The notes under the pieces were generated by a model. That model ran no database searches. It was given only the letters and a program-made list of their open reading frames with translations, and had not been told where the DNA came from. Source: Erysipelotrichaceae bacterium (GTDB lineage Bacteria; Bacillota_I; Bacilli_A; Erysipelotrichales; Erysipelotrichaceae). From it: a stretch of 64,000 bases of DNA. Below are positions 1 through 64,000 of the stretch, piece by piece; the first letter of the stretch is position 1; every line of letters starts with the position of its first letter. The position numbers were made by a program, and so were the translations under genes. The stretch is taken from NCBI GenBank assembly GCA_017512885.1, contig JAFWEP010000004.1, forward strand, positions 62,001 to 126,000, written 5' to 3'.

Positions 1-1775
1 CTTACTACCTGCTGGGAATGGAACGGACGATGCAGAAGAAGAACGGGATCATCTTCATCCTCTCCTGTGCCCTGCTGTTCAGCACCAACTGGTATTTCTT
101 CTATACCCTGACGGTCCTGACTCCCTTCTATTTCCTGTACCGCTACTTCCGGCATGATCTGCCGCTGAAGGAGCTTCCCTTCAGCATCCTGAAGCATATC
201 CTGCTCTACCTCTCCGGGATCCTGATCACCGCCGTGATCTGGCTGCCGGGCATCCTCTATGCCCTGGCCAGCTCCCGCTATATCGCCCTCAGGGATCTGG
301 GCATCCTGCCTCGTCTGCATTATCTGGTCACGACCTTCGTACCGAACTATCTTTATCTTTATAAGAATAATGTCTTCGAGACCGATGTCCACTACAGCCG
401 GGAGATCGTCGGCTGGGCCGGCACTTCCCTGCTGATGATCATCCCGCAGTTCCTGAAGTTCTTCCGGAAGAAAGACAAATACCTGACTGTCCTCTTCTAC
501 GGTCTGTTTCTGCTGATCGCCTTTATTCCGCAATTGGATTCGGCCATGCACGGCTTCGGCGATCCTTCCTTCCGCTGGACCTTCTTCCTGATCATCTTCG
601 ATCTGATGATCGCTGCCGAGTGTCTGGACCGTTTCGAAGAAACGGACCGGAAGGCGCTCCTTGCCGCCTTTGCCGGCTATGTGCTCCTGTCAGGCGGATG
701 TTTCCTGCTGGCTCTGAAGAGCCAGGATGCGGCGCTGTCTGATTATTCAGCACATTTCCTGCTCTGCGTAGTATTCTGCGCAGTAGCCTTGCTGGGAGTC
801 CTGCTGCTGTACTTCCGCAGCCGGCGCGGCTTTGCGCTGCTGCTGGTGGCGGAGCTCTGCATCTCCGGATTCTTCTGCTACCGCAACGACATCCTCGATC
901 TGCACAAGCAGGAGGAAGACTATGCCTATATCAGCAGTCTGACCACCGTGCTGCAGGATCAGCCGGGAGAGTTTGCAGAGAAACTGAGATCGCTCGCTCC
1001 GGAGAACCCTCAGGAATTCTACCGGGTCTATGTGCCTTATGACAGCGTCTACTGGTCCTTCTCGCACAACATGTCGCTCCTCTACGGCATCCGCGGTCTG
1101 ATGACCTACGATTCCACCTATGCCTACAGTTTCATCTCCATGTATCAGATGGAGCCCTGTGTCGCTTCCTACAATTCGGGCTGGATCTTCAACATCGAAG
1201 ACAATGAACTGATGAACTTCTTCAATACCAAGTATGCGGTCGTGACCGCTCAGGAAACGCTGGCCGACAACTGGGTATTGATCGATGATGATTTCCATTA
1301 TGGGCTGAAACTCTATGAGAATCAGGCATACCAGCCTTTGGGAAAGACCTACAATGCCCTGATGACGGAAGACGACTATAAGAACGGCCGGGATACCTCC
1401 CTCTTCAACACGCATGTCATCTGCAATTACTTCCACGATATCATCAGTGCTTCCCTGAGCGATCTGGACTGTCATCTCGAGAATATCGACGCCGCCCACA
1501 ACCATCTGTATGCGGAATACACGGCAGAAAAAAAGGGGTTCATGGTCATCGCGATCCCCTATGACCGCGGCTGGACCTTAAAGGTCGATGGACAGCCGAC
1601 GGAATTCTACAATGTGAACGGCGGGTTTATCGGCCTTCCCGTACAGGAAGGACACCATACCCTGACGATGGAGTTCGTTCCTTACGGATTCCAGGCCGGA
1701 GCCGCGCTGAGCGTGCTGGGCATGATCACGACGGCCGCTTACCTCTTCATCTCCCGTAAGTCGAAGACCGCATAG
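1..1775 (+). CDS. YfhO-family polytopic membrane protein, 5'-truncated by the window edge
   Basis: The reading frame is open from base 3, so the gene starts upstream of the window and about 590 C-terminal residues are visible. Several hydrophobic segments alternate with aromatic loops in the first 290 residues. A soluble C-terminal part follows, with a beta-rich end that reads like the extracytoplasmic domain of YfhO proteins, and then a last membrane helix before the basic tail SRKSKTA. YfhO proteins act at the outer membrane leaflet in glycosylation of lipoteichoic acid or other envelope glycans. That role is family knowledge and is not shown here. The stop lies 37 bp inside the 3' end of the convergent gene on the other strand. 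An internal Met at 18 is not the true start, because the upstream codons continue the same hydrophobic sequence. Confidence 0.8.
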   Translation, partial: YYLLGMERTMQKKNGIIFILSCALLFSTNWYFFYTLTVLTPFYFLYRYFRHDLPLKELPFSILKHILLYLSGILITAVIWLPGILYALASSRYIALRDLGILPRLHYLVTTFVPNYLYLYKNNVFETDVHYSREIVGWAGTSLLMIIPQFLKFFRKKDKYLTVLFYGLFLLIAFIPQLDSAMHGFGDPSFRWTFFLIIFDLMIAAECLDRFEETDRKALLAAFAGYVLLSGGCFLLALKSQDAALSDYSAHFLLCVVFCAVALLGVLLLYFRSRRGFALLLVAELCISGFFCYRNDILDLHKQEEDYAYISSLTTVLQDQPGEFAEKLRSLAPENPQEFYRVYVPYDSVYWSFSHNMSLLYGIRGLMTYDSTYAYSFISMYQMEPCVASYNSGWIFNIEDNELMNFFNTKYAVVTAQETLADNWVLIDDDFHYGLKLYENQAYQPLGKTYNALMTEDDYKNGRDTSLFNTHVICNYFHDIISASLSDLDCHLENIDAAHNHLYAEYTAEKKGFMVIAIPYDRGWTLKVDGQPTEFYNVNGGFIGLPVQEGHHTLTMEFVPYGFQAGAALSVLGMITTAAYLFISRKSKTA

Positions 1776-3760
1776 GTATTGGTCGAATATTCCGTCTTCG
1801 GATAGCCGGCTTCCTCGATCATCTGCGCGAACGGGATGTAGTGATCATCGATCATTCCGCCCAGACCGTAATCGACGACCAGGATGTCATAAGCGCTTTC
1901 CTGTAAGAGACGTACGGTATCCGCATAGGGCGGTTCTTCATCGGGGCGGAAGTTGTCCCAGCCGTCCGTCGGGAAGAAGATCAGATACAGAGCATAGCTG
2001 TTGTCATCGGCATTGTCGTAGTTGTATCTTCTTTCCTTGCCGATCAGATAAGTGGAACCTTCCAAGAACGAAGGCATCCAGAATGTGCCGGTGATGATCG
2101 CCGGCTTTTCGATCCCTCTGTCTGCGATCATCGACCGGACATTGCGGGTCACTTCCAGCTCGGCATTGTTGATCTTGTAGACCGGATTGTAGTCTTCGCC
2201 CGGAATGAAGGAATCGTTGGTATAGCGCGGGATCTGGATCACGGCCAGAACAACGCTCAGCAGCAGGACGGCTGCCTGTGCAAGCTTCTTCGGCTTTTCC
2301 GAGAAGACAGAACAGACTTCCCGCAGGAACAGCACGATCGTAAAGTGATTGATGATCAGATCATAGCAGCGGTAGTAGACCCAGTTCACCTTGTTGACGA
2401 AGGTGCAGCAGAAGGGATCGAAGACCGTCAGGATCAGTACCCAGGACATCACCGCAAAGGGATGTCTTTTTTCTTTGACCAGATAGAAGGTCATCGGCAG
2501 CAGCACCAGCAGATTGAAGATCCAGTGCCTCAGATCCGGGAACGAGAAATAGTCCCAGGACATATCCTGCCGTTCGCTGTAGTTATAGGTGAAAGCCCTG
2601 AAGTCAAAGGGATCGTGCGTGATCCGTAAGGACATCACGAACAGGAAGAGGAAAGCCAGCATCAGTGTTCCGTAACGCACATAACGGTTCTGATAGAGCT
2701 TCAGGATCACATCGTTCAGGAACCAGACCGCCGCCAGGAAGACAGCCGTTGCGGCAACGACCCAGAGCTGCGCCCCCAGCTTGACGATCAGGATGTTCAA
2801 TACCGGTATCGCCAGTACGACCACGTACTGCTTCAGCAGGTCCTTCTCTTCATAGAAGGCAAAGAACAGACCGAACAGAGCCAGGATCAGCGAGAAGGTC
2901 CCGGTCGAACTGAGACCGCAGATCCCCAGCATGATCAGATAGAAGAGATACAGTTCCTTCCGGTCTTTGGACTGCACATAGCGGAACAGATAGAGAGTGG
3001 CCAGGGCATGATAGGCCATGCGGTAGTTGTTGCCGATGAAACCGAAGGCATTGTTGTAGTAGAAGTTGCCCATGAAGAGGATGAGCAGGATCGCCGCCCC
3101 GATCTGCAGCAACCGGTCTTTGACCAGCTCTTCGATCGCTTTCAGTGATACGCTGATCGCTACGGCCTGCGAGAGGATCTGGAAGGTCCAGACGAAGGCT
3201 GGCAGTGTTTCGTAACTGATATGAACAAGACCTAATACCGTCCGCACGGCATAGATATAACAGGCGATGAAGTAGTAATAAGACTGGAAGACATAGGTGA
3301 TCCACTGCACATCCGTATTCGGGTAGGTCCCGAAGTGGGGATGCAGGCTGTTCAGTTCCGGATTGCCGATATTGAAACTGATCATGTTCAGGTAATACAG
3401 CACATCGTAGCCATGCGGATCGCCCAGAGTCCTCTTGGAAGAGATATAGATACTGAAGAGGAGGAAGACAAAGAAGATGACCGTCATCTTCAACGAGAAC
3501 TTCCATTTCAGAGAACGGAAGTCCTTAATGATCAGGATCAATGAAACTGCCACGACCGCGATGACCAGGATCAGATAGGCATAGAAAGAACCGTTAAAAG
3601 CACTGATCGGCCAGCCCAGCACATAGAGGACGGCCATGAAGCTGATGAAACCGACCGGGAAAGAGAATGCCAATGGCTCCTTCTGCAGCTTCGCATAGAC
3701 GTAACGGCCCAGGACTTCAAAGTAGCCCAGCAATAAGAAAGGCAGCAGGAAATAGATCAT
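1739..3760 (-). CDS. Large polytopic membrane protein, glycosyltransferase-like, function unknown
   Basis: This is a 673-residue protein with about a dozen hydrophobic segments in its first 490 residues and a soluble C-terminal domain of about 170 residues. That is the layout of GT-C type membrane glycosyltransferases and of uncharacterised DUF6541/DUF6077-like proteins. The loop after the first helices carries GDPHGYDVLYYLN, the kind of acidic extracytoplasmic loop expected in GT-C enzymes. The start has a good ribosome site (AAAGGAG, 5-6 nt spacing). It overlaps the stop of the upstream gene as ATGA, which indicates translational coupling with the next membrane protein. The 3' end overlaps the convergent YfhO-like gene by 37 bp. 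A role in transferring lipid-linked sugars to the envelope is inference from topology and neighbours. Confidence 0.7.
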   Translation of the reverse strand: MIYFLLPFLLLGYFEVLGRYVYAKLQKEPLAFSFPVGFISFMAVLYVLGWPISAFNGSFYAYLILVIAVVAVSLILIIKDFRSLKWKFSLKMTVIFFVFLLFSIYISSKRTLGDPHGYDVLYYLNMISFNIGNPELNSLHPHFGTYPNTDVQWITYVFQSYYYFIACYIYAVRTVLGLVHISYETLPAFVWTFQILSQAVAISVSLKAIEELVKDRLLQIGAAILLILFMGNFYYNNAFGFIGNNYRMAYHALATLYLFRYVQSKDRKELYLFYLIMLGICGLSSTGTFSLILALFGLFFAFYEEKDLLKQYVVVLAIPVLNILIVKLGAQLWVVAATAVFLAAVWFLNDVILKLYQNRYVRYGTLMLAFLFLFVMSLRITHDPFDFRAFTYNYSERQDMSWDYFSFPDLRHWIFNLLVLLPMTFYLVKEKRHPFAVMSWVLILTVFDPFCCTFVNKVNWVYYRCYDLIINHFTIVLFLREVCSVFSEKPKKLAQAAVLLLSVVLAVIQIPRYTNDSFIPGEDYNPVYKINNAELEVTRNVRSMIADRGIEKPAIITGTFWMPSFLEGSTYLIGKERRYNYDNADDNSYALYLIFFPTDGWDNFRPDEEPPYADTVRLLQESAYDILVVDYGLGGMIDDHYIPFAQMIEEAGYPKTEYSTNTYAVFDLREMKR

Positions 3761-5229
3761 GCCCGCTCCTTTCTTAAGGACGAAAGTCCCTTAGCCGCAT
3801 AGGGCAGCAGGAAGAGATAGTACTGATAGAGATAGATCGCTTTCGTTTCCCAGAAGGCATGGAAGAAGAAGCCGCCCAGGATGATGACCGCCGGGAAGAG
3901 CTCGTTCAGGCTCAGTTCCTTTCTCTTCCATAAGAAGAGATAAAGAGCGGCCAGAGCCACTAAGGAAGACGCTCCGTCCCAGACCGTATCGATCACATCG
4001 TTCCCCTTCCCGTTGACCAGATCGTCATTGAAAGGCGGCAGATCCAGTTCGGCATACTGACCGAAAGCTTCGAACTCCGGATTGGCCCAGGAGACCAGGA
4101 ACTTCTGTCCCAGGAAACGGAAGAAGACATGCGGACGTTCCTTGAAAGCCGTGAACTCCATGTCCAGCATCTCCCGGGCATGGGTAGCGGTAAACTCCGC
4201 TACGAAGTCATTCTCATAGTGATAGACTTCCAGTTCGTTGGTGTATCCGCCGGGATGGCGTTCATCGTAATTGAAACCGTAGACGATCCAGCAGATCTTC
4301 GGCAGGCGGTTGTCGTAGGTCGTACCGGAACGGGCTTCCCAGAAATCGATGATCCCTTCCGTGCTGACCCGGAAGCCTCCCAGTAAGACCAGGATCGCCA
4401 GCAAGGAAGCCCACTTCTTCTGATGGACGACCTCCAGGAACAGATAAATGATCATGGCCGCCAGGATGATGGCTGAGTTATTCTTCACGAAGATGGACAG
4501 GATGACCAGCACGATCGCTGCACAGAGGTAAGGCAGCTTGTCCTGATGCCGGTAGCGCAGGAAGGCATAAGCAGCGCTCATCCCCAGGGCATAGGAGATC
4601 ACATTGCCGTAGACGAAGAAGGTATAGAAGACATACTGCATGCTGAAGAAGAACAGGAAGACCAGCGCTTTCTGTACTCTCTCCTCATGGAAGAGCTCTT
4701 CCGTAAGCAGATACAGGGCGATATACCCCTCCAGCATGAATCCCAGATTGATGATCCGGAAAGCCAGTTCGGAATTGTCGCCGAAGATCTTCACCAGCAC
4801 AAAGAAGATCGTAAAAAGCCCGAAGTTGTTCGGGTAGTCATTCATATAGGTATGGTAGCCGATCGGGCCGTAGTCACCGTTCGCGACCGCTCGGGCTGAA
4901 CGCATGACGTTGTAGGCGTCATCCAGTTCTTTTATTTTTTGAGGATTGCTGAAGATCCAGTAAACGGAGACAGCTGCCGCAAAGATCAGGAAAACGGTAA
5001 ACAGTTTCTTCGAAGAGATCTTCGCTCTTTCGGCCAGCAGATACAGTCCGACCAGGATGGCTACCGTCAGGACATGGATCATATCGACACGGAGATAGTT
5101 CGCCGTGGAATCCACCGCATGGAACTGTCGGACCGTAAAGAAAACATTCCCGACCGCAAAAAAGATCAGGAATACAAAGAAACATACCTTTACGATGCCC
5201 AGTTCGATCTTCTCCAGCTTCTTCAGCAT
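3757..5229 (-). CDS. Polytopic membrane protein of the GT39/PMT-like glycosyltransferase type
   Basis: The protein has 490 residues from the chosen start MLKKLEKIE. A longer frame to 5316 exists, but it would run into the end of the AEC permease gene and has no hydrophobic or conserved content, so the internal ATG is preferred. About eleven membrane segments are visible. The first extracytoplasmic loop carries the acidic stretch KELDDAYNVMRSARAVANGD, resembling the catalytic Asp-containing loop of GT39-type mannosyltransferases. A soluble insert near residues 300-380 includes the WIVYGFNYDERHPGG region. The gene overlaps the following membrane protein gene by 3-4 nt (ATGA), so the two are probably co-translated. 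The donor would be a polyprenyl-phosphate sugar and the acceptor a surface polymer; both are inferred. Confidence 0.68.
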   Translation of the reverse strand: MLKKLEKIELGIVKVCFFVFLIFFAVGNVFFTVRQFHAVDSTANYLRVDMIHVLTVAILVGLYLLAERAKISSKKLFTVFLIFAAAVSVYWIFSNPQKIKELDDAYNVMRSARAVANGDYGPIGYHTYMNDYPNNFGLFTIFFVLVKIFGDNSELAFRIINLGFMLEGYIALYLLTEELFHEERVQKALVFLFFFSMQYVFYTFFVYGNVISYALGMSAAYAFLRYRHQDKLPYLCAAIVLVILSIFVKNNSAIILAAMIIYLFLEVVHQKKWASLLAILVLLGGFRVSTEGIIDFWEARSGTTYDNRLPKICWIVYGFNYDERHPGGYTNELEVYHYENDFVAEFTATHAREMLDMEFTAFKERPHVFFRFLGQKFLVSWANPEFEAFGQYAELDLPPFNDDLVNGKGNDVIDTVWDGASSLVALAALYLFLWKRKELSLNELFPAVIILGGFFFHAFWETKAIYLYQYYLFLLPYAAKGLSSLRKERA

Positions 5230-5269
5230 ACTTCTACCATTGTAAGAAACTTCCGCTCTGTCGGCAAGT

Positions 5270-6190
5270 TCAGGCAAAGGCTGCCAGAGCGTAGACCCAG
5301 AGCGGCAGGATGGCAATGGAGATCAGGGTCGAAAGGACGACGACATTGGCGGAGAACTCCGCATTCGCATGATAGCGGTCGGCAAAGACCGTGATGGTCG
5401 TACCGGCCGGCATCGCTGCCAGGATGACAGCGACCGAAGTGACCAGCGGATCGATGCCCAGCAGGACACAGGGGATCAGGACCATGATCGGGATGAGCAA
5501 GAGACGCACGAAGGCAAACTTCAGATTGGACCGGCTCAAGAGATGACCGAAACCGCACTGACCCAGGATCATGCCGATCAGGATCATCGCCAGAGGCGAA
5601 GCACAGCGTCCCAAGTTCGTCAGAAGGTCCGTGACCGGAGCAGGAAGATCGATGCCCAGCAGCATCTTCGTAAGACCCAGGATAATCGCAATGATGCAGG
5701 GATTGGTAAAGATGATATGGATGACTTCCTTCGGGCTCTTCGCTCCGCTGAAGTAGGTCGTACCGAAAGAGAAGGCAATGATGCGGGAAGGTACCAGAAA
5801 GACCTGGGTCAGGATCAGACCCATCGCCCCATAGACCCCTTCACTGACCGCATTGCCCATGAAACCGGCATTGGAACAGATCGTGCCGTACTGCAGGGAA
5901 GGGCGCTGATCCGCCGGATCCCTCTTCCAGATGAAAAGGTTCATGAAGATCCCCACGATCTCGATCAGAAAGGAGATGACGAAGATCTGACCGAACTGTT
6001 TTGCCAGTTCCGTGCTCATCTCCATCTTGAAGGAAGAGATGATCGAACACGGAAGCAATACGTTCATGATCAGCCGGGAAAGGACCGAACGTTCGTTCGG
6101 CTTCAGGACTCCGGTACGGCAGAGCACATAACCGACGGCGATCTCCGCAAACATCAGAAACTGTAACGAAAACAGACCATTTAATGCCAT
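5270..6190 (-). CDS. AEC-family transporter (auxin efflux carrier / malate permease type)
   Basis: The protein has 306 residues in ten predicted membrane helices arranged as two five-helix halves. It carries family-typical motifs: the N-terminal FLMFAEIAVGYVLCRTGVL, a Pro-containing broken helix (VLLPCSI), the SNAGFMGN motif of the first half, and LAAMPAGTT in the second half. AEC carriers export or exchange small organic acids; the substrate cannot be read from sequence. The ATG at 6190 has no clear ribosome site, so the start is less certain than the rest of the gene. It diverges from the PhzF-like gene across a 97-bp region, which must hold both promoters. Confidence 0.88.
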   Translation of the reverse strand: MALNGLFSLQFLMFAEIAVGYVLCRTGVLKPNERSVLSRLIMNVLLPCSIISSFKMEMSTELAKQFGQIFVISFLIEIVGIFMNLFIWKRDPADQRPSLQYGTICSNAGFMGNAVSEGVYGAMGLILTQVFLVPSRIIAFSFGTTYFSGAKSPKEVIHIIFTNPCIIAIILGLTKMLLGIDLPAPVTDLLTNLGRCASPLAMILIGMILGQCGFGHLLSRSNLKFAFVRLLLIPIMVLIPCVLLGIDPLVTSVAVILAAMPAGTTITVFADRYHANAEFSANVVVLSTLISIAILPLWVYALAAFA

Positions 6191-6287
6191 AACAGAGACA
6201 TTTTAGCACTCTTTTCTCCGAGATTCTGTCCAACTTGTTTCCTTTCCTCTCTTTCTCTGGCAAAATGACTTCAAAGGGGGATGGATC

Positions 6288-7142
6288 ATGAAATACTATA
6301 TCGTCGATGTCTTTGCGGAAGAGAAATATCAGGGCAATCAGTTGCTGGTGGTACTGGCTGAAGAAGGACTTTCTTCCGAGGAACAGCAGGCCATCGCCAA
6401 AGAGATCAACTTCGCGGAAACGACCTTCATCTTAGGAAACAAACAGGGCAACGGCGGCTACAATGTCCGGATCTGGACTGCCGGGGTCGGCGAAGTTCCC
6501 TTCGCCGGACATCCTACCTTAGGTACGGCCTATGTCATCCATCACTTCCTGGAACACGAAGAAAACAATAAAGTCATCCTGAACCTCAAGGTCGGACCGA
6601 TCCCGGTCACCGTCAATGAAAAGGGACTGACCATGTCCCAGAACCCGCCGGTCTTCGAGGACTGTGTCAGCAGAGAAGACATCTGTACGGTCTTCAATCT
6701 TTCTCCGGAAGATATCCGGGAGGATCTGCCTCTGCAGCGGGTCTCTACCGGACTGGCTGCGATCATCGTTCCTCTGACGAGCAGAGAAGCTTTAAAGAAG
6801 GTCTTCTGTGACCAGAGAGCCTTTAAGGAATATATCACACGCTGTCCCCACGGCAATCGACTGCACCTCTTCTTTACGGAGACGGCTGATCATCTGCTGG
6901 CAGCCAGATGTCTGACTGAAGACTTCCTGGAAGACGCGGCGACCGGTTCTGCCAACGGCGATCTGGCCGGTTATCTGCTGCAGTACCGCTATTGGGATGA
7001 AGACGAGATCAGCTATACCGTCCATCAGGGCGAAGATATGGGCAGACCTTCCTGTCTCTATATCCACGCGAAAAAAGACCCGGAATGGGTCATTGAGGTA
7101 AGCGGGAACTGCTTCTTAGTGGCAGAGGGAGAATGGTATTAG
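6288..7142 (+). CDS. PhzF-family isomerase/epimerase
   Basis: The protein has 284 residues, the usual length for the family, with the duplicated diaminopimelate-epimerase-like fold. Signature elements are FAEEKYQGNQL near the N terminus, the catalytic Glu at about residue 44 (NFAETTF), GHPTLGTAYVI at about residues 73-83, and the C-terminal DAATGSANGDLAGYLL glycine-rich anion-binding motif. PhzF of phenazine synthesis isomerises 2,3-dihydro-3-hydroxyanthranilate. Most homologues in Firmicutes are stand-alone enzymes of unknown substrate, and no phenazine genes are nearby. The start has a strong ribosome site (AAAGGGGGAT). A stem-loop with a U-tract closes the transcript, so it is probably monocistronic. 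Confidence 0.88.
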   Translation: MKYYIVDVFAEEKYQGNQLLVVLAEEGLSSEEQQAIAKEINFAETTFILGNKQGNGGYNVRIWTAGVGEVPFAGHPTLGTAYVIHHFLEHEENNKVILNLKVGPIPVTVNEKGLTMSQNPPVFEDCVSREDICTVFNLSPEDIREDLPLQRVSTGLAAIIVPLTSREALKKVFCDQRAFKEYITRCPHGNRLHLFFTETADHLLAARCLTEDFLEDAATGSANGDLAGYLLQYRYWDEDEISYTVHQGEDMGRPSCLYIHAKKDPEWVIEVSGNCFLVAEGEWY

Positions 7143-7214
7143 GTCATTCTGATACTCTATGATCAAACACAATGATGACCCCGAAGAAAACCGTGTCTGC
7201 TGCAAGGCCTCTTC

Positions 7215-7256
7215 TAAGTCTACATACAAAGTCTGCTTTAGTAGACTTATCTTTTT
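7215..7256 (+). terminator. Intrinsic terminator after the PhzF-like gene
   Basis: A perfect 9-bp stem (TAAGTCTAC and GTAGACTTA) closes a 17-nt loop and is followed by TCTTTTT. It lies 72 nt after the PhzF stop. Confidence 0.7.
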
Positions 7257-7285
7257 GACAGCAAAGGGAGAATGTCGCCGTCTGA

Positions 7286-7885
7286 TCAATCAATGAAACT
7301 GCCGATCACTTTCTCATAGATCCTGATCATTTTCTCGCGGTCAACAGAAGTCCCCGTCGCATCTATCGCCAGTCCTATGAATGCCTCTGAAGGAACACCG
7401 TTCTCGACCGAGAAGAACAGCGGCATTTTGATACGTTTGGTGCCGGTCTCATCTGTTGGCAGGAGCGGTTCCAGTGCAGCCTGCACTTCTTCGTGATAGG
7501 CAGAGAGCGGATACTTTTTGTCATAAGCGAAGATATAATAGACCGACAGATCATGATTTTCGGCCACTTCGTTGATGATCCTGACCGCTTCCTGACAGTT
7601 TGCACAGTCTGTGTCACCGATATAGAACAGAGCCGAACCACCCTCTTCGATACACCTTAAGAGTTCTTTCGGTGAGGTACCGACAAAGCGGTGTTTTACG
7701 GAGTTCATTCCTTTGTAGGCGCTCATATCTACCGGAAAGGACTCCAGTTTGGTTATTTCCAGAGTCTTCGGTCTCTGACACCCTGCCAGAGCAAGCACAA
7801 GCAGCAACAGGATCAGGATCCTGTTTCGTACACTATGATATTCTTGTTTTGCAGCTGATGTTTCAGCAGAATTCCGAGGCAACAT
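7286..7885 (-). CDS. Lipoprotein with a thioredoxin-like domain
   Basis: The protein has 199 residues. After a basic N-terminal stretch a hydrophobic segment leads to the lipobox LALAGC, so the mature protein should be anchored on the outer membrane leaflet at Cys35. The domain that follows contains a DTDCANCQE motif, a CxxC pair placed as in thioredoxin-like folds, and then YYIFAYDKK and KMPLFFSVENG, which resemble later thioredoxin strands. It may handle disulfides at the cell surface; the partner is unknown. The start is supported by AAGGAGGAG at 9-nt spacing. The N terminus before the signal segment is unusually long (about 20 residues), so an internal start is possible. No partner cytochrome or CcdA gene is adjacent. 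Confidence 0.7.
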   Translation of the reverse strand: MLPRNSAETSAAKQEYHSVRNRILILLLLVLALAGCQRPKTLEITKLESFPVDMSAYKGMNSVKHRFVGTSPKELLRCIEEGGSALFYIGDTDCANCQEAVRIINEVAENHDLSVYYIFAYDKKYPLSAYHEEVQAALEPLLPTDETGTKRIKMPLFFSVENGVPSEAFIGLAIDATGTSVDREKMIRIYEKVIGSFID

Positions 7886-7947
7886 ATGCTTCTCCTCCTT
7901 TACATAGACTTATGGTATTCGGAATGCGTACAAGATTGTAAAGCCGG

Positions 7948-8196
7948 TCAGATATCCTTATTGGCCTGAACGAACAGTTTCAGCAGGATACCCAGTCCTC
8001 CCAGAAATACCAGGACCGCCCCTAACTGACAGCAGCCGGTGATCAGACCGTAAGACAGGAACGCCGCATTGAAGACTGGGGAACTTGGATCACCTCCCAT
8101 TCTGAGGACACGGGATTTATACCAGAAGTCTGTCAGCGTCAGACCGATCTGTACACTGAAAACACATAACAGAACGCCAGCCAGAATAAGTATTGC
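7948..8196 (-). pseudogene. 5'-truncated remnant of a small two-helix membrane protein gene
   Basis: Reading the minus strand from 8196 gives 83 sense codons ending in TGA at 7948. There are two strong hydrophobic segments (ILILAGVLLCVFSV near the start and GAVLVFLGGLGILLKL near the end) separated by a polar loop, FWYKSRVLRMGGDPSS. The frame opens directly after an in-frame TAA at 8197-8199, and no ATG, GTG or TTG precedes the first hydrophobic segment. The N terminus and start codon therefore appear lost. The sequence before it is AT-rich, unlike the remnant itself. A short product from the internal Met at about codon 33 cannot be excluded. Confidence 0.5.
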
Positions 8197-8365
8197 TTAA
8201 AAAATATAGAATCGTTTACTTTTCATTTGTCAGACACCATCTTCCTGTTTTGAAGGATCGACCGACCAAAGATAGAAAGCTTTCATTAACCGATCCCAAT
8301 TCTATCGATACACTTTTATTTTACTATCTGCTCATTAGCTACGGAGATTTTGGAATAAAAAAGTC
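8197..8365. other. AT-rich stretch with no recognisable gene
   Basis: This stretch lies between the membrane-gene remnant and the terminator hairpin. A 74-codon plus-strand frame crosses it but has no ribosome site, runs through the terminator and has no protein-like character. I see no promoter or RNA structure that I would defend. Confidence 0.5.
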
Positions 8366-8389
8366 AAAATGCCCGCATAGGGGCATTTT
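8366..8389 (-). terminator. Bidirectional intrinsic terminator after the Rgg-like regulator
   Basis: A 9-bp stem (AAAATGCCC and GGGCATTTT) closes a 6-nt loop, GCATAG. T-rich tracts lie on both sides, so it can stop leftward transcription from the regulator gene, whose stop is 14 nt away. Confidence 0.8.
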
Positions 8390-8402
8390 TCGGTTTTTTA
8401 TT

Positions 8403-9611
8403 TCAGTTTGCTTGTGAGACTTTCTTTGAAAATTCGTGATAGTACTGATAATGTTTTGTTTTCTCTGTTATTTTCTGCAATTCTAACAAGAATACCTGCG
8501 TAAAAGGCGGATGATATTGATCTTCCGCAAGACACGGATCGATCCTGCTTATAAAATAGTCTTCCAATTCTTGTGCAGAGGATCCTTGTTCTTTCAGAAC
8601 GTAGAAATGGCCCAGCGTCCTTACCCAGCCTTCATTCGCTTTGTCGATATCCGCAACACGTTTGTTTAATTCCTGTCCGGTCAGACTTTGTATCATCGTG
8701 TATATAAGCAAGGTATCAGCATCAAAGTCAAGCACTCTCTTCCTGCCGAATTCCAATCCATATTCATAATCCTTCTCCAGCAAGGAGCGGATCAATATAT
8801 TGTATTCGGAAGCTCGTTTCTGGTCGTCCGGGATCTCCGGATCAGAAAACATGCTCAGGATCTTTTCGCGGTATTCGATCGCTTTTTTATCATCAAGAAC
8901 GTCATAAAGATAATAGAGCCGCTTTATAAATGTAAAATAGCGATACTTGCTCCTTTCCATTCTATCGATATTTGTTTCTAAGATGCTGACTGCGTCCCAG
9001 ATCGAAGAATCCAAATACATGTAACGAGAACTCAGTACTGCGAGCCAATAAGGCAGGTTTCTTGAGAACGGACGGCAGTCATCGATCGCTTTATAGTCTC
9101 CGTGACGCCAGGCACTGCTGCCTGCCATTTCCACATTCGGCCAATAGAAAAGGACCCCTTCATCATAGCCAAAGCAGCTTACAAACTTATCGATCACCTG
9201 TAAATCGTTGATCTCGTGAAAGATATAGTACCTTTCCAGCACTCCTGCATGATCCAGGATCTCCCGAAACGGAGAGGAGATCGCACGTTTCCCGATGACA
9301 GACCTTATCTGTGCAATATGATCTTTCATCTTCCCTGTTCCATAAAGAACGGCTGCATCCGCAAAAGCCTGATACTCCATACCGATCTTCCGATAGTCTT
9401 CCAGAAAACCCGGATCAGCCAGAGTCAGACCCAGTTTTTCTGCTGTCTTATAGAAGAATTCGTCTTTCGCTTCTCCCTTCTCTACACGGTAATACGTTAC
9501 CGAAGGGATCACTTCCGAATACTCTTTGATCGGTTTCTTATAATACTTCCGGTAAAGACGGAACAGCTGTCCCAGGATCTGTTTCTCTTCTTTTGAATAC
9601 TTATCTGCCAT
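8403..9611 (-). CDS. Rgg/RRNPP-like transcriptional regulator with N-terminal HTH and helical repeat domain
   Basis: The protein has 402 residues from MADKYSKEEK. Residues about 5-65 look like an XRE-type helix-turn-helix (QILGQLFRLYRKYYKK, then VIPSVTYYRVEKGEA). The remaining 330 residues are helical and aromatic-rich without enzyme motifs, like the TPR-type peptide-sensing domains of Rgg/PlcR/ComR proteins. The frame extends 25 codons upstream, but that extension has no protein character and lies in a GC-rich leader, so 9611 is preferred. The nearest Shine-Dalgarno-like sequence (GGAGGAG) is about 19 nt away, leaving the start uncertain. A perfect 12-bp inverted repeat sits 74-119 bp upstream of this start and is a natural operator candidate. 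No small peptide gene was identified nearby. The target is unknown. Confidence 0.62.
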   Translation of the reverse strand: MADKYSKEEKQILGQLFRLYRKYYKKPIKEYSEVIPSVTYYRVEKGEAKDEFFYKTAEKLGLTLADPGFLEDYRKIGMEYQAFADAAVLYGTGKMKDHIAQIRSVIGKRAISSPFREILDHAGVLERYYIFHEINDLQVIDKFVSCFGYDEGVLFYWPNVEMAGSSAWRHGDYKAIDDCRPFSRNLPYWLAVLSSRYMYLDSSIWDAVSILETNIDRMERSKYRYFTFIKRLYYLYDVLDDKKAIEYREKILSMFSDPEIPDDQKRASEYNILIRSLLEKDYEYGLEFGRKRVLDFDADTLLIYTMIQSLTGQELNKRVADIDKANEGWVRTLGHFYVLKEQGSSAQELEDYFISRIDPCLAEDQYHPPFTQVFLLELQKITEKTKHYQYYHEFSKKVSQAN

Positions 9612-9684
9612 GTATTCTATTCTAACAAATCTCCTCCCCAGGGTGAAAGGAGGCAAAAAGAGACCGGATCGCTGCTTACCGGAC

Positions 9685-9730
9685 ATTTAGGGAACATTTC
9701 CTATGTTTTTCCTCAAATTGTTCCCTAAAT
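9685..9730. promoter_or_regulatory. Perfect 12-bp inverted repeat, candidate operator
   Basis: ATTTAGGGAACA at 9685-9696 and TGTTCCCTAAAT at 9719-9730 are exact reverse complements separated by 22 bp. Their centres are 34 bp apart, close to three helical turns. The element lies between the regulator gene and the terminator of the sugar-acid operon. No U-tract follows it, so it is more likely a protein-binding site than a terminator. Confidence 0.55.
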
Positions 9731-9741
9731 CCCACAACACA

Positions 9742-9765
9742 AAAGCCCGGATCGCTCCGGGCTTT
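9742..9765 (-). terminator. Intrinsic terminator of the RLP sugar-acid operon
   Basis: A perfect 10-bp stem (AAAGCCCGGA and TCCGGGCTTT) with loop TCGC is followed on the minus strand by TTTTGTGTT. It lies 10 nt after the last gene of the 12-gene operon. Confidence 0.85.
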
Positions 9766-9774
9766 CTGTTCGAG

Positions 9775-10551
9775 TTACTTCTGTGCTTCCAGGGTATCCA
9801 GTGCCTGATGGATCAGGGCATTGAACTTGTCTGCCTGCCAGGCCGCTCTCCCGGTAAACAGACCGTCGATGGAAGGCTGCACGATCAGTTCCGAGGCATT
9901 GCCCGGATTGACCGAACCGCCGTAGAGCACCGGGATCTCGAGACCTCTTTCCCCGAAGAGTTCCTTCAGGCAGGCCTTGATCTCCTGATGCATGGCTTCC
10001 GCATAGTCTGCAGAAGCCGGAGTGCCGTTGACACCGATCGACCAGACCGGTTCATAGGCGACCCACAGTTCGCTGTCTTCCTTCAGTTCTGCCCCGTGCA
10101 GACCGATCTTCAGCTGTTCGCGCAGGACTTCCCGGCTGATGCCGAATTCCTTCTGCTGCGCCGTCTCACCGATGCAGAGCAGGGTGATGAAACCATGTTC
10201 CAGGGCCTTGAGGACTTTCTTATTCTCCTCGTAGTCCGTTTCTCCGAAGACATGCCGTCTCTCGGAATGACCGATCATGACCAGATCGGTCCCTTCCTCC
10301 TCCAACATGCGCGCGGAGACTTCCCCGGTGAACTGTCCTTCTTCTTCCCAGCCCATGTTCTGAGCGCCGAGGCGGATCTTCTCGTGGTCGATCGCTTCGG
10401 AAGCGCTGTGCAGCGTCGGGAAGGAAGGAATGATGAAGAGCTGGATGCCGGGGATATCCCCGGAAAGTTCCTGCAGCTTCTGAAGGTAGGCTACGGTCTC
10501 AGACGTAGTCTTATACATCTTCAGATTGCTGCCAAATAAGATCTTCTTCAT
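9775..10551 (-). CDS. Triosephosphate isomerase-family protein (TpiA, or EryH/LerI-like tetrulose-phosphate isomerase)
   Basis: The protein has 258 residues forming a TIM barrel, with N9 and K11 (SNLKM), the electrophile His in MIGHSERR, the catalytic Glu in AYEPVWSIG and the phosphate loop LYGGSVNPGN. Canonical TpiA has NWKMN and a loop 6 reading VWAIGTGKTA. Here these are NLKMY and VWSIGVNGTPA, and the end reads FTGRAAWQADKF. These differences point to the divergent EryH/LerI clade, which interconverts L-erythrulose-1-phosphate and D-erythrulose-4-phosphate. A housekeeping TpiA, or one serving aldolase-made DHAP, remains possible. The start overlaps the stop of the RpiB-like gene by one base (TAATG), and it is the last gene of the operon. 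Its pairing with an RpiB-like gene mirrors eryH-eryI. Confidence 0.85.
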   Translation of the reverse strand: MKKILFGSNLKMYKTTSETVAYLQKLQELSGDIPGIQLFIIPSFPTLHSASEAIDHEKIRLGAQNMGWEEEGQFTGEVSARMLEEEGTDLVMIGHSERRHVFGETDYEENKKVLKALEHGFITLLCIGETAQQKEFGISREVLREQLKIGLHGAELKEDSELWVAYEPVWSIGVNGTPASADYAEAMHQEIKACLKELFGERGLEIPVLYGGSVNPGNASELIVQPSIDGLFTGRAAWQADKFNALIHQALDTLEAQK

Positions 10552-10994
10552 TATTTGCGGTTCTCGTCGTATTCGTGATATGCGTCGACTTTCGGCTGAG
10601 AAGCGCAGCCCGGTACGAATTCGTTGGTCAGGAAGGCTTCGACCAGTTCTTCACGCAGCTTGTTGCCGGTGGTGAAGGCACCTAAGCAGGCAATATTCGC
10701 ATCGTTGGAAAGACGCGCTCTCTTGGCGGAATAGATATCCGAGATCAGAGCGGCATAAGCGCCCTTGACCTTGTTGGCGGCGATGGAGACACCGATGCCG
10801 GTCCCACAGAGCAGGATGCCGCGGTCATATTTGCCGGCGGCGACAGCTTCGGCTACGGCAGCAGCCGTGTGCTGGTAGATGACGTCCTCACTGCCGAAGT
10901 CCGTGACTTCGCCCAGCCCCTTCTTCTCTATAAACTTGATAACTTCCTGTTTTGCCTCTTCGGCATTGGGATCACAACCGATCGCGATCTTCAT
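10551..10994 (-). CDS. RpiB/LacA/LacB-family sugar-phosphate isomerase (EryI/DerI-like)
   Basis: The protein has 147 residues, the family length. It keeps the catalytic Cys loop (LLCGTGIGVSIAANK) and the NDANI segment. However, the usual DHAG of RpiB, whose Asp-His help open the ribose ring, reads CDPNAE here, and the usual HNDAN reads SNDAN. Loss of both His residues suits an acyclic substrate such as D-erythrulose-4-phosphate, the DerI/EryI reaction, better than ribose-5-phosphate. This is inference from motifs. The ribosome site is strong (AAAGGAG). It lies 14 nt after the RLP gene and is coupled to the TIM-like gene, so the two isomerases probably act in sequence in the cytosol. Confidence 0.88.
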   Translation of the reverse strand: MKIAIGCDPNAEEAKQEVIKFIEKKGLGEVTDFGSEDVIYQHTAAAVAEAVAAGKYDRGILLCGTGIGVSIAANKVKGAYAALISDIYSAKRARLSNDANIACLGAFTTGNKLREELVEAFLTNEFVPGCASQPKVDAYHEYDENRK

Positions 10995-11007
10995 TTCTCT
11001 TTCTCCT

Positions 11008-12282
11008 TTACTTTACATAGCCCCAACGGGACAGAGCTTCCTTGAGCTCCGGATAGGCTTCTGCTTCACTGACGAAATCCTTGCCGCTGCAGGCGATATC
11101 GATCGCCTCACGCATCGCTCTGGCACCTGCGGCCGCCCCCATCTTATGACCCTGGATGGAACCGCCGGCAGCCAGGACGATATCCTTGCCGACTTCGCCG
11201 ATATACTTTTCCACGATACCGGGGTGGACACCGCCGCCGATACTGGGCATCGTCGCTTTGATATGACCTAAGGGCAATGTCAGCGCACTGCAGGTCTGCA
11301 GGTACTTCTGCTTCCGTAACGGATAGCCGCCGTACGGCGTGTTCAGCATCACGATATCCGCTCCGGCGATACGGGCCAGTTTGCCGACCGCCAGCGGAGT
11401 CGCCATACCGTTCAGAGCTCCTTCGCAGACCATGCCGGCACCGGCCGAATGGCCGAGGATCGGCAGGGAAGTGTTCTCGGAGATATACTTCAGGGCGCTG
11501 TAGCCCATGACCGAGAAGTTGACCATCAGACCGTCGGCACCGGCCTTTTCCACTCTCTCGATCTTCTCCTTCAGATCGGAGAAGCCGCCGGTGATATTGA
11601 CGAAGTACTTCACCTCTTCGCCGGTCTTTTCCGCCGCTCTCCTGGCGGCATCCTTGTAGGCTCTGACCCGCTCTTCCGGCTTGGAATAGAAGGGATCGCC
11701 GAAGAGCTCATCGTCCTTGATCAGGTCAACACCGCCTAAAGCGACATCATAGAAGATCTTTGCCCCTTCTTCCGGAGTGATGCCGGTGCAGGGCTTGATC
11801 ATGTTCAGCAATAAAGGCCTCTCCTGGATGCCGAAGCGTTCCCGTACCCCTTCGATACCGAAGCGGGGACCCTGGAAGTTCTTCAGGAAACCTTCCGGGA
11901 ATTCGATATCCAGCAGTTTGACCTGGGCGCTGGTAGAAGCATCATTCCCTAAAAGGGAAGTGATCATCAGCGGGAAGTCCGTACCGAAGTTGGCAGCCGG
12001 GTAAGCGATCTGGATCAGATACGCCGCTCTCTCCGGAGCGACATCCGGTTCCAGTTCCCGGACCGGGACGTCAAAGATGTTGACGACCTTGCCCATATAC
12101 TTGTCGCGGATCTCGTCGGTGATGCCGGGGATCGGCACCCAGGTGCCGATGGTCTGACCGACAGCCAGAGCTTCGGCCTTCTTCACGATATCGACGGAAT
12201 AAGGCAGGTCGATATAGTAGGTCGCAATGACCAGTTCTTTTCCTTTTGCCGTTTCCGGCAGGACATATAATTTCTCGTCCAT
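11008..12282 (-). CDS. RuBisCO-like protein (form IV), probable beta-keto sugar-acid phosphate decarboxylase
   Basis: The protein has 424 residues spanning the RuBisCO large-chain fold: a small N-terminal domain to about residue 135, then the barrel. The carbamylation and metal site is intact as K189-D190-D191-E192 (IKDDELFGD), and K163 lies in IKPCTG, matching the first active-site Lys of RuBisCO. The C-terminal phosphate loops are present (SIGGGVHPG, LAAGGSIQGHKMG). Other CO2-fixation residues are not conserved, so it is not a carboxylase. Characterised RLPs of sugar-acid pathways act on 3-oxo-isoapionate-4-phosphate as decarboxylase or transcarboxylase/hydrolase; the neighbouring tetrulose-phosphate-type isomerases fit the decarboxylase. 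The start has AAGGAGAA at good spacing. The substrate assignment is inference. Confidence 0.9.
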   Translation of the reverse strand: MDEKLYVLPETAKGKELVIATYYIDLPYSVDIVKKAEALAVGQTIGTWVPIPGITDEIRDKYMGKVVNIFDVPVRELEPDVAPERAAYLIQIAYPAANFGTDFPLMITSLLGNDASTSAQVKLLDIEFPEGFLKNFQGPRFGIEGVRERFGIQERPLLLNMIKPCTGITPEEGAKIFYDVALGGVDLIKDDELFGDPFYSKPEERVRAYKDAARRAAEKTGEEVKYFVNITGGFSDLKEKIERVEKAGADGLMVNFSVMGYSALKYISENTSLPILGHSAGAGMVCEGALNGMATPLAVGKLARIAGADIVMLNTPYGGYPLRKQKYLQTCSALTLPLGHIKATMPSIGGGVHPGIVEKYIGEVGKDIVLAAGGSIQGHKMGAAAGARAMREAIDIACSGKDFVSEAEAYPELKEALSRWGYVK

Positions 12283-12292
12283 GTGATTCTCC

Positions 12293-13531
12293 TTACCAGC
12301 CGTATTCCTTTACGAGTTCTTTGAACTCTTTGGCGGCAACGGCTGCGAAAGCCGGATCGTTGATATGCGTATCGACCACGACCAGTTTCACGTTTGCGGG
12401 GCACTGTTTCCGGAACTCGCTGACCATCAGCTCATCGATGGCAGGATCGGCGATCGGTCCGCTGTCCTGCTGCGTCGTCTGACAGCAGCCTCTGGCCGGA
12501 ACGACCAGAGTGACCGGCTTCTTGGCGCTCGCAAGACGTTCGCAGACGACTTTGACCAGAGTCAGGATCTCTTCCTCAGTGACCTTCGCATGCCAGATCT
12601 GCGGGTTATGCAGGATCGCCTTGCGGGAGGCAAAGCCTTTGGGCAGATAAGCTCCCGTCTCTTCGTTGTAGTAGTCGTTCATGTCGAGACCGCCCGGTAC
12701 GACGAGCGTCGGCAGTTCGTATTCCAGTGACTTCAGCAGGCGGTCTTTAGCCCCGGCGCAGTAACCGCCGAATGCTTCGCAGACCAGCTCATGCAGGGTG
12801 TAGTCCAGCACCGCATCGATCTTGCCTTCTTCGATCAGGGCTTCCATACAGCGTCCGCCGACACCGTTGGCGTGGAAGACGACCGATTCATAGTCGGTCC
12901 CTTCCTTGATCAGACGCAGAGTCTCTTCGGTGCCCTTGGTGGTCTCTCCCAGCATGGTGGCGGCGATGATCTTATGACCGCCTTCCTGCTCATAGGTATG
13001 GGCGTGTTCCACCAGACCCATGATCGCTGCACAGACTGAACGGATCAGGGTCTTCGTGATCGGATTGAGTCCGGAGATATCAGCCACCGTCGGAACGACG
13101 AAAATATCCTTCTCGCCGACGAACTGCTCCATCTGCCTTGTCCCGCAGGCTAAGGCCGAAGACAATACCTTCGGGAAACCGAAAGGCAGGGCCTTCATGG
13201 CCGGAGCGGCCATGCTGCCGTTCTGTCCGCCGCCGACCGACATGACCCCGTCGATCTTTCCTTCGCGATACAGACGCAGCAGCAGTACCTTCAGTGCTTC
13301 TGCCATCGCTGCGATCTTTTCCGGTTTATTGAAAGTGAGGAAGGTCTCCCGGTCCATACCGTTCTCTGCCAGTACTTCCAAAGGACTGATATCGCCCAGA
13401 CCTACATCCATGTTCCAGGTACTATTGTCAATGAGCAGGGTATGGAAACCCTGCTCATTGATCAGATCCCTTGCGAAGACTGACTCCTCCAGTTTGGTAT
13501 CCAGGGACTCAATGATCGCAATCGTTTTCAT
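12293..13531 (-). CDS. UPF0261/Tm-1-like ATP-binding protein
   Basis: The protein has 412 residues, full length for UPF0261. It has two Rossmann-like halves: the N-terminal half begins IAIIESLDTKLEES and carries SVGGGQNGSMAA, and the second contains ATMLGETTKGTEE, HANGVGGRCMEALIEEG and LVVPGGLDMNDYYN. The plant homologue Tm-1 binds ATP in its N-terminal region. No bacterial reaction is firmly assigned to the family as far as I know. In this operon it sits between the RLP and a metallo-hydrolase, so it probably acts on the same intermediate, perhaps as a kinase or an ATP-dependent ligase or hydrolase. Its start lies 1 nt after the stop of the upstream gene and has only a weak ribosome site, so translation is probably coupled. 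Confidence 0.88.
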   Translation of the reverse strand: MKTIAIIESLDTKLEESVFARDLINEQGFHTLLIDNSTWNMDVGLGDISPLEVLAENGMDRETFLTFNKPEKIAAMAEALKVLLLRLYREGKIDGVMSVGGGQNGSMAAPAMKALPFGFPKVLSSALACGTRQMEQFVGEKDIFVVPTVADISGLNPITKTLIRSVCAAIMGLVEHAHTYEQEGGHKIIAATMLGETTKGTEETLRLIKEGTDYESVVFHANGVGGRCMEALIEEGKIDAVLDYTLHELVCEAFGGYCAGAKDRLLKSLEYELPTLVVPGGLDMNDYYNEETGAYLPKGFASRKAILHNPQIWHAKVTEEEILTLVKVVCERLASAKKPVTLVVPARGCCQTTQQDSGPIADPAIDELMVSEFRKQCPANVKLVVVDTHINDPAFAAVAAKEFKELVKEYGW

Positions 13532-13532
13532 C

Positions 13533-14345
13533 TTATTCGCCTAATTTCTTGCCGACCAGTTCCAGCATCTCCGGCGCATGGGCACAGAGGACGAATTCCT
13601 TGGAAGCAACACGGTGCTTCAATTCAACGATACTGTTCCAGGTCTCGTTGATGTTGACGAAACGGGACGGCGGAGTGATCTCGTAGCCCAGTTCCGGAAC
13701 GGCATTCAGGTTGTCGAGGGTGAAGATCAGGTCGCCGGCCAGATGGTAGTCACCGGCCTTGGTGTGGACGACGACGTTCTGGTGACCTACGGAATGACCC
13801 GGAGTCGGGTAGACGCTGATGCCGTCGAAGATCTCACATTCACCGTCCAGCAGTTCGAACTCTCTGCCTTCCCACTGTGGATGGATACGCGGTTCGATGG
13901 GCAGACGCGGATCCTCGTAGCTCTTGTAGTAGAGCGGGATCGGGTTCTTGGCATATTCATATTCCTTGCGCTGGACATACAGTTTGGCATTCGGGAAGGC
14001 ATCCAGATAGTAGACATGGTCCCAGTGCAGGTGCGTGAAGATGATGTCGGTGATCTCGGAAGGATCGACGCCGATGGACTTCAGCTGATTGGTGACCTTC
14101 TGTTCCTCGCTCTGAGTGGAACCCGGATGATGATACTTGTTGGCGATCTCGGTGGAAGACATACCGGTATCGACCATGATCTTGCGCCCGCCGCCTTCGA
14201 CGTAGAAGACTGCGACCGGCAGATAAGCGGTATCATCTTCACCCGGTTTCAGATAGAACTTGTGAGTGGTGTTGTGGTAGAGATAATTCTTCTTACTGGC
14301 GGTAACGATACCGGTGTTCAGAGTGGTGATGACATATTCCTGCAT
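13533..14345 (-). CDS. Metallo-beta-lactamase-fold hydrolase, AHL-lactonase-like
   Basis: The protein has 270 residues. The dinuclear metal motif HLHWDH is at residues 105-110, with downstream ligands in PTPGHSVGHQN and LAGDLIFTLDN. The overall arrangement (VDTGMSS before the motif, IDPSEI-type helix) is that of N-acyl homoserine lactonase-like enzymes, which hydrolyse lactone rings. In a sugar-acid operon the likelier substrate is a sugar lactone or a related ester. It is one of two metallo-beta-lactamase-fold enzymes in the operon; the other is UlaG-like. The ribosome site is GGAGGTAC. No signal peptide is seen, so it is cytosolic. Quorum quenching is possible but has no support from the context. 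Confidence 0.82.
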   Translation of the reverse strand: MQEYVITTLNTGIVTASKKNYLYHNTTHKFYLKPGEDDTAYLPVAVFYVEGGGRKIMVDTGMSSTEIANKYHHPGSTQSEEQKVTNQLKSIGVDPSEITDIIFTHLHWDHVYYLDAFPNAKLYVQRKEYEYAKNPIPLYYKSYEDPRLPIEPRIHPQWEGREFELLDGECEIFDGISVYPTPGHSVGHQNVVVHTKAGDYHLAGDLIFTLDNLNAVPELGYEITPPSRFVNINETWNSIVELKHRVASKEFVLCAHAPEMLELVGKKLGE

Positions 14346-14356
14346 AAGCGTACCTC

Positions 14357-14968
14357 CTATTTCTGCAGTAACAGATCCATCTTACGCTTTTCCCAGAGGA
14401 TCTGTGCGGTCTCTTCCATCAGTTCGGCAGTCTGCCCGGCTTTGACGGCTGTCTTGTCCATAGCGACTAAGCCATGACGTTTCAGCAGGAAACCGGCAAC
14501 ACCCGGATTGGCATCGATCGCCGCAAAGACTTTCGGCAGCTCTTCCGGAGTGACCGACTGGGTCGTTACATCCACGACCGGCATCGGTACCTTGAACTTC
14601 AGTTCGGTGTGCAGCGTGACCAGCTCAAGCTGTTCAAAATACATCGAGACCAGGATCGAGTAGACGCTGTGCGTATGGACGATGCCGCCGATCTCCGGAT
14701 AACGCTTATAAAGGTTTCCGTGCAGCGTGCATTCTCTGGTAGGTTTGAACTTTCCGTCGACCAGATTGCCGTCCAGGTCCGTAATACAAAGGTTTTCTTC
14801 GGAGCAGCTTCCGTAAGTGAAACCGCTCGGTTTGACGATCATCAGGTCGGTGCCGGGAATACGGACGCTTAAGTTTCCGCCGGTACCGGTCTGAATGCCG
14901 CTCTCATATGTACGCTTTGCGGCAGCCAGGAAATCATTCTTGGCCTGTACAAATGCGATATGATCCAT
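14357..14968 (-). CDS. Class II aldolase/adducin-family protein (first copy)
   Basis: The protein has 203 residues. It has the fold and zinc ligands of L-fuculose-phosphate aldolase and L-ribulose-5-phosphate 4-epimerase: TGTGGNLSVR phosphate loop, the acidic residue in PTRECTLH, the zinc HTH pair in GGIVHTHSVYS and a third His in LLKRHGLVA. Members cleave ketose-1-phosphates to DHAP plus an aldehyde, decarboxylate, or epimerise. Only about 200 residues long, it is nearer to the aldolase or decarboxylase group than to AraD. It shares the family with a second copy encoded divergently at 24373-25026, so the pathway may have two such steps. It has a strong ribosome site (AAGGAGAA). Confidence 0.88.
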   Translation of the reverse strand: MDHIAFVQAKNDFLAAAKRTYESGIQTGTGGNLSVRIPGTDLMIVKPSGFTYGSCSEENLCITDLDGNLVDGKFKPTRECTLHGNLYKRYPEIGGIVHTHSVYSILVSMYFEQLELVTLHTELKFKVPMPVVDVTTQSVTPEELPKVFAAIDANPGVAGFLLKRHGLVAMDKTAVKAGQTAELMEETAQILWEKRKMDLLLQK

Positions 14969-14979
14969 GTGTTTCTCCT

Positions 14980-15792
14980 TTATCCTTCCACAAAGTTGTT
15001 GGCCAGAGGCAGCCAGTTCAGGATACGACGGATCTGCGGATCCCAGTAATCCCAGTTGTGGATGCCGGGAGACTCTTCATAGGTGATCTCGATGCCGGCT
15101 TCCTTCATGGCATCACGGAAGCGCAGATTGGTCTGATAGAGGAAGTCTTCCGTACCGCAGCACATATAGAGCTTCGGCAGGTCGACGCCTTCCTTCTTCA
15201 GACGGGGATAGAGGGTGAACAGATCGTTGTCGGTACCGACGATCGGAGAATCCCCGAAGATATCTCTTATCGGCATCTTCGTTTTCGGACCGCCTTCGAT
15301 ATTGCCGTCCATGTCGTGGTCTCTGCCGACATCCAGACCGCCGGACAGCGACGCTGCCGCCGCAAACATGTCCGGACGTTCTCCGGCTAAACGGAAGGTA
15401 CCGTAACCGCCCATCGAAAGACCGGCAATGAAGGTGTCTTCTCTCTTGCGGGAGACCGGGAAGGTCTGCTGAATGAAGGTCGGCAGCTCTTCCAGCATGT
15501 AAGTCATGAACTTGCTGCCGTGGACCATGTCCAGATAGCAGCTGTTGGTGACCGAAGCGGAGACGACGCAGAGACAGTGCTCCTGCGCATAGCGCTCGAT
15601 ACCGGTGTTGCGGGTCCAGACCGTCGCATCGCCGTGCATGCCGTGCAGCAGGTAAAGGACCTGGAACTTCCTGTCGCTGTAGAAAGGACGATCATCACTG
15701 ATGAAGGGTTCGTCCGGCGTAGGCAGGACGACCCTTACATCGGTGTTGGTCGCTAATGTCGTCGAGAACAGCTTGACGTCGATCAGCGCCAT
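14980..15792 (-). CDS. Alpha/beta-hydrolase esterase (EstA/EstD-like carbohydrate esterase)
   Basis: The protein has 270 residues with no signal peptide. The oxyanion region is LYLLHGMHGDATVW, the nucleophile elbow is GLSMGGYG with Ser126, and the catalytic His lies in SPGIHNWDYWD near the C terminus. This matches tributyrin esterase and feruloyl or acetyl esterase families. Placed within a sugar-acid operon, it probably removes an acyl group from the imported compound or opens an ester or lactone. An intracellular location means the acylated substrate would be imported whole. The ribosome site is AAGGAGCACTT, 7 nt from ATG. Its neighbours are the UlaG-like lactonase and the class II aldolase, with 10-12 nt gaps. 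Confidence 0.85.
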   Translation of the reverse strand: MALIDVKLFSTTLATNTDVRVVLPTPDEPFISDDRPFYSDRKFQVLYLLHGMHGDATVWTRNTGIERYAQEHCLCVVSASVTNSCYLDMVHGSKFMTYMLEELPTFIQQTFPVSRKREDTFIAGLSMGGYGTFRLAGERPDMFAAAASLSGGLDVGRDHDMDGNIEGGPKTKMPIRDIFGDSPIVGTDNDLFTLYPRLKKEGVDLPKLYMCCGTEDFLYQTNLRFRDAMKEAGIEITYEESPGIHNWDYWDPQIRRILNWLPLANNFVEG

Positions 15793-15801
15793 AAGTGCTC
15801 C

Positions 15802-16908
15802 TTACAGGACCGAATCGAACGGTACGTTGCGCGGATTCTCGAAGCAGTCTTCGAATCCTCTGGGGTGATGGTAGTACATGATGTCCTTATCCTGCGGATA
15901 GGTGTACTGACCGCCGACCTGCCAGAAGAAGGGGTGGAACTGGTAGTTGTTTCTCGGCTTCTTGAAGTCGTAGACGAGACGGATCTCTTCGGTATCGGCC
16001 TGGAAGTTGGACCAGATATCGTGATGGATTGGGACGACGACCTTGCAGCGCAGGGATTCCGCCATACGCAGGATGTCAACGGAGGTCATCTTGTCCTGGA
16101 TGCCGATCGGGTTTTCCCCGAAGGCGCCGAAAGCGACATCGATATCGTGTTCCTTGCCGTGCTTGGCGAAGCCGATGGAGAAGTGAGAGTCACCGGAATG
16201 GTAGATGTTTCCGCCCGGAGTCTTAATCAGGTAGTTGACAGCCTTCTCATCCATATCGTTGAGCAGGTTCTTTCCGGCCAGCTCTTCTCTGTCGGGTCCG
16301 GTGGAATCAGTGGTAACGAGGCAGGTACGGTCGAAAGCTTCGAGGCAGACGATCTCCAGATCCTTGAACTTGAAGGAATCGCCGGGCTTGACGACCTTGC
16401 AGCGGTCAGCCGGGACACCCCAGGACTGCCAGAGTTCGCAGGACTTCAGCGGGCCGATGAACGGTACCGGGATCTCGTTGCCGTTCTCATCCGTGGTGGT
16501 CATGCCGCTCTTGATGACATGAGCTGCCCACTCTTCGGACATATGGTCATGATGGTAATGCGTTGCCAGGACGGCATCGACATGTTTGAAGGCGAAGGGA
16601 TCGATCACAAAGGGAACGTTGCGCAGGTTCGGCTGCATCTTGCGGGCGCCGGACATGTTGGCCATCTGATGGCCGACAGCCATCTTGCCGTTGCCGTGCG
16701 TACGCTTGCCGTTGCCGGTCCAGAGGTCGATGGTGATGTTGGTGTTGGCCGGGGTCTTCATCCAGATACCGACACAGCCCAGCCACCACATGGAGACGTT
16801 TCCGGCCGGGACCTGCTTCTCTTCGATCTCTTCGACGAGCCAGGTGCCCCATTCAGGGAAGGTCTTTTTGATCCAGGATTCGCGGGTGATATCATCGATT
16901 AAACTCAT
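15802..16908 (-). CDS. UlaG-like L-ascorbate-6-phosphate lactonase family protein
   Basis: The protein has 368 residues from [12 protein letters not shown] start nine codons upstream is open, but it would overlap the permease gene, whereas 16908 has GAGGAG at 6-7 nt. The metallo-beta-lactamase signature is HYHHDH at residues 117-122. The UlaG-specific N-terminal region ([28 protein letters not shown]) and [12 protein letters not shown] and [10 protein letters not shown] are all present. UlaG opens the ascorbate-6-phosphate lactone to 3-keto-L-gulonate-6-phosphate. No ula PTS or UlaD decarboxylase is in the window and import here is by an ABC system, so the physiological lactone may differ. 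If phosphorylated, it would first need the FGGY kinase. Confidence 0.88.
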
Positions 16909-16927
16909 AATTTTCTCCTCTATAATC

Positions 16928-17941
16928 TTAAGCACTCTTCTTTTTGAAACGACGCAGGAAGTTGTTGACAGGGGTACCCTGTACGCTGGCCATATCCATA
17001 GCGACCGCTACGATGATGATGATGCCCTTGGCCATATCCTTGTAGATAGCCGGGACGCCCATCAGGTTCATACCGTTCTCGATGACACCGATCAGGAAGG
17101 CACCGAGGATCGCGTTCTGAATGGAACCGGAACCTCCTCGCATGGAGACACCGCCGACAACGATCGCTGCCAGAACGTTGTTTTCATAGTTCTTGGCCTG
17201 GCCGGCAGAAGCCTGCTGGTTCATCGCGGAAAGGACGAAGCCGGCTAAGGCGCCCATGAAACCGGAGATGATGTAGGCGATCAGGATGACCTTGCGGGTC
17301 GGGATACCGGACAGTTCGGAAGCCTGACGGTTGCCGCCGACCGAGTAGACCTGACGGCCGTAGACGGTGTGGTTCAGGACGACGTAGGCAAAGATGATGC
17401 AGGCGATCATGATGTAGACCGGGATCGGGATACCGAGCCAGCGGACCTGGCCGATGTAGTCCATCAGCGTGCAGTCATGGATGTAGATCAGGGTATTGCC
17501 GGTCGCGACCTGAACGAAACCGTAGAGGATCTCGTTGGTAGCCAGGGTCAGCAGGAAGGCCGGGATGTTGAAGCGGGAGAGGATCAGACCATGGATCAGA
17601 CCGCTCAGGACGCCGGCTCCGAGACCTAAGAAGATCGCTAAGGCAACGTTGCCGGCCGAGACACCGCCGTTGAGGATCGTCATCGCGACGATCGCACCGG
17701 ACAAAGCGGCGTTACCGGATACGGTACGGTCGATGCCGCCCAGCAGGACGGCGAAGCAGGCACCGCAGATCATGATACCGATCAGGGATACGGAGTAGAG
17801 GATATTGACGAGGTTCTTGTAGCTGAAGAAGGTGCCCTTCGTAACAGCAGTGAAGAAGATGACGAGGACCAGCAGGACGAGGATCCGGCTGCTGCTCATG
17901 ATCGCCTTGTAAACAGGGTTGTTTTTAATGGTGTTACTCAT
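16928..17941 (-). CDS. Sugar ABC transporter permease (RbsC family), second copy in operon
   Basis: The protein has 337 residues with about ten membrane helices. Features typical of BPD_transp_2 permeases are the N-terminal [18 protein letters not shown], the [15 protein letters not shown] segment, the cytoplasmic [20 protein letters not shown] loop that contacts the ATPase, and [11 protein letters not shown]. It pairs with the permease at 19463-20479 to form the heterodimeric channel of a CUT2-type system. Its start lies 1 nt after the ATPase stop. A strong ribosome site (AAGGAGG) is embedded in the end of the ATPase gene, so expression is tightly coupled. Confidence 0.92.
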
Positions 17942-17942
17942 T

Positions 17943-19460
17943 TTATGCAGCCTCCTTTTCGTCTACGAAGCCGGAGCTGGCCAGCAGGATATCCTCCTGG
18001 GTCGCTACGCCATGGTTGAATTCCTTGATGATCTTGCCTTCACGCATGACGATGATGCGGTGAGCGACACGCAGGACTTCCGCGATATCGGAGGAGACCA
18101 TCAGGACGGCAACGCCCTGTTCAGCCAGACCTTCGATGATGTTGTAGATCTCGTCTTTGGCACCGATATCGATACCGACGGTCGGTTCATCGATCAGAAC
18201 GACCTTCAGATCTCTGGTCAGCCATTTGCCGAGGACCGCTTTCTGCTGGTTGCCGCCGGAGAGGTCACCGACTTTGACGTTCGGGTTGGCCGGACGCAGG
18301 TCGGTCAGTTCGACAGCCTTGCGGCCTAAGGCATCTTCGTCCTTCTTGTTGACGAAGCCGCCCTTGGCGATCTTGTCATAGCTCGTTAAGGCAACGTTTC
18401 CGGTAACGGACAGTAACGGAGAGAAGCCCTGTGTACGGCGGTCTTCCGGAATGAGACCGAAACCGTTGGCAACGGATCTCTTGATCGAGGGCTTGATGAC
18501 CTTGCCTTCGAAGATGATCTCGCCGCTGTCATAAGGATCAGCACCGTAGATCGAACGGATGACTTCCGTACGGCCGGAACCGACCAGACCGGTCAGGACC
18601 AGGACTTCACCCTTCTTGACTTCGAAGCTGACGTGGTTGTAAGCACCGATATGGGTCAGGTCCTTGACAGCCAGTTCGACTTCCGCATCGCTGGTATGCA
18701 GTTCACGGGAAGCAGTGGATTCGGAGAGCTCTTTACCGATCATCATTTTTACGATCTCGGAAGGAACGATGTTTTCTTTTTCAACGACGCCGGCGTTCTT
18801 ACCGTCACGCAGGATGGTGATGCGGTCGGAGAGGTTGAAGACTTCTTCCAGACGGTGGGAGATGTAGATGATGGAGACACCTCTGTCACGCAGCTGGTTG
18901 ATGATCTTGTAGAGCAGTTCAGATTCACGGGAGGACAGGGAAGCCGTCGGCTCGTCCATGATGACCAGTTTGGCATCGGCAGCCAGCGCCTTCAGGATCT
19001 CGACCATCTGCTTCTGGGCAACGGACAGCGTTTCCACGATATCGGTCGCTTTGACCGGGAAGCCGTAACGGTCGATCAGTTCCTGGATCTGCTGCTTTTC
19101 GGCACGGTCGGAGATGAAGCCGAAGCGGCTCTGTTCCTTGCCGAGCAGGATGTTCTGGTAAACGGAGAGGGTCGGGACCAGGGAAAGTTCCTGGAAGATG
19201 ACAGCGATACCGGCATCAGCAGCATCATCACGGCTGTTGATCTCGATCTCCTTGCCATCCATGAAGATCTGTCCGCCGTCCTTGGTGTAGACACCGGTCA
19301 GGATCTTGATCAGGGTCGATTTACCGGCGCCGTTCTCTCCTAACAGGGCATGGACTTCGCCTTTGCGGACATCGAAATTGACGTGATCCAGGGCATGGAC
19401 ATGTGCGAAGATCTTTTCGATGTTCCTCATCTCGAACAGTAATTCGTTCTTTTCACTCAT
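17943..19460 (-). CDS. Sugar ABC transporter ATP-binding protein (RbsA/MglA family)
   Basis: The protein has 505 residues with two fused nucleotide-binding domains, the hallmark of CUT2 sugar importers. The first Walker A is GENGAGKST near residues 40-48. Its signature LSVAQKQM and Walker B VIMDEPTASLSS are followed by the second domain with the degenerate Walker A GLVGSGRTE, signature LSGGNQQK and Walker B VLIDEPTVGID. The degenerate second P-loop is normal for this family. The gene lies between the two permeases with 1-2 nt gaps. The system imports the unmodified substrate, so phosphorylation must be intracellular. Confidence 0.93.
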   Translation of the reverse strand: MSEKNELLFEMRNIEKIFAHVHALDHVNFDVRKGEVHALLGENGAGKSTLIKILTGVYTKDGGQIFMDGKEIEINSRDDAADAGIAVIFQELSLVPTLSVYQNILLGKEQSRFGFISDRAEKQQIQELIDRYGFPVKATDIVETLSVAQKQMVEILKALAADAKLVIMDEPTASLSSRESELLYKIINQLRDRGVSIIYISHRLEEVFNLSDRITILRDGKNAGVVEKENIVPSEIVKMMIGKELSESTASRELHTSDAEVELAVKDLTHIGAYNHVSFEVKKGEVLVLTGLVGSGRTEVIRSIYGADPYDSGEIIFEGKVIKPSIKRSVANGFGLIPEDRRTQGFSPLLSVTGNVALTSYDKIAKGGFVNKKDEDALGRKAVELTDLRPANPNVKVGDLSGGNQQKAVLGKWLTRDLKVVLIDEPTVGIDIGAKDEIYNIIEGLAEQGVAVLMVSSDIAEVLRVAHRIIVMREGKIIKEFNHGVATQEDILLASSGFVDEKEAA

Positions 19461-19462
19461 GA

Positions 19463-20479
19463 TTATTTACCTGCCCCTTCTTTTTCACGCGCCAGCGCAG
19501 CAGCTCTTGCCGTACGCTTCTGCATGAATTCGTTGTAGTAAGCATCGAAGACAAGCATCAATACGATGATGACACCGGAGATGATGGACTGCTGAGCAGT
19601 GGTCATATTGAACTTCAGGACGCCGTTGCGCAGTACCTGCATGAAGAGGACACCGATCAGGGTCCCGATCATATCGCCGCGGCCGCCGGAGAAGGCAGCA
19701 CCGCCGATAACGGAAGCCGAGATGGCCTGCAGAGACAGAGCCGAGCCGCTGTCAACATCGTTCGTGCCATAACGGCCCAGGAAGAACAGCGCACCGATGA
19801 AGGAGCAAAGTGCAGAGATCAGAAAGGCGACCATCTTGACTTTGATGAAGCTGATACCGGAATACTCTGCCGATTTACGGTTGGAACCCATGGCATAGAT
19901 ATAGGTACCCATCTTGGTCTTCTTCAGGAAGACCTGCATGATCAGGCTGATGACGACCCAGGCGATGGTGACGTAATAGATGCCGTTGCCCAGTTTTCCG
20001 CCCAGAAGGGCCATCGTCGGGTTCTTGATCATCTCAGAGGTGATCGAGCCGTACTGATTGCGGATAGCCAGGATGTAGGTGATCCCCTGAAAGACCATGC
20101 CGGTCGACAGGGTGGCAACGAAGTCCGGGATCTGCAGGATCGCCACGGCAAAACCGTTAAAGGCGCCTGCAGCCAGAGCTGCCAACAGACAGATCAGAAT
20201 GATCGCGATCAGGGACAGTGCCGTGTAGTGGTAAAGATGTGCGAAGACCATGCAGACCATACCCAGCATCAGACCGGCAGACAGGTTGTTGCCGCCGGTG
20301 ATGATGCAGGTCGTGATGCCGATCGCCAGTATACCGACGACGCCACATTCCCGCAGCATCGAAGTGATGTTGTCCCAGGACAGGAAGGTGTCCGTCGTAA
20401 AGGTGAATACGGCGATGAGCACCACCAGCAGGACAAGTGAGATGATACGACGCAGCGTTTCTTGTCTCATTTGTTTCAT
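19463..20479 (-). CDS. Sugar ABC transporter permease (RbsC family), first copy in operon
   Basis: The protein has 338 residues with about nine to ten helices and the same family features as its partner (WDNITSMLRECGVVGILAIG, the IITGGNNLSAG segment, the MGSNRKSAEYSGI coupling loop and GGAAFSGGRGD). It differs enough from the second permease that they form a heterodimer rather than a recent duplication. It is the first gene after the binding-protein gene, from which it is separated by an 86-nt gap holding a strong stem-loop. Downstream it abuts the ATPase gene with a 2-nt gap. Confidence 0.92.
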   Translation of the reverse strand: MKQMRQETLRRIISLVLLVVLIAVFTFTTDTFLSWDNITSMLRECGVVGILAIGITTCIITGGNNLSAGLMLGMVCMVFAHLYHYTALSLIAIILICLLAALAAGAFNGFAVAILQIPDFVATLSTGMVFQGITYILAIRNQYGSITSEMIKNPTMALLGGKLGNGIYYVTIAWVVISLIMQVFLKKTKMGTYIYAMGSNRKSAEYSGISFIKVKMVAFLISALCSFIGALFFLGRYGTNDVDSGSALSLQAISASVIGGAAFSGGRGDMIGTLIGVLFMQVLRNGVLKFNMTTAQQSIISGVIIVLMLVFDAYYNEFMQKRTARAAALAREKEGAGK

Positions 20480-20510
20480 GTTAGACTCCTTCTTCTACGT
20501 TTTCTATGAA

Positions 20511-20540
20511 AATCGACTGGGTGATCCCACCCAGTCGATT
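20511..20540 (-). promoter_or_regulatory. Intercistronic 13-bp stem-loop after the binding-protein gene
   Basis: AATCGACTGGGTG and CACCCAGTCGATT are a perfect 13-bp inverted repeat with a 4-nt loop. Only TTTTC follows on the minus strand, so termination would be partial. Such hairpins between binding-protein and permease genes protect the upstream mRNA or attenuate the downstream genes (as in malE-malF), giving excess binding protein. Confidence 0.65.
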
Positions 20541-20565
20541 CATCAGATCTTTGGACTAAACGGAA

Positions 20566-21639
20566 TTACCAACGCATATCCGGGGTGATGGAGCTGACGT
20601 TGCTGGCATCGACCGTGATCGGAGGCATCTTGGTGACCGGAGTCTTGGTGAAGGTAGAGGTATCGATGTTGCTGTTGAGGTACAGCATCATGATACGAGC
20701 AGCCGTAGCACCCTGTTCCTTACAGTTGGTGTAGACAGTACCGGTGATGATACCCTGTTCAATGTATTCCAGAGCCTTCGTTTCGCCGTTAGCGCCCCAG
20801 ATGAAGATCTCGCCGCTCTTGCCAGCGGACTGAACGGCCATACCGGCACCTTCAGCCATCTGATCGTTGTGAGCGAAGACGGCGTCGATCTCGTCACCAT
20901 ACTTCGTGAGGAAGTCGTTCATAACAGTCTGAGCCTTTTCCATGTTCCAGTCAGCAGGCTGTTCATCAAGGATCTTAATGCCCGGGTACTTTGCCAGCTG
21001 AGTCTGGAAACCGTCTTCCAGGTTGACACCACGGACAGCACCGACCTTCGCCTGAATAACGACGACATTGCCTTCACCGTTCAGTTCTTCAGCGATACGG
21101 TCAGCGATGACCTGGCCAGCTTCGAAGTCAGTCATGGAGACCAGAGCAGCGTGCGGTTCCGTGGTACCCATGTTGATGCAGACGACCGGGATACCGGCTT
21201 CTTCAGCTTCGCGGACGGAAGCGGAAAGGGAATCCGGGTTGATGGTCTGCAGGAAGATGCCATCGTAGCCCTGAGCGACCAGGTCGGATACGATCTTTGC
21301 CTGCTGTTCAGCATCGCCTTCCGGATCGAAGACGTTCAGCTCAGTGTTGGACCAGTAACCGAGTTCTTCACGGAGACCGTTGCCCCAGGCGGTAGCATTG
21401 GCTTCAGAAGCACGGGTCGGGATCCAGGCAAACTTCATCGGATCTTCATACGGATTCTTGGTTCTTTCAACGAAGCCCAGTCCGCCTTCGGTGGTAGCCG
21501 GAGCAGCCGGAGTGGTCTCGCTGGAAGCCGGGGTATCACTAGATGCCGGAGCCGGTGCATTGCTGGAGTTTGCGGATCCGCAAGCTGCCAGGGATAAGAG
21601 CAGCAGCATGCTAATGAAGAGAGTAGCTAACTTTTTCAT
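20566..21639 (-). CDS. Sugar ABC transporter substrate-binding lipoprotein (Peripla_BP_4 type)
   Basis: The protein has 357 residues from MKKLATLF; the frame extends eight codons further, but AGGAAGGA is best placed for 21639. The signal peptide ends at the lipobox LSLAACG. A Ser/Ala/Pro-rich linker of about 40 residues follows, then a two-domain RbsB-like fold: IVSDLVAQGYDGIFLQTINPD, VVCINMGTTEP, AHNDQMAEGAGMAVQSAG and the C-terminal GTVYTN segment. It would capture the substrate outside the membrane for the RbsAC-like genes downstream. The ligand is not readable from sequence. Its position first in the operon, before the stem-loop, favours high expression. Similarity in layout to LsrB and apiose-binding proteins is suggestive only. 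Confidence 0.92.
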   Translation of the reverse strand: MKKLATLFISMLLLLSLAACGSANSSNAPAPASSDTPASSETTPAAPATTEGGLGFVERTKNPYEDPMKFAWIPTRASEANATAWGNGLREELGYWSNTELNVFDPEGDAEQQAKIVSDLVAQGYDGIFLQTINPDSLSASVREAEEAGIPVVCINMGTTEPHAALVSMTDFEAGQVIADRIAEELNGEGNVVVIQAKVGAVRGVNLEDGFQTQLAKYPGIKILDEQPADWNMEKAQTVMNDFLTKYGDEIDAVFAHNDQMAEGAGMAVQSAGKSGEIFIWGANGETKALEYIEQGIITGTVYTNCKEQGATAARIMMLYLNSNIDTSTFTKTPVTKMPPITVDASNVSSITPDMRW

Positions 21640-21664
21640 CTTTTTCCTTCCTAGATGGCGCACT

Positions 21665-21678
21665 TGAATGCGCTTTCA
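21665..21678 (-). promoter_or_regulatory. cre-like site upstream of the ABC/RLP operon
   Basis: TGAATGCGCTTTCA matches the CcpA consensus TGWNANCGNTNWCA at all but one position. It lies 26 bp upstream of the binding-protein start and just downstream of the proposed -10, a position where CcpA would block elongation. Confidence 0.6.
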
Positions 21679-21693
21679 TCTTGATATCTCAAG

Positions 21694-21721
21694 GTTATCC
21701 CATGACCTTAAGTAGCGTCAA
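21694..21721 (-). promoter_or_regulatory. Candidate promoter of the ABC/RLP operon
   Basis: On the minus strand a -35 TTGACG (21716-21721) is spaced 16 bp from a -10-like GATAAC (21694-21699). Predicted transcription would start about 45 bp before the binding-protein ATG. The -10 is weak, as expected for a regulated promoter. Confidence 0.45.
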
Positions 21722-21737
21722 GGAAAATCGTTATTTT

Positions 21738-21803
21738 GCACATAATTTCACTATAATTTGCGTCTTTCGCAATCTATTATCAGGAATATATGAAATATTG
21801 TGC
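21738..21803. promoter_or_regulatory. Widely spaced inverted repeat, candidate SorC operator
   Basis: GCACATAATTTCA at 21738-21750 and TGAAATATTGTGC at 21791-21803 are inverted copies matching at 11 of 13 positions, with centres 53 bp apart (about five helical turns). This suits a tetrameric SorC-family repressor that loops DNA between the two divergent promoters. Confidence 0.5.
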
Positions 21804-21820
21804 GGTTTATGACAAATCTC

Positions 21821-21836
21821 ATGAAATTAATTTCAT
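21821..21836. promoter_or_regulatory. 16-bp perfect palindrome, candidate operator
   Basis: ATGAAATTAATTTCAT is its own reverse complement and shares the TGAAAT core with the flanking inverted repeat. It lies upstream of the kinase gene in the divergent control region. Confidence 0.45.
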
Positions 21837-21849
21837 AATTATATAAAAA

Positions 21850-21863
21850 TGATAACGCTTTCA
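21850..21863 (+). promoter_or_regulatory. cre site upstream of the FGGY kinase operon
   Basis: TGATAACGCTTTCA fits TGWNANCGNTNWCA completely. It ends 34 bp before the kinase ATG. With the cre-like site at 21665 it suggests CcpA control of both divergent operons. Confidence 0.65.
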
Positions 21864-21897
21864 TGATATGATAAAGATACGAATAAAGGTGAACGAC

Positions 21898-23355
21898 ATG
21901 AACATTTTAGCTTTTGATATCGGTACTACCAGCATGCGCGGCATCCTCTATAACGAAAAGGGAAAGGAACTGGCCGAAGCCAGTCAGCTCACTCCTTTGA
22001 TCTTTAAGGAGGACTACATCGAGCAGGATCCCCTCGTCTTAAAGGAGAAACTGACGGCGATCGCCAGAGAGATCGCAGAAAAGAACGAAGTCGACGCGCT
22101 GGTGCTGACAGCCTTCCGTTCCGCTCCGGCCCTCTTCGATAAGGAAGGAACGCCCCTCTCCAACTTCATCATGTGGCAGGATACCCGCAATAAGGAGATC
22201 TGCGATGCTCTCTCGCCCCTGAATAACGAGATCTACCCCAAGGTCGGGGCCAAGGTCAATGCGGTCTTCACCGCTTCCAAGGTGACCTGGTTCAAGCGTC
22301 ATTTAAAAGAAGCTTATGAGAAAGCATACAAGGCCCTCGTTGTACCGGATTATCTGCTGCATGTCATGACCGGTTCCTGGACCAGCGATAAGACTTACGG
22401 CAGCCGCACCGGCGTCATGAGCATCCACACCCATACCTATGATCCGGAGATGCTGAAGCTGTACGAACTGGACAGCGAGAAGCTTCCCGGCCTCGTGGAA
22501 GTCGGCTCTGTCATCGGCTATACGACCGAGACCTTTGCGAAAGAGACCGGTCTGAAAGCAGGACTGCCGGTCGTCTCCTCCGGCGGCGATCAGCAGAACG
22601 GCGCTTTAGGACTCGGCGAACTGGATGATTCCTCTCTGGTCATCAACTGCGGTACCGGCGGCTTCATCATTTCCTTAGCCAATGAACCACATCTGGAGAA
22701 CCAGGCCCTCATCTGCAACGTCTCGGCCGTTCCCGGCAAATATACCCTGGAATCCAATGTCCTGGCTTCCGCTGCCGCCCTGAACTGGGTCTTACGGGAA
22801 TTCTTCCCCGACCTCTGGAATGACGGTCATCCGGACTTTGCGGCATTTCACAGGATGGTCGAAGCTTCGCCCTTAGGCGCCGGCGGAGTCGTCTGCGTCC
22901 CTCTCTTCCAGGGCTGCGGATCGAGGGACTGGAACCTCGATGCCCGCGCTTCCTTCTCGCATATCTCCTTAGGCAATACGAGAGCCGATCTCGGCAGAGC
23001 GGTGCTCGAAGGCATCGCGGCAGAGATCACCAAGAGCGTCCGCAACCTGCCCAGAGGGACCGAAAGAGAAGTCATCTATATCGGCGGCGGTCTGACTAAG
23101 AGCGAATTCTTCGATCAGATCCTCTGCGATATGCTGGGCGTACCGCTCTTACGCTATGAAGATGCCCAGGCCACGGCCATTGGCGCTTTCATCAGCGCCG
23201 CCGTTACCTTAGGCATCTATGATACCTACGAGGAGGCCTTCCGGGCTGCCCGCGAAGGCACGAAGACCTACCGCTATGAACCGTCGATAGAGAACCATCA
23301 GGCATATCTCGCTTTGATCGAAAAGACCGAAGAGGTCTATAAGGCTCTCAACTGA
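21898..23355 (+). CDS. FGGY-family carbohydrate kinase
   Basis: The protein has 485 residues from MNILAFDIGTTS; a start ten codons upstream lacks a ribosome site, whereas AAAGGTGA precedes 21898. The N-terminal phosphate-binding motif is DIGTTSMRG, the catalytic Asp is D231 in SSGGDQQNGALG, and the C-terminal ATPase motif YIGGGLTKSEFFDQILCD is present. FGGY kinases phosphorylate ketoses and polyols (xylulose, erythritol, apulose, ribulose). The clade cannot be settled from sequence alone. It diverges from the ABC/RLP operon, so it supplies the phosphorylation that ABC import does not provide. The stop overlaps the start of the SorC regulator (TGATG). Confidence 0.92.
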   Translation: MNILAFDIGTTSMRGILYNEKGKELAEASQLTPLIFKEDYIEQDPLVLKEKLTAIAREIAEKNEVDALVLTAFRSAPALFDKEGTPLSNFIMWQDTRNKEICDALSPLNNEIYPKVGAKVNAVFTASKVTWFKRHLKEAYEKAYKALVVPDYLLHVMTGSWTSDKTYGSRTGVMSIHTHTYDPEMLKLYELDSEKLPGLVEVGSVIGYTTETFAKETGLKAGLPVVSSGGDQQNGALGLGELDDSSLVINCGTGGFIISLANEPHLENQALICNVSAVPGKYTLESNVLASAAALNWVLREFFPDLWNDGHPDFAAFHRMVEASPLGAGGVVCVPLFQGCGSRDWNLDARASFSHISLGNTRADLGRAVLEGIAAEITKSVRNLPRGTEREVIYIGGGLTKSEFFDQILCDMLGVPLLRYEDAQATAIGAFISAAVTLGIYDTYEEAFRAAREGTKTYRYEPSIENHQAYLALIEKTEEVYKALN

Positions 23356-24368
23356 TGTCACGCCGTCCGAAGAACGAACTGACCCCGCAGGAGAATCCCC
23401 AGGATTACGCCTTCCTGGCCCAGATCTCTGATATGTACTACAACCAGGGGATGCTGCAGGCAGACATCGCTCATCAGCTGTACTTCTCCCGCTCCAAGGT
23501 CTCCCGGCTCTTGACGAGAGCGAGGGAGCTGGGCATCGTCGATATCCGGGTCAAACATATCCGCGACCGGGTCTCCTCCCTGGAGAATGTCTTTAAGGAG
23601 ACTTTCGGTTTAAAGGATGCCGTCATCATCTCCAGTTTCGAAGATGATACCTATGACCAGATCCACGATGCAGTCACCGACTTCGCCTCGATCTATGTAT
23701 CCAATCTCTTAAAAGGAAAGGTCAGGATCGGCGTTGCCAGCGGCAATGCCGCTGACCGCACCAACCGCAAGATCCGTCCCATCCATGACTGTGAACTGGA
23801 AGTCGTACAGCTGGTCGGCACCGTCTCCAATGCCCAGCAGGCATTGGAATTCCGGGAGATCAGCAACCGTCTGGCTTCGCTCTTCAACGGAACGATCCAT
23901 TATCTGAATACGCCTCTGTATATGGACAATGCCTTTGCCCGGGAGGCTTTGCTGCAGGATCCGATCGTGAAAAGAGTCATCGAGATGATGAAAGGCTGCG
24001 ACATCATCCTGACCGGACTGGGCGGCATGGATGTCAGCCGGCTGAAGACGGCGGAGATCATCCGTGAATACCAGACTCAGGAACAGGCCCAGGAACTGCA
24101 GCAGAAAGGGGCCGTCGGCTGCGTCTGCATGATGTACTATGATATCAACGGCCAGCTGGTCGACTGCGAGTGGAACAAGAAATGCATCTGTGTGCCCTTC
24201 GAAGATGTCGTACAGAATCCGATGACCGTTGCCGTTGCCTGCGGCGACTACAAGGTCCAGCCGATCACCGGCGCTTTGCGCGGACACATCCCCAATGTCC
24301 TGATCACCGACATCATGACCGCCACCAAAGTCCTGCAGAAGAACGAAGAACTCAACCGGAAAGGATAG
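23355..24368 (+). CDS. SorC/DeoR-type sugar-responsive transcriptional regulator
   Basis: The protein has 337 residues. The N-terminal helix-turn-helix spans about residues 25-62 (YYNQGMLQADIAHQLYFSRS then KVSRLLTRARELGIV). The sugar-binding SorC domain follows, with VRIGVASGN, VQLVGTVSN and CDIILTGLGGMD. The family includes LsrR, EryD, SorC and DeoR-type regulators that bind phosphorylated sugars. It is translationally coupled to the FGGY kinase, whose product is the likely effector, as in the lsrRK and eryA-eryD arrangements. Its targets are most probably the inverted repeats at 21738-21836. Start and stop overlap or abut neighbours within 4 nt. Confidence 0.92.
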   Translation: MSRRPKNELTPQENPQDYAFLAQISDMYYNQGMLQADIAHQLYFSRSKVSRLLTRARELGIVDIRVKHIRDRVSSLENVFKETFGLKDAVIISSFEDDTYDQIHDAVTDFASIYVSNLLKGKVRIGVASGNAADRTNRKIRPIHDCELEVVQLVGTVSNAQQALEFREISNRLASLFNGTIHYLNTPLYMDNAFAREALLQDPIVKRVIEMMKGCDIILTGLGGMDVSRLKTAEIIREYQTQEQAQELQQKGAVGCVCMMYYDINGQLVDCEWNKKCICVPFEDVVQNPMTVAVACGDYKVQPITGALRGHIPNVLITDIMTATKVLQKNEELNRKG

Positions 24369-24372
24369 GAAT

Positions 24373-25026
24373 ATGTTAGAAACATTAAAAGAAGAAGTCG
24401 TCCGTATCGCCAAGAAAGCCCAGAACACCGGCCTCTGCAAGCACAAGGCCGGCAATGTCTCCTGCATCGACCGGGAAAGCGGACTGATCTGCATCACCCC
24501 CTCCGGCGTCGACCGCGACTATCTTACCGTCGATCAGGTCTGCGTCATCGACCGCGACCTGCATGTCCTGGAAGGCGGCAAGCCCTCCAGCGAGACCCTG
24601 ATGCATATCGCCTGCTATGATGCACGGGAAGACATCAATGCGATCGTCCATACCCATTCGGCGATGGCTTCGGCCTTTGCCTGCCTGAACCGTCCGATCC
24701 CTTCCTTCATCTTTGAGCTCTTCGTCTTCCATCTCGATAACGGCATGATCCCGGTCGCACCCTATGCTCTGCCGGGAACAACTGAACTGGCCAAGAACGT
24801 TGCGGAGACCGTGAAACGTTCCGATCTGGTGCTGATGGAAAGACACGGCACGATCGCTGTCGGCAAGGATCTCTCGGAAGCTTTCGAGAATGCCGACTAT
24901 ATTGAAGAACTGGCCAGGATCTACTACACCATCCTGACCCTCAACAACGGTCAGGATCCCAAGCTCTTCACCCCGGAAGACTTCCGGAAGTGGAAGTATC
25001 CGAGTCAGATCAAAAACGAAGGATAA
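24373..25026 (+). CDS. Class II aldolase/adducin-family protein (second copy)
   Basis: The protein has 217 residues with KAGNVSCIDRESG phosphate loop, the catalytic Glu in KPSSETLMH, the zinc pair in AIVHTHSAMAS and a third ligand in LMERHGTIA. The Glu spacing and VKRSDLVLMERHG resemble L-fuculose-1-phosphate aldolase and apulose-4-phosphate aldolase rather than AraD. A plausible reaction is retro-aldol cleavage of the kinase product to DHAP and a small aldehyde. The gene begins 4 nt after the regulator, completing a kinase-regulator-aldolase operon, and is followed by an intrinsic terminator. Confidence 0.9.
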   Translation: MLETLKEEVVRIAKKAQNTGLCKHKAGNVSCIDRESGLICITPSGVDRDYLTVDQVCVIDRDLHVLEGGKPSSETLMHIACYDAREDINAIVHTHSAMASAFACLNRPIPSFIFELFVFHLDNGMIPVAPYALPGTTELAKNVAETVKRSDLVLMERHGTIAVGKDLSEAFENADYIEELARIYYTILTLNNGQDPKLFTPEDFRKWKYPSQIKNEG

Positions 25027-25030
25027 ACGA

Positions 25031-25060
25031 ATGGCTGCCATTGGCAGCCATATTTCTTTT
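25031..25060 (+). terminator. Intrinsic terminator of the kinase-regulator-aldolase operon
   Basis: A perfect 9-bp stem (ATGGCTGCC and GGCAGCCAT) with loop ATT is followed by ATTTCTTTT. Confidence 0.85.
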
Positions 25061-25070
25061 TCTATGCAGT

Positions 25071-25107
25071 TTATTCGGTTTCATCCGACTCGGTTCTAAC
25101 CGAATAA
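25071..25107 (-). terminator. Inverted repeat at the end of the GH51 pseudogene, possible terminator
   Basis: TTATTCGGTT and AACCGAATAA form a 10-bp stem with a 17-nt loop, overlapping the TAG of the leftward gene. Only a short A/T run follows, so termination is uncertain. Confidence 0.4.
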
Positions 25108-26987
25108 AAGTACCGTTACACTCATCCCCTTAAGTTCCCTGCATTCGGAGAACTTCTTTTCTTCGGTTACGGGGACGATCTTTTCTCCTTCCGTCAGACT
25201 GTTATAGTCTTCCGCCTTTCCGGAAAGAGCGATCCTCCTTACTTCAGCATCTTCCTCAATGAACGGGCAGCAGAGATCGACTGTCTTCTCTTCTTCAGAG
25301 GTATTGACCAGTTTCAGGAATACCCTCTCTCCTGTCCGGGAAGCCGAAACGTAGATCCCTTCTTTCTCGAGGTCTTCCGTGCCTTCCAGGATCAGTTCCT
25401 CCTCGCCGGTATAGAGTGAGAAGAACTGCTGCACATAGTAATTCGGTGTCCTGCAGACCGCTGTATCGTTGAACCAGATCAGATCCGGCGCCCATTGGGC
25501 ATAGCCCTCCCGCGCCAGCAGGGCGCATAGGAAGCCATCTTCACGACATCGCCGTTGCGCTCGATGCCGGTCAGAAAGGCGGCTTCCGCCACTGCTGAAC
25601 GCAGCGTATTCTTTGCGGAGCTCTTCTCTTCCAATGCTTCATGCGCGGCATACTCTCCGGCAAAGACAGGGATGCCCCGGGGATAGTCATCATAGAAATG
25701 AGTATTGTCGATCATCCACTGCGGCGGGACATAGTAATGTTCGTCGACGGCAGAAACGTAGTTTTCCTTCGTCTGGGAACGATAGTATTTCCAGGCTTTT
25801 TCGTAATACTCGTCTCTGACCCGCGGTCCGGCCGAACCGATCAGACGGATCTGCGGATATCTCTCATGGATCTTCTCTTCAAAGATGCGGTAACGTTCAA
25901 AGAAGCGAGACTCCGGGGTCTCCCACTGTTCGTTGCCGATCCCCAGCATCGACAGTCCGAAAGGTTCCGGGTGACCCATCTCTGTGCGCAGCGCACCCCA
26001 CTTCGTCTCGCTGCCGTCGTTCGCAAACTCGATCAGGTCGAGCGCATCCTGCACGCAGGCTTCAAAGAGACTGTCTTCGATCTCATAGCGTTCGATGGAC
26101 TGAAACTAGCAGGCCATCCCTACGTTGCAGACCGGCAGCGGCTTCGCCTTCAGATATTCGCAGAGCAGGAAGTATTCATAGTAACCGACGCCTAAAGTCT
26201 GGTTGTAGTGACTGTACTTCCCGTGGTCGTTGACCTGCACCGCCCAGCGGTTCCAGTTGGCTTTGCGTTTCTCAGGGATGCCGACGCTGAGCTTCCAGCG
26301 GTACATACTGTCGATGGTGTTGCCTTCCACCACACAGCCGCCGGGAAAGCGCAGGAAACCGGGCTGCAGTTCCTTCAGGGTCTCCGCCAGATCTTTACGG
26401 AAGACGCCGAAGAGGGCATCCTCCGGTTTCAAAGAAATGAAATCGAAGTGCAGCATTCCTGCCTTTTCAGCCGTGATGCGAAACTCTCCCTGTTCGCTGT
26501 CCTCTCCGGAAGTCAGCACACCTTCGTACTTCTTCCACCCGCCGGGCAGGACTGCGAAGTTCTCCGAACAGAGAACTCTGTCCTCCCTGCATACCTCGAT
26601 CCGGACCGTCTTCTCTTCTACACTGCGGGCATAGAAAGAAAGACGGTACTTCTTCCCCTTCCGCAGGGTGATGCCGTCATAAGCCTTATTGGTAAAGAAG
26701 GCTCCGGCTCTTTCCGCTTCAAAACAGAGATAATGCGGATCCTGCGGATAGAGCGGTCCTTCTGCACAGATCGAGAGTTTCGCTCCTTCACTCCCCTTCC
26801 AGCCGTAAAGCCCGTCATAGCGTTTGAACCAATGGTAACGTTCGCCGCCGCAGTCGAAAAACTCAAAGCTGCGGTTCTCGATCATCTCGGCATGCAGGCC
26901 TCCGTCCAGAGCGTAGTTGATATCTTCAAAGAACAGCCCGAACATGCCTCTCTCGATCGGACATTTTCCTTTCTCCGTGATGATCAT
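25096..26987 (-). pseudogene. GH51 alpha-L-arabinofuranosidase, inactivated by a nonsense codon and a frameshift
   Basis: Three pieces, read in order, give one GH51 enzyme of about 630 residues, the size of the form with an N-terminal carbohydrate-binding region. The N-terminal piece begins MIITEKGKCPIERGMFGLFF and runs to NVGMAC. There a TAG (26106-26108) replaces what is normally a Gln codon before FQS; the frame continues unchanged after it. The middle piece carries the acid/base Glu (GIGNEQWE) and the nucleophile (FAGEYAAHE). At about 25521-25523 one C appears missing from a C-run; restoring it gives LLAREGYAQWAPDLIWF and joins the C-terminal beta domain. TAG is used as a normal stop elsewhere here, so recoding is unlikely. 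The start overlaps the stop of the PIN toxin gene (ATGA). Confidence 0.85.
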
Positions 26988-27361
26988 AAAGAGTCCTTCA
27001 CCTTGTTCAGTTTCTTGTCAAAAGAGAAGAAATCGATGCCCTCACAGCTGTAATAAGCCAGCAGCAGACAATCCACAAAATCCAGTTTCGGCGGTTTGAC
27101 GTAAAGATCCAGGGCTTTGCGGACGATCTCTTCTTCGATATAAGTCAGGGAATCCGTTGCCGTCAGGAGGCTCCTGCGAATCATGTTCCGTTCGATCCCA
27201 TAGAAACCTTCCAGTACGTAAACTGCTTCCTGCAGCACAGGCATCAGAACGACCGTCAGGTTTTCATCGATGATCTTTTTCACCTCTTCGGCTTTCTCCC
27301 GGTCATCATTCAGCACATATCTCAGCAATGCATTCGTATCCAGTAAGATCCTATTTTCCAT
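26984..27361 (-). CDS. PIN-domain toxin, VapC-like
   Basis: The protein has 125 residues. PIN-domain acidic residues are present: Asp near residue 8 in LLDTNALLRYVL, Glu in LQEAVYVLEGFYG, Asp in LDFVDCLLLAYY and Asp in FFSFDKKL. VapC-type toxins are metal-dependent RNases, often cutting tRNA or rRNA. It overlaps the end of the Phd/YefM-like gene by 11 bp, the usual antitoxin-first order. Unusually, its stop overlaps the start of the GH51 pseudogene (ATGA), placing a glycosidase in the toxin transcript. All active-site acids are intact, so it is probably functional. Confidence 0.85.
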   Translation of the reverse strand: MENRILLDTNALLRYVLNDDREKAEEVKKIIDENLTVVLMPVLQEAVYVLEGFYGIERNMIRRSLLTATDSLTYIEEEIVRKALDLYVKPPKLDFVDCLLLAYYSCEGIDFFSFDKKLNKVKDSL

Positions 27362-27656
27362 ACTTCTTGTTCAGCATCTCCTGATAAGCTTTTCTCTCGG
27401 CATCCCGGTCCGCATTCTTTGCATATTGATGCAGCGAACCAAAAGCCTTGTGTTCCTTAACGGCTTCCGTTACTCTCTGCTTAAAAGAATTCGCAGCCAT
27501 CTCGTTATAAAGCTTTACCGAGATCAGTACTGCCTCCGGTTCATTATTCTTGACGATCACTTTCACGGAGTCATTCTTTTTGACATCCTCCAGGATCTTC
27601 CCGGCATAGCCTCTGTTTAACTGTGAGATATTGATCATTTCCGGTATCTTATCCAT
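27351..27656 (-). CDS. Phd/YefM-family antitoxin
   Basis: The protein has 101 residues from MDKIPEMINISQLNRG. Typical antitoxin elements are the N-terminal DNA-binding half (ISQLNRGYAGKILEDVKKND, then VKVIVKNNEPEAVLISVKLY) and a Lys/Glu-rich C-terminal tail that would wrap the toxin. The chosen ATG has GGGAGGATC at good spacing. A second candidate at 27731 also has AGGAGG, but it would add 25 residues unlike the family and would put its ribosome site inside the proposed promoter. It would neutralise the VapC-like protein and autoregulate the operon. Confidence 0.8.
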   Translation of the reverse strand: MDKIPEMINISQLNRGYAGKILEDVKKNDSVKVIVKNNEPEAVLISVKLYNEMAANSFKQRVTEAVKEHKAFGSLHQYAKNADRDAERKAYQEMLNKKYGK

Positions 27657-27734
27657 AAAAGATCCTCCCAAAGTCACTATAGGATAGGGCAGAGGAACAG
27701 TCAATAAATCCGGCGTAAGATTTAGCGTCATCAC

Positions 27735-27764
27735 TCTATACCTCCTATAAGATTTTTCCGTCAA
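27735..27764 (-). promoter_or_regulatory. Candidate promoter of the Phd-VapC-GH51 transcript
   Basis: On the minus strand TTGACG (27759-27764) is followed after 18 bp by TATAGA (27735-27740). It would give a leader of about 75 nt before the antitoxin ATG. Confidence 0.4.
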
Positions 27765-27788
27765 TTCCCTATTCTCCTGCCCCAAGTA

Positions 27789-27818
27789 TAAAAAAAGGAG
27801 ATCTTCCGATCTCCTTAG
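27789..27818 (-). terminator. Intrinsic terminator of the UlaF-UlaE operon
   Basis: A perfect 9-bp stem (AAGGAGATC and GATCTCCTT) with a 4-nt loop is followed on the minus strand by a run of seven T. It lies 7 nt after the UlaE-like stop. Confidence 0.88.
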
Positions 27819-27822
27819 CTGC

Positions 27823-28689
27823 TTATTCGCAGAATACCTTGTCCAGTCTTTCCCGCAGGAAGTCACAGGAATACTTCAGATTCTCTTCCCATCTGTCCGG
27901 ATAGTCACACCAGAACTCTCCGTTGAACATCCTCACACCCAGTTCCTTCAGGACTTCCAGGTTGGAGATATATTCCGTAATACCTGTTCCCCAGGGAACA
28001 CTGCGGTCAGTCTTCGGCTTCGTCTCCTTTAAGTGACAGGCCAGGATATGACCGGTACCGGTACGTAAGTCATCATTGACGCTCTTCTCATAACCGAAGT
28101 CATGACGGGCACCGGCCAGATTGCCGATATCCGGATACATGCCCAGATAAGGACTGTTGACCATATTCACATAGGTCATGCCTTTCTCGACGGTATCGAT
28201 GAAGTCGCGGTCCATCATCGTCTCAAAGCCCATCAGGATGCCTCTTCTGGCAGCCATCAGTGCAGCGATCTTCAGGTTTTTGATGAATTCCGCTCTCGTC
28301 TCTTCGTTGGCTTCTTCGTAGTAGCAGTCATAACCGGCCAGCTGGATGATGCGGATGCCGATATCTCCGGCAAAGTCGATGGCTTTCTCCATGATCTCCA
28401 TGGCCTTTTCATGTTTCTCCTTGCCCAGGGAACCTAAGGAATACTTGCGCTGTGCACTGAAGCACATCGTATAGATCGGAGTGCCGGTCTTCTTCATCAG
28501 AGCGACCAGTTCATCCTTCTGTTCCTTGGTCCAATAGAGACGGGAGATCTTCTCATCAGTCTCATCGATGGAGATCTCGACCCAGTCGAAACCGGCCTTC
28601 TTGCAGGCTGTCAGTTTCTCTTCCCAGGAGAGATCCTTCGGCATGGATTTCTCATACATGCCTAAGAGATAGGGTCTAGTTCTGTCCAT
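27823..28689 (-). CDS. ulaE: L-ribulose-5-phosphate 3-epimerase (UlaE/SgbU family)
   Basis: The protein has 288 residues forming an AP-endonuclease-2-type TIM barrel. The family motif [14 protein letters not shown] lies at about residues 74-87. Metal ligands are suggested by [29 protein letters not shown] and FNGEFW. UlaE interconverts L-xylulose-5-phosphate and L-ribulose-5-phosphate in ascorbate and L-xylulose use. The gene overlaps the 3' end of the 4-epimerase gene by 14 bp, so the two sequential epimerases are co-translated and together convert L-xylulose-5-phosphate to D-xylulose-5-phosphate. UlaD is absent from the window. Confidence 0.9.
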
Positions 28690-29371
28690 AGTAAGCTCCC
28701 GGACCGTGTTTGCGCAGATAGTGCTTGTTCAGAAGCTCCTGCTGCATGCGCGGAACTTCCGGGTTGATCACTTTGGAGAGGAAAGCCATCTTGGCGACTT
28801 CTTCCAGAACGACCGCATTGTGTACCGCATTGAAGGCATCCGTGCCCCAGGTGAAGGGACCGTGGCTCCTGACCAGGACACCGGGGACATCATCGGGATC
28901 GATGCCTCTCTGCAGGAATTCCTTGACGACGACGTTGCCAGTCTCTTTTTCATATTCACCGGCGATCTCTTCCGGCGTCATGTAACGGGTGCAGGGGATA
29001 TCGCCATAGAAGTAATCCCCCTGGGTAGTGCCTAAAGCAGGGATGTCCTTGCCGGACTGCGCCCAGGCGGCCGCAAAGGTGCTGTGGGTATGGACGACAC
29101 CGCCGATATGCGGGAAAGAGCGATAGAAGACCAGATGGGTCGGGGTATCGCTGCTGGGCTTGTAGTGGCCTTCCACGACATTACCTTCCAGATCGACGAC
29201 GACCATGTCTTCCGGTTTCATGTCATCGTATTCCACTCCGGAAGGTTTGATGACGAAGAGTCCGGATTCCCGGTCGATGGCACTGACATTGCCCCAGGTG
29301 AAGGTGATCAGACCGTATTTCGGCAGCAGCAGATTGGCTTCGCAGACCTTTTTCTTCAGTTCTTCCAACAT
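28676..29371 (-). CDS. L-ribulose-5-phosphate 4-epimerase (UlaF/AraD family)
   Basis: The protein has 231 residues from MLEELKKKV; a start 17 codons upstream is in the promoter region, and CAGGAG supports 29371. The family features are [14 protein letters not shown], the phosphate and metal region [11 protein letters not shown] (Asp in place of the aldolase Glu), the zinc pair [11 protein letters not shown], and [10 protein letters not shown]. The Asp and the C-terminal [10 protein letters not shown] are typical of AraD/UlaF rather than aldolases. It interconverts L-ribulose-5-phosphate and D-xylulose-5-phosphate. With a GH51 arabinofuranosidase gene nearby it could serve L-arabinose, but no araA or araB is visible. 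Confidence 0.9.
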
Positions 29372-29473
29372 AATAATTTTCTCCTGTATTGTTTCTGTAT
29401 CCTCAGTATAACCGATTTTCAAATGGGATTCCGTGCATTCGGGGCAGAATCAGAATGTAACTATTTTCATATA

Positions 29474-29502
29474 TTGACTTGCATTTTCATAAGTTGTAAG
29501 AT
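29474..29502 (+). promoter_or_regulatory. Promoter of the T-box/TrpX-like transcript
   Basis: TTGACT (29474-29479), a 17-bp spacer and TAAGAT (29497-29502) place the start near 29509, directly before the T-box leader. Confidence 0.7.
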
Positions 29503-29508
29503 GAAGCC

Positions 29509-29760
29509 AACACATAGATCCGGAACATGCACAGCGTCCGCTTCGGCTACAGAGAGGTCACGTTTGCTGAGAGTGACTGAAAGAAGTGCTGTGGAATTCC
29601 CCGGGGAGTGGCTGCCCGAACTTCAGTAAGGTATGCCGGGAAGACTGCCGTTAACAGTCTGGACCGTGTTGGCGGTCTGTAAGGTCTCTTCAGTGATGAA
29701 GGGATGAAGTAAGGTGGTAACACGATGAAGCCGGTCGTCCTTATAGGGGCGGCTTTTTAT
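29509..29760 (+). ncRNA. T-box riboswitch leader, possible Phe specifier
   Basis: The leader has an AGAGAG element near 29560, a distal stem GTCAC/GTGAC, a T-box-like sequence AAGGTGGTAACACG (29711-29724) and a G/C-rich terminator hairpin followed by TTTTTAT ending at 29760. In stem I, CACAGC pairs with GCTGTG and the adjacent loop reads GAA then TTC, so the specifier may be UUC (Phe). The 5' side lacks a clear AGUA, so the specifier is uncertain. The leader would sense uncharged tRNA and switch on the binding-protein gene downstream. Confidence 0.8.
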
Positions 29761-29777
29761 GTTTAGGGAGAAAGAAA

Positions 29778-30776
29778 ATGAAAAAGATCCTGGCTGTCAT
29801 CCTCACTGTCTTACTCTGTTCCTGCTCCTCACCTTCCTCGACTGCTCCGCAGTCTTCTGCGGAAGACGGCAGGGTGACCATCGCTGTTATCCAGCTGCTG
29901 ACCCACGGCTCCCTCGATGAAGACTATCAGGGCTTCCTGGACGGTCTCAAAGAAGCCGGTTACGAAGAAGGAAAGAACCTTGAGATCATCTACCAGAACC
30001 CGGAAGGTGACCAATCCAACCTGGCGACCATGGCCGATGCGGTCGTAGCCAAGGATCCCGACCTGATCGTCGCGATCGCGACCCCTCCGGCCCAGGCTGT
30101 CCAGCAGGCGCTGGAGAGCGCCGGCAAGTCCATTCCGGTCCTGGGCACCGCCATCACTTCCTATACCGAAACAGGTCTGGCGGAAACGGATGAAAGACCG
30201 GGGCTGGGCATCTCCGGCGTCTCTGACAACTGCCCGATGGATCTGCAGCTGATGCTGGCGCAGCAGATCGTTCCCGAATTAAAGACCCTGGGTATCCTCT
30301 ACACCTCTTCGGAAGCCAATTCTCAGATCCAGGCGGAACAGATGGAAGAAGTCTGTGCCGCTGCCGGTGTACAGACTCTGGTCAAGACCGTTTCCGACAA
30401 GACGATGATCGATGATACGATGCAGTCCTTCATCGGCAATGTGGAAGCCCTCTATATCCCTACCGACAACAACATCGCTTCCGCCATGGGCTCGGTCGAT
30501 ATCGTTGCTACCGAGAATAAGCTGCCGGTCGTTGTCGGTGTCTCCGCCATGTGTGCCGACGGCGGTCTCGTCGCCCTGGGTGTCGACTACTATGTCTTAG
30601 GCAAAGTCACCGCCGAGATGGCCGTCGAAGTCCTGAACGGAAAGGATGTCAGTGAGATGCCGATCCGTTACGGTTCCTCCGGCACCATCTACTACAACCC
30701 CCGCACGGCCGAGAATCTCGGCATCACCCTCCCCGACAATATCCTCTCTGACGGGATCGATGTAACGGCTGAATAG
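29778..30776 (+). CDS. TrpX-like ABC transporter substrate-binding lipoprotein, no adjacent permease
   Basis: The protein has 332 residues. The signal peptide ends at the lipobox VLLCSC, followed by a Ser/Pro linker and an ABC_sub_bind (PF04392-type) fold: TIAVIQLLTHGSLDEDYQGF, VAIATPPAQAV, LGILYTSSEANS, LYIPTDNNIASAM and GVDYYVLGK. This family binds aromatic amino acids in TrpXYZ systems. A T-box leader just upstream supports an amino-acid ligand. Unlike the locus at 60-62.7 kb, no permease or ATPase follows, and a terminator lies directly after it. It may therefore share TrpY and TrpZ encoded there. The ribosome site is AGGGAG. Confidence 0.9.
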   Translation: MKKILAVILTVLLCSCSSPSSTAPQSSAEDGRVTIAVIQLLTHGSLDEDYQGFLDGLKEAGYEEGKNLEIIYQNPEGDQSNLATMADAVVAKDPDLIVAIATPPAQAVQQALESAGKSIPVLGTAITSYTETGLAETDERPGLGISGVSDNCPMDLQLMLAQQIVPELKTLGILYTSSEANSQIQAEQMEEVCAAAGVQTLVKTVSDKTMIDDTMQSFIGNVEALYIPTDNNIASAMGSVDIVATENKLPVVVGVSAMCADGGLVALGVDYYVLGKVTAEMAVEVLNGKDVSEMPIRYGSSGTIYYNPRTAENLGITLPDNILSDGIDVTAE

Positions 30777-30794
30777 GAATTCCCCTTTCGGGAG

Positions 30795-30825
30795 AGAAGT
30801 GTCCACCGGGCACTTCTTTTCTTTT
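30795..30825 (+). terminator. Intrinsic terminator after the TrpX-like gene
   Basis: A 10-bp stem (AGAAGTGTCC and GGGCACTTCT, one G-U pair) with a 3-nt loop is followed by TTTCTTTTT. Confidence 0.82.
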
Positions 30826-30882
30826 TGAATTCCTTTCCCCGGAGACTTAGAATATAGAAAGAAACATTTGGGGTAAATACAT

Positions 30883-31698
30883 ATGAACAATGTCATCATT
30901 ACCGGCAGCGCCCGGGGCTTAGGCTATGAGATGGTCAAAGTCTTCCGCAGGAGCGGTTTCTCAGTCGTACTCAGCGACATCCACGAGGAGAAACTGCAGG
31001 AAGCTCAGGAATCATTAGCGAAAGAGACAGGAAACGGCAAGGTCCTGGCAAAGACCTGCAACGTCACCTCTCTGGAAGAGCTGGAAGCGCTCTGGAATTA
31101 CGGAACAGAGGAACTCGGTGAGATCGACCTCTGGATCAACAATGCCGGCGTCAATCAGCCGATGGTCCCTTTATGGGAACTGAAGAAGGAAGAGATCGAT
31201 CTGCTGATCGATATCGACCTCAGAGGCGCCATGTACGGCTGCAAGACGGCCATCAGCCACATGAAAGAACAGGGGCACGGTCTCGTCTACTGCATCGAAG
31301 GCTTCGGTGCCGATGATGCCACTCAGTTAGGCTTAACGGCTTACGGCAGTTCCAAGAAAGGCGTACAGTACATGGTCCGCGGTCTGGCCAAGGAGCTGAG
31401 CAAAACGAACACGCCGGTACAGGTCGGAAGGCTGAATCCGGGCATCATGATCACCAACTTCATCACGCATCCTTTGGGAAAAGACGGAGCCATGGAGCTC
31501 TCGGAAAGCACCAAAAAGGTCTACAACATCCTCGGCGACTATCCGGATGTCGTGGCCGATTTCCTGGTCAAGGGCATGATCGCCAATATCACGAAGAAGA
31601 AGCAGGATGACTATGTAGCCTGGCTGACCAAAGGGAAGGCCGCCTGGCGCTTCCTGACCGCCGGTTTCAATAAGAGAGACTTCTTTAAGAACAGTTAA
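30883..31698 (+). CDS. Short-chain dehydrogenase/reductase
   Basis: The protein has 271 residues with a Rossmann fold: the cofactor motif TGSARGLG at residues 7-14, Asp at the end of strand 2 (VVLSDIHEE), NNAG at about residues 86-89, and the catalytic YGSSK. Asp after strand 2 suggests NAD preference. The C-terminal extension of about 60 residues is longer than in minimal SDRs, and the catalytic Ser position reads YCIEGFG, where the usual Ser is not evident. That may reduce activity or place it in an atypical subgroup. No substrate can be assigned; the ribosome site is weak and the gene appears monocistronic. Confidence 0.82.
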   Translation: MNNVIITGSARGLGYEMVKVFRRSGFSVVLSDIHEEKLQEAQESLAKETGNGKVLAKTCNVTSLEELEALWNYGTEELGEIDLWINNAGVNQPMVPLWELKKEEIDLLIDIDLRGAMYGCKTAISHMKEQGHGLVYCIEGFGADDATQLGLTAYGSSKKGVQYMVRGLAKELSKTNTPVQVGRLNPGIMITNFITHPLGKDGAMELSESTKKVYNILGDYPDVVADFLVKGMIANITKKKQDDYVAWLTKGKAAWRFLTAGFNKRDFFKNS

Positions 31699-31718
31699 CG
31701 GAGGCAATCGCCTCCGTT
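31697..31718. terminator. Hairpin between convergent SDR and transglutaminase genes
   Basis: A perfect 9-bp stem (AACGGAGGC and GCCTCCGTT) with loop AATC overlaps both stop codons. There is no long T-tract on either side, so it is a weak or bidirectional terminator. Confidence 0.5.
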
Positions 31719-32689
31719 TAGTATTCGTACACCTTTTCTTCTCCGGTATAGACTTCCGTATAACGGATCTCCCTTTCGGCAGGATCGACCGCATACTTTT
31801 CCGCCAGCCAGAGATCGCGGAAACGGTCACTGTCAGCTGTGAAGTGAAGTGTATCACTCTCTGCGTAGACATAGTCTGCCGGATCGAAGTCTCCGTAGTA
31901 CTCCCGCTGTTTTTCGTTCATGCCGAAAAAGAAGAGACTGTCCGGATACTGTGTCCCATAGGTAGGATCGATGTGATAATACTGCCCGTCCAGTTCCACC
32001 AGCGCCCAGGCATGAGCCAGGGAGCGGTCTTTGCTCAGTGAGGAACAGGGGAAGGCTTCGATCCCCGCCTGCAGCAGGTAGTAGATGTATTCTCCGGCGA
32101 TCTCCTGACAGATCCCGATATCTTCCGTTATAGCCCGGTAGGAGCTCGTCAGAAGCATATCCTCCAGACTGTGTTCCTGATCATAGATATCCTTCTGTGA
32201 TACGGCAGTATACAAACGCAGAGCCTTCAGCCAATCCTCTTCCTCGTAAGGCAGGGCTTCCTGAATGACGGTGCTGACCTTCTCTTCAAACTCCTGCATC
32301 TTCTGTGGGATCTCTTCGCTGTCACAGCGGTAAGCAAAAGTGCAGTTCCCTCCGTTACAGACAACACTGTCTCTTTCGATCAATGCAGCAAAGGGAAAAC
32401 AGCACTCAGCGATCTGCAGCAGTTCAAAGAAATGTTCCCGGGAAATAGAAGGGAAAGAGGTCTCGCCCTGGCTCAGGGCATCACAGAAACGGTAGAACTC
32501 TACTTCAACGGCCTCGCCGTACTCTTCCTTATACAGATCTGAGATCACATGCGGGGAGAAGTGATAATCGAATGCCGGAAGCACGGCAGGCTCTTCGGTC
32601 ACGACCGGAACTTCCGGGATCTCTTCCTTCGGCTGACAGCCGCAGAGCGAAACGAACATCAGCAATACCACAAACAGTTTACGCAGCAT
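31718..32689 (-). CDS. Lipoprotein with a transglutaminase-like domain
   Basis: The protein has 323 residues. The signal peptide ends in the lipobox SLCGC, followed by a Glu/Pro/Val linker. The C-terminal half has the transglutaminase-core triad: Cys in GICQEIAGEYIYYLLQAG, His in LAHAWALVELDGQYY and Asp in HIDPTYG. Such extracytoplasmic domains act as cysteine peptidases or cross-linking enzymes on surface proteins or peptidoglycan; the substrate is unknown. The first 150 mature residues are acidic and Cys-containing (CCFPFAAL, CNGGNC). It converges with the SDR gene and is probably monocistronic. Confidence 0.82.
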   Translation of the reverse strand: MLRKLFVVLLMFVSLCGCQPKEEIPEVPVVTEEPAVLPAFDYHFSPHVISDLYKEEYGEAVEVEFYRFCDALSQGETSFPSISREHFFELLQIAECCFPFAALIERDSVVCNGGNCTFAYRCDSEEIPQKMQEFEEKVSTVIQEALPYEEEDWLKALRLYTAVSQKDIYDQEHSLEDMLLTSSYRAITEDIGICQEIAGEYIYYLLQAGIEAFPCSSLSKDRSLAHAWALVELDGQYYHIDPTYGTQYPDSLFFFGMNEKQREYYGDFDPADYVYAESDTLHFTADSDRFRDLWLAEKYAVDPAEREIRYTEVYTGEEKVYEY

Positions 32690-32719
32690 ACCTGTTCATT
32701 CTACGCTCTTTTTGCGCAC

Positions 32720-32743
32720 AGAAAAACCCATCCTGCGATGGGT
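32720..32743 (-). terminator. Intrinsic terminator of the Glu/Val-stalk zinc-ribbon gene
   Basis: A 7-bp stem (ACCCATC and GATGGGT) with loop CTGC is followed on the minus strand by TTTTTC. Confidence 0.75.
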
Positions 32744-32749
32744 CATTCC

Positions 32750-33985
32750 TTACTGCAGTCCGTCGATCTGAACAGTGACCGAGGTGTTTTCGTAGGCGAT
32801 GCCGGCCTGTTTGGCCAGAGCCTGATCATAGGTGCAGGCAAAGAGCAGGGCATCTCCGTTCTTCAGAGAACCGTTCTCTGCGCCGCTGACCGTGCAGCTG
32901 ACGCTGTCGGCAAGCTTGTTGACGAGATCGGCTTTGGCCGGATCTTCGGCCGCCAGCGCCCGCATCACCGGCGTCATCGGGTCTCCGGTCACGCTCAGGG
33001 TACCGGTACCGTTGCTGCCGGTCAGAGAGAATTCATAGTCTTTCAGCATGTTCGTGGTCGTTACGGGAGCTTTATTGAGCTGGGATCCGATCAGCGCACC
33101 GATCAGACAGCCGGCGATCAGACCGACCAGCAGCATCAGGATGCCGTTGCCTTTCTTCTTTACCGGTTCTTCCGGGACGGAGAGCGGACGCTGCGGAGCA
33201 GTTTCCTTCGCCGGTTCCGGGGCGGCCGGAACTTCTTCAGCGACCTCCGGTACAGGTTCCTCAACAGTTGCCGGCTCCTCCGGGATCTCTTCCGTGACAG
33301 GCTCTTCCGGGAGTTCCGGCTTTACCTGTTCCGGGGTCTCTTCAACAGTCTCTTTTACTTCTTCGACAGCCGGCTCTTCGACGGCTTCCTTCACTTCCTC
33401 AACGATCTCTTCTTTGAGCTCTTCTGCTGTTTCCGGAACTTCTTCAACCGTTTCTTCTACCGCTTCAGCGACCGGTTCGATGACTTCCTCAACAGTCTGC
33501 GGAACCTCTTCGACGGCTTCCTTCACTTCCTCAACAGTCTCTTCCGGCAGTTCCAGATGGATGGTCTCTTCCGATGCCGGTGCTTCCACAGCAGTCTCTT
33601 CCAGGACCGGGCCCTCTTCAGCAGCTTCTTTGACTTCTTCCGCCGGCTCCTCCGGCAGTTCCAGCTTGATCGAAGAATCGATCACATTCTCGACACCGGA
33701 GATATCTGCATCAGCCGGCAGACTGGTCAGAGCTGCCATGGACAGATCGGCATTGATATTCTGCAGTTCCTCGATCCCGGCATTCATCTCTTCCAGCGTC
33801 TCTTTCGCCTCTTCTTCACCGAGAGAAGGCATGCTGCGGAGCATCTCACCGTACTGCGGGATCTCAGCCTGGATCTCTTCCTGAACTTCCGGAGTTTCTC
33901 TTACCACTTCAAAAGGCTTTCCGCAGGCCTTGCAGAAGTTGGCATCATCATGGTTTTCACAACCGCAATAAACACATGTTTTCAT
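32750..33985 (-). CDS. Zinc-ribbon membrane protein with a long Glu/Val/Pro stalk
   Basis: The protein has 411 residues from MKTCVYCG (ribosome site GAGGA; a start eight codons earlier is less good). Residues 1-24 hold a CxxC...CxxC zinc ribbon (CVYCG, CKACG). From about 100 to 275 the protein is a low-complexity acidic stretch of EEVKEAVEE and EEPVTEE-like units, probably extended or helical. A Lys-rich stop-transfer KKKGNG and one membrane helix (GILMLLVGLIAGCLIGALIG) follow, with about 100 outer residues ending SVTVQIDGLQ. The orientation implied is a cytosolic zinc ribbon with an extracellular C-terminal domain. Proteins with N-terminal zinc ribbons and one helix are common in Firmicutes with unknown roles. 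Confidence 0.75.
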   Translation of the reverse strand: MKTCVYCGCENHDDANFCKACGKPFEVVRETPEVQEEIQAEIPQYGEMLRSMPSLGEEEAKETLEEMNAGIEELQNINADLSMAALTSLPADADISGVENVIDSSIKLELPEEPAEEVKEAAEEGPVLEETAVEAPASEETIHLELPEETVEEVKEAVEEVPQTVEEVIEPVAEAVEETVEEVPETAEELKEEIVEEVKEAVEEPAVEEVKETVEETPEQVKPELPEEPVTEEIPEEPATVEEPVPEVAEEVPAAPEPAKETAPQRPLSVPEEPVKKKGNGILMLLVGLIAGCLIGALIGSQLNKAPVTTTNMLKDYEFSLTGSNGTGTLSVTGDPMTPVMRALAAEDPAKADLVNKLADSVSCTVSGAENGSLKNGDALLFACTYDQALAKQAGIAYENTSVTVQIDGLQ

Positions 33986-34049
33986 GGTCTTATCCTCGCT
34001 TTCCCCCATTATAACATTCTCCCTTCTTGCGGTGATTCATACGCTTTCA

Positions 34050-34080
34050 AAAGAAAAGCCCGTATCCGAAGATACAGGCC
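34050..34080 (-). terminator. Intrinsic terminator of the GPH symporter-SDR operon
   Basis: A 9-bp stem (GCCCGTATC and GATACAGGC, one mismatch or wobble) with loop CGAA is followed on the minus strand by TTTTCTTTT. Confidence 0.8.
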
Positions 34081-34093
34081 CTCTGGTTTGTTT

Positions 34094-34891
34094 TCAGTTA
34101 TTCATGTAGCTCATATTGGTCTCAGGCAGGATGCAGCCGCCGTCGATGACGATGACCGAACCGGTCATGAAACCGGAGTGTTCACTGGCCAGATAAGCTA
34201 CGAGATAACCGACGTCTTCCGGATCTCCCAGATGTCCGATCGCCAGCGATTCACCGATCTGCTTCAATGCCAGTTCCGGATCCTCCGGATTGCATTCCGC
34301 CGCATACTTCTCGACCATCGGAGTACGGATGAAGCCCGGGCAGACGACGTTGGAGGTGATGCCGTCCTTGATGTAGAAGGAAGCGACTGATCTGCCGAAG
34401 CCGGCCAGTGCCGCTTTCGTCGTAGCATAAGCGCAGTCATCACCATCGGAGACGAAGGTGCCGGTCACGGAAGACAGCGTGATGATCCTGCCGTAGTGTT
34501 CCTTCTTCATATATTCCACGACAGCCTTGGTCACGTTCCAGGGTCCGCGGATGTTGACATTGATGTGCAGATCCAGGTTCGCATCGTCCGCATCGGAGAG
34601 ACCGACCGCATTCATGACACCGGCATTGTTGACCAGGATATCGATCTTGCCAAAGTGTTCTGCGATCAGATCGACACATTCCCTGACCCGTTTTCCGTCA
34701 CTGATGTCGCATTCATAACCGATGACGTCATAGCCCTTTTCGCAGAGATCCTTCACGGTATCGTTCAGCTTTTTGGAATAGTCCAGAATACCGATCTTAC
34801 AGCCCTTCGAGGCCAGGACCTTGACGATCGCGAGACCATTTCCCATCGCACCTCCGGTGACGATGGCCACTCTTCCTTCAAATTCTTTCAT
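34094..34891 (-). CDS. Short-chain dehydrogenase/reductase (polyol or sugar dehydrogenase-like)
   Basis: The protein has 265 residues. Classical SDR motifs are complete: TGGAMGNG cofactor loop, Asp after strand 2 (GILDYSKK), NNAGVM, the catalytic Ser in LSSVTGTF, YATTK and the PGFIRTPM segment. NAD preference is inferred from the Asp. It lies 5 nt after the GPH symporter gene, so its substrate is probably a sugar, polyol or glycoside product imported by that symporter. The C-terminal VIVIDGGCILPE is typical of 3-oxoacyl-reductase-like polyol dehydrogenases. Confidence 0.88.
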   Translation of the reverse strand: MKEFEGRVAIVTGGAMGNGLAIVKVLASKGCKIGILDYSKKLNDTVKDLCEKGYDVIGYECDISDGKRVRECVDLIAEHFGKIDILVNNAGVMNAVGLSDADDANLDLHINVNIRGPWNVTKAVVEYMKKEHYGRIITLSSVTGTFVSDGDDCAYATTKAALAGFGRSVASFYIKDGITSNVVCPGFIRTPMVEKYAAECNPEDPELALKQIGESLAIGHLGDPEDVGYLVAYLASEHSGFMTGSVIVIDGGCILPETNMSYMNN

Positions 34892-34896
34892 GTTTC

Positions 34897-36351
34897 TTAT
34901 CCTTCTTTCTCTTCAGATAAATGTTCCTCATAGAACTTCTCGGATACACAGCCCTTCAGACCGTTCGTACTGAACGGCTTGCCGGCACGCTTCGCTTCCA
35001 GCTGTTTTAAGAGCAGCGTGTACTTTTCCTTCTTCAGCGGATTCAGGCACATCAGCAGCGCAGCCAGTACAGCCGGACCGCCGGTACCGAAGCAGAACAG
35101 CATGCGGATGCCGTCCAGGGTCGCCTGGGCATTGCCGGCGCCGAGCGTTTCATCGTAGCCGATCTTCGTCAGGACGACGCCGACCAGCGCTGCTGCGACT
35201 GTATAGCTCAGTTTCTGCAGCATGGAATAAAGGGAATAGATCGAGCTCTCTCTTCTTCTGCCGTGTTCGAATTCATCGGATTCATAGCAGTCGTAGAGGA
35301 CGGAGTAGTTCATGCCCCAGTAGGCGGAGTCACCGATCGTATACAGCGCACCCAGCACGAACAGCATGGCTACAGATACGGTCTTAAAGCCGCTGAAGAG
35401 ACAGACGATCGTACCAGAGAACAGCAGGCAGGCGATCAGGATCTTTACCTTGTCCTGCTTTTCGATCACCTTGATCAGGATCGCCATGACCGCCATGCCG
35501 CCGAAGGAGACGATCAGGTTGAAGCCGGAGTAAGCCCATTCGCTCATGTTCAGGGAGTGGAAGATGTAGTAAGTGGAGACGATCAGGAACAGGCTGTAGC
35601 TTAAACGGTACAGGAAGCAGGAGATGCTGATGACGGCAAAGGGCCTTTCCTTCATGATGTCCGCGAATTCCGCCAGAACGTTCTTCTTTTCTTCTTCCGC
35701 TTCGGTCTCGATATCGATCTCTGCGCCCTTCGTCGTGAAGTAGACCGTCAGGATCGTGATGATCGCACAGGTCGCTTCGATCCAGGCCACATACATCCAG
35801 CCCTTCGTTTCCGGAATGCCGCCGTTCTTCATCATGGCGACCATGGCAGCCGGAGCCGAGCAGGAGAGGAATACGGCAATGTACTGCAGGATCTGGGCGA
35901 TCAGACGGATCTGCGAACGTTCCGTATTGTCCTCGGTGATCGTCATCGAGTAATAGGGAATGTTGTAGAGCTTATAGCCGATCCAGTAGATACAGTAGAA
36001 GCCCAGATACCAGATGAACTTCCCGGTCTGGCTGAAATTCAGCACGCTGAACAGCGGATAGTAGCCGCAGACATAGAAGACGACCGCGACCGGCAGCCAT
36101 CTGCGCATGCCTCCCATCTTCTTTTTCAGCTTGTTGCAGAAAGCGCCGACGATCGGGTCGGTGACGACGTCAAAGATCGAGCCTACTGTTACGACCGTTG
36201 CCGCAAAGGCAGCCGACAGACCGGCACAGTCCGTCAGGAAGAACAGCAGGAAAGTAGACGGGAAGTCATAACTCAAGGTGTCGGTCATGCCTCCCACCGC
36301 ATAGCCGTATTTGGCTAAGGCGGAAAGTTTCTGTGCTTTTTTCTTTTCCAT
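34897..36351 (-). CDS. GPH-family sugar:cation symporter (MFS)
   Basis: The protein has 484 residues from MEKKKAQKLS (ribosome site AAAGGGAA; an upstream start is within the leader hairpin region). About twelve membrane helices are present. GPH features include the N-terminal KYGYAVGGMTDTLSY, the VGSIFDVVTDPIVGAFCNKL motif between helices 2 and 3, the loop RRWLPVAVVFYVCGYYPLF, and the conserved AYWGMNYSVLYDCYESDEFEHGRR, given here in parts: AYWGMNYSVLYD and DEFEHGRR. GPH carriers bring in glycosides, pentosides or hexuronides with Na+ or H+. The gene heads a two-gene operon with an SDR. Confidence 0.88.
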   Translation of the reverse strand: MEKKKAQKLSALAKYGYAVGGMTDTLSYDFPSTFLLFFLTDCAGLSAAFAATVVTVGSIFDVVTDPIVGAFCNKLKKKMGGMRRWLPVAVVFYVCGYYPLFSVLNFSQTGKFIWYLGFYCIYWIGYKLYNIPYYSMTITEDNTERSQIRLIAQILQYIAVFLSCSAPAAMVAMMKNGGIPETKGWMYVAWIEATCAIITILTVYFTTKGAEIDIETEAEEEKKNVLAEFADIMKERPFAVISISCFLYRLSYSLFLIVSTYYIFHSLNMSEWAYSGFNLIVSFGGMAVMAILIKVIEKQDKVKILIACLLFSGTIVCLFSGFKTVSVAMLFVLGALYTIGDSAYWGMNYSVLYDCYESDEFEHGRRRESSIYSLYSMLQKLSYTVAAALVGVVLTKIGYDETLGAGNAQATLDGIRMLFCFGTGGPAVLAALLMCLNPLKKEKYTLLLKQLEAKRAGKPFSTNGLKGCVSEKFYEEHLSEEKEG

Positions 36352-36373
36352 AGTTTCCCTTTCTAAAGCACGC

Positions 36374-36395
36374 AAAAAGGGGGCAATGATCCCCC
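36374..36395 (-). promoter_or_regulatory. Terminator-like hairpin in the GPH leader, candidate attenuator
   Basis: On the minus strand GGGGG, a 7-nt loop and CCCCC are followed by TTTTTGCG. The hairpin begins about 10 nt after the predicted transcription start and ends 23 nt before the symporter ATG, so it could attenuate the operon. Confidence 0.5.
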
Positions 36396-36413
36396 GATTT
36401 TTTGCCACCCTTA

Positions 36414-36441
36414 TTATTAGCCCATGTTTTCACATAGTCAA
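36414..36441 (-). promoter_or_regulatory. Promoter of the GPH symporter-SDR operon
   Basis: TTGACT (36436-36441), a 16-bp spacer and TAATAA (36414-36419) on the minus strand. The spacer contains the dyad ATGTGAAAACAT, a possible operator. Confidence 0.55.
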
Positions 36442-36472
36442 CTGTATCTATAAACTTATATATAGGAATATG

Positions 36473-36496
36473 AAAAAGGCGGTCAGTGACCGCCTT
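36473..36496 (-). terminator. Intrinsic terminator of the phosphohexomutase gene
   Basis: A perfect 10-bp stem (AAGGCGGTCA and TGACCGCCTT) is followed on the minus strand by TTTTTCA, 12 nt after the mutase stop. Confidence 0.85.
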
Positions 36497-36507
36497 CTCT
36501 GCGCTGT

Positions 36508-38229
36508 TTACTTTGCCAGGCTCTCTGCCCATTCCTGATAAGCAGCGATCTTGGCCTTGCCTTCTTCCTGCGATCCGGCACGGACCAGGAGATAGACCTT
36601 GACTTTCGGTTCGGTACCGGAAGGACGGACCAGGATGTTGGAGCCATCTTCCATATCGAATTCCAGAACGTTGGAATCCTTCAGCTCCATCGCGGTCTTC
36701 TCACCGGTCGCAACATCTTCGCTGATGCCCGGCTGGTAGTCCTTACGGCAAACGACCTTGACCCCGGCGATCTCGGAGAGCGGATGCTCGCGCAGACCCT
36801 GCATCAGGGCCGCCATCTTCTGCAGACCGTCCAGACCCGGCATGACCAGGTTCAGGGTCTTCTCGCAGAAGTTGCCGTATTTAGCATACAGATCCTGCAG
36901 AGCCTGATAGACGGTCTTTCCCTGCGAGGCATGGTAAACGGCCATCTCCGTCAGCAGCAAGGCTGCCGTAACGGCATCCTTGTCTCTGACATAGTCGCCG
37001 ACCATGTAGCCGTAGGATTCCTCAAAGGACCAGATGACCTTCTTATCGGTCTCTGCTTCCAGCTGGTTCTTCTTTTCTGCCAGGAACTTGAAGCCGGTGA
37101 AGGTATCATAGCACTCGACACCGTTCGCTTCGGCAATGGTTCTGACCATATCGGTAGAAACGATGGATTTCAAAGCGACCGGATGCGCCGGCATCTTGCC
37201 GCTCCTCTTCAGAGCGCCGATGTAGTAATCCAGGAAGAGGGAACCGGTCTGGTTGCCGCTGAGCGGAATGAACTTGCCTTCGTCATTCCTGACCATCAGA
37301 CCGATACGGTCGGCATCCGGGTCGGAACCGAGGATGAAGTCCGCACCGACTTCATTAGCCAGATCGACAGCCAGATAGAAGCCTTCCGGATTCTCCGGGT
37401 TCGGGGAAACGACGGTCGGGAAGTTTCCGTCGATGACCATCTGTTTCGGTTCGCAGATCAGATTCTTGAAACCGTCTCTCTTCAGAGCTTCCGGGATCAG
37501 ATGCCAGCCGCAGCCGTGGAACGGGGTGAAGACAGCTTTGAAGTCAGCCTTTTTGACCAGTTCGGAATCATTGGACATGGCCATGACTTCTTCCAGGAAG
37601 CGCTCATCGGTCTCTTCGCTCATGATGGTGATCATGCCGGAAGCGACGGCTTCATCGAAATCGACCAGCTTGATGCCGTCAAAGATATCGATCTCCTGCA
37701 TCTTCTTGGCGACCTGATCGGCATGGACCGGCGGCAGCTGAGCACCGTCAGACCAGTAGACCTTATAACCGTTGTATTCCTTCGGGTTGTGGGAAGCGGT
37801 GACGTTGATACCGGCGATGCAGCCGTATTCCCTGACCGCAAAGGATACTTCCGGGGTCGGGCGCAGGGCATCGAAGATACGGACCCTGATACCGTTGGCA
37901 GCCATGACCTGAGCGGCCGTACGGGCGAATTCCGGAGAGTGATTGCGGCAGTCGAAATCGATGGCAACGCCCTTCTTTACTGCTTCTTCGCCTTCCGCCA
38001 GGATGACTTCCGCAAATGCCTGGGTGGCATGACGGATGACATGAACGTTCATATTGTGCAGGCCGGTCTTCATCGTTCCTCTTAATCCGGCCGTACCGAA
38101 TTCCAGAGGTCCGTAGAAACGGGTCTCGATCTCTTTTTCGTCATCTTTGATAGCTTCCAGTTCTGCTTTCTCTTCCGCTGAAAGAGCCGGAGAGTTCAAC
38201 CAGCGCAGATATTCTTCTTTATAGGACAT
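36508..38229 (-). CDS. Phosphoglucomutase/phosphomannomutase (PgcA type)
   Basis: The protein has 573 residues from MSYKEEYLRW (AAGGAGGAG at 9 nt; seven upstream codons are excluded). The alpha-D-phosphohexomutase domains occur in order: FGTAGLRGTM near residue 45, the phosphoserine loop TASHNPKEYNGYK near residue 140, the metal loop DPDADR near residue 295, the sugar loop EESYGYMVGDY, and the phosphate loop VRPSGTEPKVK near the C terminus. It interconverts glucose-1- and -6-phosphate, feeding glycogen or envelope sugars. It is divergent from the PTS enzyme I gene and appears monocistronic. Confidence 0.92.
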   Translation of the reverse strand: MSYKEEYLRWLNSPALSAEEKAELEAIKDDEKEIETRFYGPLEFGTAGLRGTMKTGLHNMNVHVIRHATQAFAEVILAEGEEAVKKGVAIDFDCRNHSPEFARTAAQVMAANGIRVRIFDALRPTPEVSFAVREYGCIAGINVTASHNPKEYNGYKVYWSDGAQLPPVHADQVAKKMQEIDIFDGIKLVDFDEAVASGMITIMSEETDERFLEEVMAMSNDSELVKKADFKAVFTPFHGCGWHLIPEALKRDGFKNLICEPKQMVIDGNFPTVVSPNPENPEGFYLAVDLANEVGADFILGSDPDADRIGLMVRNDEGKFIPLSGNQTGSLFLDYYIGALKRSGKMPAHPVALKSIVSTDMVRTIAEANGVECYDTFTGFKFLAEKKNQLEAETDKKVIWSFEESYGYMVGDYVRDKDAVTAALLLTEMAVYHASQGKTVYQALQDLYAKYGNFCEKTLNLVMPGLDGLQKMAALMQGLREHPLSEIAGVKVVCRKDYQPGISEDVATGEKTAMELKDSNVLEFDMEDGSNILVRPSGTEPKVKVYLLVRAGSQEEGKAKIAAYQEWAESLAK

Positions 38230-38272
38230 GGGTAGTCTCCTCCTTACCAAAATAAGGATAGCACGATTTCAA

Positions 38273-38286
38273 TGAAAACGCTTGCG
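38273..38286 (+). promoter_or_regulatory. cre-like site between mutase and PTS enzyme I genes
   Basis: TGAAAACGCTTGCG matches the cre consensus at 12 of 14 positions. It lies about 60 bp upstream of the predicted enzyme I transcription start. Confidence 0.35.
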
Positions 38287-38299
38287 AACAACAGTAAAA

Positions 38300-38328
38300 T
38301 TGCGGGTGTTTCTTTGATGGGTTATGAT
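38300..38328 (+). promoter_or_regulatory. Promoter of the PTS enzyme I gene
   Basis: TTGCGG (38300-38305), a 17-bp spacer and TATGAT (38323-38328). Transcription should start about 12 nt before the ATG. Confidence 0.6.
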
Positions 38329-38346
38329 AGGAAAAGAGGTGACCGT

Positions 38347-39921
38347 ATGAACATCTTTCAGGGAACGGGACTGGGCGGCGGCAGAGCTGCCGGCAGGGTC
38401 CATCATCTGATCCGCAAAGAACTGCAGCCTGCTTTGAAAAAACGCAGTATCGCTGAAGAGAAGGCGCTTTTTGAACAAGCCGTAAAGAAAGTACAGGAAG
38501 AGATCCTGCGCACCAAAGAAGAAGCCCGGACGCTCTTCTCCGAAGAAGAGCTGTCCATCTATGATACCCATTACGTCATTGTCAGCGATCCGGAGATCGT
38601 CTCCGAGGTCTTTGCCGCTATCGAGAACGGCGCCAGTGCCGAGCAGGCGGTCCGGTCGGTCGGCAGCCGCTGGTTCACCTTATTCTCCTCGATGAGCGAT
38701 CCGCTCTTCGCCTCCCGCAGCGAAGACATCCGCGATGTCGTCCGCCAGGTCCTGCGCAATCTGCAGGACGGAGGTCTGCAGAAGATCTCCCTTCCTCAGG
38801 ACTGCATCCTCTGTGCCTCCTCGATCTCCTTGCAGGAGGTAGGCATGCTGGAAGCGGGGAACCTCAAGGGGATCATCCTGGGGAAAGGAAATCCTCTCTC
38901 CCATGTCGCGATCATCCTGCGTACCCTGCGCATCCCGGTCATCCTGAATGCCGAAGGGACCGCTTCCCTGGCGGAAGGATCCCGGATCGCCGTGGACGGA
39001 GACAGCGGTCTTATTTACAGCGATCCCGACGAAGAGACGCTGGAACTCTTCCGGACAGAGCGGAAGACGCCCGCTCCTTTCCGGCCGCAGACCGCACTGC
39101 CGGTGCGCGTCTGTGCCAATATCGCTTCTTTGCAGGACGCAAAGGAAGCCGCCCGGCTGCAGGCCGACGGCGTCGGTCTCTGCCGCACGGAATTCCTTTT
39201 CATGGATACGGTCGGGGAACCGACCGAAGAGGAACAGTTCGCCCTCTACCGGGAGATCCTGCAGCTCTTCCCGGACAGTCCGGTCTGGATCCGGACACTG
39301 GACATCAACTCCGACAAGCGTCCCCGCTGGCTGCCGGAGAGCGAAGAAAAGAATCCCGATCTCGGCATCCGCGGACTGCGTTTCTCGCTTCGCTATCCGA
39401 CGATCTTCAAGACACAGCTGCGGGCTCTGCTGCGGGCTTCCGCCTATGGCCGGCTGGGGATCATGCTGCCGCTGGTGACCTTCTCCGAAGAGATCCGTGA
39501 GACAAAAAAGATCCTGGAGGAATGCCGGCAGGAACTGCAGCAGAAAGACATCCCTTACGGTGAGTGCACGCTGGGCATCATGGTCGAGACTCCGGCTGCT
39601 GCCCTGCAGGCAGCAGAACTGGCAAAAGAAGTCGATTTCTTCTCGATCGGCACCAATGACCTCACCCAGTATACCCATGCGGCAGACCGCCTCAATGAAG
39701 ATCTTTCCGCCTACAGTAAGCCCTCTCCGGCCCTGAAGGTCCTGGTCCAGCGGATCCTGGATGCCGCCAGAGATGCCGGCATCCCCTGCGGGATGTGCGG
39801 CACGCTCTGCGCCGATCCCCGTTATACCGATATCCTGGTCGAGATGGGACTGAAGGAATTCTCTGTCAATATCGCTGACCTGCCGCAGATCCGGCAGTCG
39901 GTCAGCGATCACTTTGCCTAG
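38347..39921 (+). CDS. ptsP: PTS enzyme I (phosphoenolpyruvate-protein phosphotransferase)
   Basis: The protein has 524 residues from MNIFQGTGLGGG (GAGGTGA at 5 nt; a start 25 codons upstream lies inside the promoter). The phosphorylated His is H186 in NPLSHVAII. The PEP-binding barrel has GVGLCRTEFLFM, WIRTLDINSDKR, LGIMVETPAA, GTNDLTQYT and the catalytic Cys in PCGMCGTLCA. Enzyme I transfers phosphate from PEP to HPr. The protein is about 45 residues shorter than the usual 570, mainly in the N-terminal half and some barrel loops. No HPr gene is adjacent. Symbols ptsI and ptsP are both used for this family. Confidence 0.9.
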   Translation: MNIFQGTGLGGGRAAGRVHHLIRKELQPALKKRSIAEEKALFEQAVKKVQEEILRTKEEARTLFSEEELSIYDTHYVIVSDPEIVSEVFAAIENGASAEQAVRSVGSRWFTLFSSMSDPLFASRSEDIRDVVRQVLRNLQDGGLQKISLPQDCILCASSISLQEVGMLEAGNLKGIILGKGNPLSHVAIILRTLRIPVILNAEGTASLAEGSRIAVDGDSGLIYSDPDEETLELFRTERKTPAPFRPQTALPVRVCANIASLQDAKEAARLQADGVGLCRTEFLFMDTVGEPTEEEQFALYREILQLFPDSPVWIRTLDINSDKRPRWLPESEEKNPDLGIRGLRFSLRYPTIFKTQLRALLRASAYGRLGIMLPLVTFSEEIRETKKILEECRQELQQKDIPYGECTLGIMVETPAAALQAAELAKEVDFFSIGTNDLTQYTHAADRLNEDLSAYSKPSPALKVLVQRILDAARDAGIPCGMCGTLCADPRYTDILVEMGLKEFSVNIADLPQIRQSVSDHFA

Positions 39922-39936
39922 CCTGTGCCCGCAGGC
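39921..39936 (+). terminator. Small hairpin between enzyme I and UvrA-like genes
   Basis: GCCTG and CAGGC pair across a 6-nt loop directly after the enzyme I stop. There is no T-tract, so read-through into the UvrA-like gene is likely. Confidence 0.35.
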
Positions 39937-39957
39937 TCCACTATAGAAAGAACTGCT

Positions 39958-42450
39958 ATGAAAGAAGAAACACCGCAGAAGATCCTGGTGCGCGGAGCCC
40001 GTGTACACAACCTCAAGAATATCGATGTCGACATCCCCCTGCATCAGATCGTCGGGATCGCCGGCGTCTCCGGCTCGGGCAAGTCCTCCCTGGCTTTAGG
40101 CGTCCTTTATGCCGAAGGATCCCGGCGCTATCTCGAAGCTTTGTCGACCTACACCCGCCGGAGGATGACGCAGGCCGCCAGAGCCGATGTCGATGACGTG
40201 CTCTATGTACCGGCTGCCCTGGCCCTGCATCAGCGTCCGGGCATCGGCGGCATCCGTTCCACCTTCGGGACCGGGACCGAACTGCTGAACAGTCTGCGGC
40301 TGATGTATTCCCGGCTGGCCAGCCACCGCTGTCCCAACGGGCATTACCTGAGACCTTCACTGGCCGTCGCTGCCGGTCAGGAGCTGGTCTGCCCGGAGTG
40401 CGGCGAACGGTTCTATGCCCCCGGAGCCGAAGAACTGGCCTTCAATTCCCAGGGCGCCTGCAAGTGCTGCGGCGGCACCGGAATGGTGCGTACCGTCGAC
40501 CGTTCCACGCTGATCCCGGATGAATCGCTGACCATCGATGAAGGAGCGGTCGCTCCCTGGAACAGCCTGATGTGGGCCCTGATGACTGATGTCTGCCGGG
40601 CCATGGGCGTAAGGACCGATATCCCCTTCAAAGACCTGACTGACGAAGAGAAAGAGATCGTCTATGACGGTCCGATGGTCAAGAAACATATCTTCTACCG
40701 TCCCAAAGACAAATCGAATCCCATCGCCACCGAGATGGATTTCACCTACTACAGCGCCACTGCCACCGTCCTCAATGCCTTAAGCAAGGTCAAGGACGAG
40801 AAAGGCATGAAGCGGGTCGAGAAGTTCCTGAAGGAAGAGACCTGCCCGGAATGTCAGGGCACGAGACTTTCCGAAGCCGCCCGGGCTCCTCTTTTACGAG
40901 GGATCTCTCTGGCCGAAGCCTGTCAGAAGTCTTTACGGGAACTGCTGGACTGGACAGCCGGAGTCCCTGCATCTCTTCCCGAAGAGATGCGCCCGATGGC
41001 CTTCAGCATCCTCGAGTCCTTCTCGCAGCCGGCAAAGAGACTGATGGAACTGGGTCTCTCCTACCTGACCCTGGACCGCGCCGCTTCGACCTTATCGACC
41101 GGCGAAAGACAGCGCATGCAGCTGGCCCGGGCGGTCCGCAACCGCACCACCGGCGTATTGTATGTCCTGGATGAGCCTTCGATCGGTCTGCATCCTTCCA
41201 ATATCGTCGGCCTCAATACGGTCATGCACGACCTGGTCGCCGACGGCAACTCGGTCCTCCTGGTCGACCACGATACCCAGATCCTGAAGGAAGCAGACTG
41301 GCTGATCGAGATGGGCCCCGACGCCGGAGCAGAGGGCGGCAGAGTGCTGGCCGAAGGCACGATCGCCGAGATCGCTGAGAATAAAGATTCCCGCATCGGT
41401 CCCTACCTGAAGGAGGAGGACCATATCGTCCGCCGGCAGACCCCGAAGGAAGAGCTCTTTGCGAAGGGCACGATCCGTATGAAGACCTCGGCCATCCATA
41501 CTGTAAAGCCCCTGTCGGTAGAGATCCCCAAGGGCAGACTGAGCGTCATCACCGGCGTCTCCGGTTCCGGCAAGACCACGATGATCCTGGAAAGCCTGGT
41601 ACCGGCTCTTTCCGCTATGACCCAGCAGAAGGAACTGCCGGAACATGTCCTCTCGATCGAAGCGGAAGGCATCGCCCATGTCAAACTGATCGATGCCACC
41701 CCCATCGGCATCAATGTACGCTCTACGGTAGCCACCTATGCCAATGTCCATGACGAACTGCGCAAACTCTATGCCCGCAGTACGGAAGCGAAGAAACGCG
41801 GCTACAAGGCCGGAGACTTCTCCTACAATACCGGCGATCTGCGCTGTCCGGTCTGTGACGGCACCGGTTCGATCAGTCTCGATGTCCAGTTCCTGCCGGA
41901 TGTCGAGATCCCCTGCCCGCAGTGCCGCGGTTCCCGTTATGCCAAAAAAGCCTATGCCGTCTCTTTAACGAATAAGGACGGAAAGACGTCTTCCCTGCCG
42001 GAGCTGATGGACAAGGATATCCGCAGCGCCCTCTCCTTCTGCAGGGACATGAAGAACGTAGCGCCCCGTCTGCAGATCCTGCAGGATCTGGGACTGGGTT
42101 ACCTGACCTTAGGCGAAGAGACGCCCTCCCTCTCCGGCGGAGAGGCGCAGCGTCTGAAACTGGCCAGTGAGATGGGCCGGGGCCAGGAAGATTCGGTCTT
42201 CGTCTTCGACGAACCGACCATCGGTCTGCATCCTCTCGATGTGAAGACTCTGTTGGAAGTCTTTGAGACCCTCATCGCCCATGGGGCAACGGTCATCGTC
42301 ATCGAACATGACCGTGACGTCATCCGCAATGCCGACTACCTGATCGATATGGGACCGGGCGGCGGTGAAGAAGGCGGAGAGATCGTCTTCTGCGGGACTC
42401 CGCAGGAGATCAGAGCCTGCCCGCAGAACCTGACCGGAAGATATCTCTGA
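39958..42450 (+). CDS. UvrA-like ABC ATPase (class II UvrA / UvrA2 type)
   Basis: The protein has 830 residues, about 110 shorter than housekeeping UvrA. Two ABC domains are present: Walker A GVSGSGKS at residues 36-43 with signature LSTGERQR, and GVSGSGKT with LSGGEAQR. UvrA-type zinc fingers are seen (CPECG with CKCCGG; CPECQGTRL; CPVCDGTG with CPQCRGSR), and Walker B reads LDEPSIGLHP and FDEPTIGLHP. The missing length falls in the region of the UvrB-interacting insert, typical of class II UvrA proteins linked to drug tolerance rather than core excision repair. That reading is inference. The ribosome site is weak (AGAAAG). A 36-nt gap separates it from enzyme I. Confidence 0.9.
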   Translation: MKEETPQKILVRGARVHNLKNIDVDIPLHQIVGIAGVSGSGKSSLALGVLYAEGSRRYLEALSTYTRRRMTQAARADVDDVLYVPAALALHQRPGIGGIRSTFGTGTELLNSLRLMYSRLASHRCPNGHYLRPSLAVAAGQELVCPECGERFYAPGAEELAFNSQGACKCCGGTGMVRTVDRSTLIPDESLTIDEGAVAPWNSLMWALMTDVCRAMGVRTDIPFKDLTDEEKEIVYDGPMVKKHIFYRPKDKSNPIATEMDFTYYSATATVLNALSKVKDEKGMKRVEKFLKEETCPECQGTRLSEAARAPLLRGISLAEACQKSLRELLDWTAGVPASLPEEMRPMAFSILESFSQPAKRLMELGLSYLTLDRAASTLSTGERQRMQLARAVRNRTTGVLYVLDEPSIGLHPSNIVGLNTVMHDLVADGNSVLLVDHDTQILKEADWLIEMGPDAGAEGGRVLAEGTIAEIAENKDSRIGPYLKEEDHIVRRQTPKEELFAKGTIRMKTSAIHTVKPLSVEIPKGRLSVITGVSGSGKTTMILESLVPALSAMTQQKELPEHVLSIEAEGIAHVKLIDATPIGINVRSTVATYANVHDELRKLYARSTEAKKRGYKAGDFSYNTGDLRCPVCDGTGSISLDVQFLPDVEIPCPQCRGSRYAKKAYAVSLTNKDGKTSSLPELMDKDIRSALSFCRDMKNVAPRLQILQDLGLGYLTLGEETPSLSGGEAQRLKLASEMGRGQEDSVFVFDEPTIGLHPLDVKTLLEVFETLIAHGATVIVIEHDRDVIRNADYLIDMGPGGGEEGGEIVFCGTPQEIRACPQNLTGRYL

Positions 42451-42452
42451 GA

Positions 42453-42480
42453 AAGAAGGATCGCTGATCCTTCTTTTTAT
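42453..42480 (+). terminator. Intrinsic terminator after the UvrA-like gene
   Basis: A perfect 10-bp stem (AAGAAGGATC and GATCCTTCTT) with loop GCT is followed by TTTATT. Confidence 0.88.
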
Positions 42481-42538
42481 TGACGCTGAAAAGGGAAAAT
42501 GAAAAAATTAGAATATATGGTGATCCGGGGAGACGATC

Positions 42539-44332
42539 ATGCCGAATAAAGAAAAGAAGACCAGTATCATCGTGCAGGTCGCGGTCCTGTTTGCGCTGAG
42601 CGCATTGCTGACAGGCTTCCTGACCTACTTTTCGCAATACGCTGCCGCCGATAACGACGTCCGGGAAAAGACCGAAACGACGGCCCGGCAGATCGCTGAC
42701 GAAGTCAAACGCTCGGTAGAGGAATACCCCGGCGGCGACTGGATGCTGAAGTACTGGTACGAACATTCTTCCGAGCTGGACATCGAATACGATACCGACT
42801 ACTACAGCGGCGAAAGGACCCGGGAGAAGATGGAGGAACTGCTCTCCCATCAGCCCGGCCTGCAGCTCAAATACATGACCGGCAGCGAGATCTCCGCTCT
42901 TCCGGATGAAGACCAGAAGCTCTATGCCGAAGTCACCTACTCCTGGCTGATCACCCGTCTCAACCAGATCAAGCAGACCTACGGTGTCGACTACCTCTTC
43001 CTGGTCGTCACCCAGGAACCCTATACCGAGCAGTTCTTCCTGCTCAGCGCAGCCGAACCCGGTGCGGTGCGCGGCACCAACTACGAAGAAGTCTATCCTC
43101 TGGGAACGACCGTCAGCGTCGGAGCCAGCCAGCAGGAAGCGATGCGCAATGCCCTGCTGACCTCCAATCATCTGGCCGAAGCCGGGGAATACATGGACTA
43201 CTATTCCCATCTCTACGCCTTCGACGATCAGGCTGTCCTGATCGGTCTCACCTTCGACCTCACCGAACTGCACAGCCGCATGAACCGCGAGGTACAGAAA
43301 GGGATGTGGGTGGCAGTCCTGCAGGAACTGGGCCTGGCCCTGCTCTGCATGGCATTGATCTCCTACTTCATCCTGCAGCCGCTGCGGAAGGTGCAGAAGA
43401 ATATCCGGCTCTATAAGGAGACCAAGGACAGCAGCGCCATCCACGAAGATCTGGAAGCCCTGCAGTCACAGAACGAGATCGGTCAGCTCTCCCGGGATGT
43501 CCGGGAACTGAGCGTGGAGATCGATGATTACCTGAAGAAGATCGAATCGATCACCAAAGAGAAGGAACGCATCGATACCGAACTGGATCTGGCAGCCCGG
43601 ATCCAGGCTCATACCCTGCCCAACAAGTTCCCGCCCTTCCCGGAACACAAGGAGTTCGATGTTTATGCCCTGATGGATCCGGCCAAGGAAGTCGGCGGTG
43701 ACTTCTATGACTTCTTCCTGGTCGATGATGACCATCTGGGACTGGTCATGGCCGATGTTTCCGGCAAGGGCATCCCCGGCGCTCTGTTCATGATGGTATC
43801 GATGATCCTGATCCAGAACAGCGCTGCCGTCAAACCTTCTCCGGCCAAGATCCTGGAGACGGTCAACGAACAGGTCTGCGCCCACAATCCGGAAGAGATG
43901 TTCGTAACGGTATGGTTAGGCATCCTGGAGCTCTCGACCGGCAAACTGACAGCAGCCAATGCCGGACACGAATATCCCCTCTTGAAACAGCCCGGCGGAA
44001 AGTATGAACTGATCAAGGACAGGCACGGCTTCGTGATCGGCGGCATGAGCGGCATGAAGTATACCGACTACGAACTGCAGCTCTCCCCCGGCTCCGCTCT
44101 CTTCCTCTATACCGACGGTCTGCCGGAAGCGACCGATGTGAACGAACAGCTCTTCGGTACGGAAAGGATCCTGGAAGCCATCAACCGGCAGCCGGATGCC
44201 GATCCGGAAACGGTGCTGAAGAATATGCAGCAGAGCGCCGCTGAATTCGTCGGTGCAGCCGAACAGTTCGATGATCTGACGATGATGTGCGTCAGCTATC
44301 ACGGCAAGCCGAAAGCAGAAACTGCAGCATAG
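42539..44332 (+). CDS. Membrane-bound PP2C/SpoIIE-type serine phosphatase with extracellular sensor
   Basis: The protein has 597 residues. One membrane helix at about residues 10-32 and a second at about 260-283 flank an extracytoplasmic sensor of about 225 residues (double-Cache-like size). A HAMP-like linker and coiled coil follow (IDDYLKKIESITKEKERID, then TELDLAARIQAHTLP). The catalytic domain has SpoIIE/RsbU motifs: KEVGGDFYDFF, MADVSGKGIPGALFM, ANAGHEYPLL, LFLYTDGLPEA and DDLTMM, with the metal-binding Asp residues in place. RsbU-like phosphatases act on anti-sigma-factor antagonists. No anti-sigma or STAS gene is adjacent, so the target is unknown. It stands alone between two terminators. 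Confidence 0.88.
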   Translation: MPNKEKKTSIIVQVAVLFALSALLTGFLTYFSQYAAADNDVREKTETTARQIADEVKRSVEEYPGGDWMLKYWYEHSSELDIEYDTDYYSGERTREKMEELLSHQPGLQLKYMTGSEISALPDEDQKLYAEVTYSWLITRLNQIKQTYGVDYLFLVVTQEPYTEQFFLLSAAEPGAVRGTNYEEVYPLGTTVSVGASQQEAMRNALLTSNHLAEAGEYMDYYSHLYAFDDQAVLIGLTFDLTELHSRMNREVQKGMWVAVLQELGLALLCMALISYFILQPLRKVQKNIRLYKETKDSSAIHEDLEALQSQNEIGQLSRDVRELSVEIDDYLKKIESITKEKERIDTELDLAARIQAHTLPNKFPPFPEHKEFDVYALMDPAKEVGGDFYDFFLVDDDHLGLVMADVSGKGIPGALFMMVSMILIQNSAAVKPSPAKILETVNEQVCAHNPEEMFVTVWLGILELSTGKLTAANAGHEYPLLKQPGGKYELIKDRHGFVIGGMSGMKYTDYELQLSPGSALFLYTDGLPEATDVNEQLFGTERILEAINRQPDADPETVLKNMQQSAAEFVGAAEQFDDLTMMCVSYHGKPKAETAA

Positions 44333-44336
44333 CGAT

Positions 44337-44363
44337 ACACCCGCAGTCCTGCGGGTGTTTTCT
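44337..44363 (+). terminator. Intrinsic terminator after the PP2C phosphatase gene
   Basis: A perfect 10-bp stem (ACACCCGCAG and CTGCGGGTGT) with a 2-nt loop is followed by TTTCTTT. Confidence 0.8.
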
Positions 44364-44380
44364 TTCCTGACAGGGCGCAA

Positions 44381-44414
44381 AAAAAGACCCGCTGTATGGG
44401 AAGCGGGTCTTTTT
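44381..44414 (-). terminator. Bidirectional terminator at the end of the opp operon
   Basis: A 13-bp stem (AAAAAGACCCGCT and AGCGGGTCTTTTT) with an 8-nt loop carries A/T tracts on both arms. It can stop leftward transcription of opp and rightward read-through from the phosphatase gene. Confidence 0.85.
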
Positions 44415-44471
44415 CTTCTTCAGGGATGATCCCGGAGCTCCGGGGATATCCTCAGTCAGAATCAAGCGGGA

Positions 44472-46130
44472 TTACTTGTGTTCTACGTACCAGAAACGGC
44501 CACGGGAGATGTTGTTCCAATCCTGAGACTGCAGGGTGTAGGAGACATAACCGACGACCGGGACCATGAAGCATTCTTCTTCGATCGCGTACTGTTCGAT
44601 CTCGTGCATCGCCTGGATACGCTCGTCACCGGACAGAGCCTGAGAAGCAACGATCATCTGGTCGCAGGTCTCGTTACCGGTGGAGACGACTTCACCGGTG
44701 GAGGTGGTCTTCAGCAGGTCAGTGAAGGTGGACGCATCGTAGTAGTCAGCGGAGAAGCCGCCGCGGCAGATCTCGTAGATACCGTTCTCACGATCATCGA
44801 AGAAGGTACGGATCTCAGCGTTCTTGATCTCGAGGTCGATGTAGATATCCTTCAGCTGTTCACGCAGGACGGCTGCGACCGTGTCGTGCAGGTCGGAAGC
44901 GTTGGTGTAGTAGACCAGGTGCAGCTTGTTGTTTTCGTTGTAGCCTGCGCCTTCCATCAGAGCACGTGCTTCATCCTTGTCGGTGTAGACCAGCTGGTGT
45001 TCCGCATCCTGTTCTTCACGGAAGTCACCGTTGATGCCGGGGATACCCTTGGAGACGATACCGTACAGTTCATAGTAGATGACATCGTTGTCGAGAGCAG
45101 CAGTAACGACGGAACGGTCGATACCGAGCTGGATCGCACGACGGACATCTCTGTTCTGCAGAGCCGGGCAGTCATCGTTATGGCTGTTCATCAGCAGGTA
45201 GTAGGAAGCCGGAGTCTTGGAGATGACCAGTTCCGGATTGCCTGCATACATCTTGGCAACGGCGTTGCCCAGGGAGTTCGCATAGGCGATCTCACCCGTC
45301 TGGAAAGCCATCAGCTGGGAATCCATATCGGTGATGACCTTGCCGACGAGCTTCTGGGTCTTGACCTGATCGGCATGGGAGAAGTATTCGTTCTTCTCGA
45401 ATTCGAAGCGGGTCGGGGCATCCAGGTAGGTCAGCTTGTAAGCGCCGTTGGTCGGGACGCTGATATCGTTAGCCCACTGGCTGTCATGTTCCGTAGCGAT
45501 CTCCGGACGGACCGGGAGATAGACGGACATCGTCATCGTGGAAGTGAAGTATTCGCAGGGCTGGTTCATGGTCATTTCGATGGTGTAGTCATCGACGGCC
45601 TTCAGACCGACATCATCCATGTCAGCGACATCATCCATCGCTTCGGAGTGCGGCAGCGCATTGACGACATAGTCAGCCATGTACTGGGAGTACAGGGAAG
45701 TACCCTTGCCCATGCCGATGGCACGCTTCCAGGCGTAGACATACTGTTCAGCAGTGACCGGCTGTCCGTCGGACCACTTGTTGTTGGGATCGAGATGGAA
45801 GGTGTAGACCAGACCGTCTTCACTGACATCGTAACCGACACAGGCCTGGTTGACCAGTTCGTTGGTGTCCGGGTCAGTGGTGAAGAACGGGTAGTAGATC
45901 TGGCTGACAACGGTTCCGGAAACGGAGTCATCGATGATGGCCGGGTCTAACAGACGAGGTTCACCGGCTACGGCAAAGTAGAAGATGCCGTCGCCTTCCT
46001 CAGCGGGCGTTTCAGAAGAAGCCGGAGCTTCTCCGCTGCTGGCCGGAGCGGCGCTGGAAGAGCCGGAGGAGCAGGCTGCCATTCCCAGCAACATCAGGAG
46101 GCTCAGCAGGACGAGTGCTAACTTTTTCAT
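44472..46130 (-). CDS. oppA: Oligopeptide ABC transporter substrate-binding lipoprotein (OppA family)
   Basis: The protein has 552 residues from MKKLALVLLS (AGGAGA at 7 nt). The signal peptide ends at the lipobox GMAACS. A Ser/Ala-rich linker leads into the SBP_bac_5 fold: RLLDPAIIDDSVSGTVVSQI, KWSDGQPVTAEQYVYAWKRA, NGAYKLTYLDAP and NRDVRRAIQLGIDRS. It captures peptides outside the membrane for the OppBCDF complex. It is the last gene of the operon, with a 43-nt gap after oppF that could hold extra translation signals. Confidence 0.92.
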   Translation of the reverse strand: MKKLALVLLSLLMLLGMAACSSGSSSAAPASSGEAPASSETPAEEGDGIFYFAVAGEPRLLDPAIIDDSVSGTVVSQIYYPFFTTDPDTNELVNQACVGYDVSEDGLVYTFHLDPNNKWSDGQPVTAEQYVYAWKRAIGMGKGTSLYSQYMADYVVNALPHSEAMDDVADMDDVGLKAVDDYTIEMTMNQPCEYFTSTMTMSVYLPVRPEIATEHDSQWANDISVPTNGAYKLTYLDAPTRFEFEKNEYFSHADQVKTQKLVGKVITDMDSQLMAFQTGEIAYANSLGNAVAKMYAGNPELVISKTPASYYLLMNSHNDDCPALQNRDVRRAIQLGIDRSVVTAALDNDVIYYELYGIVSKGIPGINGDFREEQDAEHQLVYTDKDEARALMEGAGYNENNKLHLVYYTNASDLHDTVAAVLREQLKDIYIDLEIKNAEIRTFFDDRENGIYEICRGGFSADYYDASTFTDLLKTTSTGEVVSTGNETCDQMIVASQALSGDERIQAMHEIEQYAIEEECFMVPVVGYVSYTLQSQDWNNISRGRFWYVEHK

Positions 46131-46173
46131 TTCTTTCTCTCCTTTTTCTTTTTGGATCTTCATCCGGGTTGGA

Positions 46174-47151
46174 TCACTTCTCGTAGAGGTGGCAGGCGAC
46201 CAGACGGGTACCTACCTGGATCGGCTGCGGTCTTTCCGACTTGCAGCGTTCCGTTGCCTTCGGGCAGCGCGTTGAGAACGGACAGCCTGCCGGCGGGTTG
46301 ATCGGAGAGGGGATCTCTCCTTCCAGAACGATCCTGCCTTTTGCCTTGGCAACGTTCGGATCCGGGATCGGGATCGCCGACAGCAGTGCAGCCGTGTACG
46401 GATGCAGCGGACGGTGATAGATGTCATTGGCCGGGCCGGATTCTACCATGTGGCCCAGATACATGACACCGATCGTATCCGAGATGTGCTTGACCATCGA
46501 GAGGTCGTGGGCAATGAAGAGGTAGGACAGGCCCAGATCATGCTGGATCTGTTCCAGCAGGTTGACGACCTGTGCCTGGATACTGACGTCGAGGGCCGAG
46601 ATCGGTTCGTCACAGACGATGAATTTCGGGTCGACAGCCAGAGCTCTGGCGATTCCGATACGCTGACGCTGACCGCCGGAGAATTCCGCCGGATAACGCC
46701 GGATGTGGTCCGGTTTCAGACCGACGGTCTTCAGCAGTTCGACTACCCGGTCTTCCCTTTCCTGATCCGTATTGTAGATACCGTGAATGATCATCGGTTC
46801 TTTGATGATCTCACCTACCGTCATACGGGGATTCAGGGAAGCGTAGGGATCCTGGAAGATCATCTGCACATCCTTGCGGTATTGTTTCAGCTCTTTGCCT
46901 TTCAGCTGAGCAATATCGGTACCTTCAAAGGTAATGGAGCCTTCCACCGGGTCATAGATCTTGACGATCGTACGTCCCAGGGTGGTCTTGCCGCAGCCGG
47001 ATTCTCCGACCAGGCCGAAGGTCGTATGGGGCATGACGTCGAAGCTGACGTCGTCGACTGCCTTGACGATCTGTTTCTTGGTGAAGATGCCTTTGGTGAC
47101 ATCGAAGTAAGTCTTCAGATTCCTTACACTTAAGATCGGCTTCTCGCTCAT
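46174..47151 (-). CDS. oppF: Oligopeptide ABC transporter ATP-binding protein OppF
   Basis: The protein has 325 residues. Walker A is GESGCGKTT near residues 48-56, signature [14 protein letters not shown], Walker [13 protein letters not shown]. The C-terminal oligopeptide/dipeptide extension ([19 protein letters not shown]) contains the Cys-rich segment of the family. The start overlaps the oppD stop by 4 nt. It works with OppD as the motor pair for the permeases. Confidence 0.93.
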
Positions 47152-48149
47152 TTTCCTACCGCCCTTTCATCATGCAGCCAGCAGGCACACTGGTGCGTCT
47201 CACTGAAGGTCGTGACCTCCGGTTCGTAATCTTTGCAGACCCGCATGGCTTTGGCACAGCGGTCTACGAAGGGGCAGCCTTTCGGAGGATTCAAGAGATC
47301 CGGCGGAGAACCGGGGATCGGATGAAGTTCTCTGTCATCATCATCTTCCGGATTGGCGATGCATTCCAGCAGACCTTTGGTGTAAGGATGCTTCGGATCA
47401 TAGAAGATCTCCTGGTCAGTACCGGTCTCAACGATCTTGCCGCCGTACATGATCGCTAAGCGGTCACAGAGCTTGGCAACCACGCCGAGGTCATGGGTGA
47501 TCATGATGATCGCCGAGTTGGAGTTCTTCTTCAGTTCGTCGATGAGTTCCAGGACCTGAGCCTGGATGGTGACATCCAGAGCGGTGGTCGGTTCATCGGC
47601 GATGATCAGTTTGGGAGAGTTGGCCAGCGCGATCGCGATGACGATACGCTGACGCATGCCGCCGGAGAATTCGAAGGGATACTGTTCGATCCGTTTCTCC
47701 GGAGAGGGGATGCCGACCTGCGTCATCAGCTTCAGCGCCTGTTCCCTGGCTTCCGCACGGGAGACGTTGCGGTGGTTCATGATCGGCTCGATCAGCTGAT
47801 TGCCGACCTTCAGGACTGGGTTCAGGAAGGTCATCGGATCCTGGAAGATCATGGCCATCGTGTTGCCGCGGATCTTGCGCATCTTCTCTTCGTAAGCGCG
47901 GCGGCTCTTGAAGGAAGAGGGAGTGATGTCTTCGCCGTCAAAGGTGAACTTGCCGCTGGCGACTTCACCGTTGTCGGCCAACAGACCGATCAGCGTATAC
48001 ATCGTCTGGGATTTGCCGGAACCGGATTCGCCGACGATGCCGAGGGCTTCTCCCTGATCGACATGGAAGCTGACGTTGCGGACAGCCTGGACCTTGCCCT
48101 GATCAGTGAAGAAGTTCGTTACCATGTTTTCAACTTCTAAGAGCGCCAT
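47148..48149 (-). CDS. oppD: Oligopeptide ABC transporter ATP-binding protein OppD
   Basis: The protein has 333 residues. Walker A is GESGSGKSQ, signature FSGGMRQRIVIAIAL, Walker B LIIADEPTTALD, and the C-terminal extension has PGSPPDLLNPPKGCPFVDRC. It has the typical EDI-type coupling region (SRRAYEEKMRKIRG). It is followed by oppF with a 4-nt overlap and preceded by oppC with a 2-nt gap. Confidence 0.93.
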   Translation of the reverse strand: MALLEVENMVTNFFTDQGKVQAVRNVSFHVDQGEALGIVGESGSGKSQTMYTLIGLLADNGEVASGKFTFDGEDITPSSFKSRRAYEEKMRKIRGNTMAMIFQDPMTFLNPVLKVGNQLIEPIMNHRNVSRAEAREQALKLMTQVGIPSPEKRIEQYPFEFSGGMRQRIVIAIALANSPKLIIADEPTTALDVTIQAQVLELIDELKKNSNSAIIMITHDLGVVAKLCDRLAIMYGGKIVETGTDQEIFYDPKHPYTKGLLECIANPEDDDDRELHPIPGSPPDLLNPPKGCPFVDRCAKAMRVCKDYEPEVTTFSETHQCACWLHDERAVGK

Positions 48150-48151
48150 GC

Positions 48152-49078
48152 TTACCTCCTCTTCAGCTGCAGGGCTTCACCGACACCGTCGCCGACGAAG
48201 TTCAGGGAGAGCGTGGTCAGACAGATGGCTGCGATCGGCCAGATGATCTGCACCGGATAGGAGAAGATCAGGGCGCGGCAGTCATTGGCGAGCTTGCCCC
48301 AGGAGGGGATGGTCGGATCGATACCGATACCGACGAAGCTCAGGAAGGATTCGGTGAAGATGGCCGAGGGGACCATCATCGTCAGACAGACGATGATCGG
48401 ACCCAGGGCGTTGATGACCAGATGCTTCATCAGGATCCGGGCATCGGAAGCGCCGATGACCTTGGCCGCCAGGGCGAATTCCATTTCCTTCAGAGACATG
48501 ACCTGGGTACGGACCTGGCGGGCCATGGAGATCCAGGAGGTCAGACAGATCGCCAGCATCATACTGTAGATACTGTTGCCGAAGATCATCAGGATCAGTA
48601 CGACGTACAACAGGGTCGGTACGGCGTAGATGACATCGATGATACGCATCATGACCATGTCGACCTTGCCGCCGACATAACCGGCGATACCGCCGTAGAC
48701 GATGCCGATGACCAGGTTGATGGCCGCTGTCGCAAAGCCGATGGACAGCGAGATGCGGGCACCGTACATGATCCTTACGAAGATGTCTCTGCCCAGCTTG
48801 TCGGTACCGAAGAGGTGCTGCAGGGACGGCAGCGCATTGCGGTTGGCCATATCCTGCGATTCAAAGTTATAGGGGGAGAAGATCGGGACGAAGATCGCGC
48901 AGAGGATCAGTACCGTTAAGAAGATCAGACCGAACAGCGCCAGCTTATTCTTCTTGAAGCGGTCCCAGGCGTCCCGGAAGAAGGTCTTGGAGGCAACAGC
49001 GATGAATTCCGAGTTTTTCTCGTCTTCGCTGAGCAGGGTAAACATGTCATCAGTGATGGCAGGATTCTTTGTGCTCAT
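48152..49078 (-). CDS. oppC: Oligopeptide ABC transporter permease OppC
   Basis: The protein has 308 residues with a cytoplasmic N terminus and six helices. The OppC_N region includes FRDAWDRFKKNKLALFGL, the extracellular loop has LQHLFGTDKLGRDIFVR, and the EAA coupling loop reads EFALAAKVIGASDARILMKH. It forms the channel with OppB. Confidence 0.93.
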   Translation of the reverse strand: MSTKNPAITDDMFTLLSEDEKNSEFIAVASKTFFRDAWDRFKKNKLALFGLIFLTVLILCAIFVPIFSPYNFESQDMANRNALPSLQHLFGTDKLGRDIFVRIMYGARISLSIGFATAAINLVIGIVYGGIAGYVGGKVDMVMMRIIDVIYAVPTLLYVVLILMIFGNSIYSMMLAICLTSWISMARQVRTQVMSLKEMEFALAAKVIGASDARILMKHLVINALGPIIVCLTMMVPSAIFTESFLSFVGIGIDPTIPSWGKLANDCRALIFSYPVQIIWPIAAICLTTLSLNFVGDGVGEALQLKRR

Positions 49079-49088
49079 AGTCCCCTCC

Positions 49089-50012
49089 TTACTTTCCTAA
49101 CTTGATGCGCGGATCGATGGCCGCTGCGGCCAGATCCGAGGCCAGGTTCATGACGATGACGATCGCTCCGAAGAAGATCGTGAGTCCCATGACCAGGGTG
49201 TAGTCACGGTTGGTGATGGAGGAGGTGAATTCCGCGCCGATGCCCGGAATGGAGAACAGCGATTCAATGACCAGCGAGCCGGTGACGAGACCGGCGAACA
49301 TCGGGCCGCAGTAGGTGACGACCGGCAGCAGGGCATTCTTGAGACCGTGCTTGGTGACGACCTTCAGTTCGCTGGTGCCCTTGGAACGGGCCAGCGTGAT
49401 GTAGTCCTGATTCATGACGTCACGCAGGGAAGAACGGGACAGACGGGTGATCGAGGAGATCGAGCCCAATGATAAGGCGAAGACCGGCATGATGTACTGC
49501 TGCGGCTTGTCGAGGCCGACGATACCGACCAGTTTCAGTTTGACCGCAAACAGGATCATGATCAGCATCGCGAACAGGAAGCCCGGTATCGAGACGCCCA
49601 ATGTCGCGAAGAGCGTGATCAGCGAGTTGACCCAGCGCTTCTTGGTCAGCGCTGAAGCGATGCCGAAGGTCAGACCGATCGTGAGCGCGACCACGAAGGC
49701 GATCGCACCGACCCGGGCCGTGACCGGGGCACGCTTGGCGATGATCGCCGAGACCTGCTGGCCTTTCTTGGAGATCGATTCGCCGAAGTCTCCGCGTAAG
49801 ACGTTGCGGAGGTAGATGACGTACTGTTCCGGAAGGGGCTTGTCCAGACCGTACTTCGCTTCCATGGCGGCATAGGCTTCCGCTGACAGGACCTTATTGT
49901 CCTGAGCGAAAGGATCGCCCGGCATGGCATGAACACCGAAGAAGGTGATGGTGACCAGGATGAATAAGGTAAGGATACCGATCACCAGACGTTTCGTTGC
50001 ATATTTCAGCAT
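49089..50012 (-). CDS. oppB: Oligopeptide ABC transporter permease OppB
   Basis: The protein has 307 residues from MLKYATKRLV. An in-frame ATG nine bases further upstream sits almost on top of the ribosome site GAGAGGAG, so the second ATG at proper spacing (about 10 nt) is chosen. Six helices are seen, with VTITFFGVHAMPGDPF after helix 1 and the EAA loop QDYITLARSKGTSELKVVTK. It is the first gene of the five-gene operon oppBCDFA. Its upstream region is shared with the divergent peptidase operon and holds the phased TTTCA motifs. Confidence 0.9.
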   Translation of the reverse strand: MLKYATKRLVIGILTLFILVTITFFGVHAMPGDPFAQDNKVLSAEAYAAMEAKYGLDKPLPEQYVIYLRNVLRGDFGESISKKGQQVSAIIAKRAPVTARVGAIAFVVALTIGLTFGIASALTKKRWVNSLITLFATLGVSIPGFLFAMLIMILFAVKLKLVGIVGLDKPQQYIMPVFALSLGSISSITRLSRSSLRDVMNQDYITLARSKGTSELKVVTKHGLKNALLPVVTYCGPMFAGLVTGSLVIESLFSIPGIGAEFTSSITNRDYTLVMGLTIFFGAIVIVMNLASDLAAAAIDPRIKLGK

Positions 50013-50058
50013 AGTTCCCATACTCCTCTCTGAAATAATGAGTTCATGATACAACATG

Positions 50059-50136
50059 TTTCACATGATTTCAAGAAAATATTTCACACAATTTTCATTT
50101 TTTGAAATTTTTTCAATGTAATGAAATCTATTTTCA
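50059..50136. promoter_or_regulatory. Helically phased TTTCA/TGAAA array between opp and peptidase operons
   Basis: TTTCA occurs at 50059, 50069, 50082, 50093, 50111 and 50132, with the complement TGAAA at 50103 and 50122, so a unit appears every 8-13 bp. The array lies between the two divergent operons. It may be a multi-site operator (part resembles a CodY box) or intrinsically bent DNA. Confidence 0.45.
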
Positions 50137-50140
50137 GATA

Positions 50141-50149
50141 TGTTATACT
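50141..50149 (+). promoter_or_regulatory. Extended -10 of the peptidase operon
   Basis: TGTTATACT is a TGn-extended -10 element. A -35 at the right distance is poor, consistent with an extended -10 promoter. Confidence 0.5.
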
Positions 50150-50157
50150 CAGGTCAA

Positions 50158-50191
50158 GCCTTTCCTGCCTTAAAATATATATAGGAAAGGC
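50158..50191 (+). promoter_or_regulatory. Stem-loop in the leader of the S9 peptidase mRNA
   Basis: GCCTTTCCT and AGGAAAGGC form a perfect 9-bp stem around a 16-nt A/T-rich loop. The 3' arm abuts the ribosome site CGGGAGG, so the structure could modulate translation or stability. Confidence 0.45.
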
Positions 50192-50201
50192 GGGAGGTGC
50201 T

Positions 50202-52169
50202 ATGAAAGAAATCACACAGGATCTGTTCCGGGAGTTCTCTTTCCTGTCAGATCTTTCGATCAGCGAGGATAAAAAGAAACTCTTCTTCGTCGAAGCGAAA
50301 TGCGACAACGAGAAGAACGACTACCGCAAACGCCTGTGGGTCCTCGATACCGAAACGGAGGAAAAGAAGTCCCTGACGGCCTGGGCCGAGAAGTGTTCTC
50401 CCTGCGTACTGGGCAATGAAGTCTGGTTCCTGGAAGAGATCAAGGATCAGAAAGGCACTGCTTTCGCCCTGCTCGATCAGGAGAAGGGCACGAAAGAGAC
50501 TGTCTTCACGCTTCCGCTGGAAGTCGACAGCGTCGAGGTCTATGACGAAAAGAACTGGCTGCTGGCAGCCGGGGTCAATACCCGCTTCCCGGACTACTGG
50601 AAGATGACCGCCGGAGAGAAGGAAGAAGTCGAAAAGATCCTCAAGGAAGAAGCCGACTACAACATCTACGAAGACTATCCCTATGTCTATAACGGCAAGG
50701 GCGTCGTCAACGGTGACCGTACCCGCCTGTTCTTATTCAATAAGGAAACGAAGGAACTGACTCCCGTCTCCGATACATATACCGATGTCGCTTCTCACGA
50801 GATCGGCCAGGGAAAGATCCTCTACAGTGGCTGCCGCTATGAGAGCGTCATCCACTACAGCTCCGAAGTCTACGAATACGACGTAGAGACGAAAAAGACC
50901 AAACAGCTGATCAGCGGCGTGCAGGTCAATGAAGTCTTCTATAAGAACGGTCTGCCCCACTGCTTAGGCACCAAGGGCGAAGAGTACGGCCTGACCGAGA
51001 ATCCGGAAGTCTGTCTCTTCAAGCGCGGCAAGTTGACCGAACTCTATCCTTCCGATACCGGCTTCTACAACGGCATCACCACCGATGTCTGCTACGGCAA
51101 GGGCAAGGGAAAGGCCAAAGAAGGCGAAGAGCGTTACTTCACGACCTGCGTGCAGGATCATGCGGAGATCGTAAAGATCGGCGAGAATGCCCTGGAAACG
51201 GTCGTGAGAGGCAACGGTTCATTGCCGGCCTTCGTCAGAGGCAAGGACTGCTTCTACGTCATCGCTCTGCAGGATCAGAAGCTGGAAGAGCTCTACAAGG
51301 TCAAAGACAATGTCTTTACCCCGCTGACCTCCTTCAACGAAGAGATCCTCAAAGACTGCTATGTGGCGGAACCGGAAGAAGTCATCGTGGAGAAGGCGAT
51401 GCCGGTACAGGGCTGGGTCCTGAAGCCGAAAGACTACGACCCGGAGAAAAAATACCCGGCCATCCTCGACATCCACGGCGGTCCCCGCGGCGCCTACGGC
51501 ACCGTCTATTGCCATGAGATGCAGTACTGGGCGAACCATGGCTACTTCGTCTTCTACTGCAACCCCCGCGGTTCTGACGGCAAGGGCAATGCCTATGCCG
51601 ATCTGACTTCCGGCTGGGGCGGTATCGACTACGAAGATATCCTCGATTTCACCCGCAAGGTCACCGACAGCTATCCGGCCATCGATCCCAGACGGATCGG
51701 CGTCACCGGCGGCTCCTACGGCGGCTATATGACCAACTGGATCATCGGCCACAGCGACAGATTCTGCGCAGCGGCCAGCCAGCGTTCCATCAGCAACTGG
51801 ATCACTGAGATGCTGATCAGCGATACCGGCATCAGTATCGTCGACGAACTCAAGATCAAGAATCCCCGCTATGCCCACGGTGAACTGTGGGATATGTCCC
51901 CGCTGAAATACGTCAACAATGTCCAAACACCGACCCTCTTCATCCATTCCGACGAAGACTACCGCTGTCCGCTGCCGGAAGGATTGCAGATGTATACCGC
52001 ACTGCGCAATCTGGGGGTCGATTCCCGGATCGTGATCTTCAAGGGCGAGAACCACGAGCTCTCCCGCTCCGGAAAGCCTGCACACAGAAGCAGAAGACTC
52101 CAAGAGATCACTTCCTGGATGGATAAGTACTGTAAGAAAGAAGGAAATGAAACATGGAATTTGACCTGA
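50202..52169 (+). CDS. S9 family (prolyl oligopeptidase-like) serine peptidase
   Basis: The protein has 655 residues from MKEITQDLFREFS (CGGGAGG at 5-6 nt); the open 27-codon extension upstream crosses the promoter. An N-terminal beta-propeller-like region of about 390 residues is followed by the alpha/beta-hydrolase peptidase domain: DIHGGPRGAYG, the nucleophile Ser505 in GGSYGGYMT, the Asp in HSDEDYRCP and the His in GENHELS. This is the acylaminoacyl-peptidase/DPP-like architecture. No signal peptide is present, so it would trim imported peptides in the cytosol. It diverges from opp, and its end overlaps the next peptidase gene by 16 nt. Confidence 0.9.
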   Translation: MKEITQDLFREFSFLSDLSISEDKKKLFFVEAKCDNEKNDYRKRLWVLDTETEEKKSLTAWAEKCSPCVLGNEVWFLEEIKDQKGTAFALLDQEKGTKETVFTLPLEVDSVEVYDEKNWLLAAGVNTRFPDYWKMTAGEKEEVEKILKEEADYNIYEDYPYVYNGKGVVNGDRTRLFLFNKETKELTPVSDTYTDVASHEIGQGKILYSGCRYESVIHYSSEVYEYDVETKKTKQLISGVQVNEVFYKNGLPHCLGTKGEEYGLTENPEVCLFKRGKLTELYPSDTGFYNGITTDVCYGKGKGKAKEGEERYFTTCVQDHAEIVKIGENALETVVRGNGSLPAFVRGKDCFYVIALQDQKLEELYKVKDNVFTPLTSFNEEILKDCYVAEPEEVIVEKAMPVQGWVLKPKDYDPEKKYPAILDIHGGPRGAYGTVYCHEMQYWANHGYFVFYCNPRGSDGKGNAYADLTSGWGGIDYEDILDFTRKVTDSYPAIDPRRIGVTGGSYGGYMTNWIIGHSDRFCAAASQRSISNWITEMLISDTGISIVDELKIKNPRYAHGELWDMSPLKYVNNVQTPTLFIHSDEDYRCPLPEGLQMYTALRNLGVDSRIVIFKGENHELSRSGKPAHRSRRLQEITSWMDKYCKKEGNETWNLT

Positions 52170-53590
52170 ACAAGCCCTGGTGTCATTACTTCCACGCGAT
52201 CTCGATGATCCCCCGCGGATCCTGCAATGAGAAAGCGGTCAGCGATTATGTCGTGAACTTTGCCAAAGAGCGCGGCCTGGCCTGGCAGCAGGATGAAGTC
52301 TCTAACGTCATCATCGAGAAACCGGCCACGCCCGGCTACGAAGACGCTCCGGTGATGGTCCTGCAGGCTCACCTGGACATGGTGCCGGCCAAAGAGAAGG
52401 ATTCCGCTCATGACTGGTCCAAAGATCCTCTCGACCTCTATGTCGAAGACGGGCTCCTGAAGGCCAGAGGTACGACCTTAGGCGCCGATGACGGGACCGG
52501 GGTAGCGTACATGCTGGCGCTCTTAGACAGCAGCGACATCCCCCACCCCGCCCTGCAGTGCTTCTTCACCACCATGGAGGAGATCGGTCTGGTCGGTGCG
52601 CTCAAGCTGCGCCCGGGCTGCGTCAAGGGCACGCGGATGATCAACCTGGACGGCGGCGGCATCAACCACTGCGGCCTCTCCTGTGCCGGCGGTGCCAACG
52701 GCATCCTGACCAAGGAGCTCTCCTGGACCCTCAATGAAGCGCCAACCTACAAGGCAGTCGTCCGGGGCCTGGAAGGCGGTCATTCCGCCGGAGCGATCTC
52801 CAAGGAGAAAGCCAATGCCACGATGACTCTCGCCCGCATCCTGAAAGAGACGGAGCTGAAGGGCTGCGACATCGGTCTGGTCTCGATCAACGGCGGGGAA
52901 GTCGACAATGCCATCCCCCGTGAAGCGGAAGCCTGCTTCGTCTCCTCTGCACCCCAGGAAGAGCTCTTTGCGGCCATGGAAGAGAGCGAAAAAGCGATCT
53001 GGGCGGAACTGGAATTCTCCGATGCCGGCTTTGAGCTGGTCAAGGAACCGGTGAAGAAAGCCGCTCTGAAGATCGATCCCAAGCAGTCTCAGGAGATCCT
53101 CGATCTGCTGTTCGTGCTGCCCAACGGCTTCCAGCACAAGTCGATGGCCATCGAAGGACTGACCACCGTCTCCCAGAACCTCGGCATCACCAAGACCACC
53201 CAGAAGAAACTGACCCTGAACTCCCTGATGCGTTCCGCCTTCGAATCAGCCAACGACCACAACATCGCCCGTCTGGCCACCCTGGCCAAAGCCTACGGCT
53301 TCGATTTCGAAGTCGGCATGCGCTATCCGGGCTGGGCTTACCAGGCCGAGAGCGAACTGCGCGAGATCTACGCAAATGTCGTAAGAGAAAAGCTCGGCGA
53401 AGAACTGGTCACCTCGGCCGGCCACGGCGGCAACGAATGCGGCGTCTTCGCCGCCCTCAAGCCGGGCATCGATATCGTGACCTTCGGTCCGATCTCCCGT
53501 TACATCCATACCCCCCAGGAAGAACTGGATCTGGAATCCTTCGACAAGGCCTGGGAAGTCCTGACTGCAATATTGGAGGCAAGTAAGTAA
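52154..53590 (+). CDS. pepD: Aminoacyl-histidine dipeptidase (PepD, M20 family)
   Basis: The protein has 478 residues. M20 metal-site motifs are present: QAHLDMVPAKEKDSAHDW, GTTLGADDGTG, the catalytic Glu pair in TTMEEIGLVGA, and the C-terminal ligand in SAGHGGNECGVF. PepD cleaves Xaa-His and other dipeptides. The start lies inside the last codons of the S9 peptidase gene, suggesting coupled translation. Together with opp this gives import, then oligopeptide trimming, then dipeptide hydrolysis. Confidence 0.92.
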   Translation: MEFDLNKPWCHYFHAISMIPRGSCNEKAVSDYVVNFAKERGLAWQQDEVSNVIIEKPATPGYEDAPVMVLQAHLDMVPAKEKDSAHDWSKDPLDLYVEDGLLKARGTTLGADDGTGVAYMLALLDSSDIPHPALQCFFTTMEEIGLVGALKLRPGCVKGTRMINLDGGGINHCGLSCAGGANGILTKELSWTLNEAPTYKAVVRGLEGGHSAGAISKEKANATMTLARILKETELKGCDIGLVSINGGEVDNAIPREAEACFVSSAPQEELFAAMEESEKAIWAELEFSDAGFELVKEPVKKAALKIDPKQSQEILDLLFVLPNGFQHKSMAIEGLTTVSQNLGITKTTQKKLTLNSLMRSAFESANDHNIARLATLAKAYGFDFEVGMRYPGWAYQAESELREIYANVVREKLGEELVTSAGHGGNECGVFAALKPGIDIVTFGPISRYIHTPQEELDLESFDKAWEVLTAILEASK

Positions 53591-53591
53591 T

Positions 53592-54170
53592 ATGGCAAAA
53601 GGTTTAGTACTCATCCTCTCCGGTGCCAGCTCGGTCGGCAAGTCCGATATCCGTGATGCACTGCTCGCTGACGAAGAAATGAATCTCATCTTCTCCATCT
53701 CCGAAACGACGCGGCCGCGCAAGGAAGGCGAAGTCGACGGCAAGGACTACTACTTCGTCGACCACAAGGATTTCGCGGCTTCCGTCAAGAATAAGGAACT
53801 GCTGGAGTATACCGAATTCAACGGTTACTACTACGGTACTCCCAAGGCTCCGGTCGAGTTCCTGACTTCCAAGGGCAAGAACGTGCTGATCGAAGTCGAA
53901 GCTCAGGGCGTCGGACCGATCAAGCTCAACCTGCCCGATGCGGTCGCCTTCTTCGTCATGCCGGAAAGCTTCGAAGAACTGGAGAAGCAGGTCTATGAAC
54001 GCTACGGTGATGATGAAGCTTCCGTCCAGCGCCGTCTGAACAAGGCCCGTATGGATATGGAGATCGCTCCCCTCTTCCGCAACCAGGTCTCCAACGCGGA
54101 TACCGCCAAAGCGGTGGAACAGATCAAGAAGGTCTTCCTGGAAGAACTGGCCAAGGTCAATCAGGAATAA
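53592..54170 (+). CDS. gmk: Guanylate kinase (Gmk-like)
   Basis: The protein has 192 residues. The P-loop is SGASSVGKSD at residues 10-19, the GMP-binding motif reads SETTRPRKEGEVDGKDYYFV, and YGTPKAPVE and the C-terminal QRRLNKARMDME are typical. It starts 1 nt after pepD. The usual Ser/Gly-Lys-Thr of the P-loop is GKSD here, a small deviation. The last 38 bp of the gene are repeated almost exactly at 58141-58178, showing that an island has inserted at its 3' end and restored the reading frame with only one synonymous difference (CTG versus TTG). Confidence 0.88.
   Translation: MAKGLVLILSGASSVGKSDIRDALLADEEMNLIFSISETTRPRKEGEVDGKDYYFVDHKDFAASVKNKELLEYTEFNGYYYGTPKAPVEFLTSKGKNVLIEVEAQGVGPIKLNLPDAVAFFVMPESFEELEKQVYERYGDDEASVQRRLNKARMDMEIAPLFRNQVSNADTAKAVEQIKKVFLEELAKVNQE
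54133..54170 (+). repeat. Left direct repeat (attL-like) at the gmk 3' end
   Basis: These 38 bp, ending with the gmk stop codon, match 58141-58178 at 37 of 38 positions. The single difference is a synonymous C/T. Confidence 0.85.
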
Positions 54171-54182
54171 AAGCGTTCTCTC

Positions 54183-54213
54183 AGCCTGTTGAATCAATCA
54201 ACAGGCTTTTTTA
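54183..54213 (+). terminator. Current gmk terminator, contributed by the island
   Basis: A 10-bp stem (AGCCTGTTGA and TCAACAGGCT) with a 5-nt loop is followed by TTTTT. It lies inside the island, just after attL. Confidence 0.88.
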
Positions 54214-54354
54214 TTAACAGCTCACAACGGTTCGATAAAACAGTATGCTTTTGTTTTTAATTAAGTGTGATTCATTCCTGTTCCAGTTTTAAAGCACGAT
54301 TCATATTTATATTATTTAATTTTGCACATTTTCTGCATTTTCGTAAATTATATA

Positions 54355-54383
54355 TTGAGTTTTCGCGTTTTCTCTGATACTAT
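54355..54383 (+). promoter_or_regulatory. Promoter of the RloA/RloB defence pair
   Basis: TTGAGT (54355-54360), a 17-bp spacer and TACTAT (54378-54383), 25 bp before the ATPase ATG. Confidence 0.55.
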
Positions 54384-54407
54384 CAAGCCGAAAGGTAGGA
54401 ATGAGCC

Positions 54408-55661
54408 ATGCTTCTACAATTTAATGTATCGAACTTTATGTCTATTAAAGATGAAATAACCCTTACTGCTTTTGCAAACTCCAGCAAGGAACACGAAAAT
54501 AACACCATTAAACTGGGAAAGGAAAATATCCTGCCAAGTATCGCTTTGTATGGGGCGAACGGAGCTGGAAAATCAAATATTTTTAAAGCTTTAACCTGTG
54601 CGATCTTGTTTGTAAGGAGGTCTGAATATCTTCAGATAAATATGCCTACAGGGCTCGAACCATTCCTGTTTGATGAAAACAAAGCAAAAGAGAAGACTAA
54701 AATGGATTTCCTTTTTGTTCATAATGGGAAGAAATTTGAATATGGTTTTTTAGCAGATTCAAATTATGTATACGAAGAGTATTTGTATGAATATAAGTCG
54801 GCAAAACCGACCATGATCTTTGAAAGAACGGAGATTTCAAAATATCGCTTTACTGCTGCATATAAGCATCTTGAAGAATACCAATACAAAAACACGTCCA
54901 ATAAACTATTTATGTGCACCGCTACTGCATGGAACTGCGAAGAAACGAAAGATGCCTATTTGTGGTTTGCAGAAGGTATTGATACATATAATCGATACTC
55001 AATCGAAACCAGCCAATACCTTGAATACTTAGATAAAAACAAGAATAATCCAAAAACAAAAACTTTCTTGTTATCCATGCTGAAACACGCTGAGATCAAC
55101 ATTCAGGATTATGAACTTGAAACGACGATTCTAAAGAATCAACCCATACCGATCTTCCCAGGAGTTCAATTTGATCAGCCGCTTAAAGGAGATGTCAAAC
55201 AATTCAAACTAAAGACCATCCATCAGATCGAGCAGAAAGACGGCAGCCTGCATAATTACGAATTACCTTTTGATCATGAGTCCATGGGAACGATGCTATT
55301 GTTCGCCTATGGGCCGATCATTATGGAAGCCTTGCAAAAAGGAAGGACGCTTGTTATTGATGAACTGGACAACAGTCTTCACCCGAACCTCGTAAGATAC
55401 CTAATAGAGTTATTTAATGACCAGGATATAAACCATAATGGAGCACAACTGATATTCAATACTCACGATATCAGTCTTCTGGATCTTAGCCTTTTCCGAA
55501 GAGATCAAATCTATTTCGTCGAAAAGAATAACAGTACCGGCATAACAGATCTTTATTCTCTCGCCGACTATTCGCCTAGGAAATCGGAAAACATTCAAAA
55601 AGGATACTTGCAGGGTAGATACGGTGCTATTCCGTTCCCGGAAAGCGGAATCGAATGGTAA
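54408..55661 (+). CDS. AAA-family ATPase, RloA/AbiLi-like (anti-phage defence)
   Basis: The protein has 417 residues of the OLD/RecF-like ATPase class. It begins FNVSNFMSIKDEITL. Walker A is GANGAGKS at residues 49-56, the signature-like region is ESMGTMLLFAYGP, Walker B LVIDELDNSLHP, and the switch His is in FNTHDISLLDL. The next gene is RloB, overlapping by 7 bp; RloA-RloB pairs correspond to the lactococcal AbiL abortive-infection system. The likely role is phage sensing by the ATPase and effector action by RloB. Codon use is strongly A/T-biased relative to the chromosome. The ribosome site AAAGGTAGGAATGAG is adequate. Confidence 0.88.
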   Translation: MLLQFNVSNFMSIKDEITLTAFANSSKEHENNTIKLGKENILPSIALYGANGAGKSNIFKALTCAILFVRRSEYLQINMPTGLEPFLFDENKAKEKTKMDFLFVHNGKKFEYGFLADSNYVYEEYLYEYKSAKPTMIFERTEISKYRFTAAYKHLEEYQYKNTSNKLFMCTATAWNCEETKDAYLWFAEGIDTYNRYSIETSQYLEYLDKNKNNPKTKTFLLSMLKHAEINIQDYELETTILKNQPIPIFPGVQFDQPLKGDVKQFKLKTIHQIEQKDGSLHNYELPFDHESMGTMLLFAYGPIIMEALQKGRTLVIDELDNSLHPNLVRYLIELFNDQDINHNGAQLIFNTHDISLLDLSLFRRDQIYFVEKNNSTGITDLYSLADYSPRKSENIQKGYLQGRYGAIPFPESGIEW

Positions 55662-56293
55662 AAAGAATCAAGAAAACAGTTAAAAACAAGCCGACCAGAG
55701 AGAGGAAAAAGATTATCGTTATCGGCACAGAGGGCAACAACAAAACCGAGGTCCAGTATTTCCGTAATTTGGAAAGGCAACAGAGCCAGTACCGCTTCAT
55801 TTTTGCTCAAGGCAATGAAACGGATCCGATTAAAATCCTTAAAAACACTATTCATCGGTCGAGAGAAGAGGAATTGTCATTCAAAAACGGTGATATGTCA
55901 CTAAGCGTGTTCGATCTGGATCTTGATATATCGAAAGTTCCACAACTTGATGAAGCAAAGAAACTCGCCAAAAAAGACAATACTTGTATCATTACTTCAA
56001 ATCCATGCTTTGAGATATGGTATTTAGAACACTTTGGATATACAAGCAAATCTTTTAGCAATAGCCGCGAGCTTATTCGAGAACTGAAAAAACATATACC
56101 TGATTATCAGAAGAATACATGTGACTTTAAATTGCTGTTTCCGCTTACAGATCAGGCTATAAAGAATTGCAAATCATTGGATGAACATCATTGTATGAAC
56201 AGTGAAGAAATCGCATTCGAATTCAGCAACCCACGCACCGATGTCTATAAAATCATTGAAAAAATCCTTTTTGAAAGGGGTGATAATAAATAG
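55655..56293 (+). CDS. RloB-family protein, AbiLii-like effector (Toprim-like)
   Basis: The protein has 212 residues. After a basic N terminus (KRIKKTVKNKPTRERKK), the Toprim-like core shows VIGTEGNNKTEVQYFRNL with the catalytic-type Glu, a central acidic strand SVFDLDLDIS, and NPCFEIWYLEHFGYTSKSFS, the most conserved RloB segment. RloB proteins are predicted nucleases of abortive-infection systems. Translation is coupled to the ATPase gene (ATG inside its last codons). It has the same low-GC composition as its partner. Confidence 0.88.
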   Translation: MVKRIKKTVKNKPTRERKKIIVIGTEGNNKTEVQYFRNLERQQSQYRFIFAQGNETDPIKILKNTIHRSREEELSFKNGDMSLSVFDLDLDISKVPQLDEAKKLAKKDNTCIITSNPCFEIWYLEHFGYTSKSFSNSRELIRELKKHIPDYQKNTCDFKLLFPLTDQAIKNCKSLDEHHCMNSEEIAFEFSNPRTDVYKIIEKILFERGDNK

Positions 56294-56335
56294 CAAGCAA
56301 TAAACCATTGCACATTATGCATAACTAAATAAAAA

Positions 56336-56363
56336 CTCATCTGTTGTTCCAGCAACAAATGAG
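56336..56363 (-). terminator. Hairpin with a minus-strand T-tract after rloB
   Basis: CTCAT-TGTTG pairs with CAACA-ATGAG (one mismatch) around a 6-nt loop. TTTTT follows on the minus strand only, yet no minus-strand gene is visible. It may still weakly end rloB transcription. Confidence 0.4.
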
Positions 56364-56401
56364 CTTCAACCGGATATGTTTCCATAGTCGATCGACAAAA
56401 C

Positions 56402-56473
56402 TATTCTAACATCTCCGGTCCTCACCTGCCAAGAAAGAAACGGTTTTTCTGTTATGAAAGGAGAGTTAGAATA
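56402..56473 (+). promoter_or_regulatory. Long-range hairpin masking the DUF4417 ribosome site
   Basis: TATTCTAAC (56402-56410) pairs with GTTAGAATA (56465-56473), and TCTCC (56412-56416) with GGAGA (56460-56464), leaving one bulged base. The 3' arm contains the Shine-Dalgarno and ends at the ATG, so translation would be blocked when folded. Confidence 0.55.
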
Positions 56474-57148
56474 ATGAGAAAAACGATTTTTGATGATGGT
56501 TTCCATAGCTATTTAGTTGAAGGAGCCAGATTCGTCGGAGATGCCGGGATTCCGATGTTAATGGATCTGAACAACACACAAATCCCTAAAGGATTGATCC
56601 CATTTACAAAAGCAAAACGATCCACTAACAAAAGGAACTATGTCCATTTTTATCAACACGACAAATATTTTAGCAGTGTTCTTACATACACCAAAGAATA
56701 CGTTGACCTGCTGAAGCAGTATGATGGTGTTATTACTCCTGATCCAACGCTTTTCGTTGGTAATTCGAAGTGTTTATTAGAAACCAGCACTTATTTTAAT
56801 CGGGCTGTTGGTTTCTACTTGCAGAAACAAGGAATTCCCGTTATCCCGAATATCAGATGGACTGATGAAAACAGTTATGATTTCTGTTTTCTCGGCGTTC
56901 CAAAGCATTCGATCGTATCGATAAGCACTCATGGATGCTGCAGATCCTACGCAGAGAAAAAGCGATTACGTTCGGGCATTTCTAAAATGCTCGAAGTTTT
57001 GGAACCTAGCGGGATAATTGTTCATGGACACATGCCTGATTCGGTTTTCAAAGATTATTTATCTGCCGCCTCGTTTTACAGATTTCCAAGTGAATTTGAA
57101 TTAACGCACCAATCCATGGAGGCTAAAACTAATGGGATTAACCTTTAA
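56474..57148 (+). CDS. DUF4417 domain-containing protein
   Basis: The protein has 224 residues with DUF4417 features: IPMLMDLNNTQIPKGLIPF, YVHFYQHDKYFSSVL, GVITPDPTLFVG, AVGFYLQKQGIPVIPNIRW and VSISTHGCCRS. The family is common on plasmids and phages of Firmicutes and has no agreed function. The Asp/His-rich pattern hints at an enzyme, but I see no defined catalytic motif. It overlaps the next gene by 17 bp. Low GC marks it as island cargo. Confidence 0.8.
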   Translation: MRKTIFDDGFHSYLVEGARFVGDAGIPMLMDLNNTQIPKGLIPFTKAKRSTNKRNYVHFYQHDKYFSSVLTYTKEYVDLLKQYDGVITPDPTLFVGNSKCLLETSTYFNRAVGFYLQKQGIPVIPNIRWTDENSYDFCFLGVPKHSIVSISTHGCCRSYAEKKRLRSGISKMLEVLEPSGIIVHGHMPDSVFKDYLSAASFYRFPSEFELTHQSMEAKTNGINL

Positions 57149-57503
57149 GGGCGGGGCTAAAAGGCATTTTGCTATTACTGAAAACATACCCGAGGTTGCT
57201 TCTTCTTATCCCTATAAGGAGGGTTACTTCGGTGAACCAGGAACAAGCAGCAAAGTCAGAGTCATTCTCAGTAATGATCCTGCCGCTACAGGAAAAGATT
57301 TCTATGATAAGATCGCTCATGGAGGCATCGAACAGGCGATGCCAAACGGAAAAGGTTTTGTTACAAAAATGTCTGACGGAACGATAATATCTTTTAGACC
57401 AACTACGAAATCTGACAATAATCCTGGTGTCGATATCAATATCGAAAAAAGCGCAGATCACGGAAGCTTAAAGCAGCAAAAAATCCATTTTGAGAAAGGA
57501 TAA
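57132..57503 (+). CDS. Small protein resembling a polymorphic-toxin C-terminal module
   Basis: The protein has 123 residues. The core reads ARG-like KVRVILSNDPAATGKDFYDK, IAHGGIEQAMPNGKGFVTKM, DGTIISFRP, then VDINIEKSADHG and QQKIHFEKG. The pattern (ATGKDFYDKI, DGT-x-FRP, KIHFE at the end) resembles the C-terminal toxin-like modules I recall at the ends of polymorphic toxins and phage minor-head proteins, but here it is free-standing. The family is not firmly identified. It starts inside the DUF4417 gene and is followed within 9 nt by a gene that looks like an immunity protein, supporting a toxin-immunity reading. Confidence 0.55.
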   Translation: MGLTFKGGAKRHFAITENIPEVASSYPYKEGYFGEPGTSSKVRVILSNDPAATGKDFYDKIAHGGIEQAMPNGKGFVTKMSDGTIISFRPTTKSDNNPGVDINIEKSADHGSLKQQKIHFEKG

Positions 57504-57511
57504 AGTTGAAA

Positions 57512-58069
57512 ATGAAACAATATGACTACCGCTTTGATAAGAATCTATTGAGATCGTTCGTTGGCAAAACGTTCAATAGGTTCGTACATCCGCAGTTTAT
57601 TTATACAAAAACTGCAACAATGTATATCGGTTTTATGATCGATAATGTTTCATATTGCATTGAAAACGATTATGAATCGTTGGATTATTTCGGATGGGAT
57701 AATGAAGCAACTGTAACCAGATTATATGAAAAGCCATGGCAAGATATCGTGGAAATGTGGAAAGATAAAGCTTCTATAACAGAGGTGCAAGAAACTATTG
57801 AGTCCATCACAGTTATTAATGACCATTATTCGTCATTCTCTAACGATGTACAGAACTATGATTATTGGGAAACAAGGGCAATTATCTTTCATTTTAAAGA
57901 TCATGAAGTAGCATTCACAAAAAGTGACTGCTGGTTCTCGATGGAAATTGAAATCAGTAAAGGTCACGATTTGCTCAAATATATTCCTGATGGGAAGTTT
58001 ATCTTAGATGATTTTACACAATCAAAGAAACAAACGATATCTACTGAAAGAGAGATTTACACAATCTAA
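57512..58069 (+). CDS. Hypothetical protein, immunity-like
   Basis: The protein has 185 residues from the ATG at 57512; a TTG at 57506 is closer to the ribosome site (AAAGGA, 5 nt) and is an alternative. It is acidic and aromatic-rich without a signal peptide, membrane segment or enzyme motif (FGWDNEATVTRLYEKPW, NYDYWETRAIIFHFKDHE, WFSMEIEIS). Such compact acidic proteins after a toxin module are usually immunity proteins. The family was not recognised. It is the last gene of the island. Confidence 0.5.
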   Translation: MKQYDYRFDKNLLRSFVGKTFNRFVHPQFIYTKTATMYIGFMIDNVSYCIENDYESLDYFGWDNEATVTRLYEKPWQDIVEMWKDKASITEVQETIESITVINDHYSSFSNDVQNYDYWETRAIIFHFKDHEVAFTKSDCWFSMEIEISKGHDLLKYIPDGKFILDDFTQSKKQTISTEREIYTI

Positions 58070-58140
58070 TATGTATCCATTCTCTAAATAAGAGAATCTC
58101 TCAAACAGCATATGTCGATCATGCACTGCTTATTATCATA

Positions 58141-58178
58141 TCTTCCTGGAAGAATTGGCCAAGGTCAATCAGGAATAA
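58141..58178 (+). repeat. Right direct repeat (attR-like), duplicate of the gmk 3' end
   Basis: This is a 38-bp copy of the gmk terminus including the TAA, 37/38 identical. It is not part of a gene, so it is most likely the displaced original gmk end. Confidence 0.85.
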
Positions 58179-58181
58179 GCC

Positions 58182-58213
58182 AAAGGCTACAGGAATGCAG
58201 CCTTTCTTCTTTC
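58182..58213 (+). terminator. Probable ancestral gmk terminator
   Basis: AAAGGCT and AGCCTTT pair across a 10-nt loop and are followed by CTTCTTT. It sits just after attR, where the gmk terminator would be without the island. Confidence 0.7.
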
Positions 58214-58260
58214 CTGTCGGAAGTTCTGACTATAATAGATACAGTTAATGGGGGAAGACC

Positions 58261-59052
58261 ATGGAAGAGAAGACTTACTGCCCTTTCTGCGGAGCGGAGA
58301 ACAGTACGGAACAGAAACACTGCTCCGCCTGCGGAAAGCCATTGCATCCTCAGCCCTACGGCCTGAAGGATTATCTTTATGACACGACCAAACGGGAACT
58401 GCAGGGGAAACTGGAAGACACTTTCTTTACAGTCCTGAAGAACTGGACCCTCTCCCATGCCTACGGTCTCGTCGTCACCATCGCCCTGATCTCTTTAGGG
58501 ACGGTCATCGTACAGGGAAACTCTTTGCCGCCCTATATCGAGCGCTGGCAGGGCGCTGCCCCCGGAAGCAGTGAGACGGTTCTGCAGCCGCAGGAGAGCG
58601 CAGTTGCGCTCAAAACGGAAGGGATCAGTGAAGAGGATGAAGATCAGATCTATGAACTGCCCTATCGCTACGATCTGCTGCTGGATATCACCGAACGCGG
58701 AGTGATCGTGGAGGATGAAGATATCGACAGCTTGCAGGATCCGGGAGCACTGCTGCTGCCGGAAGAGTACGGCGAACGCGGCAATATCGCCTTCGTCAGC
58801 TCCGGCCATATCGTCCAGGAGGTCAGAGCCTACTCCGTCCGTACCGATCTGGAGATCCTTACGGTCAATGATCCCTCTGATCCTGTCGGCAAAGCTCTGC
58901 AGGAAAAGGGTTATCCGGTCGTCGAAGCAGTTTACAGCGAAGACTTCTACGGAGAAGATGAGACCACCGTCCTTCATTCCCGTTCTCATCGTTTTACTCT
59001 CGTGAAGGCTGACGGAAGCTGGTATATCGCCGAGATCGTGCAGGAGGACTGA
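58261..59052 (+). CDS. Zinc-ribbon single-pass membrane protein
   Basis: The protein has 263 residues. An N-terminal double CxxC zinc ribbon (CPFCG, CSACG) is followed by a basic linker, one membrane helix at about residues 70-88 (YGLVVTIALISLGTVIV) and an acidic extracytoplasmic region of about 170 residues ending in FTLVKADGSWYIAEIVQED. The layout repeats in the next gene and in the stalk protein at 32750-33985. The function is unknown; the C-terminal part looks like a small beta-rich domain. It starts 9 nt after GGGGGAAG. The next gene begins 1 nt after its stop. Confidence 0.72.
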   Translation: MEEKTYCPFCGAENSTEQKHCSACGKPLHPQPYGLKDYLYDTTKRELQGKLEDTFFTVLKNWTLSHAYGLVVTIALISLGTVIVQGNSLPPYIERWQGAAPGSSETVLQPQESAVALKTEGISEEDEDQIYELPYRYDLLLDITERGVIVEDEDIDSLQDPGALLLPEEYGERGNIAFVSSGHIVQEVRAYSVRTDLEILTVNDPSDPVGKALQEKGYPVVEAVYSEDFYGEDETTVLHSRSHRFTLVKADGSWYIAEIVQED

Positions 59053-59053
59053 A

Positions 59054-59605
59054 ATGAAGTGTAAACATTGCGGAAAAGAAAATGTCGTACAGGCCTCCTA
59101 CTGCGTACACTGCGGCAAGGCCTTCCCCGAGGAAGAAAGGAAAGAAGCGTTCGCAAAAACGATCTGGGGCAAGCTGCAGAAGCTGCATGAGCTGCGGGTC
59201 ATCGCCGACCTTTCAGTCATCACCGGAAACCGTATCTTCCGGGCATTGTTCCTGCTGGGACTGCTCCTCATCGGTCTCCTCTTCTCCCATAACCAGGGCA
59301 GTCAGCTGCGCCTGTTGGAAAGTCCCGACTACCGTCTGGCCTATAACGATACAGCCAAAGAATACTATCTCTTCTCCGATCAGGAGAAGATCTTCCTACA
59401 GCTCTATCTGCCCGGTAAGCCGGAAGGCATCAGAGTGTACAGCCTGAATGAAACAGGAGAAGTCCTGGAGACAAAAGAACTCAGCACTTCTGAAGCGCCG
59501 GTCCTGGAACGGGATAGTTCCTCCTATCGCATCAGCGGAGTCTACAGTGACAAAGAAGAGTCGCTGCAGCTGCGTATCTACAGCAATGAGCTCTGGCCGG
59601 AATAG
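59054..59605 (+). CDS. Zinc-ribbon single-pass membrane protein, tandem paralogue
   Basis: The protein has 183 residues with the same plan as the gene before it: a CKHCG...CVHCG zinc ribbon, a linker (KTIWGKLQKLHELRVIADLS), one helix (ALFLLGLLLIGLLF) and about 90 outer residues rich in beta-forming sequence (YYLFSDQEKIFLQLYLPGKP). It is probably translated together with its neighbour. No enzyme motif is seen. The pair may be assembly or sensor proteins of the envelope; this is speculative. Confidence 0.72.
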   Translation: MKCKHCGKENVVQASYCVHCGKAFPEEERKEAFAKTIWGKLQKLHELRVIADLSVITGNRIFRALFLLGLLLIGLLFSHNQGSQLRLLESPDYRLAYNDTAKEYYLFSDQEKIFLQLYLPGKPEGIRVYSLNETGEVLETKELSTSEAPVLERDSSSYRISGVYSDKEESLQLRIYSNELWPE

Positions 59606-59615
59606 TTTCTATGAA

Positions 59616-59641
59616 ATATCTCGGAATGTACTCCGAGATAT
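59616..59641 (+). terminator. 10-bp hairpin after the zinc-ribbon pair
   Basis: ATATCTCGGA and TCCGAGATAT are perfectly complementary with a 6-nt loop. There is no U-tract, so termination strength is unclear. Confidence 0.45.
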
Positions 59642-59664
59642 CGTCACGATCGACTGCGAATACT

Positions 59665-59692
59665 TTGCATACAATATAGATCTCTTTATAAA
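59665..59692 (+). promoter_or_regulatory. Candidate promoter of the trp T-box transcript
   Basis: TTGCAT (59665-59670), a 16-bp spacer and TATAAA (59687-59692). A second possible -35, TTGACA at 59701-59706, has only a weak -10 (AAAATG) 17 bp further on. Confidence 0.45.
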
Positions 59693-59735
59693 GTATCCTA
59701 TTGACATTTCTTACGTTTGAGAGAAAATGGAATCA

Positions 59736-59994
59736 ATAAACCAATGACAGAGCGGAGTACCTGATACGAACGTTCCAAGAGAGTCCCGGAGGGTGGAAAG
59801 GGACAGCGGGGAGATCAGCGAATGGGCTCTGGAGGGCGGACCGAATCAAGTAGGCTCCGACGGGACTTCCCATCCGTTACCAAGCGGGAGGCGCATGATG
59901 GTGCGCTCAGCGAGTGGATACCGTAAGGTATCAATTTGGGTGGTATCGCAGAAGAATACAGCTTCTGTCCCATGTGGACAGAAGCTTTTTATTT
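59736..59994 (+). ncRNA. T-box riboswitch leader, Trp (UGG) specifier
   Basis: Stem I is clear. GAGC pairs with GCTC and CTGAT with ATCAG, enclosing a specifier loop with GGAGTAC on the 5' side (AGUA motif) and CGAATGG on the 3' side, giving GAA-UGG. AGAGAG follows at about 59779. The T-box sequence TTGGGTGGTATCGC is at 59936-59949. The terminator pairs AGCTTCTGTCC with GGACAGAAGCT and ends in TTTTATTT. UGG means tryptophan control of the downstream transporter genes. Confidence 0.92.
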
Positions 59995-60048
59995 AAATCC
60001 TCTCCCGGCAAGAGAGGAGACATCTGCCGCTCAAGGAAAGGAGTCGTT

Positions 60049-61062
60049 ATGAAAACGATCAGAAAGTTCCTCAGCATCACCGCAGTCCTTCTTCTTACTC
60101 TCACGATGTTCGGCTGTTCCTCAGCCTCTTCTTCCGCTGCTCCCTCTGAGAGCAGCGAAGAAACGGTCCTGACCATCGCCATCGTCAAACAGCTCGATCA
60201 TCCTTCGCTCGATGAGATCGCCAACGCCGCTGCGGCGAAGTTGGATGCCCTGGCAGCCGAAAAGAAGATCGTCATCCACTACGAGATCTATTCCGGACAG
60301 AACGATCCCTCGACCCTCCAGCAGATCGGCGAACAGCTGGTCTCCGAAGAGGTCGATGCGATCATCCCGATCGCGACCATGGCTGCGCAGGTCATGACTA
60401 ACGCCGCTGCCGAAAAAAAGATCCCGGTCATCTTCGGTGCTGTCTCCGATCCGGAAGGGGCTGACCTCACCGGTATCGACTATGTCAGCGGGACCTCCGA
60501 TGCCCTCAATACCAACTTCATCATGGACATGATCCTCAAGGAAGATCCGGATACGGCCAAGGTCGGCTTACTGTACTCCACCTCCGAGATCAACTCCGAG
60601 AAACCGATCGCCGAAGCCAAAGCCTTCCTCGATTCCCACAACATCCCCTACGTCGAAGCGACCGGTACCACCGCTGATGAAGTACTGACGGCCGCCAGTG
60701 TGCTGATCTCCGAAGAGGTCGATGCGATCTTCACCCCCACCGACAACGTCATCATGGACAGTGAACTGGCGCTGGCTCCGCTGTTTATCGCAGCCGGCAT
60801 CAAGCACTATGCCGGAGCCGACTCCTTCGTCCGCAACGGCGCCTATGCCACCTGCGGCGTCAACTACACCGATCTCGGCGCTTATTCGGCGCAGCTGGCG
60901 GTCACTGCAGCCACTGCCGGCATGGAAGGCCTCGAAGACTACTACCTGATGGAAGGCGGCATCATCACCGTCAATACCGAGACGGCCCAGGCCCTCTCCG
61001 CAGACTACTCCGTCTTCAAAGATATGGGTACCTTAGTCGAAGTCATCACCACGGAAGAATAA
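60049..61062 (+). CDS. trpX: TrpX-like tryptophan ABC transporter substrate-binding lipoprotein
   Basis: The protein has 337 residues from MKTIRKFLSI (AAAGGAG at 5 nt; the open upstream frame runs through the T-box). The signal peptide ends at the lipobox MFGCS, then a Ser/Ala linker and an ABC_sub_bind fold: AIVKQLDHPSLDEIANAA, IPIATMAAQVMTNAA, GAVSDPEGA, GLLYSTSEINSE, IFTPTDNVIMDSEL and CGVNYTDLG. It is paralogous to the orphan binding protein at 29778-30776. The Trp T-box upstream and permease and ATPase downstream support tryptophan uptake. Confidence 0.92.
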   Translation: MKTIRKFLSITAVLLLTLTMFGCSSASSSAAPSESSEETVLTIAIVKQLDHPSLDEIANAAAAKLDALAAEKKIVIHYEIYSGQNDPSTLQQIGEQLVSEEVDAIIPIATMAAQVMTNAAAEKKIPVIFGAVSDPEGADLTGIDYVSGTSDALNTNFIMDMILKEDPDTAKVGLLYSTSEINSEKPIAEAKAFLDSHNIPYVEATGTTADEVLTAASVLISEEVDAIFTPTDNVIMDSELALAPLFIAAGIKHYAGADSFVRNGAYATCGVNYTDLGAYSAQLAVTAATAGMEGLEDYYLMEGGIITVNTETAQALSADYSVFKDMGTLVEVITTEE

Positions 61063-61068
61063 TTCGCT

Positions 61069-61953
61069 ATGCTGTATATATTGGAGACTGCTCTGCGGCT
61101 GGGACTCTTCTATGCCCCCATCCCGCTGGCCCTGTTCCTCAGCTACCGTATATTGAATATCGCCGATCTGACGACAGACGGCTCTTTCGTCCTGGGCATG
61201 GCAGTCTCCGTCAGCATCGCTGCTTTGGGGCATCCCTTTTTAGGGATGCTTCTGGGCATGGCTGCCGGCGCTCTTGCCGGCAGTGTCACCGCGCTCTTAC
61301 AGACCAGGGGCGGCGTCCCTTCGATCTTAGCCGGCATCATCACCAATACCGGTCTTTACACCGTCAACCTGGCAGTCATGGGCTTCTCCTCCAACAAGTC
61401 CCTCCTGAAACAGGAGACGGTCTTCTCCCTGCTGAAGAAGCTCATTCCGGGCGAACACTACGAGATCCTGATCGGACTCTTCCTGATCGCCCTGCTCTGT
61501 CTCTTCCTGCGTTTCTTCCTCTCTACAAGGCTTGGGCTCTCGCTGCGGGCGACCGGCGACAATATCGCCATGATCCGCTCCTCTTCGGTCGATCCTGACC
61601 GGATGATCCTGATCGGCCTCTGTATCTCCAATTCCTTTACCGCATTAGCCGGCGCATTGGTAGCCCAGATGCAGCGTTCCGCCGACATCAATGCCGGCAG
61701 CGGCATCGTCACCGTCGGTCTGGCCTGCCTCATCATCGGGGAGACCCTGCTTGGGAAACGCTCCCTCACCCGCAACATCCTCGCCGCCGTCACCGGTTCC
61801 CTCTTCTACCGTCTCTTGTACGCCCTGATCCTGAAGACCCGGGTCGTACCGGTCGAATGTCTGCGTCTGCTGACGGCTGTGATCGTCGCCGCCGCGATCG
61901 TCATCCCCTACCTGCAGGAGCAGGCTGCCGTAAGGAGGAGAAGAGAATGCTGA
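61069..61953 (+). CDS. trpY: TrpY-like ABC transporter permease
   Basis: The protein has 294 residues and about eight to nine helices of the BPD_transp_2 class. Motifs include YRILNIADLTTDGSFVLG, TRGGVPSILAGIITNTGLY and LRATGDNIAMIRSSSVDPD as the coupling loop. It starts 6 nt after trpX and overlaps trpZ by 7 nt (ATGCTGA). Confidence 0.92.
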   Translation: MLYILETALRLGLFYAPIPLALFLSYRILNIADLTTDGSFVLGMAVSVSIAALGHPFLGMLLGMAAGALAGSVTALLQTRGGVPSILAGIITNTGLYTVNLAVMGFSSNKSLLKQETVFSLLKKLIPGEHYEILIGLFLIALLCLFLRFFLSTRLGLSLRATGDNIAMIRSSSVDPDRMILIGLCISNSFTALAGALVAQMQRSADINAGSGIVTVGLACLIIGETLLGKRSLTRNILAAVTGSLFYRLLYALILKTRVVPVECLRLLTAVIVAAAIVIPYLQEQAAVRRRREC

Positions 61954-62744
61954 AGTGTGAAGGATTAAAGATCTCCTTTGACAAAGGAACAGCCCACGAA
62001 AAGACCGTCCTGCAGGATCTCTCCTTTGAACTGCAGGAAGGCGACTTCGTCACGGTCATCGGCGAGAACGGCTCCGGCAAGTCGACTCTCCTGAACTGTC
62101 TCTCCGGCACCTATCTGACCGACAGCGGAAAGATCCTTCTCGATAACGAAGACGTCACTCTGCTGCCGGAATACAAACGGGCCCGGAAGATCGGCCGGCT
62201 CTTCCAGGATCCCCTGCGCGGTACTGCTCCGCATCTGACCGTGGCCGAGAACCTGGCTCTGGCCTACCTGCGGGCAGCCGGGCATTTCCACCCCTTCTCG
62301 CGCATCTCCGCCAAGGACCGGCAGTTCTTCGCGGAACGCTTAAAAGCCCTGGATATGGGCCTGGAAACGCGTCTGGATGACAAAGTCGGACAATTGTCCG
62401 GCGGACAGCGGCAGGCGATGACCTTGCTGATGGCAACATTGGTGCCGCCGAAGCTGTTATTGCTGGATGAACATACAGCAGCTCTCGATCCGCAGGCCGA
62501 AGAGAAGGTCAGCGACCTGACTAGGAAGATCGTGGAGGAACACCATATCACCTGTCTGATGGTCACCCATGACATGCAGCGGGCGCTGGATACCGGCAAC
62601 CGCACCTTCATGATGGCCGGAGGAAAGATCATCTTCGAACTGAACGAAGAAGAAAAAAAGACCCTGTCAGTACAGGATCTGCTGGTACGCTTCCGGGAAG
62701 CGTCCGGCAGGAACCTGGCCAGTGACCGGATCTTATTGGGGTAG
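61947..62744 (+). CDS. trpZ: TrpZ-like ABC transporter ATP-binding protein
   Basis: The protein has 265 residues from MLKCEGLKIS (AAGGAGGAG at 8 nt). Walker A is GENGSGKST, signature LSGGQRQAMTLLMA, Walker B LLLDEHTAALD with the catalytic His of EH replacing the usual EP, and switch His in MVTHDMQ. The DEHTAALDP form is typical of this branch. It completes the trpXYZ importer. An intrinsic terminator overlaps its stop codon. Confidence 0.92.
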   Translation: MLKCEGLKISFDKGTAHEKTVLQDLSFELQEGDFVTVIGENGSGKSTLLNCLSGTYLTDSGKILLDNEDVTLLPEYKRARKIGRLFQDPLRGTAPHLTVAENLALAYLRAAGHFHPFSRISAKDRQFFAERLKALDMGLETRLDDKVGQLSGGQRQAMTLLMATLVPPKLLLLDEHTAALDPQAEEKVSDLTRKIVEEHHITCLMVTHDMQRALDTGNRTFMMAGGKIIFELNEEEKKTLSVQDLLVRFREASGRNLASDRILLG

Positions 62745-62763
62745 GAAACTGCCCCTTTTCTTT
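62738..62763 (+). terminator. Intrinsic terminator of the trpXYZ operon
   Basis: GGGGTAG and CTGCCCC (one G-U pair) close a GAAA tetraloop and are followed by TTTTCTTT. The left arm contains the trpZ stop codon. Confidence 0.78.
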
Positions 62764-62977
62764 ACTGCCAGTGGATGGTAAGTTTCTTCTTCTGATCAGC
62801 GCATTCCTTCAGGTACAGATTGATCAGTGTCTGGTAAGGGATCCCGGTCGCTTCTGCTTCTGCCTTGAAATAATCGATCACATCGCAGTACAGGTTGATC
62901 GTGACCTGTTTCTTCAGCATACCGGAATATGGATTCCGATGTGGATTCAGTGTCTTGATATCATACTCTTCTTTCAT
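62762..62977 (-). CDS. CopG/BrnA-like antitoxin, no cognate toxin visible
   Basis: The protein has 71 residues. The C-terminal part is a ribbon-helix-helix of the BrnA/CopG type: KKQVTINLYCDVIDYFKAEA then TGIPYQTLINLYLKECA. The usual partner BrnT would lie just upstream, but that position is occupied by hicB 42 bp away on the same strand, so this antitoxin is an orphan or part of the hic transcript. No clear ribosome site precedes the ATG, and the upstream sequence is A/T-rich. Confidence 0.75.
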   Translation of the reverse strand: MKEEYDIKTLNPHRNPYSGMLKKQVTINLYCDVIDYFKAEAEATGIPYQTLINLYLKECADQKKKLTIHWQ

Positions 62978-63019
62978 ACTTATAATTATATTATATGTAT
63001 GATCTATTTGCTTTAATGA

Positions 63020-63376
63020 TCAGCGCAATTGCAATGCATGATTCTGGCTGAGCAGATAAAGACAGTACTGGTTCATGCTGATGCCTTCTCTCCGAGCACT
63101 TTCGGCCAAAGACCGATGCAGTGTCTTTGGGATGCGCAGTTTGAACTGACCGGAATAATCAGTGACCGGCTCCGGGATATTGATGTTTTCTTCCAACGCC
63201 GCAAAGATCCATTCTTTTTTAGCGTCTTCTGCATTTCTGATCGTTTCTTCGATATCTTCTCCTGTTGTCAGACAGCCGGGAAGTTCCGGATAAGACGCCA
63301 TGTAACCGCCCTCGTAGGGGTCCGGCACCAATTCCAGACGATAGGGAAGATGAAGGTAATAATCAAGGTCTTTCAT
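63020..63376 (-). CDS. hicB: HicB-family antitoxin
   Basis: The protein has 118 residues. The N-terminal partial RNase-H-like HicB domain has LVPDPYEGGYMASYPELPG and TTGEDIEETIRNAEDA, and the C-terminal DNA-binding RHH has LRIPKTLHRSLAESARREG and SMNQYCLYLLS. The strong ribosome site GGAGGAGG lies in the 3' end of hicA, and the start overlaps the expected hicA stop (ATGA). It should bind HicA and repress the operon through the repeats at 63631-63654. Confidence 0.9.
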   Translation of the reverse strand: MKDLDYYLHLPYRLELVPDPYEGGYMASYPELPGCLTTGEDIEETIRNAEDAKKEWIFAALEENINIPEPVTDYSGQFKLRIPKTLHRSLAESARREGISMNQYCLYLLSQNHALQLR

Positions 63377-63614
63377 TCTTTTTCCTCCTCCAGGATGATC
63401 TTTGCCACCGCTTCAACATATATCTTTTTCACCGGAGATCTTTTTGGAATGGTAATAGGTTTTTTCCTGTTTTTCGAAATGTACAGTGGCTGCTGCCACT
63501 TTCGGGCATACGCATCTGGTATCCGTAAGATTTCAGAATCGTACATAATTCGTCAAAACGCAGATCGTTCGAAAGCGAGAGGATCTTCTCCAGCAATTTA
63601 TCCCACTTGGACAA
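63373..63614 (-). pseudogene. hicA: HicA mRNA interferase toxin, interrupted at an A_AAA_AAC heptamer
   Basis: The gene starts at TTG (63612-63614) with GGAGGTGA at 8 nt. The normal frame gives 61 residues, MSKWDKLLEKILSLSNDLRF to the conserved GSSHCTFRKTGK (catalytic His in SSHCTFRK), then ends early at 63429. A shift of -1 at AAAAAAC (63459-63465, in the phase A_AAA_AAC) restores exactly the expected family tail, KPITIPKRSPVKKIYVEAVA, stopping at 63373 where it overlaps hicB. The restored protein would have 80 residues, the family length. Either one base was lost from an A-run, making it a pseudogene, or the ribosome frameshifts here; sequence alone cannot decide. No downstream stimulatory hairpin is obvious. 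Confidence 0.75.
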
Positions 63615-63628
63615 TGAATTTCACCTCC

Positions 63629-63657
63629 ATCATATATGGTGTCATATATGGTGTCAA
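63629..63657 (-). promoter_or_regulatory. hicA: hicAB promoter with embedded tandem 12-bp operator repeats
   Basis: On the minus strand TTGACA (63652-63657), a 17-bp spacer and TATGAT (63629-63634). Two perfect tandem copies of CATATATGGTGT (63631-63642 and 63643-63654) cover the -10, spacer and -35, a good site for HicB autorepression. Confidence 0.75.
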
Positions 63658-63796
63658 TACTGATTCTTTTCTGCTCTCTGTGAATGCGCGGTGAGAAGGG
63701 ACCCGCCTTACGAAAGCGAATAATGTGATTTTCTTTTTCGTTCTGTTCATACTATATTCTTTCCGACGATCCCTCAAATTCCTACCCCAAAAAGAA

Positions 63797-63818
63797 AAAA
63801 GGCAGCATTTCTGCTGCC
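63797..63818 (-). terminator. Intrinsic terminator of the rubredoxin-domain gene
   Basis: A 7-bp stem (GGCAGCA and TGCTGCC) with loop TTTC is followed on the minus strand by TTTTTTCTTTTT. Confidence 0.85.
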
Positions 63819-63824
63819 TGTAGC

Positions 63825-64000
63825 TTATGCCGGGTTGAACTTGTCTTTGCCCTGCCTGCAGCGGGGACATTTCCAGTCTTCCGGAAGATCCTCGAAGGGG
63901 ATATCGTCGTGTTCCGCCGGATCATAGACATAACCGCAGATGCTGCAAACATACTTGCCGGTCTTCGTCTTGCAGGTCACTTCTCCGACCGGGATGGTCT
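63825..64000 (-). CDS. Rubredoxin-domain protein, 5' end beyond the window
   Basis: The last 57 codons of a gene entering from the right. The visible part is a complete rubredoxin iron site: [13 protein letters not shown] and [14 protein letters not shown] give two CxxC pairs that would bind one Fe. The preceding [14 protein letters not shown] looks like the end of another domain, so this may be a flavin reductase-rubredoxin or similar fusion rather than a free rubredoxin. Electron transfer in oxidative-stress defence of anaerobes is the usual role. Confidence 0.8.

Follow-up and report, generated by a model that had tools for sequence, protein, structure and literature searches.

A Stand-Alone Binding Lipoprotein Under a Phenylalanine T-Box, Predicted to Share the Core of a Tyrosine Importer in an Erysipelotrichaceae Bacterium

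Results

The Orphan Locus

The window, the whole stretch of 64,000 nucleotides that was analysed, lies on contig C35 of a genome of 2.09 Mb in 50 contigs (G000), whose nearest named relatives are Erysipelotrichaceae genomes derived from metagenomes. A single-gene unit on the forward strand of the window contains the following features:

29474..29502, + strand, promoter-like sequence of sigma-70 type, TTGACT-17-TAAGAT (sequence match)
29506..29745, + strand, T-box leader RF00230, full-length (model positions 1-219, 84.3 bits)
29597..29599, + strand, specifier codon UUC (Phe) of the leader (covariance alignment column)
29712..29724, + strand, T-box/antiterminator motif AGGUGGUAACACG, which pairs with the tRNA acceptor end (covariance alignment)
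29733..29754, + strand, intrinsic terminator overlapping the 3' side of the antiterminator (terminator search and folding)
29778..30776, + strand, orphan binding lipoprotein of family PF04392, 332 aa, predicted to be Phe-specific (Pfam profile)
30540..30542, + strand, Val255 codon of the orphan, equivalent to Glu263 of CD0873 (alignment; PMC6816091)
30790..30822, + strand, terminator-like hairpin ending the unit (terminator search)

The leader was matched to RF00230 with E-values of 5.8e-19 in a search of 451 bases and 6.3e-19 in a genome-wide search. Its score is below the Rfam gathering score of 93 bits, which is why a default Rfam search omits it and an E-value threshold was used to recover it; the match nevertheless covers the full length of the model and is followed by a terminator, as expected of a member of this family. 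On folding, the terminator stretch gave -12.6 kcal/mol, compared with -6.4 kcal/mol for the antiterminator stretch. The encoded protein scores 237.2 bits against PF04392 (gathering score 25.9) and has the type I binding-protein fold. Its AlphaFold2 model (pLDDT 88, pTM 0.81) retrieved CD0873 (Z 40.1), VC_1101 (39.2) and SP1069 (38.7) in a structure search, with the next other protein at 22.0.

No permease or ATPase gene adjoins the orphan; downstream, the terminator-like site is followed by a same-strand gene for a short-chain dehydrogenase. This agrees with the original prediction of a binding protein having a T-box and terminator of its own and no transporter core. The flanking genes, a class II aldolase/adducin-type gene (28676-29422) and the short-chain dehydrogenase (30883-31698), are unrelated to amino acid uptake.

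Specifier Codons and the trpXYZ Locus

A complete trpXYZ locus is situated around 30 kb from the orphan in the same window:

59735..59975, + strand, trpXYZ T-box leader RF00230 (104.6 bits), specifier UGG at 59823-59825
60049..61062, + strand, divergent trpX with 28% identity to the orphan
61069..61953, + strand, trpY permease
61947..62744, + strand, trpZ ATPase

The orphan had been proposed to carry a UUC specifier and the trpXYZ leader a UGG, and covariance-model alignment of both leaders returned exactly these codons, with the orphan's specifier column reading GAA-UUC-C and no assignment of UGG to it. Both readings can be taken as right because this register gave the cognate codon in every one of the genome's seven synthetase T-boxes: UUC for pheST, UAC for tyrS, GUC for valS, AUC for ileS, UGC for cysS and ACC for thrS by alignment register, and UGG for trpS by eye. 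The genome has thirteen T-boxes altogether (L001-L013), ahead of synthetase and transporter genes, and those of other transporter genes include specifiers for His (CAC, L001), Arg (CGU, L002) and Met (AUG, L003).

The suggestion that the orphan is TrpX-like was not supported as regards its specificity. The orphan scores 305.7 bits against the NCBIfam TrpX equivalog NF041285, below its cut-off of 390, and the residue in its binding pocket fits phenylalanine. The window's own trpX reaches merely 149.3 bits against the same cut-off; despite a clear UGG T-box it is unusually divergent, with a branch length of 2.89.

A Third System on Contig C42

Three PF04392 proteins are encoded in the genome, every one of them downstream of a T-box. 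The third belongs to a complete operon on contig C42, in which a UAC (Tyr) T-box is followed by a binding protein, a permease and an ATPase, and whose promoter has both hexamers identical to those of the orphan unit (TTGACT, TAAGAT). The binding protein of this operon is 68–69% identical to the orphan, against the 28% seen for the window's TrpX, and its permease is 40% identical to TrpY. The tetranucleotide composition of the C42 stretch is as close to that of the window as pieces within the window are to one another, and C42 is therefore unlikely to be a contaminant. The genes flanking the operon share no common order with those around the relatives' operons, with only DegV-like and ABC matches found. 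Besides the C42 permease and TrpY, the genome encodes 12 further PF02653 permeases.

The Pocket Residue

Glu263 of the C. difficile protein CD0873 forms a bond to the hydroxyl of tyrosine; the same position is Ala in the Phe-binding VC_1101 and the Trp-binding SP1069 (PMC6816091). When binding proteins were grouped by the specifier of their T-box, the aligned position was Glu in all 18 UAC proteins, Ala in all 11 UGG proteins and non-acidic in 11 of 14 UUC proteins, as Val (4), Cys (5) or Trp (2). The orphan has Val255 here, as do Phe-T-box proteins of its genus, and thus lacks the acidic residue of the Tyr-specific CD0873 type, which its C42 paralogue has as Glu. Specifier and pocket therefore agree for the orphan on phenylalanine as the predicted ligand. 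The three acidic exceptions among UUC proteins (G108 Glu, G097 Glu and G219 Asp, the last a less certain reading) are all distant, at 36–42% identity.

Both pockets could be read in 12 pairs, tandem or split; 11 of these combine Glu with a non-acidic residue, and the exception is G108. Only seven alignment columns separate Phe from Tyr proteins cleanly, and they include the Glu263 position, which the crystal structure had named beforehand. The difference in pocket residue between UUC and UAC proteins gives a Fisher p of 2.8e-6 when relatedness is ignored; the phylogenetically independent Phe/Tyr contrasts number five, of which three agree and two tie, so that a sign test cannot reach significance. 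A rule for Trp binding derived from SP1069 (Tyr279 to Gln) was rejected for these proteins, since all UGG proteins retain Tyr and carry Ala at the Glu263 position.

Tandem Binding Proteins in Relatives

Two binding proteins arranged head to tail and followed by one permease and one ATPase were found in 11 genomes of five genera (G018, G068 and G096, of the window's genus, and G057, G090, G048, G245, G239, G241, G242 and G108). The gap between the two binding-protein genes is occupied by a second T-box, and one UUC and one UAC T-box are present in 10 of the 11, the first leader of G239 lying off the contig. The Tyr unit comes first in the window's genus and the Phe unit first in the other genera. 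In those second leaders that were inspected, promoter-like hexamers lie upstream, as expected if transcription is to reach the inner T-box without first running through the outer one. The permeases of these operons are 65–73% identical to the C42 permease, except in G108 (50%). As relatives hold the Phe/Tyr pair beside one core, the window genome is, by gene content, the split form of this arrangement, with the predicted Phe protein alone on C35 and the predicted Tyr protein with the core on C42.

History of the Two Types

The orphan's sister in the tree is the C42 Tyr protein, and TrpX proteins form one separate group. The AU test, applied to the full alignment, rejected a common origin for the Phe-type proteins as a whole (p-AU 1.2e-13), as it did for the middle and C-terminal portions of the alignment; the stretch of 100 columns at the N-terminal end does not discriminate. 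Either the Phe/Tyr split took place three times or more, or gene conversion has made older pairs partly uniform. The leaders of the orphan and C42 units are only 58% identical and are no closer to each other than to the leaders of relatives. They therefore give no support to a duplication of gene and leader together, and gene conversion between old paralogues may have taken place.

It is about an even question whether duplicated aromatic amino acid binding proteins have repeatedly split into Phe and Tyr types across several Erysipelotrichaceae genera, with the specifier (UUC or UAC) and the pocket (loss or retention of Glu) changing in step each time and a single permease and ATPase still being shared. 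If so, the substrate choice of the importer would be set by whichever tRNA is uncharged.

Supply of Phenylalanine and Tyrosine

Neither prephenate dehydratase nor prephenate dehydrogenase had a match in the window genome, whereas both were matched in 14 of 14 control genomes. These are the terminal enzymes of Phe and Tyr biosynthesis, and the bacterium must therefore probably import both amino acids. A stand-alone short chorismate mutase is encoded on contig C31.

Discussion

Read from sequence, the leader with its specifier, promoter and terminator, together with the Tyr operon, the tandems of relatives, the pocket substitution and the missing enzymes, point to a single-gene unit for phenylalanine starvation. 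We infer from them that the unit responds to tRNA, that its lipoprotein binds phenylalanine and that it uses the core of the C42 Tyr transporter instead of that of trpXYZ, a reading to which we give a probability of roughly 0.7. Uncharged tRNA-Phe (anticodon GAA) would pair with the UUC specifier and the T-box motif and stabilise the antiterminator, allowing the polymerase to read through to the lipoprotein gene, and the lipoprotein would load phenylalanine onto the C42 permease and ATPase. Production of a separate Phe-catching protein appears, in this gut bacterium, to be limited to times of phenylalanine shortage, and the membrane pump with which that protein works is probably the one belonging to the tyrosine importer encoded elsewhere in the genome.

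Sharing of another system's core by the orphan, in the manner of LivJ, is suggested by the one-core tandem operons of five genera. The partner core is nonetheless the weakest step of the proposal, given the 12 other PF02653 permeases and the position of the C42 core behind a Tyr T-box. Shortage of phenylalanine alone would leave that core uninduced, and the model therefore needs basal or Tyr-linked expression of the core; the tandem operons show the same imbalance, with the core following the second T-box only, and so it may be tolerated.

The original prediction also held that one core may accept several binding proteins, each induced by starvation for a different one of the aromatic amino acids, and the tandem Phe/Tyr T-box operons of relatives speak for this part of it. 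The choice of trpYZ as that core was not supported, because the orphan's close paralogue belongs to the C42 Tyr operon. An alternative TrpX plugging into trpYZ would share its Pfam family and contig with trpX, 30 kb apart; yet the orphan's greater identity to the Tyr-system protein, the company that its close homologues keep in relatives (permeases 65–73% identical to that of C42) and the pocket Ala and separate grouping of TrpX proteins make this highly improbable. The sister relationship between the orphan and the C42 Tyr protein would also suit a second Tyr-type protein, binding tyrosine or both tyrosine and phenylalanine, whose T-box has drifted to UUC, and G108 and G097 do pair a UUC T-box with pocket Glu. 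The orphan, however, has Val at the ligand position for the Tyr hydroxyl, like the Phe-T-box proteins of its genus, and every readable pair but that of G108 sets Glu against a non-acidic residue, so that this reading is unlikely. Least credible of all, and very improbable in itself, is a stranded remnant with no working partner, or a sensor or adhesin in place of a transport protein. The lack of adjoining core genes would be explained, and the related CD0873 is described as an adhesin too (PMC6816091), but the reading frame is intact, the unit has a promoter, a T-box and a terminator, the pocket is conserved, and a partner core is present in the genome.

Several known systems resemble the orphan in part. 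TrpXYZ of Streptococcus suis (PMC9382623) likewise combines a PF04392 protein with an antiterminating T-box and induction by shortage of a single aromatic amino acid, although the orphan has UUC in place of UGG, stands alone and finds its nearest paralogue in a Tyr system. CD0873, a tyrosine-binding lipoprotein, is the closest solved structure (PDB 6hni; 35% identity; PMC6816091); the orphan differs in having Val255 for Glu263, and the CD0873 paper makes no mention of a T-box. Its Discussion raises the idea of binding proteins working with reciprocal permeases (PMC6816091). VC_1101 of Vibrio cholerae (PDB 3lkv), whose crystal holds Phe (PMC6816091), has a small non-acidic pocket residue as the orphan does, albeit Ala instead of Val, and the two proteins are distant. 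In E. coli, LivJ and LivK are alternative binding proteins with separate livJ and livK promoters that serve one membrane core, LivHMGF, and both genes are under leucine-responsive control by Lrp (PMC7373191), whereas here each binding protein has a codon-specific T-box of its own.

Shared cores are thus already known from LivJ/LivK, and it is the separate T-box for each binding protein that appears to be new. Prediction of transporter substrates from T-boxes has been described, as has a Phe T-box in the B. cereus group that was apparently derived from a Tyr one (PMC2494555), and contiguous T-boxes are described within one leader (PMC12452182). No account of an importer whose two binding proteins are under separate T-boxes with different specifiers was found in the literature covered, which did not include the two main older surveys, nor did searches of papers turn up binding proteins with tandem T-boxes or with shared permeases. 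The locus would offer a concrete case of an ABC importer whose substrate choice is made at the level of binding-protein expression through separate tRNA sensors. A readable code also emerges, in which the ligand of a transporter protein is predicted independently by the three bases of an RNA specifier and by one residue of the pocket, which helps in annotating the many PF04392 proteins now named TrpX.

Other arrangements of these genes occur in further genomes. In G033 (L096, 4193-6174), tandem PF04392 genes, one with Phe and the other with Glu in the pocket, have no detectable T-box, and such a pair can therefore exist without T-box regulation. Two close tandem binding proteins in G067 (L089, 4404-6571) both have pocket Glu and no T-box match directly upstream, with a T-box on the opposite strand further upstream of them. 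In G119 (L122, 3688-4596), an extra PF04392 gene with pocket Val follows a complete Trp-T-box operon of binding protein, permease and ATPase.
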